A program made the position numbers and the translations under genes. A stretch of 54,249 nt of DNA from Saprospiraceae bacterium (lineage in GTDB: Bacteria; Bacteroidota; Bacteroidia; Chitinophagales; Saprospiraceae). Positions 1-54,249 of the stretch are shown here, piece after piece; within the stretch, counting starts at the first letter, position 1; each line of letters starts with the position of its first letter. A model generated the notes under the pieces. It saw only the letters and a list, made by a program, of their open reading frames with translations. It did no database searches and was not told the DNA's origin. The DNA is taken from contig JAIXOO010000429.1 of the NCBI GenBank assembly GCA_027486765.1, forward strand, positions 1-54,249, in the 5' to 3' direction.

Positions 1-747
1 GCGCATGTAGGAAGGAATGGCCCGATTGCCGTCGGCGTGCAGGATGCCGTAAGGGAAATCGCTGGGTTCGAGCAAAGCCAGTACCTTTTCCTGCTTGCAG
101 AAATTGAAAAACTGCTCGCGGCGTTTGCGCAGCAGGTTTTGGAATTGGAAGGCTTGGGGGGTAGAGCGTCGGCTGTGGTAGCCGATGAGCAGATCGTTGG
201 GGTCGGGATTTTCAGCGGCTTGTTGCAAAAGGGCGGGGGATAATTTTTGGGCAAAAGGCTGAAATACATTGCTCACGGGATGGTAATAAGCGCCAAGGAG
301 TAATATTTTCCCTTTTAATCTTCCTTTCAGGCCATAAATGGAATCCAGAGTGGGAAGGTAAATGACTTCACCGGTTTGTGCCCCTTGGGTAGAGGTGGTA
401 TAGGCCAAGGGGTATGCCTGAATGTGGCTGTACTGGGGCTCGATCATTTTTACGTGAAAATCCTTTACTGACCAACCGCGCTGGCCTTTGTCGAAGGACT
501 GGAGTTGGGTGTTGGGGATGCCCCAGGATTTGAGCTGTTGTTGGGCCCAAAGGGCGGCCTGGTAGTAGTTGGGGGTGCCCATCAGCCGGGGGCCATGTAC
601 GTCGGCCAATTGGCTCAGGGTGTGCATGACTTGGGAGTTGCGGGCGGATTCCTGGCGGATGGCGGTTAGGATGGAGTTGTCGGATTGGGCTGGTGCCTGG
701 CGCAGGGTAAGCAGGCTGAAAAGCAAAAGAAGAATCTGGTGTTTCAT
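1..747 (-). CDS. Secreted M28-family metallopeptidase, N-terminal part (cut by window edge)
   Basis: The minus-strand reading frame runs without a stop from an ATG at 747 to base 1, giving the first 249 residues of a longer protein. It opens with a signal peptide (MKHQILLLLFSLLTLRQAPAQ, cut after AQ). Next comes a segment typical of secreted Bacteroidota M28 aminopeptidases: TLSQLADVHGPRLMGTPNY, then AALWAQQQLKSWGI, then a PA-like insertion with KGKILLLG. The zinc-binding catalytic half would lie beyond the window edge, so activity cannot be judged. The family cleaves N-terminal residues from peptides in the periplasm or outside the cell. A misleading shorter ORF (368-751) lies in another frame and should be ignored. 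Family assignment is by remembered motif pattern. Confidence 0.8.
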   Translation of the reverse strand, partial: MKHQILLLLFSLLTLRQAPAQSDNSILTAIRQESARNSQVMHTLSQLADVHGPRLMGTPNYYQAALWAQQQLKSWGIPNTQLQSFDKGQRGWSVKDFHVKMIEPQYSHIQAYPLAYTTSTQGAQTGEVIYLPTLDSIYGLKGRLKGKILLLGAYYHPVSNVFQPFAQKLSPALLQQAAENPDPNDLLIGYHSRRSTPQAFQFQNLLRKRREQFFNFCKQEKVLALLEPSDFPYGILHADGNRAIPSYMR

Positions 748-853
748 GCAAAAGGTGTTTTGGGTAGAATGGTGATAGGTAAACGCCAAGTTGATTGAAA
801 AAACACTGATATTGTAACCGATAAAATGCGGAGCAAGTATTAATTTGTGTAAA

Positions 854-1468
854 TCAAAACGCCAATAGATGATCATTAAAAGGTTGATCCAAAGCTGACT
901 GCCGGTACCTTTCGTAGTGATAAAAACTATATTCTTTGCCTTCATATGTTAACGACAAAAATTGTCCATATACTCCAATGTAGCAATGACCAATGCTGCT
1001 TGTGTTTAAAATAATTCCACAGAAGCCGCCACAGTTGCCATGCAAAACCCAGGTCTTGATCAGCCATTCATTCTGAACCCTTTTTGAATAAACACTTTCC
1101 AAAAAAGGGTGATTGAATTGATCAGTTTTAACATCATAAAAGGAAGGGCCTTCTATTAAAATATAGCTCAACTCATCTGGATAATGGCTAATAAAATTCG
1201 AAGAATCAAATACCTTGATTATATGTTGATTTTCCTGGAATGCTATAAAATAATCTTCGCAAATTTGGAATGCGAATTCGGGCGTGAACTCGAAATCTAA
1301 ATCGAGTGCACGTTTTTTCTCTATACTGTGGTTAATCCCCGAGATAACCAAGTCTGCCTTTTCTACTCCAGTATTGATATAGAAGAGCTTAATCGCTTCT
1401 GGGATTTGAACAAAACTTAACTGTTCTGTACAATTAAATTCCTCAGGTGTTAAAAAAAAACGTGGCAT
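854..1468 (-). CDS. Hypothetical protein, possibly SMI1/KNR4-like
   Basis: This is a 204-residue cytosolic-looking protein with no signal peptide or membrane segment. The start (MPRFFLTPEEF) is followed by a pattern reminiscent of SMI1/KNR4 (SUKH) proteins, such as IPEAIKLFYINTG near residues 22-34, but the match is weak and the rest is not recognised. The C-terminal half is rich in aromatic residues and has several Cys (NCGGFCG around 145-151). The gene is clearly richer in A/T than its neighbours and sits next to the tRNA cluster, which is compatible with acquisition by transfer. No toxin partner is visible beside it, so an immunity role is only a guess. Confidence 0.5.
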   Translation of the reverse strand: MPRFFLTPEEFNCTEQLSFVQIPEAIKLFYINTGVEKADLVISGINHSIEKKRALDLDFEFTPEFAFQICEDYFIAFQENQHIIKVFDSSNFISHYPDELSYILIEGPSFYDVKTDQFNHPFLESVYSKRVQNEWLIKTWVLHGNCGGFCGIILNTSSIGHCYIGVYGQFLSLTYEGKEYSFYHYERYRQSALDQPFNDHLLAF

Positions 1469-1496
1469 TTTTTATCATTTACAAGGACAAATATAG

Positions 1497-1570
1497 CACT
1501 CCCGACGGGATTCGAACCCGCAATATCCGCATAGAAAGTGCGGAGGCTTAGCCAGTTTGCCAACAGGAGC
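1497..1570 (-). tRNA. tRNA-Glu (TTC), atypical
   Basis: Read on the minus strand, a full cloverleaf forms. The acceptor stem is GCTCCTG/CGGGAGT (with two G-U pairs), the D arm has a long loop, the anticodon stem is CCGCA/TGCGG and the T arm is GCGGG-TTCGAAT-CCCGT. The discriminator base is G, as expected for Glu. The seven-base anticodon loop CTTTCTA gives anticodon TTC (bases 1534-1536). Position 37 would be U, which is very unusual because it is nearly always a purine. No CCA is encoded. Confidence 0.65.
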
Positions 1571-1575
1571 AAAAT

Positions 1576-1613
1576 AGGGTGTGGGTGTGAAAGTGTGAGT
1601 GTGGGTGTGTTGG
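1576..1613. repeat. Dispersed GTGTGGGTGTGAAAGTGTGA repeat, copy 1
   Basis: This C/A- (or G/T-) rich repeat fills the spacer between the Glu and Arg tRNAs. It reads as GGGTGTGGGTGTGAAAGTG followed by GAGTGTGGGTGTGTTGG. The same unit occurs at 1816-1855 and, in reverse orientation, at 14857-14895 and 15012-15055. It does not resemble any coding sequence. Confidence 0.8.
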
Positions 1614-1658
1614 AGCAGCCCAATGTGGTCGCCTAACACCCAAGGTTTAGTTCCATTG

Positions 1659-1729
1659 TAGCCTTGCAGGGACTCGAACCCCAATCTTCAGATTCGTAAT
1701 CTGATGTCCTTCCATTGAACGACAAAGCT
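1659..1729 (-). tRNA. tRNA-Arg (ACG)
   Basis: The minus strand folds as acceptor AGCTTTG/CAAGGCT with discriminator A, D stem GTTC/GGAC, anticodon stem TCAGA/TCTGA and T arm TGGGG-TTCGAGT-CCCTG. The anticodon loop TTACGAA gives ACG (bases 1695-1697), an arginine isoacceptor normally converted to ICG by TadA. Position 37 is A, as is normal. No CCA is encoded. It lies 88 bp from the Glu tRNA and 8 bp from the Pro tRNA on the same strand, so joint transcription is likely. Confidence 0.75.
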
Positions 1730-1737
1730 ATAAACAG

Positions 1738-1811
1738 TGCAGGAGGCCCGATTCGAACGGGCATTCCCTTGTCCCCAAGGCAAGTCTCTTAGCCAATTAG
1801 ATGACTCCTAC
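1738..1811 (-). tRNA. tRNA-Pro (TGG)
   Basis: The acceptor stem is GTAGGAG/CTCCTGC with discriminator A. The T arm is GCCCG-TTCGAAT-CGGGC. The anticodon loop CTTGGGG gives TGG (bases 1775-1777), reading proline codons. The last anticodon-stem pair is C-A, a mismatch. The D arm lacks the usual G at position 10. These deviations make it unlike the common bacterial Pro(TGG) sequence, so it may be an accessory copy. Confidence 0.65.
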
Positions 1812-1815
1812 AAGA

Positions 1816-1855
1816 ATGGGTGTGGGTGTGAAAGTGTGATGGTGTGGGTGTGGTG
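1816..1855. repeat. Dispersed GTGTGGGTGTGAAAGTGTGA repeat, copy 2
   Basis: This is the second copy of the repeat in the tRNA cluster, filling the spacer between the Pro and Asp tRNAs. It reads ATGGGTGTGGGTGTGAAAG followed by TGTGATGGTGTGGGTGTGG and has the same orientation as copy 1. Confidence 0.8.
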
Positions 1856-1879
1856 GCCTTCCATTCCCTCTCGATTTTG

Positions 1880-1951
1880 CGGTACCGACGGGACTCGAAC
1901 CCGCAACTTGAGGATAGACAATCCCCTGCTCTACCATTGAACTACAGCACC
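1880..1951 (-). tRNA. tRNA-Asp (GTC), atypical anticodon loop
   Basis: The cloverleaf is convincing: acceptor GGTGCTG/CGGTACC, discriminator G (the Asp identity base), canonical D arm (TAGTTCAATGGTAGAGCA), anticodon stem GGGGA/TCCTC and T arm GCGGG-TTCGAGT-CCCGT. The anticodon loop TTGTCTA gives GTC (bases 1917-1919). As in the Glu tRNA of this cluster, position 37 is U followed by A. It is the first tRNA of the minus-strand cluster. Confidence 0.75.
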
Positions 1952-2029
1952 CTATCGTGTGTGATCTTGTTGGAGTAACCCTCGCGGTTACCCAGCGCAT
2001 CAGAGAAATACCAGTTCGAGGATTACCAG

Positions 2030-2092
2030 CCAACCCACGGATTTATCCGTGGGAGGCCACGCCACTGCTTAACCCATGGCTTTAGCCGTGGG
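2030..2092. repeat. Two REP-like palindromes
   Basis: Two short palindromes stand side by side: CCCACGGATTTATCCGTGGG (2034-2053) and CCCATGGCTTTAGCCGTGGG (2073-2092). The first, with its flanks CCAA and AGGCCAC, is the reverse-orientation copy of the element at 14745-14780 and 14902-14937. The wider stretch 1952-2308 has no gene I can support. It also holds another small hairpin at about 1973-1995 (GGGTAACCgcgaGGGTTAC type) and a possible degenerate tRNA-like fold at 2093-2180. Confidence 0.75.
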
Positions 2093-2308
2093 ATCACCCA
2101 CGCTCTCGAACCTCAGCACCCTCCCGATCTCGGATCGGTCGCGCTGCCGGAGAAGCCTGGCGTCGGAGTACTGCGGTGATAAAAGATGAGCGTGTCATGT
2201 GGACAGGTTTTTGACCTTTAATTGTTGAATTGTAGGTGTTAACCGGGGCTCTGGAGATTAAGTTCCCGCCTAGTTATTTTTTAAAAAAATATTTAAGCTA
2301 CCTCTGCG

Positions 2309-2411
2309 GTGCCCCTTCAGTGTCTAAAGTTTCTTAGGTGGTAAAAAACAAAACCTGCGAAGCAGGGTACTCTTTCACCACCTAAGAAACTTTAGGCACT
2401 GAAGGAACACC
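2309..2411. repeat. About 100-bp inverted repeat, family IR-A copy 1
   Basis: The left arm (2309-2345: GGTG..CCTTCAGTGTCTAAAG then TTTCTTAGGTGGTAAA) pairs almost perfectly with the right arm (2373-2411), giving a stem of roughly 37 bp. The 27-bp loop carries its own CCTGCgaaGCAGG hairpin. Related copies are at 40935-41040 and 49165-49256. This copy lies between the typA terminator and the tRNA cluster. It could be a miniature mobile element, an RNA hairpin or both. Confidence 0.85.
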
Positions 2412-2427
2412 TTAGTACTGAAAAACA

Positions 2428-2460
2428 AAAAGGCCTCCAGCAACTTGCTGAAAGCCTTTT
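2428..2460 (-). terminator. Intrinsic terminator of typA
   Basis: On the minus strand, AAGGC-ttt-CAGCAA-g-TTGCTG-gag-GCCTT is followed by a run of T with a single G. It lies 25 bp past the typA stop, as expected for a Rho-independent terminator. Confidence 0.8.
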
Positions 2461-2484
2461 CATTCTTCGTCGGAGTGAGGAAAA

Positions 2485-4305
2485 CTATTCTTCCACCAAC
2501 TCAACCGTCTGCTTGTTTGAGGAGCGTTTGCGCTCGTGCTCTTTCAGGTAGATTTTGCGCAAGCGGATGTTGGCAGGCGTTACTTCTACGTATTCGTCTT
2601 CTTGGATGTATTCCAGTGCCTCTTCCAAGGTGAAGCGGCGAGGTGGAATCAAGCGGATTTTATCATCGGAGCCAGAAGCCCGTACGTTGGTCAATTTTTT
2701 GGTCACCGTCAGGTTGATGATCATGTCACCGGGGCGGCTGTTTTCGCCTACAACCTGGCCTTCGTAGATGTCTTCGTTGGTGCCAATGAAGAAGGTACCG
2801 CGATCTTGCAAGTTGTTAATGGAGTAAGGAATGGATTTTCCGGGATCCTTACTGATCAATGAACCGTTGGTGCGGCCAGGAATTTCGCCACGGTGTGGCT
2901 GGAAGCTAAGTAGGCGGTGGGTCATTACTGCTTCACCAGCCGTTTGAGTCAACATTTGGCTACGCAAACCAATGATGCCACGTGATGGAATTTCAAAGCG
3001 CAGGATCATCCGATCGCCTTTTGGCTCCATAGATGTCATCATACCTTTGCGGCGAGTCACCATTTCGATGGCCTTACCCGAAACGTTTTCAGGTAAATCG
3101 ATGGTCATGTCTTCCACTGGTTCGTGGAGTTGACCGTCAATGCGCTTCATGATAACCTGTGGCTGACCAATTTGTAGTTCGTAACCTTCGCGGCGCATGG
3201 TTTCGATGAGTACTGCAAGGTGCAATACCCCACGGCCAAATACCCGCCAGGAATCCGCAGAATCGGTTTCCATCAATCGCAGAGCCAGGTTTTTTTCCAA
3301 TTCCTTCTCCAAACGCTCTTTGATGTGGCGAGAAGTAACAAACTTGCCTTCCTGACCAAAGAACGGAGAGTCATTGATGGTAAACAACATGCTCATCGTA
3401 GGCTCGTCGATGGTGATGGGTGGCAAAGCTTCAGGAGCGTCGATATCGGCGATGGTATCCCCAATTTCAAAACCTTCGATGCCTACCAGCGCACAAATTT
3501 CACCGGCAGTAACTTCTTCAGCTTTCATTTTTTCAAAGCCTTCGAAGACGTACAAACCACGTACCCGGCTCTTAACGAAAGAACCATCTTTTTTGCAAAG
3601 GTTTACAAACTGGCCATCCTTGAGGGTGCCACGATTGAGGCGACCAATGGCAATCCGACCAATGAAGCTGGAATAATCCAGTGAAGTGATCAGCAATTGC
3701 GTGTTGCCTTCGGTTACGTGTGGAGCAGGAATGTGCTCTACGATCGCATCCAAAAGGGGGACGATGCTGTCGGTCTTTTCTTTCCAGTCGGGGCTGAACC
3801 AACCACCTTTACCCGAACCAAAGAGGGTAGGGAAGTCCAATTGTTCTTCGGTAGCATCCAGGTTTACCATCAGGTCGAAAACGGCTTCGTGCACGTCGTC
3901 GGGCTTACAGTTTTCTTTGTCTACCTTATTGACGACTACAATTGGTTTTTTGCCCATTTCGAGGGCCTTTTGCAACACAAACCGGGTCTGTGGCATTGGG
4001 CCTTCAAAAGCATCTACCAACAGGAGTACGCCATCAGCCATATTGAGTACCCGCTCAACCTCTCCACCAAAATCGGAGTGACCAGGGGTGTCAATGATGT
4101 TAATCTTGTAATTTTTGTAGCGGATGGACACGTTTTTGGCCAGGATCGTGATGCCACGTTCCCGCTCCAAATCGTTGCTGTCCATGATCAATTCACCGGG
4201 CCGTTCGTGGTCTTTGAATAATTTGCCGAGGGCAATCATTTTGTCAACCAGGGTCGTTTTGCCGTGGTCTACGTGGGCGATAATAGCAATGTTACGCAGT
4301 TCCAT
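2485..4305 (-). CDS. typA: Ribosome-associated GTPase TypA/BipA
   Basis: TypA (BipA) is an EF-G-like translational GTPase that binds the ribosome under stress and helps 50S assembly. The 606-residue length is normal. Visible motifs are G1 AHVDHGKTTL (residues 9-18), switch II DTPGHSDFGGEV and G4 NKVDK. An EF-G-type beta-barrel and the TypA-specific C-terminal region with PSRGIIGLRSQ follow. The start MELRNIAIIAHVDHG at 4305 is chosen over an upstream in-frame ATG at 4353, because it matches the usual family N-terminus and the extra 16 residues look non-coding. The gene is monocistronic with its own terminator. Confidence 0.97.
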   Translation of the reverse strand: MELRNIAIIAHVDHGKTTLVDKMIALGKLFKDHERPGELIMDSNDLERERGITILAKNVSIRYKNYKINIIDTPGHSDFGGEVERVLNMADGVLLLVDAFEGPMPQTRFVLQKALEMGKKPIVVVNKVDKENCKPDDVHEAVFDLMVNLDATEEQLDFPTLFGSGKGGWFSPDWKEKTDSIVPLLDAIVEHIPAPHVTEGNTQLLITSLDYSSFIGRIAIGRLNRGTLKDGQFVNLCKKDGSFVKSRVRGLYVFEGFEKMKAEEVTAGEICALVGIEGFEIGDTIADIDAPEALPPITIDEPTMSMLFTINDSPFFGQEGKFVTSRHIKERLEKELEKNLALRLMETDSADSWRVFGRGVLHLAVLIETMRREGYELQIGQPQVIMKRIDGQLHEPVEDMTIDLPENVSGKAIEMVTRRKGMMTSMEPKGDRMILRFEIPSRGIIGLRSQMLTQTAGEAVMTHRLLSFQPHRGEIPGRTNGSLISKDPGKSIPYSINNLQDRGTFFIGTNEDIYEGQVVGENSRPGDMIINLTVTKKLTNVRASGSDDKIRLIPPRRFTLEEALEYIQEDEYVEVTPANIRLRKIYLKEHERKRSSNKQTVELVEE

Positions 4306-4483
4306 AAGAATTTTTTCGTCGGGAATTTGACGGCAAAAATGCGATTGCGTCACCCCCCTTTACTCAAACAAGGCGCAAAAGTAGGCATAATTCTAAGACC
4401 ATGCACGAAAAAGATGTTAATTATTTGAAAAGAAATGGTGAATGGGTTGAAAAAGAGTAGGTAAGAGCCATTAAAAAAAAATT

Positions 4484-4512
4484 GCGGAACCGTGCATTGC
4501 GCGCGATTCCGC
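4484..4512 (-). terminator. Terminator-like hairpin after the 91-residue gene
   Basis: GCGGAATCG...CGGTTCCGC pairs on the minus strand and is followed by a run of about nine T. It lies about 70 bp downstream of the stop at 4581. Confidence 0.65.
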
Positions 4513-4580
4513 TTAGTTTTTGAAAGGGTTCATTTTGCTGGCTTGAGTGAAACAAACAAAATTAAGAAGTGGCCATCGGA

Positions 4581-4856
4581 TTAAGATGCCAGGGAAAAGT
4601 TACGGACAACTTGCAAGTTGGTGGCCGGATTAGAAATCAGGTCAACTTTCAAGGTACAGCGTTCGTATTGCAGGGCGTAAGTTTGTTGTACGTGGGTCGG
4701 GTTTAGTTTGGCCATTTTTACCACTTTCGCGCCGACGTAAGCACCTACTTCCTCGCGGAAGTCGCTCATCATCGCTTGAATGTCGTGTACGACATTTCCT
4801 GCCTCTTGGTTTAAGAGCCCTACCGTAAGGGCCAATTTGATTTTTCGGATGTTCAT
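4581..4856 (-). CDS. Small hypothetical protein
   Basis: This 91-residue protein starts with MNIRKIKLALTVGLLNQEAG at 4856. An in-frame ATG further upstream (4913) would add 19 residues in a low-complexity AT-rich stretch and is less likely. The sequence is probably soluble and helical in its first half (VVHDIQAMMSDFREEVGAYVG), with a beta-rich second half (TYALQYERCTLKVDLIS). I do not recognise a family. The approximately 490-bp AT-rich region upstream probably holds its promoter. Confidence 0.6.
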   Translation of the reverse strand: MNIRKIKLALTVGLLNQEAGNVVHDIQAMMSDFREEVGAYVGAKVVKMAKLNPTHVQQTYALQYERCTLKVDLISNPATNLQVVRNFSLAS

Positions 4857-5361
4857 GACGTTTGAATATGTAAATGGGTTTTTGACAAAATTTTTCGCTC
4901 GAAAGCTTTCCAATAAAACCGATTTTATTGGGCAGATGTTGCTTAATGAAGTTTTAAAGTCCTGTTAATGTTTTTAAAAAACCTTAACACTTTATTTAAG
5001 CAATGTTCCGCTGTGCTTCGACTTTTGTTTAAGCTTTACTATGTAAACGTTAAACAAGATCGATTGTTGAAAATAAGTACGGAGTAAATCCTCTTTTGGA
5101 TTTCGTTTTACTGCTTTTTCTTTCTCTTAGTGTGTTTTACCGAAAGAAAGTTCCAATGGCCGCCCTTTTTTGTCAACAAAGACTAGGATTTAGGTGCAAT
5201 TGGTTGGTTAAAACAGCAATGTTCTTTCACATTGCCGATTTGCCATCAAAGACGTAGTATAGATGCATAAGGATGCATCTACCCCTATTGTACTCGCCGA
5301 AATGAATAAAATTTAGGTTGAAGTGCAGGAAAGGTGGGACGAAGGGAAAAAATAAAATAAG
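4857..5361. other. 505-bp AT-rich intergenic region
   Basis: I see no gene here. It contains a perfect small hairpin AGATGCAT-AAGG-ATGCATCT (5261-5280). There are also paired TTGCTTAA (about 4937) and TTTAAGCAA (about 4995) segments that could form a larger stem. Base composition is distinctly AT-rich. The region separates two minus-strand genes and probably carries the promoter of the small gene at 4581-4856. Confidence 0.6.
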
Positions 5362-5399
5362 GTTAAAGCAGGCCATTTGGCCAAATGGCCTGCTTTAAC
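5362..5399 (-). terminator. Perfect 38-bp palindrome, terminator of the iron exporter gene
   Basis: GTTAAAGCAGGCCATTTGG is followed directly by its exact reverse complement. It begins 4 bp after the stop codon at 5403. On the minus strand it is followed by a T-rich tract, fitting an intrinsic terminator. Confidence 0.8.
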
Positions 5400-5402
5400 T
5401 GT

Positions 5403-6500
5403 CTACCCAGCCAGCGAAACGCCAATAACTTTTCCGATGCCATAAGTAATCGCAGCCGCGATCAGTCCAAAAAATACCTGCCGAAATCCGGAAAACCACA
5501 CACTTTTTCCAGTAAATAAGGTGATGGCTGCTCCGATGCCAAATAACCCCAAGGCACTCAAGACGGAGCTATACAATATGGCTTTGAATCCACTGGTGAA
5601 TAAAAAAGGGAATACCGGAATAATGGCCCCAATGGCAAACAAAACAAAAGAATACAAAGCTGCTTCAATCGCCGAACCTTTGAGTTCTTCGGGATTGATG
5701 CCCAATTCTTCTTCGATCAAAACCTGATGGGCTCTGGCCGTATCCTTCATGATCTCAGCAGCCATACGTTCGGCCTCGATTTTATTGATGCCTTTGGCTT
5801 GATAAATCAACGACAATTCTTGCTGCTCTCCTTCGGGATTGGTTTCCAGTTCCTCTAATTCGATTTGAATCTGGTTTTCGTACAGCTCCTGCGAGCTTTT
5901 TACGGAAATCCATTCCCCCAAAGCCATGGACAAGGCCCCCGCCAGCAAACCGGCCAAACCCGCCACCAAAACGCCACTTTCGCCATCGCTAGCGCCAGCT
6001 ACGCCCATTACGAGGCTAAAGTTGGACACCAAACCATCGTTCCCGCCCAATACCGCTGCGCGCAAGGCATTGCCCCCTACCGAACGGTGCCTGCTTTCAA
6101 ACTTGGTGATGGCTTTGCTGCCTACCTTGGCCTCACCATTCAGGATGTTGCGCAAAATCTTGACGTGGTTGGTTTCAGCCCCGCTTACCGGGATGTTGGT
6201 TTTTTGTTTGGCTACCAAAATAGCGTTGGAGATGCTCTTTTCGGTATCCATCAAAACGCCGAGCACGTAGTCGTACCCAAAGATGCGTCCGATGGAATTC
6301 AAGGTTTTGGCTCGTCCTGACGGGCCCGGTAGCGCAGTTTCTGGTAAATTTTTGGCTTGTAAAAAAGCCAGGGCATGCCCTTTTTCAATGGCACTCATTT
6401 GGGTAAAAACCTCGGCGATCGCTGGATCTTCTTCGTGCTCGGCGAGCTTTTGATAAAGAAAACTGGCATCTACTTCGGTTTGGATACTTTTCATTGACAT
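5403..6500 (-). CDS. MbfA-like ferritin/VIT membrane iron exporter
   Basis: This 365-residue fusion of two domains moves Fe(II)/Mn(II) across the inner membrane. Residues 1 to about 130 are a ferritin/rubrerythrin-like four-helix domain with plausible metal ligands E9, E39 and H42 (EKGH) and a second ExxH (ETNH, about 108-111). Residues 140-365 form a VIT1/CCC1-type transporter of about five membrane helices (AAVLGGNDGLVSNFSLVMG, GALSMALGEWISV). The architecture matches membrane-bound ferritin A (MbfA) of alphaproteobacteria, which exports iron under iron excess. It starts 24 bp after wbqC and is probably the last gene of the operon with the giant adhesin and wbqC. A second Met at residue 3 is an alternative start. 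Confidence 0.88.
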   Translation of the reverse strand: MSMKSIQTEVDASFLYQKLAEHEEDPAIAEVFTQMSAIEKGHALAFLQAKNLPETALPGPSGRAKTLNSIGRIFGYDYVLGVLMDTEKSISNAILVAKQKTNIPVSGAETNHVKILRNILNGEAKVGSKAITKFESRHRSVGGNALRAAVLGGNDGLVSNFSLVMGVAGASDGESGVLVAGLAGLLAGALSMALGEWISVKSSQELYENQIQIELEELETNPEGEQQELSLIYQAKGINKIEAERMAAEIMKDTARAHQVLIEEELGINPEELKGSAIEAALYSFVLFAIGAIIPVFPFLFTSGFKAILYSSVLSALGLFGIGAAITLFTGKSVWFSGFRQVFFGLIAAAITYGIGKVIGVSLAG

Positions 6501-6524
6501 GTGCGTCGGGTTTGCACGGGTGGA

Positions 6525-7175
6525 TTATCGGGCACTTTTTTGCAGCACCAATAATGCTTGTGGGCCAGTGCAAAAAAGCAAATCCAATATACTCAAATTT
6601 TCCATAAACTGATACTTATAATTAAAAACCTGAGGGTAGGGTTCGGAAAAAAAATGCGGGTCGCTGGACAATTCGAGTTTGGGCGAGATGATTTGGCGCA
6701 AATCGAGCACACCTTCGGGAGCGGTAAAATGATAATCTTCGGTGTAGTGAATCGTTTTCCGCAGGTTGAGCAATTTGAGGAACATTTTTAGTAGGGCAGC
6801 ATTGTATTCACACAAATATTCAAAACGTTTGTCTCCGTTCAGCAGGGGCGCCAAAAAGGCGGCGTATTCCTCAAAATAAGGTGCACTGCCATAGGCATAG
6901 GTAATGGCCTCCCACTGTTTGGCCGGCCAAGTGGTTTTATAATCAATGCGCACTTCCCAAATGGGCGTTTGATGGTTTTTCCCTTTCACCAACGGAATCG
7001 ACAATCGCAACAGACCATTGGCTGAGGCAATTTGACAACGGTTGCGATAGCTGCCTTTTTGGTAATTTTCCCGATGCTCCACCCAAACGTTTTCGTACTG
7101 CAAAATTTTGGCGAAGTACTGCACGGGTGGACAAAACTGGGTACTCAACAATACGGTATTCGGACCATTCATCAT
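6525..7175 (-). CDS. wbqC: WbqC family protein
   Basis: The 216-residue protein has the WbqC-like signature: LLSTQFCPPVQYFAKI near the N-terminus, then YQKGSYRNRCQIASANGLL, LSIPL and a WEAITYAYGSAPYF segment. WbqC-like proteins occur in O-antigen and surface glycan clusters and widely in Bacteroidota. Their biochemical reaction is not established; sugar-nucleotide or aminotransfer-linked roles have been suggested. The start codon overlaps the stop of the giant surface protein (TAATG), so translation is probably coupled. A close link to surface glycans fits the neighbouring exported protein, but that is inference. Confidence 0.85.
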   Translation of the reverse strand: MMNGPNTVLLSTQFCPPVQYFAKILQYENVWVEHRENYQKGSYRNRCQIASANGLLRLSIPLVKGKNHQTPIWEVRIDYKTTWPAKQWEAITYAYGSAPYFEEYAAFLAPLLNGDKRFEYLCEYNAALLKMFLKLLNLRKTIHYTEDYHFTAPEGVLDLRQIISPKLELSSDPHFFSEPYPQVFNYKYQFMENLSILDLLFCTGPQALLVLQKSAR

Positions 7176-10100
7176 TAGCGCAATAAAGTCGTTTGTCCTC
7201 GGCGGATTTCAGTGAATCCATCTGGATATACTGCTTCCAGGAACCAGATATAAATCCCAGGCGTCAGAGCCTGCTCGCGGTATTTACCATCCCAACCTGT
7301 GCTGCTGTCATTGATGTCGAAATTTTCGCGAACATATACAGCTTCGCCCCAGCGGTCGTAAACCTGGAAAGTTTTGATTTTGACGCCATTCTGGCCATGG
7401 ACCAACAGCAGATCGTTGTTGTTGTCGCCATTGGGCGAAAAACCCGTTGGCACCAATACGATCCGTTGTTTGCGGACAAAAATTTTGACAATCACATCGT
7501 CGATACAGCCTTTTTCGTCCTTGGCGGCCAATTTGTATTCAATGCCGTTTTGGGTGCGTACAGTTGGAGAAGCGCAAGTGGTACAGCTGAGCGTTCCAGG
7601 GTAGGGTTCAATCCAGGTGTAACTCACGTTGCCCTGATTGTTGATGGCTTCACCCTTCAGTTGCAGCGTGTCTCCCAATTGGATGGTGAAACTGGTTTGG
7701 GCCAAATCGATGGCAAAAGCGGGGCGATCCACGATTTGGGCAGATTCCACGGTAATACAACCATTGGCGTCTTTGATGTACACGTCGTAATTCCCGGCCT
7801 TTAACCCAATTGCACCAAGGGTAGGACGATAGGCACCACGGTTGATGCTCAACAAATAAGGCGCTTTGCCTCCACTCGGATTGGTCACGATCGAGCCATC
7901 CAGGTCGCCGCTACAAGTGGGATCCTGGGTTTTGATGTTGAGTTTGATCGGATTAGGAGTGGGAATGTTCACGTTGTTGACACTGGTACAGCCCTTGCGG
8001 TCGGTTACCGTCACCCGGTACAAGCCACCTGCTACATTGCTGACAAAGGCGGTGCTGGCTCCGTTACTCCAGCGATAGGTATAGCCGGGATTCCCTCCTG
8101 AAGCGCTGATGGCAGCCCTGCCAGTGGTATCGCCATTGCACAAGGGTCCGGATGCTTGCACCAATACCTGTACCGAAGTGGGTTCCTGCACTTGTACTGC
8201 ACCGATGCCAAAACAACCAAATTCATCGGTAACGGTGACGGAATAAATCCCGGCGCGCAGGTTGCTCGCCTGTTGGGTGGTTTGATTGCCCGCTTTGGCG
8301 TCCCATTTGAAGATGAAATTACGCGTGTCGGCCACAATGTTGCGAATGGTAGCGGTAGCTGTAGCTGCTCCATTACAAGCTAGGGTATCAGCGGCAATAT
8401 CAAACGTGATCGCTTTTGGCTGGCGTACTGTGCGGGTGGTGGAAGCCATACAGCCTTGAGGGTCGGTAATGGTAACCGTATAGGTTTCATCGCCCCGTAA
8501 CCCCCGGATGATGGGGGTCGTTTCTCCGTTGCTCCAGCGGAAACGGTATTGGTTGAGGTCGGCATTGGGCCGGCCAATGATTAAGTTGATGCCAATGGCC
8601 CCATTTGAACCCCCAAAACAGGAGGGCTGGGAAATGATGGTATTGGGTTCCATGGCGAGCAGGTCACGCAGTTTGATGGAACTGGTTTGGGTGCAGCCCG
8701 TCGCGTCGGTTACGGTCAAAGTGTAGGAAAGTGAATCCAAGGCGCTTACTTCCTGGGCGCTGCTGCCATTGCTCCATTGATAGGTATAGGGTGCTCCTGA
8801 TCCACCAGTAGGAAGGGCACGGGCGCGGTTTTGTTTGGCTCCAAAACAGCCTTGTTGTACTTGTTCCACACTCAAAGAAAGCCCATTGGCGGGCTCATTG
8901 ATGATGGCACGGCCTTCAGTCGAACAATTGTTTGCATCGGTGATGGTGATGCCGTACGAACCTGCACTCAATAGGTTGGCAGTGGTATCGTTCTGGTTAG
9001 CAGTTTCCCAGGTATAACGGTAGGGTTTGGTGCCACCATTGACGCGGATGCTGGCCTGGCCATCGTTGCCACCCCGACATTTTACCGATTGGGCGTTGAT
9101 TTGGAGGACTAAAGCTGAGGGTGCGACGATGGTGATGGTTTGGTTTACAGTGCAATTGTTGGAGTCGGATACCATTACTCGATATTGACCAGGTGCCAAC
9201 GAATTAGCGGTCCGACTGATTTGCCCTTGAGGGTCATTCCATTGGTAATCCAACACTCCAGTGCCCCCTGAGGCTAACACAGTCGCTTGTCCATCCCTGC
9301 GGTCGGAGCAAGTGGGCTGGCGCAAACGAATGGAATCAATTTTGAGTTCGGTTGGGGCAGTGATGTTTCGGCAGTCGGTCATGCGACAACCATTGGCGTC
9401 GGTAACCGTCACGCAGAAATTGCCTGCACGGAGGTTGTTGCGGTTGTTTTGAACGGCGCCATCACTCCAGAGGTAGCTCAGATTCCCGGAGCCGCCCATA
9501 CCCGTAGCGATGATGCTCCCATCGTTGGCACCAAAACAAGACACATTTTCTGGAATCATGGCCAGCATGAGCGGGGCCGGTTCGTTGATAACAATTGTGC
9601 GGCTTCCTCTACAGCCATTGGCATCTGAAACAAGTAGGGTATAACGACCAGCACCCACATTGCTCAAAATTGAACTGGGACTGCCATTGTTCCAGGTGTA
9701 GCGGAAAGGCGCGGTACCTCCCGTTATGCTGGAAGCAATGTTTAGATTTTGATCTCCGGCGCAACTGATGCTGCGATCCGGGCTAAGGGTCAGGTTGAGT
9801 GAGTCGTTTTGACCAATGCTAAAATCTAGAGTATCGCTGCACAGCGCTTCGTCAACAACAATCAGTTGATAAGCACCAAAATCCAGGCGATCGTTGCGGT
9901 AGGGTTGGATCAAGCCAATTGGGCCACTCAAGTCGTATTGTACCGTTCCCACCCCGCCGTTCACTTGCACTTCAAAGGCGCCATCGTTGGCGGTTACGCA
10001 GGAGATGTTTTTGGTGCTGGTGAGGGTCGCGTTGATGGCGCAAGGTTGAATGCTACAAACTGCTACGCCAATGCCAGCGCTGCAAACATCGTTCGAATCG

Positions 10101-12649
10101 GCACTGAAACCCTGGACCGCAATCCGTACTTCATCATTGGGCATCAAATTATTGACGCGGAAAAAGGTATCGCTGATGGCAATGGGCAAAATGGAATCCC
10201 GCCCATTGATCGAAAACCGAATGCTGTACTGCCCAGCCGCGGTGGGCAACCAGGAAAACCGAATGCTGCGTGCTCCCACCTGAGTACAACTGACTTGTGG
10301 GGCAGGAAAAGTATCGCGTACCGTAACCTGGAATTCATCCTCAAAAGTGCAGCCGTAACGGCTTTGTGCCTGCACACGGATCTGTGTATCTGTGGAGAAA
10401 AGAGCACTTGGATTGGCACAATCGCTGCAAGACAAGCTTGCTGCGGGGGACCATTGGTAAGTCAAGGAATCCACCGAACGGAAACGGATCGACCAATTGA
10501 GCAATTCGTTGATTTCCTGCGCCTGGGTACCAAATGCATCGGTGATCAGCAGGGTCCAATTGCCTTCGATTTGGGCACCACGCAAGGCGTTCCAACTGCC
10601 TTCAGGCAGCCAGTCGCCGGTAAATGGGGCGCTACCTGCATTGATGGGATCGCTGGCGCGGGGGGTAAAACAGGTAGATACGTAGTTGTCATCCGAACCT
10701 CCATTGCCTGTGCTCAATTCCAATAACTCGCCGCTGGGTGCCCGCAAAAAGATGTCGAGGTCGGAATCCCAATCGGAATTCAGATCGATACAAACCGACT
10801 CAATTTGATTGCGGGGGTCGGTCAAAGTGCTTTGAGCAACCTTGCTCACTGGAATAATCGACCCATAGGGCGAACCTGGAGGGTGTTGCAAAAAGTTGAA
10901 GCTGTACTGTGGAAATGAAGTGTACACCAACACTTGGTTCAAACGCTCGTTGGGTACAAAGGACATGGCCAGGCTATCACCCAGACAGATCGTGGTGTCG
11001 GGTAATGAATTGAAGGTCAGTGAACAGGAGCCGCAAGAAGGATCATTTTTAGGTTTTACCCGCAGGGTGATGGTCGTATCAAAAGTACACAAGAAAGAAT
11101 CCTGAGCGATTAGGCGGTAAGAAGCTAGGCCGCCATCTGATGGCGAAACGGAAGCACTGTTTTCATCCTGAAACAAAATGGTCGGATGAAAACGCCAGGT
11201 TAAATCGGCGATACCGGGCATAAAGGTTTCGATTTTTGGAAAAATGGCCGGCTGGAAATCCAGGCTCCAGGCAAAGATGTAGCCGTTTTCACCCGTATTG
11301 AGGTCTTCTACTTCCAAGGTCCAGTCGCCATTGAGTGGGCAACCTAGCAGTTGATTCAGCGATTGAAATGGCCGATAAGCCCCAATGGGCAAGCTATCGA
11401 GATTAAAGGTATCGACAAAGTCAGTCCAGTTGTTGTTGGACACTGGCGTTTTCCAACAGTATTCATAACCCCGTCCAGGACGTGGGGCGGCATCGTCGTT
11501 GGGGTTTGATTGGCCGAGTTCAACTGCATTTCCGCCCGGGCCATTGAAGTTTTGTAAGGTGACAGTCTGGCCGCTGGGGCAGCGTAAAACAATGTTTAAG
11601 TCCCGCAGTTGGGAGTGTTCCAGATTGATACAAATGCCTTGCAGGTTGTCTACTTCAGTGATGTTTTGACCTACAAAAAAACCGTCGACCACTAGTGTCG
11701 ACTCCAGTTTGCGGCCATCGTTATCGGGGATGAACTGATTGTCGCCTTTGACCAATTCAGTTTGGAAACTGGTAGTTTGTGAGGTCACTTTAACCGCAGC
11801 TCCAGAGGTGTTAGTCCCTCCAGCGAGAATCCGCAAGGTATCGCCCGCACATATTTCAGGCAACAAAGTGGTATCCACACTAAACCGGGGCCGGGCCGCT
11901 ACCCGGATTTTTTTCTCTACCAGGTTGGTGCTTGGACAGCCACGGATGTCGGTCACCCTCAAGCGCAGGGTATAGCCGCCGGGTTCCAGGTAGTTATAAT
12001 CTACGTTCCTCCCAGTCAGAATATCGCCATTGCCGAAATCCCAGGAAAAAACTGAGGTGCTGTCATGTTGCTCGTAAAGGGTATTGTTTTGGGGATAAAA
12101 ACCACGTCCGCGCAAGAACAAATCGTCGCCGGGACATAGGTTGATGCTATTGGTGTCCAGGGTGAGAGGGGCAGGATCTGAGAACAATACGGCGCCTTCA
12201 AAATTTTGACAAACCTGAATACATTCAATGGAGGCTACCCAGCCGGCGGCTTCGAGTTGGGCATCAGAACGGAATGCAACAGTAATGCAAGAATCGGGAT
12301 TCGCCGCTGAAGATTGGACGTAAAAAGGCAGATTGCCACGTGAAAAATCAATGCACTGCAAGAGTGGTGCTAGCGTGTCTTTACCATCATAAAAACAGAG
12401 TCGATCACCTCGACCTAAATTGATGGCTGGAAAATTGAGGCGTACCCGTGCGCCTTGGCTTGGATCGGGATAAATGGTCATCACCAAATTCTCGTTGGCG
12501 CGGTAATTGAAATTGCGCTCACCGGAATCGGTCAAAAAACCGCCACAAGCGCGGATGGTTGTATCGGCCAGGGGGATGTATTGGGCAAAAATAGCTGTTG
12601 AAAAGCACAGTACCGGTAGAAACACCAGGATGCGTAACGTTCTCACCAT
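7175..12649 (-). CDS. Giant T9SS-exported surface protein with CUB, PKD, P-domains and ten SprB repeats
   Basis: The 1824-residue protein begins with a signal peptide ending FAQ (about residue 23). In order it then shows a CUB-like domain (about 30-150, paired Cys), a PKD domain (FSWDFGNGD, about 200-250), two proprotein-convertase P/Homo-B domains (about 310-475 and 610-735), a fibronectin-III-like segment (about 790-860) and ten SprB-type repeats (about 875-1640). Each repeat has the pattern C..G.nDG, GG..PY.Y.WsnG, L.aG.Y.V.VtDa.GC. A PKD-like segment and a C-terminal gliding-motility-associated CHU_C domain (PTGFSPNGDNNND...YDRWGE) follow, the type-B T9SS sorting signal. It is presumably a cell-surface adhesin or gliding protein. 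It is the first gene of an operon with wbqC and the iron exporter. Confidence 0.9.
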   Translation of the reverse strand: MVRTLRILVFLPVLCFSTAIFAQYIPLADTTIRACGGFLTDSGERNFNYRANENLVMTIYPDPSQGARVRLNFPAINLGRGDRLCFYDGKDTLAPLLQCIDFSRGNLPFYVQSSAANPDSCITVAFRSDAQLEAAGWVASIECIQVCQNFEGAVLFSDPAPLTLDTNSINLCPGDDLFLRGRGFYPQNNTLYEQHDSTSVFSWDFGNGDILTGRNVDYNYLEPGGYTLRLRVTDIRGCPSTNLVEKKIRVAARPRFSVDTTLLPEICAGDTLRILAGGTNTSGAAVKVTSQTTSFQTELVKGDNQFIPDNDGRKLESTLVVDGFFVGQNITEVDNLQGICINLEHSQLRDLNIVLRCPSGQTVTLQNFNGPGGNAVELGQSNPNDDAAPRPGRGYEYCWKTPVSNNNWTDFVDTFNLDSLPIGAYRPFQSLNQLLGCPLNGDWTLEVEDLNTGENGYIFAWSLDFQPAIFPKIETFMPGIADLTWRFHPTILFQDENSASVSPSDGGLASYRLIAQDSFLCTFDTTITLRVKPKNDPSCGSCSLTFNSLPDTTICLGDSLAMSFVPNERLNQVLVYTSFPQYSFNFLQHPPGSPYGSIIPVSKVAQSTLTDPRNQIESVCIDLNSDWDSDLDIFLRAPSGELLELSTGNGGSDDNYVSTCFTPRASDPINAGSAPFTGDWLPEGSWNALRGAQIEGNWTLLITDAFGTQAQEINELLNWSIRFRSVDSLTYQWSPAASLSCSDCANPSALFSTDTQIRVQAQSRYGCTFEDEFQVTVRDTFPAPQVSCTQVGARSIRFSWLPTAAGQYSIRFSINGRDSILPIAISDTFFRVNNLMPNDEVRIAVQGFSADSNDVCSAGIGVAVCSIQPCAINATLTSTKNISCVTANDGAFEVQVNGGVGTVQYDLSGPIGLIQPYRNDRLDFGAYQLIVVDEALCSDTLDFSIGQNDSLNLTLSPDRSISCAGDQNLNIASSITGGTAPFRYTWNNGSPSSILSNVGAGRYTLLVSDANGCRGSRTIVINEPAPLMLAMIPENVSCFGANDGSIIATGMGGSGNLSYLWSDGAVQNNRNNLRAGNFCVTVTDANGCRMTDCRNITAPTELKIDSIRLRQPTCSDRRDGQATVLASGGTGVLDYQWNDPQGQISRTANSLAPGQYRVMVSDSNNCTVNQTITIVAPSALVLQINAQSVKCRGGNDGQASIRVNGGTKPYRYTWETANQNDTTANLLSAGSYGITITDANNCSTEGRAIINEPANGLSLSVEQVQQGCFGAKQNRARALPTGGSGAPYTYQWSNGSSAQEVSALDSLSYTLTVTDATGCTQTSSIKLRDLLAMEPNTIISQPSCFGGSNGAIGINLIIGRPNADLNQYRFRWSNGETTPIIRGLRGDETYTVTITDPQGCMASTTRTVRQPKAITFDIAADTLACNGAATATATIRNIVADTRNFIFKWDAKAGNQTTQQASNLRAGIYSVTVTDEFGCFGIGAVQVQEPTSVQVLVQASGPLCNGDTTGRAAISASGGNPGYTYRWSNGASTAFVSNVAGGLYRVTVTDRKGCTSVNNVNIPTPNPIKLNIKTQDPTCSGDLDGSIVTNPSGGKAPYLLSINRGAYRPTLGAIGLKAGNYDVYIKDANGCITVESAQIVDRPAFAIDLAQTSFTIQLGDTLQLKGEAINNQGNVSYTWIEPYPGTLSCTTCASPTVRTQNGIEYKLAAKDEKGCIDDVIVKIFVRKQRIVLVPTGFSPNGDNNNDLLLVHGQNGVKIKTFQVYDRWGEAVYVRENFDINDSSTGWDGKYREQALTPGIYIWFLEAVYPDGFTEIRRGQTTLLR

Positions 12650-12823
12650 GGGTGTATTTGTTTTCGGAATTACGTGAGTTTTTTTGCCCCATAGTAGCGT
12701 TGAAGCAAAAACCTGAATCTTGATAACGCAAATACCGGGTGCACAAATGTAAAGAAAAGGATGAAATCTACGTGTTTAAATTTATTTGAGAACTTACGTT
12801 AAATTAAAATGGTCAGGAATAAT

Positions 12824-12865
12824 ACAAATGGCCAGCAATGACAGATTTCATTGCTGGCCATTTGT
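12824..12865 (-). terminator. Terminator-like inverted repeat after the symporter gene
   Basis: ACAAATGGCCAGCAATG pairs perfectly with CATTGCTGGCCATTTGT around an 8-base loop, 22 bp downstream of the symporter stop at 12887. The following minus-strand sequence is AT-rich but has no long T run. Confidence 0.7.
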
Positions 12866-12886
12866 GTAAAGCACTTCAATTTGTCA

Positions 12887-14527
12887 TTACCAGAATACAG
12901 AGTACAATACCCCAAGGATAATGGCGACAACGACCATCCCGATGGTGAAACCCGGTGCGGTTTTGAAGTCGGAAGTATCCACTTCAATGGCCCGGACATT
13001 GTCGCGGCCTTTTTTGTCCAACAAACTGGTCAGGATCATCAAAACGACTACAATCACAAATACCCAACCCATGCGGTGCATGAAAGGTAAATTGGACATT
13101 AACTGTTCCAACGCGATACCGGCAGGTATGGTAACGATGGCACCCAAAAGTGCAGCATTGGCGGTGGTTTTTTTCCAGAAAAAGCCCAAGAGGAAAATTG
13201 CGGTAATCCCTGGAGAAATCAACCCTGTGAAGTTTTGAATAAACTGGAAAGCCTGGCCGAAGTTGCGCAAAACTGGAGCTACCACTGCTCCAATGATCAA
13301 GGCAATGACGATGACAATGCGCCCTACAAATACCTGATTGGCCTCACTGGCTTCCCGGTTGAAGTATTTTTTGTACAAATCCAGGGTGAAAATCGTCGAA
13401 ATGCTGTTGGCCTTTCCGGCTAAGGAAGCGACAATGGCTGCGGTAAGGGCGGCAAAAGAAAGTCCCTTTAAACCAGTGGGTAGCAAATTTATCAATACCG
13501 GATACGCTTTATCCGGTTTGACAAAGCCATTTTCGGTGATTTCGGTTTGAAACTCGCCTTGTTGAAACAGCAAGAAAGCGGCGATCCCGGGCAATACCAC
13601 GATGATGGGCATCAGCAGTTTGAGGAAAGCAGCAAACAAGAGTCCAGCCCGGGCGGTTTTTAAATCGGCGCCCAGTGCTCGTTGCGTAATGTATTGGTTC
13701 ATCCCCCAGTAGCTGAGGTTGGCAATCCACATGGCTCCGAAAAGTACTGCAATGCCCGGCAAGTCTTGGTAGGCATCCTTTTGCCCACCTTCACCATCTG
13801 GCATCATCATCTGGCCAGGGTTTAAAATCATGTGGAAATGGCTGCTGGCGTTTTCACCCAATAATCCGAGCCCCTTCAGTGCTCCACTGGAGCCATAGTT
13901 CTGGGCGACCAAATCGAGTGCAAGATAGGTTGTTGCCAAACCACCCAAAATCAACACAAATACTTGAATGACATCGGTGTAACCAATTACTTTCATCCCA
14001 CCCAGGGTGATCAACACCGCAAAGATGGACAGCCCCAGGATGCAGGCTTCGTAACTGATGCCGGAAATGGTACTCACGGCTAATGCACCAAGGTGCAAAA
14101 TGGAAGTAAGGTTGACAAAAACGTAGACCACCAGCCAGAACACTGCCATCACTGTAGCCACCAAGGGACTATAGCGTTGGGCCAAAAACTGCGGCATGGT
14201 GTAAATTTTATTGCGCAGGTAGATGGGCAATAGAAATACAGCAACAACAATAAGGGTCGCCGCCGCCATCCATTCGTAGGAGGCAATGGCCAGACCCATC
14301 GCAAAACCTGAGCCCGACATGCCGATGAATTGTTCAGCGGAGATGTTGGAAGCAATCAGGGAAGCACCAATGGCCCACCAGGTAAGGGTGCCTTCGGCGA
14401 GGAAAAAGTCTTTGGTGTCGGCAGTGGCACTCTTCTTGCGACGGTAAATCCAATAGCCGTAACCGGAGACTACAACGAAATAAATGAGAAAGACGATGAT
14501 GTCTTTGGTGTCCAATTGTCCGCTCAT
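12887..14527 (-). CDS. Sodium:solute symporter (SSS/SLC5 family)
   Basis: This 546-residue inner-membrane protein has about 14 predicted hydrophobic helices and belongs to the SSS family, closest in pattern to sodium/sugar (SGLT-like) members. Visible features are FFLAEGTLTWWAIGASLIASNISAEQFIGMSGSG in the first helices (FLAG..L.WW...S..AsniSaeqfiG), the MPQFLAQRY motif and TGLKGLSFAALTAAIVASLAGKANSIST (Na+-site helix). It imports a solute, probably a sugar, polyol or similar compound, with Na+. No sugar-metabolism gene lies next to it, so the substrate stays open. It is monocistronic and ends at the inverted repeat at 12824-12865. Confidence 0.92.
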   Translation of the reverse strand: MSGQLDTKDIIVFLIYFVVVSGYGYWIYRRKKSATADTKDFFLAEGTLTWWAIGASLIASNISAEQFIGMSGSGFAMGLAIASYEWMAAATLIVVAVFLLPIYLRNKIYTMPQFLAQRYSPLVATVMAVFWLVVYVFVNLTSILHLGALAVSTISGISYEACILGLSIFAVLITLGGMKVIGYTDVIQVFVLILGGLATTYLALDLVAQNYGSSGALKGLGLLGENASSHFHMILNPGQMMMPDGEGGQKDAYQDLPGIAVLFGAMWIANLSYWGMNQYITQRALGADLKTARAGLLFAAFLKLLMPIIVVLPGIAAFLLFQQGEFQTEITENGFVKPDKAYPVLINLLPTGLKGLSFAALTAAIVASLAGKANSISTIFTLDLYKKYFNREASEANQVFVGRIVIVIALIIGAVVAPVLRNFGQAFQFIQNFTGLISPGITAIFLLGFFWKKTTANAALLGAIVTIPAGIALEQLMSNLPFMHRMGWVFVIVVVLMILTSLLDKKGRDNVRAIEVDTSDFKTAPGFTIGMVVVAIILGVLYSVFW

Positions 14528-14668
14528 AAGCCAGCTGAGTTGAAGGGTTGTTAGAGATGTTGTTTGGTGTCTCTAAATTATTATTTGGTTTCTCAGGCTG
14601 AACATAGGGAAAAATTTCACAGGGACAAAGGATGTGGGAAAAAAATTGGGGGAGGGGGTGACCTCCTA

Positions 14669-14732
14669 CGGTTTTTCCCACGGTTTTTCCCACGAGTTTT
14701 CCCACGAGTTTTCCCACGAATAAATTCGTGGG
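14669..14732. repeat. Four 12-bp tandem repeats ending in a palindrome
   Basis: The unit CGGTTTTTCCCA (twice) and its variant CGAGTTTTCCCA (twice) are arranged head to tail over 14669-14716. They run into the palindrome CCCACGAATAAATTCGTGGG (its first bases belong to the last repeat unit). The wider gap 14528-15057 contains no gene I can support and is essentially made of repeats. Confidence 0.85.
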
Positions 14733-14744
14733 TTGGGGCGGTAG

Positions 14745-14780
14745 GGTGGCCTCCCACGGATGAATCCGTGGGTTGGCGGG
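14745..14780. repeat. REP-like palindromic element, copy 2
   Basis: GGTGGCCTCCCACGGATG is followed by AATCCGTGGGTTGGCGGG. The core palindrome CCCACGGATGAATCCGTGGG lies at 14753-14772. It is the same element as 14902-14937 and, inverted, 2030-2060. Confidence 0.85.
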
Positions 14781-14856
14781 GTAACCGGGCGTCACCGCTT
14801 TTTTTAGGTACAGAATCACCGCTTTTTTAGACATAGGGCAGCCACCTAGGGCTACC

Positions 14857-14895
14857 CCAACACACCCACACAATCACACTTTCACACCCACACCC
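14857..14895. repeat. Dispersed CACACCCACAC...TTTCACACCCACACC repeat, copy 3
   Basis: This copy reads CCAACACACCCACACAATC followed by ACACTTTCACACCCACACCC. It is the reverse complement of the family found between the tRNAs. A REP-like palindrome (14902-14937) directly follows. Confidence 0.85.
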
Positions 14896-14901
14896 TTTCT
14901 T

Positions 14902-14937
14902 GGTGGCCTCCCACGGATGAATCCGTGGGTTGGCGGG
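14902..14937. repeat. REP-like palindromic element, copy 3
   Basis: This is identical over its whole length to the element at 14745-14780, with core palindrome 14910-14929. The two copies lie about 150 bp apart in direct orientation. Confidence 0.85.
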
Positions 14938-15011
14938 TTAATCCTAGGGTGCCGATTTCTATCGACTTTGGGCTACCGGATATCCTGACCATGGGTAACT
15001 ACCCGGAGCTA

Positions 15012-15055
15012 CCCCCAACACACCCACACCTTCACACTTTCACACCCACACCCCA
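15012..15055. repeat. Dispersed CACACCCACACC repeat, copy 4
   Basis: CCCCAACACACCCACACC, then TTCACACTTTCACACCCACACCCC, ending 3 bp before the stop codon of the OmpA protein gene. It is nearly identical to copy 3. Confidence 0.85.
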
Positions 15056-15057
15056 TT

Positions 15058-18000
15058 TTATCCATTCATGCGGACAATTTTGATTTCCACCCGTTGGTTT
15101 TTTTGGCGGCCTTCGGGGGTAGAATTGGTGGCAATAGGGATGGTACGGCCATAACCTTTGAACAAGACCCGTTTGGCCTCGATGCCTTTGTTGATCAGGT
15201 ATTCGGCAACGGATTTGGCTCGGGCTGTCGACAATTTGACACAAAACTCGTCTTGGCACAAACCATTGGTATGACCACCCACTTCAACGGTGATGCCGGG
15301 GTTATCGGTTAAAAATTCGAACACTTCGTCCAAGATGGGGACAAAAGAAGCTTTGATGTTGATGCTATCGATGTCAAATTGGAGTTGTTCGACCCGAATC
15401 GCTTGACCATTGCGGATGCGGCCAGCGGTGAGTTCGGGAATGTTCTTTTTGTTGATGTCAAGCGCCAGGATAGCGGTACAACCCTTGGCGTCGGTTACGG
15501 TAACTGCGTTTTTGCCCAGGCCCAATTGTTGGGCGGTAGGTAAGGTTTCGCCGGTACTCCAGGTGTATTTGAGCGGGCCAGTACCTCCTTTGACTTGTAC
15601 GGTTGCCAAACCATCTTTGGCAGTTTCAGCAGTCACGCCATATTTTTTGCTCAAACTAAGGCTGATTGCTTCGGGTTGAATAAGGCTGAGCTGGGCCGTT
15701 TTTTGTGCACCAGTGGCATCGGTCACGGTTAGTGTATAATTTCCGGCGGCCAGTCCGATGGCCGCTTCATCCTTGGTGTTGGGGTCACTCCATTGGAAAC
15801 GGTAGGGGCTTTTTCCCCCTTGTACTTTGGCCAGGATGGCACCCGATTTGGCACCAAAACAGGGGATGGATGATTTTTCTTCCAGTTCAATCACCAAGGG
15901 GAGAATATTTTCCGTGATGTCGACATTGGCAGTTGACGTGCAACCTTTGGCATCGGTTACGCTGAGGGTATGGGTTCCGGGTGACAATTTTGTTGCACTG
16001 GGTAGTGTTTCGCCATTGTCCCATTTGTAGCTGAATGCTCCGGTACCACCACTGGCCTGAGCAGTAGCTTTGCCATCGGCAGTGTTGGTGCTGGCTGGTG
16101 CAAGTACATTGATTTTAACCTGAATTGGGTTGGGTTGCTCCAATTTGAATGTAGTGCTGGCCGTTTTGCCAGTGGCGTCGCTTACACTTACGCTGTAATC
16201 ACCTGCGGCCAGCCCTTTGACCTGGCTGCCACTCAGTCCATTGGCGCTCCAGGTGTAGGTATATGGCCCTTTTCCTCCATTCACAGTCGCTTGTAGTGCT
16301 CCTTCTTTTGCACCATTACAATTGATGGCGGTTGGTGCGGTCAGCTTTACGTCTAGAGCCAGGATGTTTTCAGAAATCTCGGTGCTTGATTCAGCCTTAC
16401 AACCTTTGGCATCGGTAATGGTCACGCTGTGTTTGCCAGGAGCTAATTTGCTGGCGCTGGGCAGGGTTTCGCCATTGTCCCAACTGTAGGTGTAGGCCGC
16501 AGTGCCGCCACTCACCTGAGCAGTAGCTTTACCATCGGCATTGTTGGTGCTCGCTGGTGCAGTTACATTGACCTGTACTTGCAGGGTGGCGGGTTGTTCA
16601 ATTTTTGCGGTGGCGGTCACGTTTTTTCCCGTGGCGTCGCTTACCGTCACACTGTACTCGCCAGCAGCGAGCCCACTGGCCTGGGTATTGCTATTGCCAG
16701 CGATGCTCCATGCATAGGTGAATGGTGCCTTGCCTCCGCTGACCTCTACTTGTAGTGCCGCATCTTTGGCTCCGGCGCAATCCAGTTTTTTGGTTTCGCG
16801 CAAACTTGCATTGAGCGCCAATACATTTTCGGAAATTTCAATGCTGCCCTGAGTGCGGCAACCTTTGCTATCGGTGATGGTCACATTGTGCTGGCCGGGT
16901 GCCAGTTTGCTGGCCAAGGTGGTGTTTTCACCATTGTCCCAGGAGTAGGTATAGGGAGCGGTGCCCCCACTTACTTGCGCTTGTGCTTTGCCGTCAGCAT
17001 TGTTGGTACTGGCGGGCGTTTGTACACGCAGGTTGAGGCTGAGGGCAGCGGGTTGTTCAATTTTAATCGTACCGCTGTTTTTTTGACCAGTGGCATCGGT
17101 TACGGTCACCTGATAATCACCGGCAACAAGGCCACTTGGCGTTTCACCACTTAGACCAGGGCTGCTCCATTGGTATTGAAAGGGCGCTTTGCCTCCAGAA
17201 ACGGTGAGTGCAATGGCGGCATTTTTATCCCCGTTGCAATTGAGTTTTTGTTTTTCAGCGATCAGCACGCGTAAGGCAGCCGTTTTTTGGGTAATGTTTA
17301 TTTTGCCTTCTACTGAACAGCCTAACTTGTCTTTGACTGTTACCGTATGGGCCCCTTCCGTTAGTTTTGTAGCAATGTTGCTGGTTTCCCCATTGTCCCA
17401 TAGGTAGGAATAGGATGGGCTGCCTCCAGTAGCAATGGCCGCTGCCACACCGTCTTTGGCATTGGCTCCGGATTCTTCACTTTGTTGGCTCACTTTCAGC
17501 GTGATGCGGGGGTCGGGCAATACAGCGCGGCTATTTTTGCTTAATCCAGCGGCATCGGTTACCGTTACTGCGTATTCCCCCGGTCCGAGGTCTTTGGCTG
17601 TTTCTGTATTTTGACCATTGCTCCATTGATAGGTAAATGGGGCTTTGCCACCCGTGATTTTGGCTTTGACGGTCATCCCTTTGGGATCACAACCGGCCAC
17701 AATGCCGGTGATGAGGTTGAGGGTCATGGCGCTGGCTTTTTCTACCAGGTAGACTCCTTTGTCATCGGTACCAACCCAGATGGCACCTTCTTTGTCGAGG
17801 GTAATCACTGAAGGAAACTGGCTGGTGTAATAATCCGCGGGACCAAAGGTTTGGAATTTGTCACTTTCGGGGTCGTAACGGGCCAGAATTTCGGATGCAA
17901 TCCAAAAACGGCCTTGCACATCAAGGGCAAAAGCTTCGATGCTGCCTTCGACCATCCGTTCGTCAAAACCGTAATCCTCCCAATCACCTTTGCCATCCCA

Positions 18001-18642
18001 GCGCCAAAGTTGGCCATCGGAGAGTACGTAGGTAAAGGGCAAGTAGGTTTGTAGTCCATTGACATTGAAATATTTGTTGACCAGTTCCCACTTCCCAGCA
18101 CTGCCCTGGAGCAAACCCTGATCGGTACCCACCCAAACCTTGTTGTAGCTATCGGCATAGATCAAGGTAATGTGATTGGAGCGCAATTTTGAATTGGCGG
18201 TGGTATACGCGTTGAGCAATTGTAAACTAGGTTTGGTTTTGAGTTCAAAAAAACCACTGCCATTGGTGCCCAGGATCAGTACGTCTTTTTGGGCATCGTA
18301 GTAGCCGGTGCTCAGTTGGGTGGTGGCGTTGAGTTTGATTTTGAGCAAACTTTGCAGTTGATCCACATTCCAACGCACATCAGCATTGCCTCCGGCCAGC
18401 GCCAGGAGGGATTGCTCCCCAGCTTTTAAGGGCAATTTGGTGGCTAAATCGAGGGCTTTCACCTGGTACACATCGCTGCCATTGCCGACCCATTTTTGAT
18501 TGGATTCATCTACAAAAATATTGCGAATGCTTTGGTCAGGTTCGATGGCCAGGCAACGAATCACCTGCATGGGGTCGTTTTGGGCAAAAAGGCCAGAAAA
18601 ACCAAACAACAGAAAGTAAAAACGGACTAAAGTAGGTCTCAT
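15058..18642 (-). CDS. Propeller-SprB-repeat-OmpA surface protein
   Basis: The 1194-residue protein starts at MRPTLVRFYFLLFGFSGLFAQ (signal peptide). An in-frame ATG two codons earlier (18648) is possible, and one at 18723 is too far upstream. Residues about 25-315 form a two-component-regulator-type beta-propeller (NQKWVGNGSDVYQV, VWVGTDQGLL, IWVGTDDKGVYLV). Ten SprB-like repeats follow (about 310-1050) that alternate between two types of about 77 and 73 residues. The C-terminus (about 1075-1194) is an OmpA peptidoglycan-binding domain (FDIDSINI, VGGHTNG, LSTARAKSVAEYL, GYGRTIPIATN, NQRVEI). The protein is probably outer-membrane or periplasmic, with the OmpA end holding the cell wall. It follows the HMG-CoA lyase gene by 84 bp. 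Confidence 0.88.
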   Translation of the reverse strand: MRPTLVRFYFLLFGFSGLFAQNDPMQVIRCLAIEPDQSIRNIFVDESNQKWVGNGSDVYQVKALDLATKLPLKAGEQSLLALAGGNADVRWNVDQLQSLLKIKLNATTQLSTGYYDAQKDVLILGTNGSGFFELKTKPSLQLLNAYTTANSKLRSNHITLIYADSYNKVWVGTDQGLLQGSAGKWELVNKYFNVNGLQTYLPFTYVLSDGQLWRWDGKGDWEDYGFDERMVEGSIEAFALDVQGRFWIASEILARYDPESDKFQTFGPADYYTSQFPSVITLDKEGAIWVGTDDKGVYLVEKASAMTLNLITGIVAGCDPKGMTVKAKITGGKAPFTYQWSNGQNTETAKDLGPGEYAVTVTDAAGLSKNSRAVLPDPRITLKVSQQSEESGANAKDGVAAAIATGGSPSYSYLWDNGETSNIATKLTEGAHTVTVKDKLGCSVEGKINITQKTAALRVLIAEKQKLNCNGDKNAAIALTVSGGKAPFQYQWSSPGLSGETPSGLVAGDYQVTVTDATGQKNSGTIKIEQPAALSLNLRVQTPASTNNADGKAQAQVSGGTAPYTYSWDNGENTTLASKLAPGQHNVTITDSKGCRTQGSIEISENVLALNASLRETKKLDCAGAKDAALQVEVSGGKAPFTYAWSIAGNSNTQASGLAAGEYSVTVSDATGKNVTATAKIEQPATLQVQVNVTAPASTNNADGKATAQVSGGTAAYTYSWDNGETLPSASKLAPGKHSVTITDAKGCKAESSTEISENILALDVKLTAPTAINCNGAKEGALQATVNGGKGPYTYTWSANGLSGSQVKGLAAGDYSVSVSDATGKTASTTFKLEQPNPIQVKINVLAPASTNTADGKATAQASGGTGAFSYKWDNGETLPSATKLSPGTHTLSVTDAKGCTSTANVDITENILPLVIELEEKSSIPCFGAKSGAILAKVQGGKSPYRFQWSDPNTKDEAAIGLAAGNYTLTVTDATGAQKTAQLSLIQPEAISLSLSKKYGVTAETAKDGLATVQVKGGTGPLKYTWSTGETLPTAQQLGLGKNAVTVTDAKGCTAILALDINKKNIPELTAGRIRNGQAIRVEQLQFDIDSINIKASFVPILDEVFEFLTDNPGITVEVGGHTNGLCQDEFCVKLSTARAKSVAEYLINKGIEAKRVLFKGYGRTIPIATNSTPEGRQKNQRVEIKIVRMNG

Positions 18643-18726
18643 CAGCATGCTTCGTGGAACTGGTTGAACAGAAAATTTGCGGCAATAACGCAAAAAATGT
18701 ATAAAAAAGTGTTTAAAACTCACTAC

Positions 18727-19599
18727 TTAATGTGCTGGGAAAACTTCCTGGGCCTTAGCCAGGGCACGTAGTAAAATTTCTAGATTGATGCCAGTAGGCT
18801 CAGCGACCTCATGAAAATAGGCGATCATGTTTTCAGTGGGCATGTTTCCGGTTAAATCGTCTTTGGCCATTGGGCAGCCACCGTAACCCTTGATGGCACC
18901 ATCATAGCGGCGGCAACCACTTTGATACGCAGCTTCAATTTTTTCGTGCCAAAGTTGAGGGACGGTATGAAAATGGGCACCAAACTCCAGCTCGGGATAA
19001 GCGACAATCAACTCCGAAAAAATGTAACGAATACTTTGAGGAGTAGCTACGCCAATGGTATCGGAAAGCTGAAAGATGTTGATGTCCAGCGCTTGCAATT
19101 GATCCACCCAGGTTTTAACAATTTCGGCATTCCAGGGATCGCCGTAGGGATTGCCAAAGCCCATCGAAATATAGAGCACCAATTGTTTGTTGAAACGCGT
19201 ACAAATGTCTTGAATCTGTTTGACTCGCTCCAGCGACTCCTGAATGGTGGCGTTGGTATTGCGCAATTGGAATGTCTCGGAAATGGAAAAAGGATAGCCT
19301 AAATAATCAATCTCCGTAAAAGCAGCGGCGTCTTCGGCCCCACGGCTGTTGGCTACAATGGCGAGCAATTTGGTTGGATTGCCAGTCAAGTCTAATTTGC
19401 TCAGCACTTCAGCTGTGTCGCGCATTTGGGGAATGGCTTTGGGCGATACAAAACTGCCAAAATCAAGGGTGTCGAAACCCGCCTTGAGCAAGAGGTTGAT
19501 GTAGTTTGCTTTAACCTCCGTTGGGATAAAATCTTTTAAACCCTGCATGGCGTCGCGGGGGCACTCGATGATTTTTAATGGCTTGTTTGGTAGACTCAT
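18727..19599 (-). CDS. Hydroxymethylglutaryl-CoA lyase
   Basis: The 290-residue protein has the HMGL-like TIM-barrel pattern: ECPRDAMQGLKDFIPTEVK at the N-terminus (family PRDG.Q), GFDTLDFGSFVSP, a metal-binding HxH in FGAHFHTVP (about residue 215) and the signature GYGGCPMAKDDLTGNMPTENM (about 240-260) with the catalytic Cys. It cleaves HMG-CoA to acetoacetate and acetyl-CoA in leucine degradation. Related aldolase-like lyases share the fold, but the GGCPMA..GN motif favours HMGL. No other leucine-catabolism gene lies nearby. The OmpA-SprB gene follows on the same strand. Confidence 0.88.
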   Translation of the reverse strand: MSLPNKPLKIIECPRDAMQGLKDFIPTEVKANYINLLLKAGFDTLDFGSFVSPKAIPQMRDTAEVLSKLDLTGNPTKLLAIVANSRGAEDAAAFTEIDYLGYPFSISETFQLRNTNATIQESLERVKQIQDICTRFNKQLVLYISMGFGNPYGDPWNAEIVKTWVDQLQALDINIFQLSDTIGVATPQSIRYIFSELIVAYPELEFGAHFHTVPQLWHEKIEAAYQSGCRRYDGAIKGYGGCPMAKDDLTGNMPTENMIAYFHEVAEPTGINLEILLRALAKAQEVFPAH

Positions 19600-19719
19600 G
19601 TGGCAGTGTTAGCGCGATAAAAATAGTGATTTCTGTGAAATACCAGCAAAGCCCTTAATTTTGCTCAACCACAACACCAGATGATTGTTAGGGTGGTATA
19701 ACGGAAAATACTTTGCATT

Positions 19720-19935
19720 ATGAAAAAGAACGCCGAATGGCTCAGCTTGGTTGGCTTTATCTTGGTAACTTTAGGAATTGGTGCGCTGGCGCTCAGTTTT
19801 GTGGGCCTGCGCTTTTCATTCCTGACTTGGTTGGACGCACCAGGGCATTTCTTTGGCTTTATCGCGCGAACATTAATGGTCGCGGTAGGCTTTTTGCTGG
19901 TTTACATTGCCAAAAGTGACTTTAAAGGAGAATAA
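19720..19935 (+). CDS. Small two-helix membrane protein
   Basis: The 71-residue protein starts with MKKNAEWLSLVG. It has two strongly hydrophobic segments, about residues 8-29 (LSLVGFILVTLGIGALALSF) and 47-63 (RTLMVAVGFLLVYIAKS). The C-terminus is charged. No family is recognised. A TACTTTGC sequence just upstream (19708-19715) resembles the -7 box of Bacteroidota promoters. A perfect 11-bp inverted repeat follows at 19973-20005. Confidence 0.65.
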   Translation: MKKNAEWLSLVGFILVTLGIGALALSFVGLRFSFLTWLDAPGHFFGFIARTLMVAVGFLLVYIAKSDFKGE

Positions 19936-19972
19936 ATGTAGCAGATCGGAATCGACGAGTAGAGAGCATGTA

Positions 19973-20005
19973 GGCGTCAGATCAATTTGATGAAGATCTG
20001 ACGCC
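19973..20005. repeat. Perfect inverted repeat downstream of the small membrane protein
   Basis: GGCGTCAGATC and GATCTGACGCC form an 11-bp stem with an 11-base loop. There is no T run after it, so it is either a processing or Rho-independent-like 3' hairpin or a small palindromic repeat. Confidence 0.65.
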
Positions 20006-20511
20006 AATTATACCCAATTTGAGGGGGACCTTTGTGATCATTTCCTGAGTAGTTTAGGGAAAAAAATGCTTAGTGTAAAATTAACTTGGAAAAAGTAGTT
20101 CACTCAGGGCCGAAAAAGTAGTACAGTGTTCTAAAACTTAGGAACAAGGGATTATATGAATACAAAAAAAAAGCGTTTTTTACATTTGCATGTAATGAAC
20201 AAAAGTAAAAAAACCCCTCCCTCAAAACTAAAATTAGCGTGCTAAAAGATGAGGGAGGAGGAGTTAATAAAAAAAAGAGGGAACTTCACGAAAATTTGTG
20301 CTAGTCGCACTACAGTGTTCAATTGTTTCTTCCGTGATGGTGATTCAAGTAAATAAGCGTTGCACTTTGGTTTTGGGAATAGGCGTTTGTAGGAAAGTTG
20401 AAGGAAAGAATGCCTTTCACAAGTCTACGATGCAAATATGAAGGCTTTTTTTTTTTTTGCCGCGATTGAAATTGTGAATAGAGTTAACTAAATTTGTGGA
20501 CACTTTTTTTT
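20006..20511. other. AT-rich region upstream of the IS481-like gene
   Basis: I see no coding sequence in about 500 bp. Features are a stem from CCCCTCCCTC (about 20214-20224) and GAGGGAGGAGG (about 20250-20261), two copies of ACAGTGTTC (about 20133 and 20312), a run of about ten T at 20446-20458, and TTGTGGACACTTTTTTT directly before the ATG of the next gene. The last resembles the end sequence of some IS3/IS481-like elements, but no matching second end is visible. Confidence 0.55.
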
Positions 20512-21498
20512 ATGCCAAAAAGTAAAAAAGGAATAAATCATCTGGAGATCATTAGGGCGAGTAAAAATGTGCGCGCCGCTTGTCAGGCTCTGGGCATTAG
20601 CCGCAGCCAGTATTATAAATTGCTCAAAAATCCAGAACCAGCTGCGCCCAAACCTTACGAGCCACTAAAAATGGGGGATGAAGCTGTAGCCAAAATCTTG
20701 GATTTGGCGCTATCGTATCCTTTCGGATGCCATGGAATCAGCGACAAACTGATGGGAGAAGGGGTGAGGGTCTCATCGGTAAGTGTACAAAAAATACTCA
20801 AGCTCCACGAATTAGGATCGGCAACAGCACGGTTCAAAGCTTTGGAAAAAAAAATACTTGAAACTCCTGAATATTTCCTCAATCCGGAACAAAAAGAATT
20901 TGTGGGCAAACACAACCCGCCACTTTTGGAGTTGTACCGCAACATCCAGTCACCAGGGGATTTAATCACGGTCTTTTCTAGTTTTTTAGGCCAATGGCCC
21001 TGGTTGGGTAAAGTGTACCTCTACTTTGGAATGGATGCCTATTCGGGCTATGTACAGGCTATGGTGACCTATACCGCAGATAAATACCTATGTGCTGAAT
21101 TTTTGAAAGAAACCATTTTCCCTTTTTATGAAGACAACGGGATTGTCATCAGGCAGGTAGAAACAAGTGATGACCCTGAATTTTTTAGTTACGGTAGCCA
21201 TCCATTTAGTTCTTTTTTGCGCAATTTAAGTGATGTGAAATACCTGCGTACAACAGTGGGAGGTATTAAAACAAACGGCTTTAGCCAAAAATGGGGTCAA
21301 TACCTGCAGCAATACATTGTGCCCGAATTGAAAAGGAAAAAAGCGGATTATCAGGATTTGGAGCAGTTGAACGAGGATGTTCAGCGCCTGATCAGCCAAT
21401 ACAACCAGGAGTTCAACCCTGACACAAGAACTTTTTTTTGGGGTCACCCTTTTGACCAAAAAATTCCAATTCAGCGTTTAACTTCTAACTCAGTTTAG
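20512..21498 (+). CDS. IS481-like transposase homologue without the DDE catalytic residues (probably domesticated)
   Basis: The 328-residue protein is colinear with IS481-family transposases. An N-terminal helix-turn-helix (about 8-40, AACQALGISRSQYYKLLK) is followed by a second HTH (CHGISDKL..EGVRVSSVSVQKILKLHEL), a linker and an rve-like RNase H domain (about 145-310, LGKVYLYFGMDAYSGYV). Against the remembered family pattern PGELWQQDTFYVG / TDNGREF / TNGFVERF, this protein has PGDLITVFSSFLG, TSDDPEF and TNGFSQKW. The three catalytic positions therefore become F155, S219 (or a shifted D220/D221) and Q259. The frame is intact. The start is the ATG at 20512; TTG at 20494 is less likely. The gene converges with the response regulator, overlapping by 4 bp. 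No terminal repeats or target duplication are evident. Confidence 0.8.
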   Translation: MPKSKKGINHLEIIRASKNVRAACQALGISRSQYYKLLKNPEPAAPKPYEPLKMGDEAVAKILDLALSYPFGCHGISDKLMGEGVRVSSVSVQKILKLHELGSATARFKALEKKILETPEYFLNPEQKEFVGKHNPPLLELYRNIQSPGDLITVFSSFLGQWPWLGKVYLYFGMDAYSGYVQAMVTYTADKYLCAEFLKETIFPFYEDNGIVIRQVETSDDPEFFSYGSHPFSSFLRNLSDVKYLRTTVGGIKTNGFSQKWGQYLQQYIVPELKRKKADYQDLEQLNEDVQRLISQYNQEFNPDTRTFFWGHPFDQKIPIQRLTSNSV

Positions 21499-22181
21499 TT
21501 GAAACCAAAAAAACGAACCTTCCATGTTTGGTACTTGCGAATCATTTCTTTGCGGTTATTGACATGCAGCATTTTATAAATTGTGCGGATTTCACGAGTA
21601 ATGTCTTTGATGTCGCGTCGCATATTTTCAGCCAGTTCTTCATAGGAGTAGGGCGTCTCATTGACTTCCCCTTCAAGCATGGTATCCAGGATTTTGGATT
21701 GTATTGGACTGAGTTTGACTTTATTTGAATCAGATTCCTGACTTCGAAAAACATCTAAAATACGGCGCATCAGGGCTCCACTGAAAGGCCGGCCATTTTC
21801 CAGTGCTAAATCATGTAAGTGGCGCATGAACACAGCATCAGGGTCAGTTTTTAGCAGGTAACTATCGGCACCTGCACAGAGAGCTTCGAACAAATACAGG
21901 TCATCCACATACACGGTCGCGATCATAAAAAGCAAATCGGGACGCTTGTGTTTGATTTGTTGCATGCTGGCAATGCCGTTGATGTGACCTTTGGGCATCC
22001 CAATGTCCTGAATGACTACTTTGATACGTGGATCGGAGATAAGCGTGTTGGTAGAATCCTCGCAACAGGAAAATTGATGTTCGGGCAAACACACAAAGGA
22101 CTCAGTAGTATTGATCAAACGGCTGTACCTCACGCGAAAATCATCCAGATCTTCCACGATGGCTACGTGAATTTTTTCCAT
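21495..22181 (-). CDS. Response regulator with LuxR-like output domain
   Basis: This 228-residue NarL-type regulator has a receiver domain (about 4-130) with acidic pocket E10/D11, phospho-acceptor D59 (VVIQDIGMP), a Thr in MIATVYVDD and a conserved Lys in YLLKTD. The C-terminus (about 165-228) is a winged or LuxR-like HTH with LSPIQSKILDTML and LHVNNRKEMIRKY, somewhat divergent from standard GerE. The start MEKIHVAIVEDLDDF at 22181 is chosen; the longer frame reaching 22304 runs into the kinase gene. It follows the kinase by 38 bp, so the pair is an operon and presumably cognate. Confidence 0.9.
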   Translation of the reverse strand: MEKIHVAIVEDLDDFRVRYSRLINTTESFVCLPEHQFSCCEDSTNTLISDPRIKVVIQDIGMPKGHINGIASMQQIKHKRPDLLFMIATVYVDDLYLFEALCAGADSYLLKTDPDAVFMRHLHDLALENGRPFSGALMRRILDVFRSQESDSNKVKLSPIQSKILDTMLEGEVNETPYSYEELAENMRRDIKDITREIRTIYKMLHVNNRKEMIRKYQTWKVRFFGFN

Positions 22182-22219
22182 GTCTTCAACTTTCCAAGTT
22201 CCCAAACGCTTACAATATT

Positions 22220-25200
22220 TTACAACAGCAACAACCGTGTAAAGTTGAAGAAAATTTTGCGCTTTGGTTTTATTTTTTGCAAGAAAATTGAAATAATCAC
22301 GCAAGTCCCTTGGTTATTGACCCATTTGATTTCACCTCCAATGCTATTCATCCGGCTCAACATATTGCCCAATCCATTGCCCGATTCTTGGATGCTTACA
22401 GTAGGTCTGATTTGCGCAATTTGTGCTTCAGACATACCTTTGCCATCATCTTGAACAACAATGTTCAATTTCCCCCCATCAACCCCAATGTGGATTAAAA
22501 CGCTGCTTGCCTGAGCGTGTTTGAGGATATTTCCCAGGGCCTCTTGTACCACCAAGCGCAGCTGATTTTTGTATTTCCCTGCTACCCAAGCATAAGGAAT
22601 GCTGGAATCGAGTTTGGCGGAAAACCCTAGATTTGTTCCAATGTTTCTTTTGCTTTCGGCGATGAGCTGGTGCAAAAATTCTATGAGGGTACTGTCTGCT
22701 TCGGTACTGTTGCGTACGGCGGCAGAGATCCGTTTGAACAATTGCAAGGCTTGTTCGGAAATGCTCAAAGCCTTTGCTTTGGCTTCAGGATGAGGAATTT
22801 CCCGTTCGGCAAAAGTTTGAAAATCCTGGAAAAAAACGACTTTTCCACTGGTGAGGTCGTGGATATCGCGCAGGATTCGTTCCTGTTCTTCGTTGCGGAT
22901 GCGGGCATCGCGCAGTTGGGCCCGCAAATACCATTGTACCAGGCCAAACAGCATAAACAAGACTACAATAGAGGCTGGTACAATAAACCACCAACGCATC
23001 CAAAAGGGCGGAGTGATTTCTAACGTAAATTTTTGTTCCCAAGGACTCCAATCACCGTGCGCATTTGCGGCCCTGGCCATCAAACGATATTTGCCTGGAG
23101 CCAGCTTGCCATACCGTATTTCGCTAAACTGATTGCGGGTGGCAGTTTCTATCACTTTTTCCTGGCCTTCCAGGTAATACTGGATTTTTACATTTGTAGG
23201 CATACTAAATTCAATCGCCACTAAGCGCAAGGCTATAGAGTTTTGATTGTATCTCAATTTAAAATAATTTTTTTCTAGAATTGATGTATCGGTCGGAAAC
23301 AAAGCATGATAGGGGCGCCCTTGCACCATCAATCGGGTCAGGCTGATTTTGGGTAGCGGCAGATTTTTTTCTAAATCTTCGGTATTAAATTGGGTCAGTC
23401 CAAAACGACCACCAATGATGTAGTTGTTTTTGTTCAAGGGGCGCAGGGTTCCAAATTGGAACGGCGCGGAGAAAAATCCCTCTTTTTGAGAAAAAATCCG
23501 CAAGGGTTTGCCGGAGGAATTGAAACTCAACAATTGGGTATTGGCACTGATCCAGATGATTCCCCGCTTATCTTGAGCGATACCCGTCAGCGAGCTGGAG
23601 GGCCAATCTGCGGGGGGGATAAAATTTTCGATGGTCAATTGTTTGCGGTCAATGAGTGTAATTCCAATGTCGCTCACCATCCAAACTTTGTTGCTGCCAC
23701 GTGGAATAATTTGTCCACCAACTCTACCATTCAAAGAGAAAGACTTTTCTTTTTTCCGGTTTTTATAAATGTGAAAAGTGCTAGCGTTTTCATGCAAATA
23801 CATCCGTTGATGAATACTGTCTTCCCAAATGTTGTACACACCCAAAAGTGAATCGAGCTGGTCGCCTAAGGGCTCTTTTTGTTTTTTTGTAAGGTTCAAT
23901 CGTTTGGTATCGGATAAGCCTGACACCCAGTAAGTATTGTTCATGCTTCGATAAAGCCCTAAGGTGGGTTCATTCGTATTCAGATATAAAGTTAGTTTTT
24001 TTGACTGAGGATGGTAATGGTAAATCTTTTGATCGGTGAGCACCCAGATCAACTTCAAATGCTTGTCGGTGTATAACCCTGTAACGTATTCATCTAGAGG
24101 GAAATGTTGTTGAATTTTTTGGCCGTCAAATAAATAAAGTCCTCCTTGGCCAGCAATTAGCATTTCTTGGGCATTGATCACCTCCAGGTATTCTATGCCG
24201 AAATCCATAGGAATAAACTGGGCCTTAATCAATTCTGGGTTTGTAAAACACAAGCCTTCATCATAAACCAAGCCCCAAAGTATCCCGTCACGATCCAAAA
24301 CCAACTCGCTGAACTTTTGATGAGAGATGATATTTGAATTGAGCCTGCCAGACCAATCGTTGACTTTAGTGTGTTTACCCGTTGTCAAATCGAAGTAATA
24401 CAGGGCTTCATAGGTACTGCACAACAACAAATGTGGTTTGATGAAAATGGCATAGGTGAAATGAGGGGCAGTGGGTAAGGTGAATAAATCCTGGAGTTGT
24501 TTTTTGACGGTATCAAATACTTTTAATCCTACGGAGGTACACAAGATGTACTTGTTTTTTTGACCCGGATAAGGGAGTACCTGTCGAATATCGTATGCTG
24601 CCTGATCGGTTTCGGTATTGGAAAAATACAAACGACTTGAGAAGGTTTTTTTTTCACCTAAGGTCCAAATTTTCAAGCCAGGACTATAAAAACGATATTC
24701 AAAAAAACCATTGACTTTCTTTTGAGCATCCAAAATCGGGGAAAATCTTTTTCCACTAATGTGATCATTCCCTGTGGAGTAGGGTTGAAAAATCAATTGG
24801 TTTTTTTGGATGGTTTTTTGTAGATCAACGGAATAAAGTCCATTTCCCGCAGTTAACCAAAGCTGATCTTGAGCATCCAGATGGATGAGGCTATAATCAC
24901 TCAAGGTTTCTTCACCATTGACCAATTTGAATCCTCCGAAATTCAGACAAGTATCCCGAAGCCGATCATAACAGTATAATTTTTTTAAGGAGCAAAACCA
25001 CAAGTTTCCTTTTTGATCTTCCACCATTGAGCTTTGCAAATAAGGATCATTGATGCCTTTTTCCAGCCCGTATTTAACGACTTCTGCACCATCGTAGCGG
25101 TAAAGGCCACCTAGTGTTCCTATCCAATTAAAATGACGAGAATCTTTAAAAACGAATACGACTTTGGTATTTTCCAAGCCATTTTGGCTGGTCAATTCGT

Positions 25201-25297
25201 GAAAGAATAAATCATTTTGGCCAAATAAAGGTGAGCACAGCCAAGAGAAAAATAAGCTGAAGAAGAAGAATGAAGAAAATTTGAGCAGTTGAATCAC
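22220..25297 (-). CDS. Propeller-type sensor histidine kinase
   Basis: The 1025-residue membrane kinase opens with a signal sequence (to about 26, LFGQN). A large periplasmic sensor of two-component-regulator propeller repeats follows (about 30-660: WIGTLGGLYRYDG, NLWFCSLKKLYCYD, ILWGLVYDEGLC), then a Y_Y_Y domain (about 690-755). One membrane helix (about 765-787) leads to a HisKA_3-like dimerisation segment with phospho-acceptor His in RILRDIHDLTSG (about 815) and a HATPase domain with N-box QEALGNILKHA, G1 DDGKGM and G2 GNGLGNM. It lacks fused receiver and AraC domains, unlike the hybrid kinases common in Bacteroidota. Its partner is the downstream response regulator. The ligand is unknown. 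Confidence 0.92.
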   Translation of the reverse strand: MIQLLKFSSFFFFSLFFSWLCSPLFGQNDLFFHELTSQNGLENTKVVFVFKDSRHFNWIGTLGGLYRYDGAEVVKYGLEKGINDPYLQSSMVEDQKGNLWFCSLKKLYCYDRLRDTCLNFGGFKLVNGEETLSDYSLIHLDAQDQLWLTAGNGLYSVDLQKTIQKNQLIFQPYSTGNDHISGKRFSPILDAQKKVNGFFEYRFYSPGLKIWTLGEKKTFSSRLYFSNTETDQAAYDIRQVLPYPGQKNKYILCTSVGLKVFDTVKKQLQDLFTLPTAPHFTYAIFIKPHLLLCSTYEALYYFDLTTGKHTKVNDWSGRLNSNIISHQKFSELVLDRDGILWGLVYDEGLCFTNPELIKAQFIPMDFGIEYLEVINAQEMLIAGQGGLYLFDGQKIQQHFPLDEYVTGLYTDKHLKLIWVLTDQKIYHYHPQSKKLTLYLNTNEPTLGLYRSMNNTYWVSGLSDTKRLNLTKKQKEPLGDQLDSLLGVYNIWEDSIHQRMYLHENASTFHIYKNRKKEKSFSLNGRVGGQIIPRGSNKVWMVSDIGITLIDRKQLTIENFIPPADWPSSSLTGIAQDKRGIIWISANTQLLSFNSSGKPLRIFSQKEGFFSAPFQFGTLRPLNKNNYIIGGRFGLTQFNTEDLEKNLPLPKISLTRLMVQGRPYHALFPTDTSILEKNYFKLRYNQNSIALRLVAIEFSMPTNVKIQYYLEGQEKVIETATRNQFSEIRYGKLAPGKYRLMARAANAHGDWSPWEQKFTLEITPPFWMRWWFIVPASIVVLFMLFGLVQWYLRAQLRDARIRNEEQERILRDIHDLTSGKVVFFQDFQTFAEREIPHPEAKAKALSISEQALQLFKRISAAVRNSTEADSTLIEFLHQLIAESKRNIGTNLGFSAKLDSSIPYAWVAGKYKNQLRLVVQEALGNILKHAQASSVLIHIGVDGGKLNIVVQDDGKGMSEAQIAQIRPTVSIQESGNGLGNMLSRMNSIGGEIKWVNNQGTCVIISIFLQKIKPKRKIFFNFTRLLLL

Positions 25298-25404
25298 GGT
25301 TAGTTGGTGTTCTGAATTTCACCAGTAAGGTAGATCACTAAGGTGAAAATCCAGCAGAGAACTACTGAATTTTCGCCTTAACTACGTTTTTTCTCGATCA
25401 ATCT

Positions 25405-26079
25405 TTAGATTCTCCACCATGGTGGACAAGGATAGGCGAGAAAAAATTGGGCCCCATCGGCAAATCCTTTCCCGGGGATGTCATTTACGATGTTGAGGTT
25501 GTAATAAACTGCTGTTGTTGCAGGAGGGACGATCATCCCGTAATCAACCTTCACCTGATAGGCTTTAAGTCCGACTACACCGGAAGTAGCTACCAAAAGC
25601 TGCACTTGACTTTCGAGCAAAACGGCAAAAGTATAAGCCTGAGCTACACCATTCGCCAGAGCAGGGTCTTTTTTAAAGGTCTTTAAAAAAGTCTCATCAA
25701 AAAAATCCTCTCCGGTTAATGTTCCTGGAAAATGATTGCCCGGCAAATTCAGTGGTATAGCCTCGTAAGGAAAAATAATACAAGCTTTGGCAACCAAGCG
25801 CAATTGATTGGTAGCTGGGTCGGTTTCAGGAAAAAACATCACACCATACTCCAAAAAAGCATTGGATGGTTTGAAATTGCGGTGGGTTTCAATCAGTTGT
25901 AACATGAAGTCTACATCGTCATACGAGAAGTCATAGTGTGCGGGATCAGTCGCCACTACAGTCGGAAGTACAGGTGTGGCAGGTAAATTCAGGGGACTAG
26001 CGTGGCCAAAAATGACTGAAGTCCACAAGGCTAAGAGGGGCATGATCCTCTTTGTGGTTTGGTTCACAGTGTTAAACAT
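25405..26079 (-). CDS. Exported protein of unknown function
   Basis: The 224-residue protein has a cleavable N-terminal hydrophobic segment (MPLLALWTSVIFGHAS, preceded by KR). The mature part is acidic and aromatic with no recognised domain. It contains YDFSYDDVDFMLQLIETHR near residues 50-68 and ends in an unusual FFLAYPCPPWWRI. Translation may start at the first Met (26079) or at the Met just before the hydrophobic core. It lies 107 bp upstream of the kinase gene on the same strand and diverges from the APC permease gene. A role in that sensory operon is possible but unproven. Confidence 0.65.
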   Translation of the reverse strand: MFNTVNQTTKRIMPLLALWTSVIFGHASPLNLPATPVLPTVVATDPAHYDFSYDDVDFMLQLIETHRNFKPSNAFLEYGVMFFPETDPATNQLRLVAKACIIFPYEAIPLNLPGNHFPGTLTGEDFFDETFLKTFKKDPALANGVAQAYTFAVLLESQVQLLVATSGVVGLKAYQVKVDYGMIVPPATTAVYYNLNIVNDIPGKGFADGAQFFLAYPCPPWWRI

Positions 26080-26179
26080 TTTAGTTAATTTAAAATTAGG
26101 GGAAAAATAATTCTTGTGTCTTTGTTATGGGATTGTATTTTTGATTCGAATAGGAAGAAAAATTTCACAAGTATTGAGT

Positions 26180-27592
26180 ATGTCAAACACCAACAAGACC
26201 AAACAGCTGGCTGCGGCGATTACCCTACCCACAGCTATAGCACTGATCATCAGTTCCATGATCGGATCAGGAGTTTACAAAAAAGTAGCTCCAATGTCCG
26301 AAACACTTCAATCGCCTTGGCTGGTTATGATTTGTTGGCTGCTCGGCGGATTAATCAGCTTGGCTGGTGCAATTAGCAACGCCGAAGTAGCAAGTTTGTT
26401 GGCTGGAACAGGCGGTGAATACCGCTATTACCGCACAATATACGGCAAATTTTTTGCTTTTGTATTTGGCTGGGCAAATTTTGCAGTAATCAAAACGGCT
26501 GCCATTGCTTCGATTGCGTATGTATTCACTCAATCATTTAATTCATTATTCCCTCTTCCTGATTTATTGCCGCAATGGGCAGGTGTAAATATAGGTGGTT
26601 GGATTTACCCTTTTGACAACCTGAGTGTCAAACTCTTCACGGTTCTTGTAATCGTTCTGCTTACGTTTGTCAACATTCGGGGCGTTAAACTTGGCGGGCA
26701 GATCAGCAAATGGTTGATCATCTTGGTACTTCTGGGCATTTCAACCATTATCGTCTTTGGTTTGAGCAGTGGTCAGGCGGACTGGAGCCGCTTGAGCCAG
26801 AATGCAACAGGATACGTTAGCCCGGGCTGGGGCGGACTGGTTTCGGCCATGTTTACCGCGATGCTGGCGGCTTTTTGGGCCTACGAGGGCTGGAACACCA
26901 TTGGCTACATTGGTGGAGAAATTCAAAATCCCAACCGCAATTTGCCAATCATCTTGTTTTGGGGTGTCATGACCGTGATTACGGTGTATCTATTGGCCAA
27001 TCTCACTTATTTGGTGCTGCTCCCAGTGGATCAACTGATCGAGATCAAAAAATCAACCAACAGTATCGCCGCAGTCGAAGCCATCAAGTCTTTTTGGGGG
27101 GCCGGTGGAGGATATTTTATTTCGATCCTGATTTTGGTGACGACCCTGGCTTCTACGCATACGACCATTTTGCTGGCCGCGCGCACTTATTTTGCGATGG
27201 CGGGCGAAGGGGTGTTTTTTAAAGGTGCCGATGAAATCCATCCTAAATACCAAACGCCGAGCAAAGCTTTGATTTATCAGTGTATTTGGACTTGTGGATT
27301 GGTATTTTCCGGTAGTTTTGATCAATTGACGGACATGCTCATTTTTGCGTCCTTCCTGTTTTATGGGGCTACCACGATGGGGGTCTTTATTTTGCGGCGC
27401 AAAATGCCAGATGCTCACCGCCCTTATCGCGTTTGGGGGTATCCCGTTGTTCCCATTGTGTTCATCTTTTTTTGTATCGTTTTGATTGGGAACACTCTGA
27501 TCAACCAACCGCGTGAAGCTTTGATGGGCATCGGATTGATTGCTACCGGATTGCCATTTTACTACTTTTGGAACAAAAAACTTCAGGATTGA
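26180..27592 (+). CDS. APC-family amino acid permease
   Basis: This 470-residue inner-membrane transporter has about 12 hydrophobic helices. The first helix carries the APC substrate-binding signature ALIISSMIGSGVYKK (family G-S/G-G). The consensus ANAEVASLLAGTGGEYRYYRTIYG-like region follows (NAEVASLLAGTGGEYRYY), then FWAYEGWNTIGYIGGEI (helix 6). The pattern is closest to L-type amino acid transporters (LAT branch). It probably exchanges or imports neutral amino acids. The ATG at 26180 (MSNTNKTKQLA) is preferred over the upstream 26114 start because the first 22 residues look non-homologous. It is divergent from the exported orphan and overlaps the patatin gene by 10 bp, tail to tail. Confidence 0.9.
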   Translation: MSNTNKTKQLAAAITLPTAIALIISSMIGSGVYKKVAPMSETLQSPWLVMICWLLGGLISLAGAISNAEVASLLAGTGGEYRYYRTIYGKFFAFVFGWANFAVIKTAAIASIAYVFTQSFNSLFPLPDLLPQWAGVNIGGWIYPFDNLSVKLFTVLVIVLLTFVNIRGVKLGGQISKWLIILVLLGISTIIVFGLSSGQADWSRLSQNATGYVSPGWGGLVSAMFTAMLAAFWAYEGWNTIGYIGGEIQNPNRNLPIILFWGVMTVITVYLLANLTYLVLLPVDQLIEIKKSTNSIAAVEAIKSFWGAGGGYFISILILVTTLASTHTTILLAARTYFAMAGEGVFFKGADEIHPKYQTPSKALIYQCIWTCGLVFSGSFDQLTDMLIFASFLFYGATTMGVFILRRKMPDAHRPYRVWGYPVVPIVFIFFCIVLIGNTLINQPREALMGIGLIATGLPFYYFWNKKLQD

Positions 27593-28371
27593 GCAGCGAT
27601 TTTTTTAAGCAGTTGTAGGCCATCTTCGTAACCAATTTCCAACTGTAGCTCACGGGCTTCGGCCGAAAAGTTCACGGGATTGGGTAAGGTGCGTGATGGA
27701 CGCAGGTACAGGAGTTTTTCGCCGTATTTGCGTTTCATCCCCCACAACAAGGGCAAAAACTTGGAGGCCTCGGCGACGTCGATGCCAATGAGTAGATCAA
27801 TATTGGGTTTTTGAAAGGTCATATCCACGGGCATGATTTTGTAAAGCCCGCCGTCGATGTACTTGTTTTGGCCAATTTGATGGGACTGGAAAGCAGGAAA
27901 ACTGGCGCTGCCGATGATGTATTCTACCAGAAGTTCTTTGGGGATGTCTTCTTGGAAAAAAGACTCTCCTCTACATTTAGTCAGGTTGTAAATGACTAGT
28001 CCAAAGTCGATCTTTGAGTTGCGAATCTCCTGTTCATTGAGTGCAGTACGTAATAGTTTTTTCAACCCATTGACCCGAATGCCACGATGGAGGAATCCGT
28101 CTTTGACCAAACCTAAATAACCTTCTTCTGGCTTTTCGTGCAATTGATCAAAAGCTTCTTCGGGGTGGCTGTTGCGCCACAAGTCCAAAGCTTTGGGTAG
28201 ATCTCCCTGGGCGATCAGGGCTGCATTAATGGCACCAACTGAAGCGCCCGTAGCAACCTTGATGTTGTTTTGAAAACCGTTCTCGTACATGGCTTGCCAA
28301 ACGCCGATTTGATAGGCACCCCGTGCGGCACCGCCGGATAAGGATAGTGCTAGGTTTAAATTGGTTTCCAT
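27583..28371 (-). CDS. Patatin-like phospholipase
   Basis: The 262-residue protein has the complete patatin catalytic pattern: oxyanion loop LSGGAARGAYQIGVW (about 11-25), nucleophile elbow GASVGA (Ser at about 44) and catalytic Asp in YIDGGLY (about 170). It is a cytosolic or peripheral Ser-Asp acyl hydrolase acting on lipids. Its length is that of the compact bacterial forms. It is transcribed divergently from the Sir2-GMC operon and converges on the APC permease. Regulation is not visible. Confidence 0.9.
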   Translation of the reverse strand: METNLNLALSLSGGAARGAYQIGVWQAMYENGFQNNIKVATGASVGAINAALIAQGDLPKALDLWRNSHPEEAFDQLHEKPEEGYLGLVKDGFLHRGIRVNGLKKLLRTALNEQEIRNSKIDFGLVIYNLTKCRGESFFQEDIPKELLVEYIIGSASFPAFQSHQIGQNKYIDGGLYKIMPVDMTFQKPNIDLLIGIDVAEASKFLPLLWGMKRKYGEKLLYLRPSRTLPNPVNFSAEARELQLEIGYEDGLQLLKKIAAQS

Positions 28372-28459
28372 TGGAGTTTCTTTACAACTATAAGGAAGGA
28401 CGGGATAAAATTGTTTTCAGAAAAGGCCTTATAGAGGCATAAATTTTACTAGACTAACC

Positions 28460-29149
28460 ATGAAAAAGGAAAAAATTGTTGTACTTTCCGGAGCTGGCAT
28501 GAGCGCCGAAAGTGGCATCAGCACCTTTCGGGACGCCAATGGGCTATGGGAGCAACACGACATTATGGAAGTGGCTTCGATAGAGGGCTGGCGCAAAAAC
28601 CCTGGCTTGGTGCTCAATTTTTACAACCAACGCCGGCAACAACTCAAAACAGTGCAACCGAATGCGGCACACCATGCTTTGGTGGAACTGGAACAAAAAT
28701 ACGAAGTGCACATCGTCACTCAGAATGTGGACGACTTGCACGAACGGGCGGGCAGTAGCTCGATCATCCACCTGCATGGCGAATTGCGCAAAGTACGGAG
28801 TTCCGTATACGAAAACCTAGTATACCATTGGGAGGGTGATCTCAATTTTGGAGACCTTTGTGAAAAAGGGGCACAACTGCGGCCACACATCGTCTGGTTT
28901 GGGGAGATGGTGCCCAAAATCACCGAGGGTGCCCAGCTGGTTGGTGAATGCGACCATTTGATCATCATCGGTACTTCCATGCAAGTTTACCCGGCGGCAG
29001 GTTTGGTGGATTATGCCCCGGGCCGAACACCAATATATTACGTTGATCCAAAACCCAGTTTAGATGCTCGGCATTATCCCGAAGTGAAAATTATCGCTGA
29101 AAAGGCAACGACTGGAGTACGCAAACTGGTGGATGAGTTACTGGCTTAA
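28460..29149 (+). CDS. cobB: Sir2-family NAD-dependent deacylase lacking zinc cysteines
   Basis: The 229-residue sirtuin has the NAD-binding motifs GAGMSAESGISTFRD (about 11-25) and TQNVDDLHERAG, with the catalytic His in IHLHGEL (about 110). A YxxR pair in NFYNQRR (about 53-57) resembles the residues that give class III sirtuins desuccinylase activity. The zinc-ribbon region between RSSVYENL and LRPHIVWFGE keeps only one Cys instead of four, so structural zinc is probably absent. The protein removes acyl groups from lysines and releases nicotinamide and O-acyl-ADP-ribose. The GMC oxidoreductase follows by 38 bp. Confidence 0.9.
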   Translation: MKKEKIVVLSGAGMSAESGISTFRDANGLWEQHDIMEVASIEGWRKNPGLVLNFYNQRRQQLKTVQPNAAHHALVELEQKYEVHIVTQNVDDLHERAGSSSIIHLHGELRKVRSSVYENLVYHWEGDLNFGDLCEKGAQLRPHIVWFGEMVPKITEGAQLVGECDHLIIIGTSMQVYPAAGLVDYAPGRTPIYYVDPKPSLDARHYPEVKIIAEKATTGVRKLVDELLA

Positions 29150-29187
29150 TACCAGTTTTATAAACATGCTTTTTAATAGCTGATCGC

Positions 29188-30795
29188 ATGACTTACGACT
29201 ACATCATCATCGGGGCTGGTTCGGCGGGCTGCGTATTGGCCAATCGCCTCTCAGCCAATCCCGCCAATCAGGTTTTATTATTGGAAGCTGGCGCTCCAGA
29301 TCGCAAACTGGAAATTCACATCCCAGCGGGTTATGCCAAATTGCACCGCTCGGAGGTGGATTGGGGCTTTGAAACCGAGCCGCAGGCGCAGCTCTATGAT
29401 CGCCGTGTATACTTGCCCAGGGGCAAAACCTTGGGGGGCTGTAGTTCTACCAATGCGATGGCCTATATTCGAGGAAACCATGAAGACTACAACGATTGGG
29501 CCAAATTAGGCAATCCATCTTGGGCTTTTGATCAGGTATTGCCCTACTTCAAACGTTCCGAGCACAATGAGCAATTGGATCAATTGAATCCAAACTATCA
29601 CGGCCAGGGTGGTTTGCTCAATGTTACCTACAACCAAAAGTATCGTTCGGCAGCTGCCGAGGCATTCGTCGCCTCATGTAAAATCATGGGAATACCCGAA
29701 AATCAAGATGTAAATGGTGCCGAACAAGAAGGTGCAGGCTATTTTCAGTTCAACATCAAAGACCAAAAAAGGCACAGCACGGCGACGGCCTTTTTGAAAC
29801 CGGCAATGTCACGGCCCAATTTGCAGGTCATTACTCAGGCGCAAACCCAATGCTTGTTGATTGAAAATGACCGGGCAGTAGGTGTGGAATTTCTGCTGGC
29901 TGGAAAATCTCCACAAACCGCCATGGCCAAGCGAGAAGTAATTTTGTGTGCCGGCGCTTTTCAAAGCCCCCAGTTGCTGATGCTTTCAGGCATTGGCCCA
30001 GCAGAAGAATTGAAAAAATGGGGAATCAGCGTCAAAAAAGCCTTGCCTGGGGTAGGCCAAAATTTACAAGACCATTTGTTTGTCAATGCTTCGGCCATTA
30101 CCCACACCAAAGGACTCAATCATGCGCTGAAACCACTGAGTCAACTGCAGTACTTATTGCAGTATGCGATTTCTAAATCCGGCCCCATGACCATTGGGCC
30201 CTTAGAAGCAGTCGCTTTTACGAAGGTATTCAAAGACAATGATCGGCCAGATCTGCAATTGCATTTTGCACCCATTCAGGCGGATTACAATACCGATTTG
30301 CACAATTGGAAAACGCTGCCAACGGTGGATGGCTTTAGTATTTTGCCCACTTTGCTTAAGCCGAAGAGTCGGGGTTACGTGGGTTTGCGCTCTACCGACC
30401 CAGCTGCAGCACCACTGATTCAGCCCAATTTCCTTAGCGAGGAGCATGACCTGAAGATACTGGTTGAAGGCATCAAACTGGCCTTGGAACTTATGGATCA
30501 AAGTCCATTGCAGGCGATTACCAAATCAAGCGTGGCTCCACCTGCAAAAGGTGCTTCGGAAGAAGCCATCATCGAACACATCAGACTCCGGGTAGAAACG
30601 GTTTACCACCCCATAGGAACTTGCAAAATGGGCTCCGACGAAATGGCCGTCGTGGATGAACAACTCCGAGTGCGGGGTATTGAAGGCTTGCGGGTGGTAG
30701 ATGCTTCGATTATGCCCACGATTGTTTCGGGGAATACGAATGCTCCGGTCATTATGATTGCGGAAAAAGCGGCGGATTTGATTTTGGGGAATTGA
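29188..30795 (+). CDS. GMC-family FAD-dependent oxidoreductase (choline dehydrogenase-like)
   Basis: This 535-residue flavoprotein has the N-terminal FAD-binding IIGAGSAGCVLANRLS (about 6-21). It also has the GMC signatures GKTLGGCSSTNAMAYIRG (about 83-100) and GAFQSPQLLMLSGIGP (about 252-267). The C-terminal active-site His lies in YHPIGTCKMG (about 473). It oxidises an alcohol, with choline, glucose and aliphatic alcohols as family substrates; the actual substrate cannot be read. There is no signal peptide, so it is cytosolic. It is co-directional with the sirtuin. A complex inverted repeat begins 36 bp after its stop. Confidence 0.93.
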   Translation: MTYDYIIIGAGSAGCVLANRLSANPANQVLLLEAGAPDRKLEIHIPAGYAKLHRSEVDWGFETEPQAQLYDRRVYLPRGKTLGGCSSTNAMAYIRGNHEDYNDWAKLGNPSWAFDQVLPYFKRSEHNEQLDQLNPNYHGQGGLLNVTYNQKYRSAAAEAFVASCKIMGIPENQDVNGAEQEGAGYFQFNIKDQKRHSTATAFLKPAMSRPNLQVITQAQTQCLLIENDRAVGVEFLLAGKSPQTAMAKREVILCAGAFQSPQLLMLSGIGPAEELKKWGISVKKALPGVGQNLQDHLFVNASAITHTKGLNHALKPLSQLQYLLQYAISKSGPMTIGPLEAVAFTKVFKDNDRPDLQLHFAPIQADYNTDLHNWKTLPTVDGFSILPTLLKPKSRGYVGLRSTDPAAAPLIQPNFLSEEHDLKILVEGIKLALELMDQSPLQAITKSSVAPPAKGASEEAIIEHIRLRVETVYHPIGTCKMGSDEMAVVDEQLRVRGIEGLRVVDASIMPTIVSGNTNAPVIMIAEKAADLILGN

Positions 30796-30830
30796 GGATT
30801 TTATGCCACAGTAATGGTGGATATTTTGCT

Positions 30831-30973
30831 CGGAGGACATGAATTGCCTCCAGCTTCAGCTGGTGGTTGACATGGCTATCTCCTATTGGGCTTTAGCCCG
30901 GCTTAAAATAAAGCCCATATGAAGGTGCAATCCTGATCCACGCGCTAAAGCACGTGGCAATTCATGCCCTCCG
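30831..30973. repeat. 143-bp nested inverted repeat
   Basis: The outer arms GGAGGACATGAATTGCC (about 30832-30848) and GGCAATTCATGCCCTCC (about 30956-30972) pair with one mismatch. Inside lie a CCAGCTTCAGCTGG palindrome (about 30850), GGGCTTTAGCCC and TAAAGCCC (about 30888-30915), and CCACGCGCTAAAGCACGTGG (about 30938-30957). The layout resembles paired REP or MITE elements. It sits between two convergent genes. Confidence 0.8.
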
Positions 30974-31001
30974 CTTCCAGAAAACAAAAACATTCTTGGG
31001 G

Positions 31002-31892
31002 CTACTGCTCCGTCTTCTTCGCCCAATACCGCAACAAGCCCGCCACACTCATGTGCGCCGGATTGGCCGCAGCATATTTTTCCAAATCAATTGGTGTAGC
31101 ACCGCCATCAACCAACTGCTGTTGTACGTATTGCTCAAATATTGGGATGATTGCTTCGACAGGGGTTTGATCGTCAAAATAAGGTTTGATCCAATTGGCC
31201 CAATCCAACAAATGTCGTTCCAGATCCAGCAAATGATTGGGGATATCCGTTTTGACCAAGCCAAAATGGGTAAGGTACAATTCAGTTGGTTTTAAGCTGG
31301 ACAACAAACGAATGGACTGCAACCAGTCTTCCACATTGATGTCGGGTGGAGGGCAGGGTGGAACTACAATGCCGGTTCCTATTTTGACACCTGCTACATC
31401 GCCAGTGAAAACTTTATCTCCAATTTGCCAAACCAGGTGATGCACGGCATGCCCCGGAGTATGCCAGGCTTTCACACTTACCCCCTCTAAATAGATGGTT
31501 TCGCCATGCGCGACTACGCGCAATTGTGCCTGCGGAATAGGTTTCATTTCTCCCCAGAGTACATCCATTTGATCCAAATAAATCCGTCGGGCTGAATTGA
31601 CCAACTTTTCAGGATTGTTCATATGCCTTTCCCCAAAGGGATGCAGGTAAATGGTAGCACCGTGTTGCGCAAAAGCCCAGGCGGCTCCAGCGTGATCAAA
31701 ATGGATGTGGGTGATAAAAACGTGTTTGATGTCGGCGGGGGTGTAGCCGTATTGAGCCAAACCTTTTTCCAGAATCGGAAAGGTGGAGTAGGGTCCAGTT
31801 TCGATCAAAATTGGGCCATTGTCGGTTTCAATCAAAAAAACAGCGATTGCTTCCGAAGCACCCAAAAATTGAAGGTCGAGGATGTTGATCAT
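31002..31892 (-). CDS. Metallo-beta-lactamase-fold hydrolase
   Basis: The 296-residue protein has the MBL-fold metal motif THIHFDHAG (about 60-68, HxHxDH), a second His in WHTPGHAVHH (about 142-151) and an Asp in FTGDVAG (about 165). A helical C-terminal tail (about 225-296) resembles that of MBL proteins used as thiolesterase-like hydrolases. There is no signal peptide, so it is cytosolic, and its substrate is unknown. It is monocistronic and followed, tail to tail, by the GMC gene across the repeat element. Confidence 0.87.
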   Translation of the reverse strand: MINILDLQFLGASEAIAVFLIETDNGPILIETGPYSTFPILEKGLAQYGYTPADIKHVFITHIHFDHAGAAWAFAQHGATIYLHPFGERHMNNPEKLVNSARRIYLDQMDVLWGEMKPIPQAQLRVVAHGETIYLEGVSVKAWHTPGHAVHHLVWQIGDKVFTGDVAGVKIGTGIVVPPCPPPDINVEDWLQSIRLLSSLKPTELYLTHFGLVKTDIPNHLLDLERHLLDWANWIKPYFDDQTPVEAIIPIFEQYVQQQLVDGGATPIDLEKYAAANPAHMSVAGLLRYWAKKTEQ

Positions 31893-31921
31893 AGGTTGGT
31901 TTTGATAGGCTAAAGATAAGG

Positions 31922-32103
31922 TGCTAATTTGCTAATTTGCTAATGTGTTGAGGGGTTAAGGGGCGATAAAAAAATAAGTGATCATTTTGCCAGAGGATTA
32001 GATAAGTAAACGTTTCATTTCAAGTGTCTTATCTAATCCTCTGGCTCAGGAAAAATGATCACTTATTTTTGCCCCACTACTAATGTAAGAATATGGTAGT
32101 GGG
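31922..32103. repeat. Long inverted repeat (31960-32075) with adjacent small repeats
   Basis: The left arm (31960-32006: GGGGC..AAAATAAGTGATCATTTT..GCCAGAGGATTAGATAAG) pairs with the right arm 32028-32075, leaving a 21-base loop and a 6-base bulge. Before it is a triple TTGCTAATT-like repeat (31925-31945). After it is the hairpin CCCACTAC...GTAGTGGG (32074-32103). The right-arm end plus flank (TGATCACTTATTTTTGCCCCACTAC region) recurs with two changes at 50643-50668. Confidence 0.8.
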
Positions 32104-32142
32104 TTAAAGTATTGAAGTCCTAATAAAGGTACGATCAACACA

Positions 32143-33240
32143 TTAACCCATCAACAAATTATACAGGTTTTGCCACCCCATTTGACGTTGGAGCAGTAAA
32201 ATCGCTTCTTTGCTGCGAACTCCGCTTTGACAATGGACAACTACGGGGTGTTGGCGGTCAATTTTATGCAAATTATCCAGCAATTCTCCCAAGGGGATCA
32301 ATATTCCCCCCAGATTTTGCCGGGCGTATTCTTCGGGTTGGCGTACATCAATCAGCTGAAAACTATGCCCGGAGGAGCGCCATTTTTCGAGTGTTTCCAT
32401 CGAAATGCTCGGCACTTCCAATTGTGATGGTGTGCAATAGTAGCTCGTGTCACGTAGAGCTGTGATGGGATAAGCTTCCTGCGCCATTAATTTGATGCTG
32501 CGGGCACTCATGCTGGCTGCATCAAAAAGGAAGAGTTTACCCACCAATGGCTCCCCGATGCCGGTTATGATTTTGATGACTTCGTTGGCTTGCATGCTGC
32601 CGATGATTCCGGGGAGCACCCCCAATACACCACCTTCGGCGCAAGAGGGAATGGTACCCGGTGGCGGAGGTTCGGGATATAAATTGCGGTAGTTGAGCCC
32701 CCGTTTGCCATCGGGTAGCGGGAAGTTAAAAACCGAAACTTGCCCTTCGTAGCGAAAAATGGAGGCATAAACATTGACTTTCCCGGTGAGTACACAAGCG
32801 TCGTTGACCAAATAGCGGGTAGGAAAATTGTCGGTTCCATCTGCAACGAGGTCGTATTCGGCAATGATGGCCAGTGCATTGTCGGCATTGAGCGCCGTTT
32901 CGTAAACCTGAACCTCCACATGTGGATTCAGGGTTTGGATGCGCTGTGCCGCCGTTTGGGCTTTAGACTTCCCCAAATCCTCGGGTGTATAGAGGATCTG
33001 TCGTTGTAAATTGCTGAGATCGATGGTGTCAAAATCCACAATGCCAATCTTGCCCACCCCTGCAGCGGCCAGATAGAGTAGGAGGGGAGAACCCAGCCCA
33101 CCAGCGCCTACCACCAGTACTTTGGCAGCCTTGAGTTTTTGTTGAGCGACGACATCAAAATCTGGTAACGCCAAATGCCGGGCGTATCTTTGCTCCTCAC
33201 TTGCCGTTAACCTTGGCAAAACCTCCGATCCGTAAATCAT
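32143..33240 (-). CDS. moeB: MoeB/ThiF-type adenylyltransferase fused to rhodanese
   Basis: The 365-residue protein joins an E1-like adenylyltransferase (about 10-260) to a rhodanese domain (about 280-365). The ATP-binding VLVVGAGGLGSPLLLYLAAAGVG (about 41-63), VDFDTIDLSNLQRQ with the catalytic Arg, and PSCAEGGVLGVLPG are clear. The rhodanese has the active Cys in VVHCQSGVRS. The protein would adenylate and then sulfurate the C-terminus of a MoaD/ThiS-like carrier for molybdopterin, thiamin or thiolation chemistry. The usual two CxxC zinc pairs of MoeB/ThiF are not seen. No MoaD, ThiS or MoaE gene lies nearby. Confidence 0.9.
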   Translation of the reverse strand: MIYGSEVLPRLTASEEQRYARHLALPDFDVVAQQKLKAAKVLVVGAGGLGSPLLLYLAAAGVGKIGIVDFDTIDLSNLQRQILYTPEDLGKSKAQTAAQRIQTLNPHVEVQVYETALNADNALAIIAEYDLVADGTDNFPTRYLVNDACVLTGKVNVYASIFRYEGQVSVFNFPLPDGKRGLNYRNLYPEPPPPGTIPSCAEGGVLGVLPGIIGSMQANEVIKIITGIGEPLVGKLFLFDAASMSARSIKLMAQEAYPITALRDTSYYCTPSQLEVPSISMETLEKWRSSGHSFQLIDVRQPEEYARQNLGGILIPLGELLDNLHKIDRQHPVVVHCQSGVRSKEAILLLQRQMGWQNLYNLLMG

Positions 33241-33299
33241 AGTGCACCTTTAGACGAAAAAGAAATAAAAATTTTATATAACAAAAACTTTGATTAAAT

Positions 33300-33445
33300 T
33301 TACCTCAGCGTAAAGAATTGACCAGGGTTTGACGGTGCCATCGTGGTTTTTGAGGTCTGATTCCACACGCTAGCATACCCATTGTAACGTATAATCGGTT
33401 TTTGGGATAGCCTCTTTCCGCATTCGGGGGAGGCCTTTTTTTTGT
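33300..33445 (+). ncRNA. Candidate small RNA with strong terminator
   Basis: Between two minus-strand genes lies about 145 bp with no ORF that ends in a good plus-strand intrinsic terminator: GCCTCTTTCCG-CATT-CGGGGGAGGC (33410-33434) plus a run of nine T. Upstream, TAAATTTA (33295-33302) is one base off the TAnnTTTG -7 box. There is no plus-strand gene to terminate for more than 5 kb upstream, so an orphan transcript is the simplest reading. I could not match it to tmRNA, SRP RNA or RNase P. A 6S-like RNA is possible. Confidence 0.4.
33410..33443 (+). terminator. Intrinsic terminator of the candidate small RNA
   Basis: A GC-rich stem with a CATT loop is followed by nine T on the plus strand. 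On the minus strand there is no T run, so the direction is clear. Confidence 0.75.
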
Positions 33446-33452
33446 CCATTTT

Positions 33453-34490
33453 CTACCGATGGTATTTCATCGTCAACAAATTAATGTTGCTCACCACAAT
33501 TTGTCCCATTGTAAAACACTTGTCAAAAATGTCATTCTTGTGGTGGTAAATCAGCTCTTCTCGAAGTTGCTGGATTTTTTCAGAGGGAGCAATGTCATCC
33601 GCCATCATGGTTTGGAAAAAAAGCGCGGTGCGATTGGGCTGGGTCTTCATGCGTACGGCCATCAAACTACGTTCTTCCAACTGATACTGTAAAACAGATT
33701 CGGGTGCCATGTTGTTGATGCCTAAAAAGATAATCGGGTTGTTTTCCCTGAAGTATTGGGGGAGATAAAAACTCTTACGCCCCTCGTAAGACTGTTGATC
33801 AAAGTCAATGGCCCGCATCCGGTATTGGTTGCCTTCAATATCGGGGGTGATGTCCACTACGTAGTTGTACGAACGCATGTCTCCCAAAAGCCGGGCAAAA
33901 CAACGTTCGTTGAATTTGACAAACTCCTTGGCGATCCTGGTCTTGTTAAAAACCGATTCCTGCAGGTGGCGTTTCATAAAATCGTCACCCGGTACTCCTG
34001 CAATGTGCTCTTCGATCAAAGTACTACCACTCACGATATAGATCATCGTATTGGGCGAAAGGATATCTTCCAATTCCAGGCCATACACGCGCGAGGCATC
34101 CGCTTGTTTGACATAAAAGTGATCGTAGTTGTCATTGATGCGGTTGATGATGCGAATGCGGAAGGGTTTGGAGTTGCCAAAATTGCAGTAGTCAATTCGG
34201 GCAATGGTGAGGTGATCCAACAATTCTACGTTTCCATCCACTTTGAGCAGCGAATAGATGTACTTGAGGGACTGATAAATTTCCTTTTGATCGTACTCGG
34301 GGTAATACACCGTTTCCCAAAGGGTATCGTTGCCCTCCTGATCGATCAGGGGGATCGCAGTATTGTAGCGCAACAAATCGCTGTATTGCAGTGGCAGATC
34401 AGCCGCGCGATTGTACTTGATCAAATACTCCAACAGGTGTTCCCGGATGGGATACACCTGTTTTTTTTGAGAAGGTACGTTTCCTTTCAT
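33453..34490 (-). CDS. Conserved-looking protein of unknown function
   Basis: The 345-residue protein starts at MKGNVPSQKKQVYPIREHLLEYL (34490). An open frame continuing upstream to 34823 runs into acs and a repeat and is not coding. It looks soluble and well folded. The most conserved-looking part is about 175-250: GVPGDDFMKRHL, AKEFVKFNERCFARLLGDMR, then YRMRAIDFDQQSYEGRKSF. The IDFDQQ with an upstream basic and Asn-rich helix is vaguely reminiscent of kinase or HipA-like catalytic ends, but I do not assign a function. An inverted minisatellite (34520-34581) separates it from acs, so co-transcription is uncertain. Confidence 0.7.
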   Translation of the reverse strand: MKGNVPSQKKQVYPIREHLLEYLIKYNRAADLPLQYSDLLRYNTAIPLIDQEGNDTLWETVYYPEYDQKEIYQSLKYIYSLLKVDGNVELLDHLTIARIDYCNFGNSKPFRIRIINRINDNYDHFYVKQADASRVYGLELEDILSPNTMIYIVSGSTLIEEHIAGVPGDDFMKRHLQESVFNKTRIAKEFVKFNERCFARLLGDMRSYNYVVDITPDIEGNQYRMRAIDFDQQSYEGRKSFYLPQYFRENNPIIFLGINNMAPESVLQYQLEERSLMAVRMKTQPNRTALFFQTMMADDIAPSEKIQQLREELIYHHKNDIFDKCFTMGQIVVSNINLLTMKYHR

Positions 34491-34519
34491 GATTTTTTTG
34501 ATAGCCACTGCCCAACCAA

Positions 34520-34581
34520 CAGGGTTCCAAGGTTCGGTTGCCCAACCCGGGAACCTTGGAACCTTGGAACCTTGGAACCCT
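34520..34581. repeat. Inverted minisatellite of GGTTCCAAG units, copy 1
   Basis: AGGGTTCCAAGGTTC, a turning point CGGTTGCCCAACCCGG, then GAACCTTGGAACC units repeated to GGAACCC. The left arm has about one and a half units and the right arm about three. A related but longer copy is at 38787-38894. It lies 4 bp before the acs stop codon in plus coordinates, that is, directly downstream of acs. Confidence 0.85.
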
Positions 34582-34584
34582 TTT

Positions 34585-36489
34585 TTACAGCTGCGCCGCC
34601 CCACTCTTGATCTCCTCCACCACTTCCGGGTTGAGCAGCGTGGAAATGTCGCCAAGATTGGAAGTGTCGCCCTCCGCAACCTTGCGCAAAATCCGGCGCA
34701 TGATTTTGCCCGAGCGGGTTTTGGGCAAGCCGTTGACGATTTGTATTTTATCCGGCTTGGCGATGGGGCCAATTTCTTTGCTGACCACCTCCAATACCTC
34801 TTTGCGGAACTGATCTTCGTCACTGACTGGGTCGGTCGTAATCACATAAGCATAAATGCCCTGCCCTTTGATGTCGTGTGGATAACCCACCACCGCTGAT
34901 TCAACTACACCAGGGTGTTGATTGATCGCGTTTTCTACTTCTGCTGTTCCCAAACGGTGGCCCGATACATTGATTACATCATCCACGCGGCCAATGATGC
35001 GGTAGTAACCATCTTTGTCCCGGCGCGCACCATCGCCCGTGAAGTACATGCCTTTGATGGGGCTAAAGTAAGTTTGACGACAACGTTCGTGGTCGCCATA
35101 AGTGGTACGCAATATGGAAGGCCAGGGGAATTTCATACAGAGCAAGCCCTCTACGTCATTTCCTTCAATTTCTTTTCCTTCGGAGGTCATCAAACAAGGT
35201 TGTACCCCCGGCAATGGTAGGGTAGCGTAGCAGGGTTTGAGCGGAGTTATACCGGCTAGCGGAGAAATCAGGATGCCTCCCGTTTCGGTTTGCCACCAGG
35301 TATCTACAATTGGCGCATTTCCTTTGCCAATTTTGTCAAAATACCAGCGCCAGGCTTCTTCATTGATGGGTTCACCGACACTGCCGAGTACTTTTATGCT
35401 TGACAAACTGTGCTTTTCTACCCAGGAATCTCCCTGTGCTTGTAGCGCCCGAATGGCAGTAGGGGCCGTATAAAAATGGGTTACCTGGTGTTTGTCGCAG
35501 ATTTCCCAAAAACGCCCCGCGTCTGGATACGTAGGAACGCCTTCGAACATGATGGAAGTTGCGCCACTCAACAGCGGCCCATACACAATGTAAGAGTGCC
35601 CGGTAATCCAGCCAATATCGGCAGTACACCAATAAATATCGCCATCCTGAATCTGAAAAACATTGCGAAAACTGTAAGCAGTATACACCATGTAGCCGCC
35701 ACAAGTATGGACTACACCCTTCGGTTTACCCGTAGAGCCGGAAGTATAGAGGATGAAGAGCATGTCTTCGGAGTCCATTGCCGTGGCGGGGCAGTCACTG
35801 GATTGGGGATTGACCTCATCGTGCCACCATTTGTCGCGCCCAGCTTGCATGGCTACTGGAGCTTCTACACATTGGTAAACCAGAACGGTTTCAATGGAAT
35901 CACAACCCATGGTCAAAGCTTCATCGACCACCTTTTTAACCGGAATGTGTTTGGCACCGCGGCTGTTGTAATCTGAAGTAATGACCATTTTGCAGGTGGC
36001 ATCCTTAATTCGGTCGGCCAGCGAATGAGCCGAAAAACCCGCAAATACAACCGAGTGAATGGCACCAATCCGTGCGCAGGCCAAGATGCCAATCGCCAAT
36101 TCGGGTACCATTGGCATGTAAAAACAGACCCGGTCACCCTTTTGAATGCCATTGGCTTTGAGGGCATTGGCGGCTTTACATACCTCGGTATGGAGTTGAC
36201 GGTAAGTGAAGCTTCGATTGGGCGCTTCGGGGTCGTTGGCTTCCCAGAGGAGGGCGACTTGGTCGCCTCTGGTGCTCAAGTGGCGATCCAGACAGTTTTC
36301 GGTGATGTTGAGCTGTCCGCCCAGGAACCATTTGATGTCAGGTTCTTCGAAATTCCAGTCTAACACCTTATCCCAGGGCTTGCTCCACTGAAAGGTTTCA
36401 GCTTGTTCGGCCCAAAATGCTTCGGGGTTTTCAACTGCGCGTTGGTAGGCCGCGTGGTATTCTTCAAGGGTACGGATTTGCAGAGTCAT
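34585..36489 (-). CDS. acs: Acetyl-CoA synthetase
   Basis: The 634-residue protein is full length for Acs. It activates acetate with ATP and CoA via acetyl-AMP. Visible are the AMP-binding motif LFILYTSGSTGKPKGVVHT (about 245-263), TWWQTETGG (about 395-403), YFTGDGARRD and the C-terminal PKTRSGKIMRRILRK, which carries the lysine that is acetylated in regulation of Acs. A sirtuin, the usual enzyme reversing that acetylation, is encoded about 6 kb away. The start is MTLQIRTLEEYHAAY. The stop is followed directly by the inverted minisatellite. Confidence 0.97.
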   Translation of the reverse strand: MTLQIRTLEEYHAAYQRAVENPEAFWAEQAETFQWSKPWDKVLDWNFEEPDIKWFLGGQLNITENCLDRHLSTRGDQVALLWEANDPEAPNRSFTYRQLHTEVCKAANALKANGIQKGDRVCFYMPMVPELAIGILACARIGAIHSVVFAGFSAHSLADRIKDATCKMVITSDYNSRGAKHIPVKKVVDEALTMGCDSIETVLVYQCVEAPVAMQAGRDKWWHDEVNPQSSDCPATAMDSEDMLFILYTSGSTGKPKGVVHTCGGYMVYTAYSFRNVFQIQDGDIYWCTADIGWITGHSYIVYGPLLSGATSIMFEGVPTYPDAGRFWEICDKHQVTHFYTAPTAIRALQAQGDSWVEKHSLSSIKVLGSVGEPINEEAWRWYFDKIGKGNAPIVDTWWQTETGGILISPLAGITPLKPCYATLPLPGVQPCLMTSEGKEIEGNDVEGLLCMKFPWPSILRTTYGDHERCRQTYFSPIKGMYFTGDGARRDKDGYYRIIGRVDDVINVSGHRLGTAEVENAINQHPGVVESAVVGYPHDIKGQGIYAYVITTDPVSDEDQFRKEVLEVVSKEIGPIAKPDKIQIVNGLPKTRSGKIMRRILRKVAEGDTSNLGDISTLLNPEVVEEIKSGAAQL

Positions 36490-36623
36490 GATGCAGGTAC
36501 TATGGTTTGTTGGGTAAATTTAAGCGCTGTACCTGAACAAGCAAAAGAATTAGAAGAAAAACAATAAAGTTTAATCAGTGGTATTTTATCTGCAAATAAC
36601 GAGATGTCTTAATGTAAAAACAA

Positions 36624-36655
36624 CAAAGGGATTGATGTTGCCATCAATCCCTTTG
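36624..36655 (-). terminator. Terminator of groESL
   Basis: CAAAGGGATTGATG-GCAA-CATCAATCCCTTTG on the minus strand, about 30 bp after the groEL stop, followed by TTGTTTTTA. It is a strong intrinsic terminator. Confidence 0.85.
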
Positions 36656-36684
36656 GGTATATTTATGATCTTATCGATGATCGA

Positions 36685-38367
<1,683 letters not shown>

Positions 38368-38411
38368 CTATGTCATGCGCCCGAAGTCAGTAAGACGAAG
38401 TGGCAGCTTGC

Positions 38412-38675
38412 TTAGATCACCACCAGAATGTCGTCTTCACGCATGATCAGGTAATCTTGACCTTCGAAGTTCAGTTCTTGACCGGCGTATTTGCCATAAA
38501 GAACGATGTCGCCAACCTGTACGGTCATCAAATTACCGTCTTTACCTGGGCCAATGGCTACAACTTCACCGCGCTGTGGTTTTTCCTTAGCAGTGTCAGG
38601 GATGATGATACCACCTTTGGTTTTCTCTTCAGCCGGAGCGGGTTTAACAACAACTCGATCGTTGATAGGCTTCAT
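38412..38675 (-). CDS. groES: Co-chaperonin GroES
   Basis: The 87-residue GroES lid is slightly shorter than the usual 92-97. [19 protein letters not shown] at the start, the mobile loop region [16 protein letters not shown] (about 18-33), [10 protein letters not shown] and [27 protein letters not shown] match the family well. It is the first gene of the operon with groEL. About 60 bp upstream is a sequence resembling a sigma-54 promoter (38733-38748). No CIRCE element is visible. Confidence 0.97.
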
Positions 38676-38732
38676 AATCAGAATATTAGTAAAAAGTTTT
38701 GAAACTTTAGGTTAAAATAACGCCTATCTCTT

Positions 38733-38748
38733 AGCATATGTCGTGCCA
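38733..38748 (-). promoter_or_regulatory. Candidate sigma-54 promoter of groESL
   Basis: Read on the minus strand, TGGCACG-ACAT-ATGCT matches the sigma-54 -24/-12 consensus TGGCACG-N4-TTGCW with one mismatch. It lies about 60 bp upstream of the groES start. A near-palindrome TGCCA-TTT-TGACA (38762-38774) lies just upstream of it and could be an activator site. No better sigma-A type promoter stands out. Confidence 0.45.
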
Positions 38749-38786
38749 ATGTGGGGCAGTGTGTCAAAATGGCAGGGCGAAAAATA

Positions 38787-38894
38787 GGTTCCAGAGTTCC
38801 AGGGTTCCAAGGTTCCAGGGTTCCTGGGTTCGGTTGCTGAACCTTGGAACCCTGGAACGCTGGAACCTTGGAACCTTGGAACGTTGGAACCCTG
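38787..38894. repeat. Inverted minisatellite of GGTTCCAAG units, copy 2 (expanded)
   Basis: The left arm is a degenerate array of GGTTCCA(A/G)G units in one orientation. The centre TTCGGTTGCTGAACC is shared with copy 1, and the right arm is an array of GGAACCTTG units in the other orientation. It spans 108 bp against 62 bp for copy 1. It lies between the divergent groES and GH13 genes. The rest of the 311-bp gap (38676-38986) holds only the proposed groES promoter. Confidence 0.85.
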
Positions 38895-38986
38895 CCTCTG
38901 GAAAGTGGTTCTTAGGTTCGGGGAAGTGGTACACCAAAAACTTGGAAAGCCTGCAAAGGTTTTATTTCTTGCCAAAAATTTGTTTT

Positions 38987-40924
38987 ATGAAATTGTTCAG
39001 ATCGCTAGCAGGAACTTTACTTTGTTTGGGGTTGCTGGGGCATCCGCTGCTCATGGCCCAAACCATTTACGACAATGACCCCATGCAACGTTTACCAATA
39101 GGCATGCAACTTTCGGAGTACCAACAACATTTGCCAACGGGGGGCAAGGTGGATAAAGCACGTATCTGCCCACCAAACTGGTGGGTCGGGATGAAAAATT
39201 CCAACCTTCAAGTGATGATTTACGACCAGAACATCCACAAATGTTCTGTAAAAATCAAGTATCCCGGCGTAAAAGTTCTGAAGGTATACGCAGCTGAAAA
39301 CCCAAATTATTTGTTCATCGACCTGCAAATCAGCCCTTCGGCCAAACCGGGCCAAATGTTGATTTCCTTGTGCGACGCCCAAAAGACCTACCCCTATGAG
39401 TTGCGTGCCCGTGAGCGCAGTCCCTTGCGCAATCAGGCCTTGAGCCCGGCGGACAATATGTATTTGATCATGCCAGACCGTTTTGCCAATGGTGATCCGA
39501 GCAACGACAGTTACAAAGACATGAGTTCTGATTTGGTGAATCGGGACAAAATCTACTTTCGCCACGGTGGAGACATTCAGGGCATCATCGACCGGTTGGA
39601 TTACCTGCAAGACTTGGGCATCACTGCCATTTGGGTTATGCCGGTATTGGAATCCGATCAGCCTTATGAGTCTTACCATGGCTACGCACCTACCGATCAC
39701 TACACGGTGGACAAACGTTACGGCAGCAATGAATTGTACAAGCAACTGGTTGAAAAGGCCCACGCCAAAGGAATCAAAGTGGTGATGGACATCATCCACA
39801 ACCACGTTGGGGATCGGCACTGGACCATCCGCGATATTCCCTTCAAGGATTGGATCAACCAGGAATGGCCTACCTATACGAAGTCCAATTACCGCGATGC
39901 CGTCTGGATTGATCCTTACGCATCGGAAGCGGATCGGCGGCGGCTGGCGAATGGTTGGTTCGATAGCCACATGCCTGACCTCAACCAGCGCAACCCATTT
40001 TTGGCCAACTTCCTCTTGTACAGCAACCTCTGGTGGATGGAATACTCCGGGCAGGATGCCTTTCGCATTGACACCTATTTTTACCCCGAACAGGATTTTA
40101 TGATCAATTGGGGGAAACGGATCCAGCAAGAATACCCAGGGTTTACTTTTTTTGCTGAAACCTGGGTGCAAAGTACACTTTCTCAGGCGCAGTTCACAGC
40201 TGGGAACCGACTGACAGAAGGCCAGCGTTTTTTGCCCTCGGTGACAGATTTTCAGGTAAATTATGCCCTCCTGGAAGCTGCGATAGGCCGACAAGGCTGG
40301 ACCGATGGTGCCAATCGCCTTTACCTTACCCTTAGCAATGACTTCTTGTACCAGGATGCCCGCCGCAATGTTACCTTTTTGGACAATCACGATGTGAGTC
40401 GTTTTTTATCGGTACTGAACAATGACTGGCAGAAGTACCACGCTGGGTTGACGGCACTTTTGACCATCCGGGGTTTGCCCTGCCTTTATTATGGTACCGA
40501 AATTGGCATTACAGGAGCTGGCGGTTCTTTTGGCGAAGCTGGGCGAAAGGATTTTTTGGGTGGCTGGAAGGAAGATAAGCTGAATAAATTCACCGCAGCA
40601 GGCCGTCAGGGCATGGAAGAAACCACTTATCAACTGCTGCGCAAGTTGTTGCGCTACCGGAAAAGTACTCCCGCCCTACAAACGGGCAAAACCCGACATT
40701 TCATTCCTGAAGATGGCGTATATGTCTACTTCCGCTACGACGACTCCAAGCGAGTGATGATGCTTTGGAATACTACGAATAAAGCTCAGGAACACAAACT
40801 GGAGCGGTATGCCGAAATGCTGAAAGGCTATCGAACTGGGCGAGATGTGCTTAAGGAGGAGACGGTGAATTTGAACGCCATAAATGTGGAGCCTTTTTCG
40901 GTGCGGGTCATAGAGTTGCAGTAG
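38987..40924 (+). CDS. Secreted GH13 alpha-amylase-family enzyme (cyclomaltodextrinase/neopullulanase-like)
   Basis: The 645-residue protein starts at MKLFRSLAGTLLCLGLL (signal peptide ending LMAQ). The open frame begins earlier at 38738, but that part translates repeat DNA and is rejected. Residues about 45-135 resemble the cyclomaltodextrinase N-domain (WWVGMKNSNLQVMIYD). The GH13 barrel shows all four conserved regions: DIIHNHVGD (about 267), FRIDTYF with nucleophile Asp (about 361), FAETWV with acid Glu (about 391) and FLDNHD (about 469). A beta-sandwich C-domain follows. It degrades starch, maltodextrin or pullulan in the periplasm or outside. No SusC/D pair is adjacent. Inverted repeat IR-A follows 10 bp after the stop. 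Confidence 0.92.
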   Translation: MKLFRSLAGTLLCLGLLGHPLLMAQTIYDNDPMQRLPIGMQLSEYQQHLPTGGKVDKARICPPNWWVGMKNSNLQVMIYDQNIHKCSVKIKYPGVKVLKVYAAENPNYLFIDLQISPSAKPGQMLISLCDAQKTYPYELRARERSPLRNQALSPADNMYLIMPDRFANGDPSNDSYKDMSSDLVNRDKIYFRHGGDIQGIIDRLDYLQDLGITAIWVMPVLESDQPYESYHGYAPTDHYTVDKRYGSNELYKQLVEKAHAKGIKVVMDIIHNHVGDRHWTIRDIPFKDWINQEWPTYTKSNYRDAVWIDPYASEADRRRLANGWFDSHMPDLNQRNPFLANFLLYSNLWWMEYSGQDAFRIDTYFYPEQDFMINWGKRIQQEYPGFTFFAETWVQSTLSQAQFTAGNRLTEGQRFLPSVTDFQVNYALLEAAIGRQGWTDGANRLYLTLSNDFLYQDARRNVTFLDNHDVSRFLSVLNNDWQKYHAGLTALLTIRGLPCLYYGTEIGITGAGGSFGEAGRKDFLGGWKEDKLNKFTAAGRQGMEETTYQLLRKLLRYRKSTPALQTGKTRHFIPEDGVYVYFRYDDSKRVMMLWNTTNKAQEHKLERYAEMLKGYRTGRDVLKEETVNLNAINVEPFSVRVIELQ

Positions 40925-40934
40925 GCAAAAGCGA

Positions 40935-41040
40935 CTGAGGAGCCTCTTCGGTGCCTTTGGTTTCTTAGGTGGTGAAAAAAAGCAAAGCAAAGCATATTTT
41001 CACCACCTAAGAAACCTAAGGCACCGAAGAAACACCTTAG
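40935..41040. repeat. About 100-bp inverted repeat, family IR-A copy 2
   Basis: The left arm CTGAGG..CTCTTCGGTGCC..GGTTTCTTAGGTGGTGAAAA pairs with the right arm TTTTCACCACCTAAGAAACC..GGCACCGAAGA..CCTTAG. It begins 10 bp after the GH13 stop and ends 27 bp before the RidA start. The loop is AAAGC-repeat-like. Confidence 0.85.
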
Positions 41041-41067
41041 AAAAAGTGTATTTTGCACAGAAAAAAC

Positions 41068-41619
41068 ATGCGCAATCTTCACCACTTTTCGCTCCTTTTT
41101 TGCCTCCTGATCACAGGGATTTCCTTAACAGCCCAGAATAAAAAGCCAACAAAAGGACAAGCCAATATTGATCAAAAACTGGTCGAATTGGGCATTGTAC
41201 TTCCTACTGTTTCCGCTCCAATTGCGAACTATGTCAATGCTGTTCAAACCGGGAAACTCATCTTTTTAGCCGGCAAAGGCCCGCGCAAGGAAGATGGCAC
41301 CAACATCACGGGCAAAGTAGGCGTTGACTTGACGATTGAGCAAGGCTACGAAGCTGCTCAGCTTACCGCCATCAATCAATTGGCTGCCTTGAAAGCAGAA
41401 ATCGGTAGCCTCGATCGCGTGAAACGGATTGTGAAAGTATTGGGTATGGTCAATTGTGGACCTGATTTTGGAGATCAACCCAAGGTCATCAATGGATTTT
41501 CCGACTTGATGGTCAAAGTATTTGGCGAGAAAGGTAAACATGCCCGTTCGGCGGTGGGCGTCAATTCGTTGCCCGGAAAGATGGCCGTGGAGGTGGAAAT
41601 GATCGTGGAAATCTGGTAG
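41068..41619 (+). CDS. Exported RidA-family protein
   Basis: The 183-residue protein has a signal peptide (MRNLHHFSLLFCLLITGISLTAQ) and a RidA/YjgF-like domain. Visible are the consensus IANYVNAVQTGKLIFLAGKGP, the GKVG.DLT.EQGYEAA stretch with LTAINQLAALKAEIGSLDRVKRIVK, and ARSAVGVNSLPGKMAVEVEMIVEI. The catalytic Arg of RidA lies in HARSAVGVNSLP. RidA proteins hydrolyse reactive enamine/imine intermediates and are usually cytosolic, so export is unusual. The ATG at 41068 is chosen; the first Met of the frame (41053) is five residues upstream. The stop codon lies inside a palindromic repeat. Confidence 0.9.
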   Translation: MRNLHHFSLLFCLLITGISLTAQNKKPTKGQANIDQKLVELGIVLPTVSAPIANYVNAVQTGKLIFLAGKGPRKEDGTNITGKVGVDLTIEQGYEAAQLTAINQLAALKAEIGSLDRVKRIVKVLGMVNCGPDFGDQPKVINGFSDLMVKVFGEKGKHARSAVGVNSLPGKMAVEVEMIVEIW

Positions 41620-41685
41620 GGGCAACCCTTGCGGTTGCCCCTACCATGTGATCGCAAAGGTGGGGCGCCCGCGAGGGGCGCCCCT
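41615..41685. repeat. Pair of GC-rich palindromes overlapping the RidA stop codon
   Basis: GGTAGGGGCAACC-cttgc-GGTTGCCCCTACC (41615-41645) and GGGGCGCCC-gcga-GGGGCGCCCC (41662-41685) are separated by 16 bp. The RidA stop codon TAG (41617-41619) is part of the first. Both could act as a two-way terminator for RidA and the convergent esterase gene. Confidence 0.8.
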
Positions 41686-41689
41686 ACGA

Positions 41690-43291
41690 TTATTTCAATA
41701 TCAATTTCTTCGCCACAAGCCCCTTATCAAAACGGACCTGCAACACATATGTACCCGGAGGTATACTCCCCCGTTGCAATTCAAAATCATTTTCGTCTAC
41801 ATTCGCATAACCCCGCACCATACGGCCATCCAAGCTGTAGAGGGCTATGTCGCGCATTTTAAACTCCGTGGCGCTTTCCAGATAAATCCGGTCGGCAACT
41901 GGGTTTGGCCCGATTTTCAATTTCACTACATCTTCCGAGATGATTTCCTGGGTAGAAGTAGCAAGATTGAGCTGGAGATAAGCACGAGGTATAAATACTT
42001 GCATCATCGTATCGATGTAAGCCATCGCTTTGGCTTTGCTCATGTTGGGGTTGGTTAGCAAACCATTGGTGTGCAATACCTTCCAGTCATCTTTACGTCC
42101 GGTTGCCGCATTGAAACCTGCTACGACCAATTTCAACGTAGTCGTATCCCACCATTCCCAGGGGCCAGCTTCAAAACGGTTTCCTGGAGTCACGAAAGGA
42201 TACATGTTATCCGCTGAAAGTGTAGTCGCCTGGCCGCCGATGTTGGTATTGGGGCCATTTGGTATTGGGACATTTTTAAGTACCTGATTTTTCAAGTTGA
42301 CGAAAGATTGCTCAGTATTTGCGGGAGCTAACTTCGTATTCAAGCCAGTGGTGTTCGCTTTCTGCACGATCGAACGGGTACCGGATACACTTACCACGAA
42401 TTCGCGGGTAGTTGGTACAATTACCGCTCCATCGGCAAATGGTGCAAATGGGTCAGCCAATACGTGGAAACCGATCATGGCAGGTTCTCCTGCTTTACCT
42501 TCTAGCCAGCTGATGTCGCCCATAGCTCCGCCCATGTTTACAGCCAACTGAAAATCAGAGCTGTAAGTTGGATTGTTAAGTAAGTTCAACGGCTTTAAAG
42601 TTGAACCGTACGGATTGCTGCTCAATGCAGTATCAACATAAGCGGTCAAGGTCTCTGTATTGATGAACTTGGGAATTTCAATTTCTTCTTTGAAACGATC
42701 CAGGTAAGCTGCACCCATGCTGATGTAACCACCCGTACCCTGGCCCCACAATACTAACCGATTTGGGTCGATGCCATAAGTATTGTTGTTCTCTGCAACT
42801 GTTTTGCGCAAGAAACGAATGCAACTCCGTGCATCCTGAACCCCACGGTAAGCTGCACCCAGCAAGGTACCCGTACGTGTGTTTTGCCCAGCAGGCCCAG
42901 TTGCAGCTGGGTTCCAGCCCAAGCGGTAAGTAGGAACAAATACGACGTAGCCCAAACGAGTGAAGCGACGAGCGAATTCCACAACCGATGAGTCACTGCG
43001 CGCACCCGTAATGCCACCATTGATGATGGGAGGAAGAAAGCTGCCCGTATGGAAGTACATCACTGCAGCACGATTGGTGGCATTGTCGCCAGCTGGAGTA
43101 TACACATCCATGACCAGATCCTGAGCAGCAGGGGCTCCTGTCAAAACGGATATATTTCTGGCATACACCACGTTTCTTTGAACCGAAAAACTGCTGAATA
43201 CATCAGTGCGATATCTACCAGTTTGGGCAGAGAGACTTATTGTTCCCAGCATAGTAATCAACAACAGCAGCAGAGTGTTGAGTTGTTTCAT
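41690..43291 (-). CDS. T9SS-exported alpha/beta-hydrolase-like protein without nucleophile serine
   Basis: The 533-residue protein starts at MKQLNTLLLLLITMLGTISLSAQ (signal peptide). The body is a carboxylesterase-type alpha/beta hydrolase: LVMDVYTPAG, AAVMYFHTGSFLPP (oxyanion region), RLGYVVFVPTYRLGW and GIDPNRLVLWGQGTGG. The nucleophile elbow normally reads G-x-S-x-G, but here Gly stands at the Ser position (residue 185). The C-terminal about 80 residues are a type-A T9SS sorting domain (GPNPVADRIYLES, LYSLDGRMV, PGTYVLQVRF, KKLILK). The protein is probably surface-exposed, perhaps binding rather than hydrolysing. It lies 94 bp after the TonB receptor gene. Confidence 0.87.
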   Translation of the reverse strand: MKQLNTLLLLLITMLGTISLSAQTGRYRTDVFSSFSVQRNVVYARNISVLTGAPAAQDLVMDVYTPAGDNATNRAAVMYFHTGSFLPPIINGGITGARSDSSVVEFARRFTRLGYVVFVPTYRLGWNPAATGPAGQNTRTGTLLGAAYRGVQDARSCIRFLRKTVAENNNTYGIDPNRLVLWGQGTGGYISMGAAYLDRFKEEIEIPKFINTETLTAYVDTALSSNPYGSTLKPLNLLNNPTYSSDFQLAVNMGGAMGDISWLEGKAGEPAMIGFHVLADPFAPFADGAVIVPTTREFVVSVSGTRSIVQKANTTGLNTKLAPANTEQSFVNLKNQVLKNVPIPNGPNTNIGGQATTLSADNMYPFVTPGNRFEAGPWEWWDTTTLKLVVAGFNAATGRKDDWKVLHTNGLLTNPNMSKAKAMAYIDTMMQVFIPRAYLQLNLATSTQEIISEDVVKLKIGPNPVADRIYLESATEFKMRDIALYSLDGRMVRGYANVDENDFELQRGSIPPGTYVLQVRFDKGLVAKKLILK

Positions 43292-43385
43292 TTGAAATTG
43301 TTTTGAATGAATTAAGATGAAATGACCATGAGCAAATTCAAGCATGCATCCACACTTGTGGATTTACGATTGAAGTTACTCTATT

Positions 43386-46220
43386 TTATTTTTTGTTCCA
43401 ATCGTATAGGAGCGACAAGTAAGCCAAACGACCAATTCTAGGCCCTCCATAAGTTTGGAACGTCAGATTGTTCAAGATGTTCGATGCGCCCAGTTTGAAG
43501 GTGGTATTGATCTTTTTGACCTGCCAGTTCATTTGGGCGTCGAGCATGCTGTAGCTTGGAATGATACCCGTGAACTGGGGTGAACCTTCGAACACAAATC
43601 CATCAATCCACTTGTAATTGATGTTGAAGCCAAAATCAGGGAAATTCATACCAAGGAATTTTACGGCTAAGTCCCGCCCCGAAAACCCTAAATTGTATTT
43701 GTGTTTTGGCGTATTGAAAGCCGGAATGATGGGGTCATCGCTGACACTGTTCAGCTGATTGAAGGAGTAGTTGCCATTCAAGACATAGTTTTGACCAAAA
43801 TAATAGCTGCTTCCAATGGAAAACCCTTGGGTAGTTACCCGATCCTTCGCATTGGCCGCTACTCGGTAAGCTTGTACCCGACTAGGCAATCCCGTCAATT
43901 GATCAAAAGCCGCATCTACCCCGATGTTGTAGCCAATGAAATCTTGATAAAAGCTATAATAGTAGGTCGCATCTACATACAATTTGTCAAAAAAAGTATT
44001 GCGGTATCCAGCTTCAATGGTGCGTACTTGCTCAGGCCGAATGGGGGCTACATCGAAATAGCTCAACTTGGTCTGGTCCCTTGTGTTGAGGTATTCCCGT
44101 AGGGATTCGATGGTCAATAAATCATTGAACCCATTCAAATTCCCGATGAGGATGGCGCGTCCTACGTTGTAAAAAAGGTATTGATCCGCCAGGGTAGGGT
44201 TGCGAATGGCTGAGGAAAAGGAAAAGCGCAAAACCTGATCACGGGTGGGAGTGTACACCAGCGAGGCAGCAGGAGAGAGCAGGTAATTGAAATTCTGGTT
44301 TTTATCCAGACGAATCGAGCCACTGATTTTTAGTCTTTTGTCCAATTCCATGGTACCGCCACCATAAATGCCATACTCATAGGTGTTGATATTGACATCG
44401 CCAGTATCCAACAAGAGTGAACCCTTGGAATTGGGCGTATACAGGCGGAAGTTGGCACCAACCAAAAGATCCAGGTCAGTAATTGAACCACCCTTGTCAG
44501 GTTTAACGAGGTCGTTAAATTTGTACTCACCGTGGGTATGATACAGGGCTGAACGGTCAAAAAAACGAGTTCCCCCTTCGCTGTAGCCCAAACGGGAGGT
44601 GATGCTGTTAAATTCCTGCTGAAAACGTGCTGTACCTGGCTCAAAAAAGTCAACTGACTGGAACAGCGGATTGCCTTTCACTACCTGAAGTTGTGCCAAA
44701 GAATGGTACAAAGCGAGGGAGTCTTGTACTCGGCTATTGCCTAAAAATGCATTTTGGACTGTTCGAAACTCATTCGGGCGGCCAATGTAGTCAATCGGAT
44801 TGGGGTAACCCTCAATTTTGCGTACCCTTGGATTGATGTTGGTTTGCCAAAAATTGATGTAATCGGAGGCCCACTTGATGTCTTCCTTTGAATTGTTTTG
44901 CAATTGCAAGGCAGTAAAATAAGGGTCGTAAGAGTTCCCGGCATCTTCATGGGTTACATAAAAGCGCAGGAAGTATTTCTCATTTTGCTTCAATTCAATT
45001 TTGTGTTGAAAGAACTGAATGTCTCGCAAGCTGTAGCGGTTGTCACCTTGATACACGGTAGTTCCAGTACTGTAATTGGTGCCCAAGACCAATTCCGGTG
45101 AGTTAAAGTCTTTGGCCGGATTCAAGCGCAGGTGAAAAGCAGTGGCTGCCTTTAGGTTTTCAGAGTCATAATCCACCAGATCAACTTCTCGGTATCCTTT
45201 GCGGTGAATGATGCCCATCCCGATCAGGTTGAAGTTGCCAGTAAAGTCGTTGGAAATCAGGTATTCATCTCCATACGTGTTCACCGCATCATAACCACCG
45301 GGGTTGCTGGCTTTACTGGGGGTGTCAAAAACCGGATCGTAATTGTCGGCTACCCAGTCATTGGCACGGAAACCGGAAAGATTGAATTTATAAGCAAAAA
45401 CATCTTTACCTGCTTTGTTTTTGACTGCATCTGCCCAACGCAACCCTGCTTCAAACAAACTTCTTTCCCCTCCTTTCACCACAGCTTCCAAACCCTTGTG
45501 CAAAAACGGATTTTTGGTTTGCATGCTCACCACACCATTAAAGGCATTGGGGCCATAAAAAGCGGAAGAAGCACCTACAATCAGGGTTACTCCATTTACG
45601 TCCAATTCTGAAGCACCCAAAAAGTTACCCAGAGAGAAATTTAAACCAGGTGATTGGTTGTCTACGCCATCGATGATTTGTAGCGAACGCACCGGGCTGG
45701 TACTGTTGAACCCCCGGGTGTTGATGATTTTGAAGCCCAAACTGGCTGCGGTAAGGTCTACATCTTTTAAGGAACCCAAACCATCATAAAAGTTGGCAGC
45801 GGGTGTTTCCGTGATTGCGATGGCATCCATGGTTTCCATGGTCAATGGGGATTGCACTTTCTTTTCAGATATGCGCCTCCCTTTAACTTCCACCTGATCA
45901 ATCGTCACTGCATCCTCGCTCAATTCGATAACCAGTTTGGGTTGGACACTGTTGAGTATGACTTCCTTATCGGTATAGCCTACATATGAAACGACCAGGG
46001 TAAGGGGAAATTTTTGAGCCGTGGAGAGTTCAAAATTCCCTTCCAAATCAGCCACTGTCCCCTCGGTAGTCCCTTTAATTACTACTGTCGCATTGGTCAG
46101 GCCCTCTTTATTTGTTGCATCTTTTATTTCTCCTCGTATAGTCGTCTGAGCATAAATGACGCATGAACAAGAGGAAATCAAAATGATGCTAAGCATCAAT
46201 GACTTGTATAGATATTTCAT
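43386..46220 (-). CDS. TonB-dependent outer membrane receptor
   Basis: The 944-residue receptor begins with a signal peptide (MKYLYKSLMLSIILISSCSC...AQ). A CarboxypepD-regulatory-like beta domain follows (about 27-110, GEIKDATNKEGLTNATVVIKG). The plug (about 115-235) contains AANFYDGLGSLKDVDLTAASLGFKIINTRGF, DGVDNQS and GASSAFYGPNAFNGVVSM. The rest is a 22-strand barrel ending in an aromatic strand (LAYLSLLYDWNKK). It imports a large substrate with TonB energy. No SusD partner is next to it. The downstream esterase-like surface protein is the likely operon partner. The substrate is unknown. Confidence 0.93.
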   Translation of the reverse strand: MKYLYKSLMLSIILISSCSCVIYAQTTIRGEIKDATNKEGLTNATVVIKGTTEGTVADLEGNFELSTAQKFPLTLVVSYVGYTDKEVILNSVQPKLVIELSEDAVTIDQVEVKGRRISEKKVQSPLTMETMDAIAITETPAANFYDGLGSLKDVDLTAASLGFKIINTRGFNSTSPVRSLQIIDGVDNQSPGLNFSLGNFLGASELDVNGVTLIVGASSAFYGPNAFNGVVSMQTKNPFLHKGLEAVVKGGERSLFEAGLRWADAVKNKAGKDVFAYKFNLSGFRANDWVADNYDPVFDTPSKASNPGGYDAVNTYGDEYLISNDFTGNFNLIGMGIIHRKGYREVDLVDYDSENLKAATAFHLRLNPAKDFNSPELVLGTNYSTGTTVYQGDNRYSLRDIQFFQHKIELKQNEKYFLRFYVTHEDAGNSYDPYFTALQLQNNSKEDIKWASDYINFWQTNINPRVRKIEGYPNPIDYIGRPNEFRTVQNAFLGNSRVQDSLALYHSLAQLQVVKGNPLFQSVDFFEPGTARFQQEFNSITSRLGYSEGGTRFFDRSALYHTHGEYKFNDLVKPDKGGSITDLDLLVGANFRLYTPNSKGSLLLDTGDVNINTYEYGIYGGGTMELDKRLKISGSIRLDKNQNFNYLLSPAASLVYTPTRDQVLRFSFSSAIRNPTLADQYLFYNVGRAILIGNLNGFNDLLTIESLREYLNTRDQTKLSYFDVAPIRPEQVRTIEAGYRNTFFDKLYVDATYYYSFYQDFIGYNIGVDAAFDQLTGLPSRVQAYRVAANAKDRVTTQGFSIGSSYYFGQNYVLNGNYSFNQLNSVSDDPIIPAFNTPKHKYNLGFSGRDLAVKFLGMNFPDFGFNINYKWIDGFVFEGSPQFTGIIPSYSMLDAQMNWQVKKINTTFKLGASNILNNLTFQTYGGPRIGRLAYLSLLYDWNKK

Positions 46221-46417
46221 GCTGAAAACCGAAATAGTGAGCGAATAATATTCTTAAAGAGGGCAAATTAGTGAAAATTCGCTAACAAGTGAATCTTTAC
46301 AAACCGAATTTTATCCAATTGCAGGCATAAGCACCATTTTTTATTCGGAACATTCCACATGTCAAGAAATTAATTTGTGTATGCCGCTTATAAAAAAGAG
46401 ATTTCCAAAATAATTGA

Positions 46418-47158
46418 CTAGTGGAAGTGAATGGCGGATAACGCGAAACCCAATAAAAGAGCCAACCATTTGCCCCAGGAAAAATGATGGCTGGTATGGG
46501 CATCGTTTTCAAAAAGGATAGTTGATCCAATTTGTAACAAGTTACCGGTAACAATTGACAGCAAAATGTGCAGCACTTGGGGATCTTGAAAAAAGAATTG
46601 AGCAAAAAATGCCGCCAATGGAGACATCCCTGCAAAAACCAGTAGCAGCAATGAGGCGGAAATTTTTTTGATCCCGCTCATCAACAAAAAGGAAGTAAGG
46701 GCAAAGGCTGCCGGGATATTGTGGACGGTGATGCTCATAAGGAGGTGATAAAATTGATCGTCACCTTTTTGTTCATTAAAGGTCTGCATAAAAGTACGGT
46801 AACCTCCTAAGGGCAATCCTTCAATCAAGGCGTGTAAACACAAACCCAGCATAATCGAAAAGGCCAACCAACCGGTTTTTTTGCCATGTGAATGCACATG
46901 CCCGTGTTCTACGCCCCCCGACCATTCTTCCAGCAATAGTTGAATCGCAAAACCAAGCAACATCCATAAACCTGTGTAATGATCTCCTTTGGCAAATAAA
47001 TCGGGCAAGAGCTGCACCAGAACCACTCCCAGAATAAATGCACCATTGAACAACATAATGAACCGCACCAATTTAGGCTTTCGATCGCCCAAATAAAATG
47101 CGGGTATGCCTCCGATAAAGGGGGTTAGAAAAAGGAGCAGGTATTCCCAAATGTGCAT
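46418..47158 (-). CDS. ZIP-family metal transporter
   Basis: This 246-residue inner-membrane protein has about eight hydrophobic helices. A His-rich loop EHGHVHSHG (about 83-91) and metal-site helices LCLHALIEGLPLGG (about 107-120) and SITVHNIPAAFAL (about 142-154) are typical of ZIP proteins. It imports Zn2+ or another divalent cation. It follows the PAP2 gene by 5 bp, so the two form an operon that diverges from glmM. Bases 46221-46417 hold no gene. Confidence 0.88.
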   Translation of the reverse strand: MHIWEYLLLFLTPFIGGIPAFYLGDRKPKLVRFIMLFNGAFILGVVLVQLLPDLFAKGDHYTGLWMLLGFAIQLLLEEWSGGVEHGHVHSHGKKTGWLAFSIMLGLCLHALIEGLPLGGYRTFMQTFNEQKGDDQFYHLLMSITVHNIPAAFALTSFLLMSGIKKISASLLLLVFAGMSPLAAFFAQFFFQDPQVLHILLSIVTGNLLQIGSTILFENDAHTSHHFSWGKWLALLLGFALSAIHFH

Positions 47159-47163
47159 TCGTG

Positions 47164-47742
47164 TTAAACTTGAGTCTGTAGAAATGGGCTTTTAAAAAGA
47201 CGAAGGTACGTTTTTGCAACAATGTTGCCAATAATAACGCCTAAAATCGCACCAATAAAAATGTCCAGCGGAAAATGTACCCCCACATACACCTGCCCCA
47301 GCGCAATACTCGCTGCCCAAAGGTATAAGGGCCAACGGATTCGCCGATAATGCAAACCCAGCGTCAAACTCAAAAAAGCCGCAATAGCAAAATGATTGGA
47401 AGCATGCGAAGAGGTAAAACTGTATCCACTGCCACAATCCACCAGCAGCTGTACCTCGTCTTTTAACGCAGGATCATTACAGGGGCGCAGGCGATGAACA
47501 GATGGTTTGATGATTTTACTACTTACCGTATCGGCCAAACCCACTGCTAAGGCCAGAGCCAGAATAAGGTACAAGCCCTGCAAGCGGTATTTGTACCCCA
47601 CAAAAGCAGCCAGTGCTATATATAATGGTATCCAGGTGGATTTTTCACGCCAAATGGGCATCAACCAATCCAGCAGCGCATTGTGGGCTTGACCATTGAT
47701 GAGTTCAAATAAAAATTGATCAGCGGCTATCAGTTGTTCCAT
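47164..47742 (-). CDS. PAP2-family phosphatase
   Basis: This 192-residue membrane protein has six helices and the three PAP2 motifs: KPSVHRLRP (about 76-84), FTSSHASNH (about 104-112) and GQVYVGVHFPLDIFIGA (about 148-164). It dephosphorylates lipid phosphates such as phosphatidate or undecaprenyl diphosphate. It is the first gene of an operon with the ZIP transporter. The start (47742) is 47 bp from the divergent glmM start. Confidence 0.92.
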   Translation of the reverse strand: MEQLIAADQFLFELINGQAHNALLDWLMPIWREKSTWIPLYIALAAFVGYKYRLQGLYLILALALAVGLADTVSSKIIKPSVHRLRPCNDPALKDEVQLLVDCGSGYSFTSSHASNHFAIAAFLSLTLGLHYRRIRWPLYLWAASIALGQVYVGVHFPLDIFIGAILGVIIGNIVAKTYLRLFKSPFLQTQV

Positions 47743-47760
47743 GCTGTAGAATTAAAATGA

Positions 47761-47768
47761 TAATTTTG
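47761..47768 (+). promoter_or_regulatory. -7 box of glmM promoter (Bacteroidota type)
   Basis: TAATTTTG matches the TAnnTTTG -7 consensus exactly. It lies 22 bp before the glmM start codon. A TTG upstream (about 47734) is a possible -33 element, though the spacing is a little long. Confidence 0.55.
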
Positions 47769-47789
47769 CCCCAAATCTAATCCAAACCA

Positions 47790-49169
47790 ATGGCATTAAT
47801 CAAGTCTATTTCCGGAATTCGCGGCACCATCGGTGGAGTGCCCGGCCAAAACCTGACCCCACAAGACATTGTAGAATGTACCGCCGCTTTTGGTACCTGG
47901 TTGCTGCAAAAAGGCAACACCCCCAAAGTAGTGATTGGTCGTGATGCGCGCATTTCCGGGCAAATGGTGCGGGATTTGGTGCTTAGTACCCTTACTGCCC
48001 TAGGGATTGACGTGATCGACCTGGGTTTGTCCACTACACCTACGGTGGAAATGGCCGTTGGTTTTGAAGGTGCCGGAGCGGGCATCATCATCACCGCCAG
48101 CCACAACCCCAAAGAATGGAACGCCTTGAAATTCCTGAACGAAAAAGGTGAATTCATCTCAGCAGCCGATGGTGCTGCGGTTTTGGACTTGATTACCAAT
48201 GGTGGCATTCATTATCAGTCTGTTGATGCCTTAGGAAAAGTAGTAGCAGGCGGCGATTTTTTGCAAAAACACATCCAAGCCATCATTGACCTGCCCGAAG
48301 TTGAAGTGGATTTGGTGCGAGCGCGGGGTTTTAAAGTAGTGCTTGATCCGGTCAACTCATCAGGTGCGATAACCGTTCCTGATTTATTGGAATACCTGGG
48401 CTGCGAAGTCATTGTCATCAACGGTGAAACCAATGGCCAGTTTGCCCACAATCCTGAACCACTTCCAGAACATTTGCGTGATTTGTCAGCCGCCATCCTG
48501 GAGCATCGCGCCGATTTGGGCATTGCAGTCGACCCGGATGTGGATCGTCTGGCCCTGGTTTGTGAAAACGGCGAAGCTTTTGGCGAAGAATATACGCTGG
48601 TGGCCGTGGCGGACTACATGTTGCAACACACCCCTGGCAATACCGTTTCCAATCTTTCTTCTTCCCGCGCCCTACGCGACGTCACCCTCAAACACGGCGG
48701 ACAATACTTTGCCGCAGCGGTAGGCGAGGTGAATGTGGTGGAAAAAATGAAAGCGGTCAATGCCAGAATTGGTGGGGAGGGAAATGGAGGCATCATTGTG
48801 CCGGAATTGCATTATGGTCGCGATGCGCTGGTGGGTATTGCATTGTTCTTATCCTGGTTGGCCAAATTCGGGGGCACTACCTCCTCTTTGCGGGCCACTT
48901 ATCCCGATTATCAAATGGTAAAAGACAAAATCTCCCTACCTGAAGGGCTGGATATGGAAGCCATCTTGCATCAATTGGAGCAAAAATACCAGCACGAAGA
49001 GCACAGTACCATCGATGGGTTGAAAATTGACTTCCCACAAAGTTGGTTGCACCTGCGCAAGTCGAACACGGAGCCGATCATTCGGATTTATGCGGAGGCA
49101 CCCAGTTTGGCTGAGGCGGAGGCTTTGGTCGGGAAGATTAAAGGCGAGGTCTTGTCCCTAATTGCTTAG
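47790..49169 (+). CDS. glmM: Phosphoglucosamine mutase
   Basis: The 459-residue alpha-D-phosphohexomutase converts glucosamine-6-phosphate to glucosamine-1-phosphate for UDP-GlcNAc synthesis. Visible are SGIRGTIGG at the N-terminus, the active-site serine loop GIIITASHNPKEWNALKF (about 99-116), the metal loop VDPDVDRLAL (about 248-257), GGEGNGGII (about 329-337) and the phosphate-binding RKSNTEPIIRIYAEA near the C-terminus. A phosphomannomutase activity cannot be excluded. It is divergent from PAP2-ZIP. Its stop codon lies within inverted repeat IR-A copy 3. Confidence 0.93.
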   Translation: MALIKSISGIRGTIGGVPGQNLTPQDIVECTAAFGTWLLQKGNTPKVVIGRDARISGQMVRDLVLSTLTALGIDVIDLGLSTTPTVEMAVGFEGAGAGIIITASHNPKEWNALKFLNEKGEFISAADGAAVLDLITNGGIHYQSVDALGKVVAGGDFLQKHIQAIIDLPEVEVDLVRARGFKVVLDPVNSSGAITVPDLLEYLGCEVIVINGETNGQFAHNPEPLPEHLRDLSAAILEHRADLGIAVDPDVDRLALVCENGEAFGEEYTLVAVADYMLQHTPGNTVSNLSSSRALRDVTLKHGGQYFAAAVGEVNVVEKMKAVNARIGGEGNGGIIVPELHYGRDALVGIALFLSWLAKFGGTTSSLRATYPDYQMVKDKISLPEGLDMEAILHQLEQKYQHEEHSTIDGLKIDFPQSWLHLRKSNTEPIIRIYAEAPSLAEAEALVGKIKGEVLSLIA

Positions 49170-49256
49170 GTGCTTCTTTAGTGCCTAAGGTTTCTTAGGT
49201 GGTGAAAGAATGTTTGTACCACCTAAGAAACCTAAGGCACTAAAGTCACACCTAAG
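49165..49256. repeat. About 90-bp inverted repeat, family IR-A copy 3
   Basis: The left arm CTTAGGTGCTTCTTTAGTGCC then TAAGGTTTCTTAGGTGGT pairs with the right arm ACCACCTAAGAAACC then TAAGGCACTAAAGTCACACCTAAG around a 14-base loop. The glmM stop (49167-49169) is inside the left arm. Confidence 0.88.
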
Positions 49257-49379
49257 TAGATTTCAGGGGATGTTCAAGGAGGAAAACCTTGTAAAACAAA
49301 GATTAACTTTTGCACAAATCTGACTGGGAATAACTGAGTTCAGCACAAATTGTGCATTTTGTGCTTCAAACCACCTCCA

Positions 49380-50645
49380 ATGTCCATATCCCGTCGTGAC
49401 CTTCAATTTACCATCCTGGCTGCCGTAGCTGCATTTGGAACCTACACCTGTATGTACGCCTTTCGCAAAGGCATCACTGCGGCCACTTTTGAAGGCATGG
49501 AATATTGGGGAGTGAGTTACAAAATCTGGTTGGTCAACTTACAGGTTTTGGGGTATGCTTTGTCGAAACTGATTGGCATCAAGGTAGTTTCCGAGGCGGT
49601 CAGGCACTTGCGGGGTTGGTACATTTTGGGTTTGGTGAGCTTTGCGGGGTTGACCCTGGTAGGTTTTGCACTGGTGCCGCCGCCTTACAACATGTTCTTC
49701 TTTTTCCTCAATGGGTTGCCTTTGGGTATGATTTATGGCCTGGTATTGGGCTTTTTGGAAGGTCGGCGGCAAACCGATATTTTGGTGGCAGCTTTGACTG
49801 CTTCTTTTATTTTTGCCTCAGGTTTTGTCAAAACCATTGGCTTATACGTGATGCAAAACTGGGGGGTATCCGAGTTTTACATGCCCATGGTCACTGCGGG
49901 TTTGTTCATCCCGGCCATCGCCGTGTTTTTGACGATGCTGATGCGTTTGCCAGCGCCGAATGCCGAGGATGAAGTACTACGGACCGTGCGGGTTCCGATG
50001 AATCGGGAAGATCGCCGCAAGTTTGTACAAACGTTTTATCAGGGCGTGGTTTTGTTCATCATTGGCTATGTATTGCTCACCATCCTGCGCGATTTTCGGG
50101 ACAATTTTGGACGGGAAATATTTCAGGAACAAGGCATCAACAATCCCGTGGTGTTCTCCCGTGTGGAAACACCTATCGCTTTAGGTATCTTGATTCTGCT
50201 GGGTTTATTGATCCGGGTCAAGGATAATTTCCGGGCCTTTGCCATCGTCAATGGCATCACCTTTTTGGGGGTTCTTTTGGCTGTTGGAGCCACCCTTTTG
50301 TTTCAAGCGAAATTGATTCAGGTGGAATTTTGGATGTTGTGTGTCGGTGCGGGTATGTACCTGGGCTATGTACCCGCTAATGGCATCTATTTTGATCGAA
50401 TTATTGGGGCTTTCAAGTACCCGGGCACAGTAGGTTTTATTGTTACTTTGGCTGATACCTGGGGTTATATGGGCAGTTTTGGACTGCAATTGTACAAGAA
50501 CTTTGGCCAGGCGGATATATCTTATACTACCTTTTTGATTTATGCGGTGTACGTCATGCTGGGCGGATATGGGATTTTGATGTTGTTTACTTATCGCTAT
50601 TTTCAAAAACGTTTTATACAGTTGGCACTGGCGACAAAAAAATGA
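49380..50645 (+). CDS. DUF5690 membrane protein (MFS-like)
   Basis: This 421-residue integral membrane protein has about 12 hydrophobic helices. It matches the DUF5690 pattern of Bacteroidota: FTILAAVAAFGTYTCMYAFRKGITAATF at the N-terminus and LPLGMIYGLVLGFLEGRRQTDIL in the middle. An MFS-like fold and phosphate-sugar transporter ancestry are plausible, but the substrate is unknown. The start MSISRRDLQF at 49380 is chosen over an upstream in-frame ATG at 49350. An AACTTTTGCAC sequence about 70 bp upstream could be part of its promoter. Its end overlaps a short sequence that also occurs in the repeat at 32058-32080. Confidence 0.87.
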   Translation: MSISRRDLQFTILAAVAAFGTYTCMYAFRKGITAATFEGMEYWGVSYKIWLVNLQVLGYALSKLIGIKVVSEAVRHLRGWYILGLVSFAGLTLVGFALVPPPYNMFFFFLNGLPLGMIYGLVLGFLEGRRQTDILVAALTASFIFASGFVKTIGLYVMQNWGVSEFYMPMVTAGLFIPAIAVFLTMLMRLPAPNAEDEVLRTVRVPMNREDRRKFVQTFYQGVVLFIIGYVLLTILRDFRDNFGREIFQEQGINNPVVFSRVETPIALGILILLGLLIRVKDNFRAFAIVNGITFLGVLLAVGATLLFQAKLIQVEFWMLCVGAGMYLGYVPANGIYFDRIIGAFKYPGTVGFIVTLADTWGYMGSFGLQLYKNFGQADISYTTFLIYAVYVMLGGYGILMLFTYRYFQKRFIQLALATKK

Positions 50646-50663
50646 ACACTTATTTTTGCCACA

Positions 50664-51206
50664 CTACAAGGGTTTGACCTCCTTTAAAATGCGTTCTATT
50701 TGTTTACCATGCCGATCAAAGTGCACTTGGAAAAAACGCAACATCCCCCCAATGCTCAGCATCCCACTGCGTGGATGGCGGTAAACTTCTTTGTCAAAAA
50801 TCTCCAGCGGTAACTCGCTGAGGAACTGGCGCAATTCCTCCCGTTGTTTTTGCCATTGTCCACTCAGCGCGGCAAAACTTTCCACGGCAACAAAAACTTC
50901 TACTCCGGCACCTTTGGGCGCTTTAAATTTGATGGGGGAGCGCATGACCATTTCGAGCAGCCAGATCCGAAATCCCGCCTGGAAACCAGCAGTTTTGAGT
51001 TGCCTCATGCCCAAGGTTTTTTTGCGCAAATACTTGAGCGAATTGCCTTCCGACAACATCAGATGTTGCATTACCTCGTACACCGACCAGCGTTCAGGTG
51101 AAAGTTTTTTATCCAAATAACTGGGGTCTTCCTGGAGCAGCCGCTCAAATAAGGTATTTAGACTTGCGTCCAATCGATCGAGGTGTTGGAGGATTTGAGT
51201 TGTCAT
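50664..51206 (-). CDS. DinB-family protein
   Basis: The 180-residue four-helix protein has the DinB/YfiT pattern: LDRLDASLNTLFERL, LSPERWSVYEVMQHLMLSEGNSLKYLRKK (first His) and a C-terminal MLRFFQVHFDRHGKQIERIL (H-x3-H pair). These His residues bind a metal. In Bacteroidota and Firmicutes many DinB proteins are thiol S-transferases that use bacillithiol, which fits the adjacent YtxJ gene 5 bp upstream. Its own substrate is unknown. Confidence 0.87.
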   Translation of the reverse strand: MTTQILQHLDRLDASLNTLFERLLQEDPSYLDKKLSPERWSVYEVMQHLMLSEGNSLKYLRKKTLGMRQLKTAGFQAGFRIWLLEMVMRSPIKFKAPKGAGVEVFVAVESFAALSGQWQKQREELRQFLSELPLEIFDKEVYRHPRSGMLSIGGMLRFFQVHFDRHGKQIERILKEVKPL

Positions 51207-51211
51207 TGACC

Positions 51212-51592
51212 TTAGAGGTTTTTCCGCAAACCATCTACGCTAATTCGATGGTGCGAGGTATGAAAAGTGACCTCACCATCTTTGACCAACAATACCTGTG
51301 GAGACTGGTGGGTGACCTGAAAATCTTGCGCAATGCGATTGGAGATCGGGCGATGCTTGAGCAAATCCAGGTAGTAAAAATCCAGCTCGTGCCCCTCGAA
51401 ATCCCAGTTTTCCATCAGGCTATATTTAGCCCCTTCACTGATTCCGCACGTGGTGCTGTGTTTAAAAATTACTACGGGTTTGTCTTTAGAGACCTCAATG
51501 ATCTCCTCCAATTGTTGCTCGTCATGCAATATCTTCCAGGCGTCAAAGCTCAGACCCTGTTGTGCCAGTTTTAAATTTTCTAAGTAGCTCAT
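51212..51592 (-). CDS. ytxJ: Bacillithiol-system redox protein YtxJ
   Basis: The 126-residue thioredoxin-fold protein has the YtxJ signature: VVIFKHSTTCGISEGAKYSL (single redox Cys at about residue 49), FYYLDLLKHRPISNRIAQDF and the cis-Pro region HQSPQVLLVKDG. It is considered a monothiol bacilliredoxin that removes bacillithiol from protein thiols. It is the first gene of a two-gene operon with dinB. Its presence suggests that the organism makes bacillithiol. Confidence 0.93.
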   Translation of the reverse strand: MSYLENLKLAQQGLSFDAWKILHDEQQLEEIIEVSKDKPVVIFKHSTTCGISEGAKYSLMENWDFEGHELDFYYLDLLKHRPISNRIAQDFQVTHQSPQVLLVKDGEVTFHTSHHRISVDGLRKNL

Positions 51593-51675
51593 CCTTGTTT
51601 TAATGGTTTAATGGCTCTGTTGTGCAGAAAGAACCGTCGAATTATGCAAAAAGTTTTCGCATAATCCTGAAATTC

Positions 51676-52941
51676 ATGGCAAAAATAAGCAACATGAGAA
51701 TCATCCTGTTATTCTTTTTACTCAGTTATAATTTTCTCGTAGGTCAAAATGTAGAAATACAACTTAAAAACCTGGAGGCCAAGCTGGAAAACCTGCGCCA
51801 GCAACAAAAAGAGGTCGTACTTGCCATCGAAGACCTGAAAATGCAAAAGGTGATGGTCGATTTGCAGCCCATGTTGCCTGCTTTGGGGGTAGGAGAGGAG
51901 GTAGTGAGCCATTCGCTGATGGCACTGGTTTATGCAGAGGCTTACGAGCAGGCCCGTTGGGTGGGGCACATCATCACCCCGGATGTGGTGAATGGGGTAG
52001 TGGGGCGCACCAACGATTTTCGACCCGACCCAAAAATTAAGACGGGCTCAGCGGTAGAACAGGATTATTTCATCAAAACCTTGCAGCCCGACAGCGCCTA
52101 TGTATACGATGGTTTTGGCTATGACCGTGGGCACCTGGCACCTTCCGCCGATTTTCGCTGGTCCGAAAAAGCGCTTTCAGAATCCTATTACTACTCCAAC
52201 ATGTCGCCCCAACTGGCTGAGTTCAACCGTGGCATTTGGGCGGATTTGGAAAGTTTGCTGCGGGCTTACCTGTTTCGCAATTCCACTACGCAGTTGTTTG
52301 TATTCACTGGGCCAGTATTGAAACCGGGTTTGCCCACCATCCCTCGCGCCAAGAACAAAGTGGCCATTCCTGAGCAGTATTGGAAAATCGCCCTGGATTT
52401 CAAAAACCGCAAGGCAATCGCTTTTTTGGTACCTCAAAACACCAAAGGTTATCCGCTGACCAGTTTTGCTACCTCCATTGATGAGATTGAAAAAGTGACC
52501 GGGATTGATTTTTTTGCTGGCCTGGACAACACTTTGGAGGAGACCTTGGAAAAACAAATCGATAAAAGTTCATTCCTGACCACGATTGCCTCCGGTGATG
52601 TGGAACCGCTCAGTGCGGTAACCTTACCTCCAGCACATTTCAACTCCGTACAGGCCCGCTTATACATGGGGCGAAATGAAGAAATCAAAGTGTGTGGAAA
52701 AGTGGTCGGTGCCCGAGCCAGCCGCAAAGGCAACATCCTGCTCAACCTGGATCAACAATACCCCAATGAGCTGTTCACCATTTTTATCAACAAAGAGCAA
52801 TTGGTCAATTTTTCTTACGACCCCCTCACCAATTGGAAGGACAAATACATCGTAGTCAGGGGAAAGGTCAATAACCTGGGGAATGTGCCCGTGATTTATG
52901 TGGAGAAAGAAAACCAGTTGAGCGAATTGCGGGAAAAATAA
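51676..52941 (+). CDS. Secreted DNA/RNA non-specific endonuclease
   Basis: The protein has about 421 residues. It starts at MAKISNMRIILLFF (51676), or at the inner Met (51694); a GTG further upstream is less likely. A signal peptide (ILLFFLLSYNFLVGQ) is followed by a short coiled coil (about 25-60, LKNLEAKLENLRQQQKEVVLAIEDLK). The NUC1 nuclease domain then shows the catalytic DRGHLAPSADF (about 150-160), NMSPQLAEFNRGIWADLE (metal-binding Asn) and FVFTGPVL. About 110 C-terminal residues (RLYMGRNEEIKVCGKVVGARASRKG onward) form an OB-like domain. It degrades nucleic acid outside the cell or in the periplasm. Confidence 0.9.
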   Translation: MAKISNMRIILLFFLLSYNFLVGQNVEIQLKNLEAKLENLRQQQKEVVLAIEDLKMQKVMVDLQPMLPALGVGEEVVSHSLMALVYAEAYEQARWVGHIITPDVVNGVVGRTNDFRPDPKIKTGSAVEQDYFIKTLQPDSAYVYDGFGYDRGHLAPSADFRWSEKALSESYYYSNMSPQLAEFNRGIWADLESLLRAYLFRNSTTQLFVFTGPVLKPGLPTIPRAKNKVAIPEQYWKIALDFKNRKAIAFLVPQNTKGYPLTSFATSIDEIEKVTGIDFFAGLDNTLEETLEKQIDKSSFLTTIASGDVEPLSAVTLPPAHFNSVQARLYMGRNEEIKVCGKVVGARASRKGNILLNLDQQYPNELFTIFINKEQLVNFSYDPLTNWKDKYIVVRGKVNNLGNVPVIYVEKENQLSELREK

Positions 52942-53088
52942 TTTTTCATTTTTTTTGGCATCTAAAACGAAAAAATCAAAAATAGATTAATTTAATCTTT
53001 TGATTTCTATTGTTTTAATTCATTTTTTTTGTCTTTTTTTTTCAAAAAAGACTAGAACGAGTACAAGACATCAGCTTAAAACGCCCCT

Positions 53089-53096
53089 ATCTTTGT
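53089..53096 (+). promoter_or_regulatory. -7 box for the small RNA at 53100
   Basis: TATCTTTG matches the TAnnTTTG consensus exactly. The expected start of transcription is about 53102. A clear -33 TTG is not seen. Confidence 0.5.
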
Positions 53097-53101
53097 AGTG
53101 C

Positions 53102-53166
53102 AAAGACTGATTACCGGGCTAGATTAGTAGTTCAGAAGGCTGCCAAGCGCAGCCTTTCTTTTTTTG
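53102..53166 (+). ncRNA. Candidate about 60-nt small RNA
   Basis: A perfect -7 box is followed by about 35 bases without an ORF (AAAGACTGATTACCGGGC...), then an intrinsic terminator. The next plus-strand gene is more than 1 kb away behind two minus-strand genes, so this is not a leader. The gap 52942-53191 has no protein gene. Confidence 0.5.
53136..53166 (+). terminator. Intrinsic terminator of the small RNA
   Basis: AAGGCTG-CCAAGCG-CAGCCTTT is followed by a T-rich run, CTTTTTTT. Confidence 0.8.
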
Positions 53167-53191
53167 ACCAAGTTACATCGAAATATAAAGG

Positions 53192-53221
53192 CAGCCACTT
53201 TTCCAGACGGAAAAGTGGCTG
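53192..53221 (-). terminator. Terminator-like hairpin after the DoxX-like genes
   Basis: CAGCCACTTTTCC-GTCT-GGAAAAGTGGCTG on the minus strand is a 13-bp perfect stem 56 bp after the stop of the second DoxX-like gene. It is followed by an AT-rich sequence. Confidence 0.7.
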
Positions 53222-53276
53222 TTGTGTTTAGAGCATTTGGGCTTTAGATAAAGTACTCGCCATTTCGATTCGTACA

Positions 53277-53615
53277 TTACTTTATTGAGACAAGGAAGAT
53301 GTACAAATTCAATCCCATTAAAAACAAGGCAGGCAATGAAACAAACAGGCTGTCTTTTGATTTTATCCGTACCAGCACGCCAAAAAACATCAATAAAGCT
53401 AGTCCTCCAGCAGAAAGCAGCAATATAGGGTTGTAGACCAAACCGCAAAGAAGACCGGCAGCCCCCAGTAATTCCAAAACTATCGTGAGTATTCCTATTC
53501 GCTCCAGACCAAAGCGTTTGAATTCGCTTTGCATGTGTGGGGAAAAAAAATACGATATGCCGTAAGCAAAAAAAGAGAGACTCGAAATGAAAACACAAAA
53601 ATTGAGTAGACTCAC
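53277..53615 (-). CDS. DoxX-like membrane protein 2
   Basis: This 112-residue protein has four hydrophobic helices. MSLLNFCVFISSLSFFAYGISYFFSPHMQSEFKRFGLERIG is followed by LELLGAAGLLCGL. The arrangement is typical of the DoxX-like family, whose role is uncertain (quinol or redox related in some members). Its start overlaps the end of the first copy by 4 bp, so the two are translationally coupled paralogues. Confidence 0.8.
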   Translation of the reverse strand: MSLLNFCVFISSLSFFAYGISYFFSPHMQSEFKRFGLERIGILTIVLELLGAAGLLCGLVYNPILLLSAGGLALLMFFGVLVRIKSKDSLFVSLPALFLMGLNLYIFLVSIK

Positions 53616-53962
53616 AGTTTAAGGATGTTTGATGAAACCAAAGCAATGAAAATGCACAGCAGTAAAAGGATTAAAGAAGGCAAATGTTTCACCAAAGGGT
53701 TGCTTATTTTGAAGTGAAAAAATTGTGCAGCTACCATCAGTAAACCCATCAGCAGCGATGGGACAAGCACTAAAGACGGATACCAGATGCCTGCAACGAG
53801 TAAGGTCGCCAACGCAATTTTGGTCGCCCCAACTGCGCTGCGGGTTGTATCACTAAGTCCGAATTGTTTGAATTCTAGGATGATGTTGTGAAATCTAAAG
53901 ATCCAAACATAGGCCACTGAGAATGCTACAATGATTTGACAAGCTGTTGTGAAGTTGATCAT
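53612..53962 (-). CDS. DoxX-like membrane protein 1
   Basis: This 116-residue protein has four helices and the same layout as its neighbour: FRFHNIILEFKQFGLSDTTRSAVGATKIALATLLVAGIWYPSL. The shared F..(E)FK.FGL segment between helix 1 and helix 2 shows that the two are related. They form a two-gene operon with overlapping stop and start codons. The 210-bp gap after 53962 has no gene I can support. Confidence 0.8.
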   Translation of the reverse strand: MINFTTACQIIVAFSVAYVWIFRFHNIILEFKQFGLSDTTRSAVGATKIALATLLVAGIWYPSLVLVPSLLMGLLMVAAQFFHFKISNPLVKHLPSLILLLLCIFIALVSSNILKL

Positions 53963-54172
53963 TTTGTTTTTTTGTTTTTGTTCTGTTCATCTGGCCTTTC
54001 GGAGATTGTCCCGGGTTGAGAGAAGAGGTAGATCCGCGATTTAGGATAGCTGATACTCAAATGTAATGAAAAATGCGTAGGAATCCGCAAAATTTGCCCT
54101 GGTCAAAACCCGCCAAAAGTGACTTGATCCACGCATGACGCTCCCTTACCTTGCTGCTTCAATCAAGTACTT

Positions 54173-54249
54173 ATGTCCATATCAAAAGACACCTTATGGA
54201 AAGGGATCATTGAAAACCTGGTGGATGACTTCATCCGGTACTTCTTTCC
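54173..54249 (+). CDS. Start of a probable Rpn/DUF4351-like protein (cut by window edge)
   Basis: Only the first 25 codons are present, reading MSISKDTLWKGIIENLVDDF then IRYFF. This opening resembles that of bacterial PD-(D/E)XK nuclease-like proteins of the Rpn/DUF4351 group (LWK.IIE.L...F..FFFP). With so few residues the assignment is tentative. Confidence 0.5.
   Translation, partial: MSISKDTLWKGIIENLVDDFIRYFF

Follow-up and report, generated by a model that had tools for sequence, protein, structure and literature searches.

To our knowledge, the domesticated bacterial transposases that can be named are either HUH enzymes (TnpA-REP) or proteins derived from TnpB. TldR proteins are nuclease-dead. 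TnpA-REP/RAYT proteins are HUH enzymes of the IS200/IS605 kind that still process REP DNA. Like theirs, the gene described here derives from a transposase, sits in the chromosome in a single copy and has palindromic DNA close by, but they have the HUH nuclease fold, whereas Foldseek assigns the protein encoded here to the RNase H-like (DDE) fold, without the catalytic triad. With TldR (PMC13418256), a TnpB-derived transposon protein has turned into a transcription factor, an analogy for how the present protein might work; TldR, however, is RNA-guided, phage-encoded and of a different fold, and the conserved non-coding block found here only adjoins the gene. With the IS481 family (NF033577) the protein shares its domain order, its RNase H-like core and an end-to-end alignment, but it is set apart by the missing D, D and E, by a score under the family cut-off, by its single copy and by the absence of terminal repeats (TIRs) at the usual distance. 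The best fold matches, IstA of IS21 and retroviral integrases, differ in the same residues, since theirs carry D, D and E and cut DNA. Searching the open-licence PMC literature, we found no paper on such an IS481 case. New at this locus are a promoter-like site kept in 4/4 orthologues, a 175-nt conserved block with a terminator and a dyad holding ATCTGAC.

The window, meaning the whole stretch of 54,249 nucleotides that was analysed, carries the gene in a frame that is open over all of its 328 codons (Table 1), as the earlier note had read it, and the end-to-end likeness to the IS481 plan that the same note described is real but divergent. The NCBIfam model for IS481 transposases, NF033577, matches residues 14-300 at 65.6 bits (E 5e-18) and does not reach its curated cut-off of 224 bits; the protein aligns from end to end with its relatives, and the Pfam HTH matches are all sub-threshold (HTH_23 at 19.4 bits against a cut-off of 24.6). 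An AlphaFold2 model, built from 41 aligned sequences (the window protein, two orthologues and 38 relatives), has a mean pLDDT of 74.1 and a pTM of 0.51 and consists of N-terminal helices and an RNase H-like core, the active-site part being the less certain part of that core (pLDDT 56-68, blocks 221-260). In Foldseek the model is best matched by IstA of IS21 (E 3e-8) and by retroviral integrases, the integrase core alignments covering about 150 residues at a target TM of about 0.65-0.69. Model and Foldseek thus place an RNase H-like core after N-terminal HTH regions, as in IS481 members. Because of the NF033577 match together with the model and its Foldseek matches, the window protein is, as modelled, a divergent member of the integrase-like transposases.

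Table 1. Positions of the transposase-like gene, its catalytic codons, its upstream elements and its neighbours in the window
Feature	Coordinates	Strand	Remarks
IS481-like transposase, predicted to be catalytically dead	20512..21498	+	open frame, 328 aa; NF033577 match, alignment, model, Foldseek
Regions of the protein			HTH region, residues about 10-45; second helical region, about 55-100; RNase H-like core, about 148-262
F155 codon, first catalytic D position	20974..20976	+	alignments with relatives
S219 codon, second catalytic D position	21166..21168	+	alignments with relatives and MMTV integrase profile match
Q259 codon, catalytic E position	21286..21288	+	alignments with relatives and MMTV integrase profile match
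Promoter-like site TTG-N20-TAAATTTG	20466..20496	+	46-48 bp before ATG, 4/4 orthologues
Conserved non-coding block, 175-nt	20207..20383	-	candidate RNA or 3' end of the response-regulator transcript
Intrinsic terminator	20207..20258	-	9-bp GC-rich stem CCTCCCTCA/TGAGGGAGG, 25-nt loop, GG and seven T; 4/4 orthologues
Dyad GGCGTCAGATC-N11-GATCTGACGCC	19973..20005	.	candidate operator; each arm contains ATCTGAC, the core of mobile relatives' TIRs
71-aa small conserved membrane-type ORF	19720..19935	+	upstream, locus anchor; homologue in G018 (56%)
HMGL-like protein	18727..19599	-	locus anchor; homologue in G018 (77%)
Response regulator	21495..22181	-	receiver domain; C-terminal LuxR-like HTH by reading only; tail-to-tail with the transposase-like gene
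Sensor kinase	22220..25297	-	Reg_prop, Y_Y_Y, HATPase_c

Mapping the gene across genomes, we found it in four of the five genomes of the genus, with one copy each, namely in its own genome (G000) and in G200, G199 and G125, whose orthologues are 93, 74 and about 58-59% identical to the window protein (G125 being the most distant); the fifth genome, G018, is without it. Consistent with the earlier statement that the window has no second copy, the other match in its own genome spans 53 residues at chance level (E 0.29), and no near-identical mobile copies exist there. Among 199 genomes of the family (E up to 0.001), four matched, these being its own genome, G125 and two D/D/E relatives. Searches of the order (396 genomes) and of the phylum (395 genomes), at thresholds of 1e-20 and 1e-25, gave nothing but D/D/E relatives besides its own genome and G125. 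Two contigs recovered by peptide pattern, L003 and L004, match contigs of G200 and G199 in length, were taken as those and were counted once. Plasmids and phages yielded no close relative, the 516 and 14 records that matched all lying below 60% identity and, among the matches listed, at 22-28%; viral contigs, searched by the peptide pattern P0001 alone, yielded none either. The window protein is 21-25% identical to its mobile relatives, and in a 30-row tree a very long branch, with a support of 100/100, sets its clade apart from the 26 remaining rows, all of which it lies outside. The mobility of an IS481 element, seen as several copies or differing insertion sites, is absent from this clade, which has one copy at the same locus in 4/4 species. 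Found in one genus only, the protein does not represent a broad regulator family; the earlier note had envisaged an undescribed one. The search of its own genome turned up no other IS481 transposase of this kind that is intact, and the IS481 profile matches at C500 and C81 are below cut-off. By reading, C500 carries an IS3-type OrfA/OrfB pair (L037 72-1273), the source of its IS481 profile matches.

The catalytic positions separate this clade from its relatives. F155 aligns with the first D (QDTYY), S219 with the second D (TDRG) and Q259 with the E (NGICER) of the relatives, and D, D and E are kept in 57/57 distant relatives aligned (19/19 from genomes and 38/38 from viral contigs), whereas F, S and Q stand at these positions in 4/4 orthologues. 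Among the 19 genome-derived relatives, one genome contributes three copies and another four, so that they amount to 14 different elements. Of the viral contigs, 88 encoded a relative, and 40 ranges were taken from 80 loci, from which one with a stop and one duplicate were removed to leave 38; because the search pattern accepted E or Q at the third place, E was not pre-selected among them. In the MMTV integrase profile match, the second D and E columns are those of the TDN and VER motifs, and the first D lies outside the matched part. The loss of all three DDE residues, which the earlier note had claimed and for which it had called for an alignment with active IS481 members, is therefore borne out by D, D and E columns that read F, S and Q in the orthologues. 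The shift of the second D to D220 or D221, which it had allowed for, is answered against by the same alignment, since D220 is K in the 58% orthologue (G125) and D221, invariant, aligns with the G of TDRG. Taken alone, the invariance of F, S and Q across the four orthologues would be weak evidence, being three shared positions at 58% identity.

The locus is constant too. In 4/4 species the gene order runs SprB/OmpA protein, HMGL-like protein, 71-aa ORF, transposase-like gene, response regulator and kinase (the contigs of G200 and G199 stop inside the kinase), so that orthologues with the same F/S/Q substitutions and the same gene neighbourhood, for which a search had been proposed, do exist. 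The stops of the transposase-like gene and the response regulator overlap by 4 bp in the window and in G199 and lie 3-4 bp apart in G200 and G125. Across the 199 family genomes the response regulator reaches 79% identity in G125, the next best match being 40%. In G018 the HMGL and 71-aa ORF homologues stand side by side, and on the 19.9 kb examined there is no dead transposase, response regulator or kinase; a transposase search of that genome at E up to 0.001 was empty, and for the response regulator it has nothing better than a match at E 1e-14. The 71-aa ORF, which has no Pfam match, thus adjoins the HMGL-like gene in G018 too. Because the four species form one clade, the joint occurrence of the gene and the two-component pair counts as one event and not as repeated association, and the pair may be a neighbour through history only. 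The 576 bp upstream of the gene are 36% GC compared with 47% for the window, in keeping with the AT-rich region described earlier, and both this region and the two-component pair, which had been put forward as targets, are conserved with the gene and remain natural candidates.

Within the upstream region, the site before the gene follows the pattern TTG-N20-TAnnTTTG, which we take to be the Bacteroidota promoter type and which recurs little in the whole window, where the plus strand holds 7 matches and the minus strand 1. Farther upstream lies the conserved non-coding block. Over 20200-20385 it is 95, 87 and 82% identical to G200, G199 and G125, compared with 93, 73 and 61% for the gene itself and, in G125, with 80% for HMGL and 77% for the 71-aa ORF; across the four species its conservation equals that of nearby housekeeping genes. 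A covariance model of the block matched 23/398 genomes at E up to 0.1, with scores above 200 bits only in the clade's four and at most 30.2 bits in the other 19; these weak matches, six of which were re-run and four inspected as alignments, were taken as probably due to chance, one of them (L082) lying across an opposite-strand ORF, and a wider RNA family was accordingly set aside as improbable. Nothing in Rfam matched 19500-22500 at E up to 1, and 6S or another known RNA was likewise rejected, as the four matches over 20140-20520 (three snoRNA families and one CRISPR repeat family) are at chance level (E 1.8-9.7). The folding of the block is unremarkable (minus strand z -1.48, plus strand z -0.52), and all 25 RNA pairs are present in 4/4 sequences, with no pair changed on both sides. 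The terminator at its end is the only one that the scan returned on either strand over about 2.2 kb per genome in all four; over 20150-21700 a standard scan limited to loops of at most 8 gave no terminator. As to a minus-strand promoter, the search gave one-mismatch -7-like sites only, and the block may be a separate small RNA or the end of the response-regulator transcript. Outside the locus, a genome-wide search with the upstream region gave only short matches.

The earlier note had seen no clear terminal repeats. This holds at the usual IS distance: there is no TIR in the 45-66 bp range before the start, nor any beyond the stop, where the response regulator adjoins. At 507-539 bp upstream of the gene, however, stands a dyad that has the TIR core. 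Mobile relatives end in repeats built on this core, ATCTGAC, which is matched upstream in 17/19, downstream in 16/19 and on both sides in 15/19 (10/14 different elements), and of its four occurrences in the 54-kb window two are the dyad arms. The dyad pattern occurs once each in G000, G199 and G200, only at this locus, and the reversed-pattern control gave 0 in all five genomes. Neither G125 nor G018 has a TIR-core dyad; at the same place, where the alignment is 17% identical, G125 has by reading a dyad of different sequence with AATCTGTC. Such a dyad arose in 0/3000 first-order resamplings of the 912-bp region, in a test devised after the dyad was seen. The dyad is possibly an inherited transposon end, although the clade's ancestral TIR is not established as ATCTGAC because the clade stands on a very long outside branch and the outlying relative L068 is without the core.

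A decaying IS copy, that is, an intact-looking pseudogene that lost its active site by chance, would fit the divergent score (65.6 compared with 224 bits), a variable C-terminal tail and IS ends absent from their usual places. However, the frame is open in 4/4 species, the locus is fixed and the promoter-like site is conserved, and the dN/dS check that had been suggested shows purifying selection, which largely refutes decay: NG86 gave 0.085-0.140 in the 4/6 pairs with values (window-G200 0.140, window-G199 0.085, G200-G199 0.100, and G200-G125 0.128 with a saturated dS of 2.9), and YN00 gave 0.230 and 0.108 in the 2/6 pairs with values. The response regulator and HMGL evolve slower still (NG86 0.026-0.060 where computed). 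We regard decay as extremely improbable. Catalysis could also have persisted or been re-invented through other conserved acids, since D175, D221 and E223 are invariant in the four orthologues and the modelled active site has a pLDDT of only 56-68, but D175 and E223 also occur in D/D/E relatives and are thus not replacements, D221 falls on their G, and in the alignment no acid near F155 is common to all four, which makes this reading very unlikely. Loss of catalysis and domestication of an IS481-like gene are, in contrast, strongly favoured on sequence grounds because the same substitutions recur at the same locus, selection is purifying and there are no near-identical mobile copies. The single-copy locus is fixed across species and under purifying selection, as a domesticated gene is. 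Of the proposed domestication into a non-cutting DNA-binding role, domestication and loss of the triad therefore stand, and the regulator role, which we infer, is favoured by conservation of the first HTH region.

That region is the best conserved part of the protein. Identity to G125 is 77% in the first HTH region, compared with 58% overall, and 55% in the second, 60% in the linker, 61% in the core, 55% in the next stretch and 14% in the last 28 residues. We lean, with some reserve, toward a DNA-binding regulator with its own locus and the two-component pair as targets. A recruit at the protein level, in which the RNase H-like core, or else the protein as a whole, would link the response regulator or some other partner as an adaptor, with the HTH regions only structural, would explain the conserved pairing with the response regulator and a core as conserved as the protein overall, but the best conserved part is the first HTH region, and we consider such an adaptor unlikely. 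We hold in similarly low regard a trans-acting silencer, in which the dead transposase would occupy the TIRs of mobile IS481 relatives and block their transposition, the dyad being an autoregulatory copy of the site. A silencer would agree with the TIR core within the upstream dyad and with the TIR-type pattern, which is matched perfectly at two other places in its own genome (the reversed-pattern control gave 0) and with one mismatch at one place in G125; one of these sites reads as a palindrome. However, its own genome has yielded no intact IS481 transposase of this kind to be silenced, G199, G200 and G018 are without a TIR-type match, and the mobile relatives are only 21-25% identical to the protein.

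Under the regulator reading, an IS481-type transposase would have become immobile and shed its D, D, E triad in the common ancestor of the four species, and been recruited as a fixed, expressed chromosomal gene. The protein would then bind DNA in a sequence-specific manner through its retained N-terminal HTH region, and the RNase H-like core may serve as a scaffold or dimerisation module. Most likely it would act locally, with the upstream dyad and the promoter region as its targets, and it may be linked in function to the response-regulator/kinase pair that converges on it. The two genes lie too close together for a terminator to fit between them, and the only one that the scan found on that strand lies upstream of the transposase promoter; the response-regulator transcript is therefore predicted, from the terminator scan, to run antisense through the whole transposase-like gene; we propose that the two genes would therefore check each other. 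The excludon or noncontiguous operon (PMC7154746) similarly has convergent genes with transcripts that overlap over a whole gene, which at this locus is a prediction. A bolder version, which we think rather doubtful, is a DDE transposase turned transcription factor with a palindromised transposon end as operator, whose regulatory unit would also take in a conserved non-coding RNA element together with the two-component pair overlapping it in antisense, a DDE counterpart of TldR/RAYT that is possibly RNA-associated. A DDE transposase without its entire triad, kept under purifying selection at one locus, offers a clean natural experiment in the passage from recombinase to host gene, and the four divergent orthologues, the gene-less genome of the genus, the small conserved regulatory region and the candidate operator make the role of the dead transposase directly testable.

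The two perfect TIR-type sites elsewhere in its own genome are further candidate targets by sequence. C374 of its own genome (L075 about 1490-1545) and C2 of G125 (L073) hold short palindromes in which two TIR-like tips stand face to face, TGAAGTAGTC..ATCTGA..GACTACTTCA, possible relics of mobile relatives. In C227 of its own genome (L074 about 1511), a single perfect TIR-type site lies outside any element on the stretch examined. At the locus itself, a direct repeat, TACAGTGTTC, at 20122-20131 and 20311-20320 flanks the conserved block, its second copy kept in 4/4 and its first present with changes.
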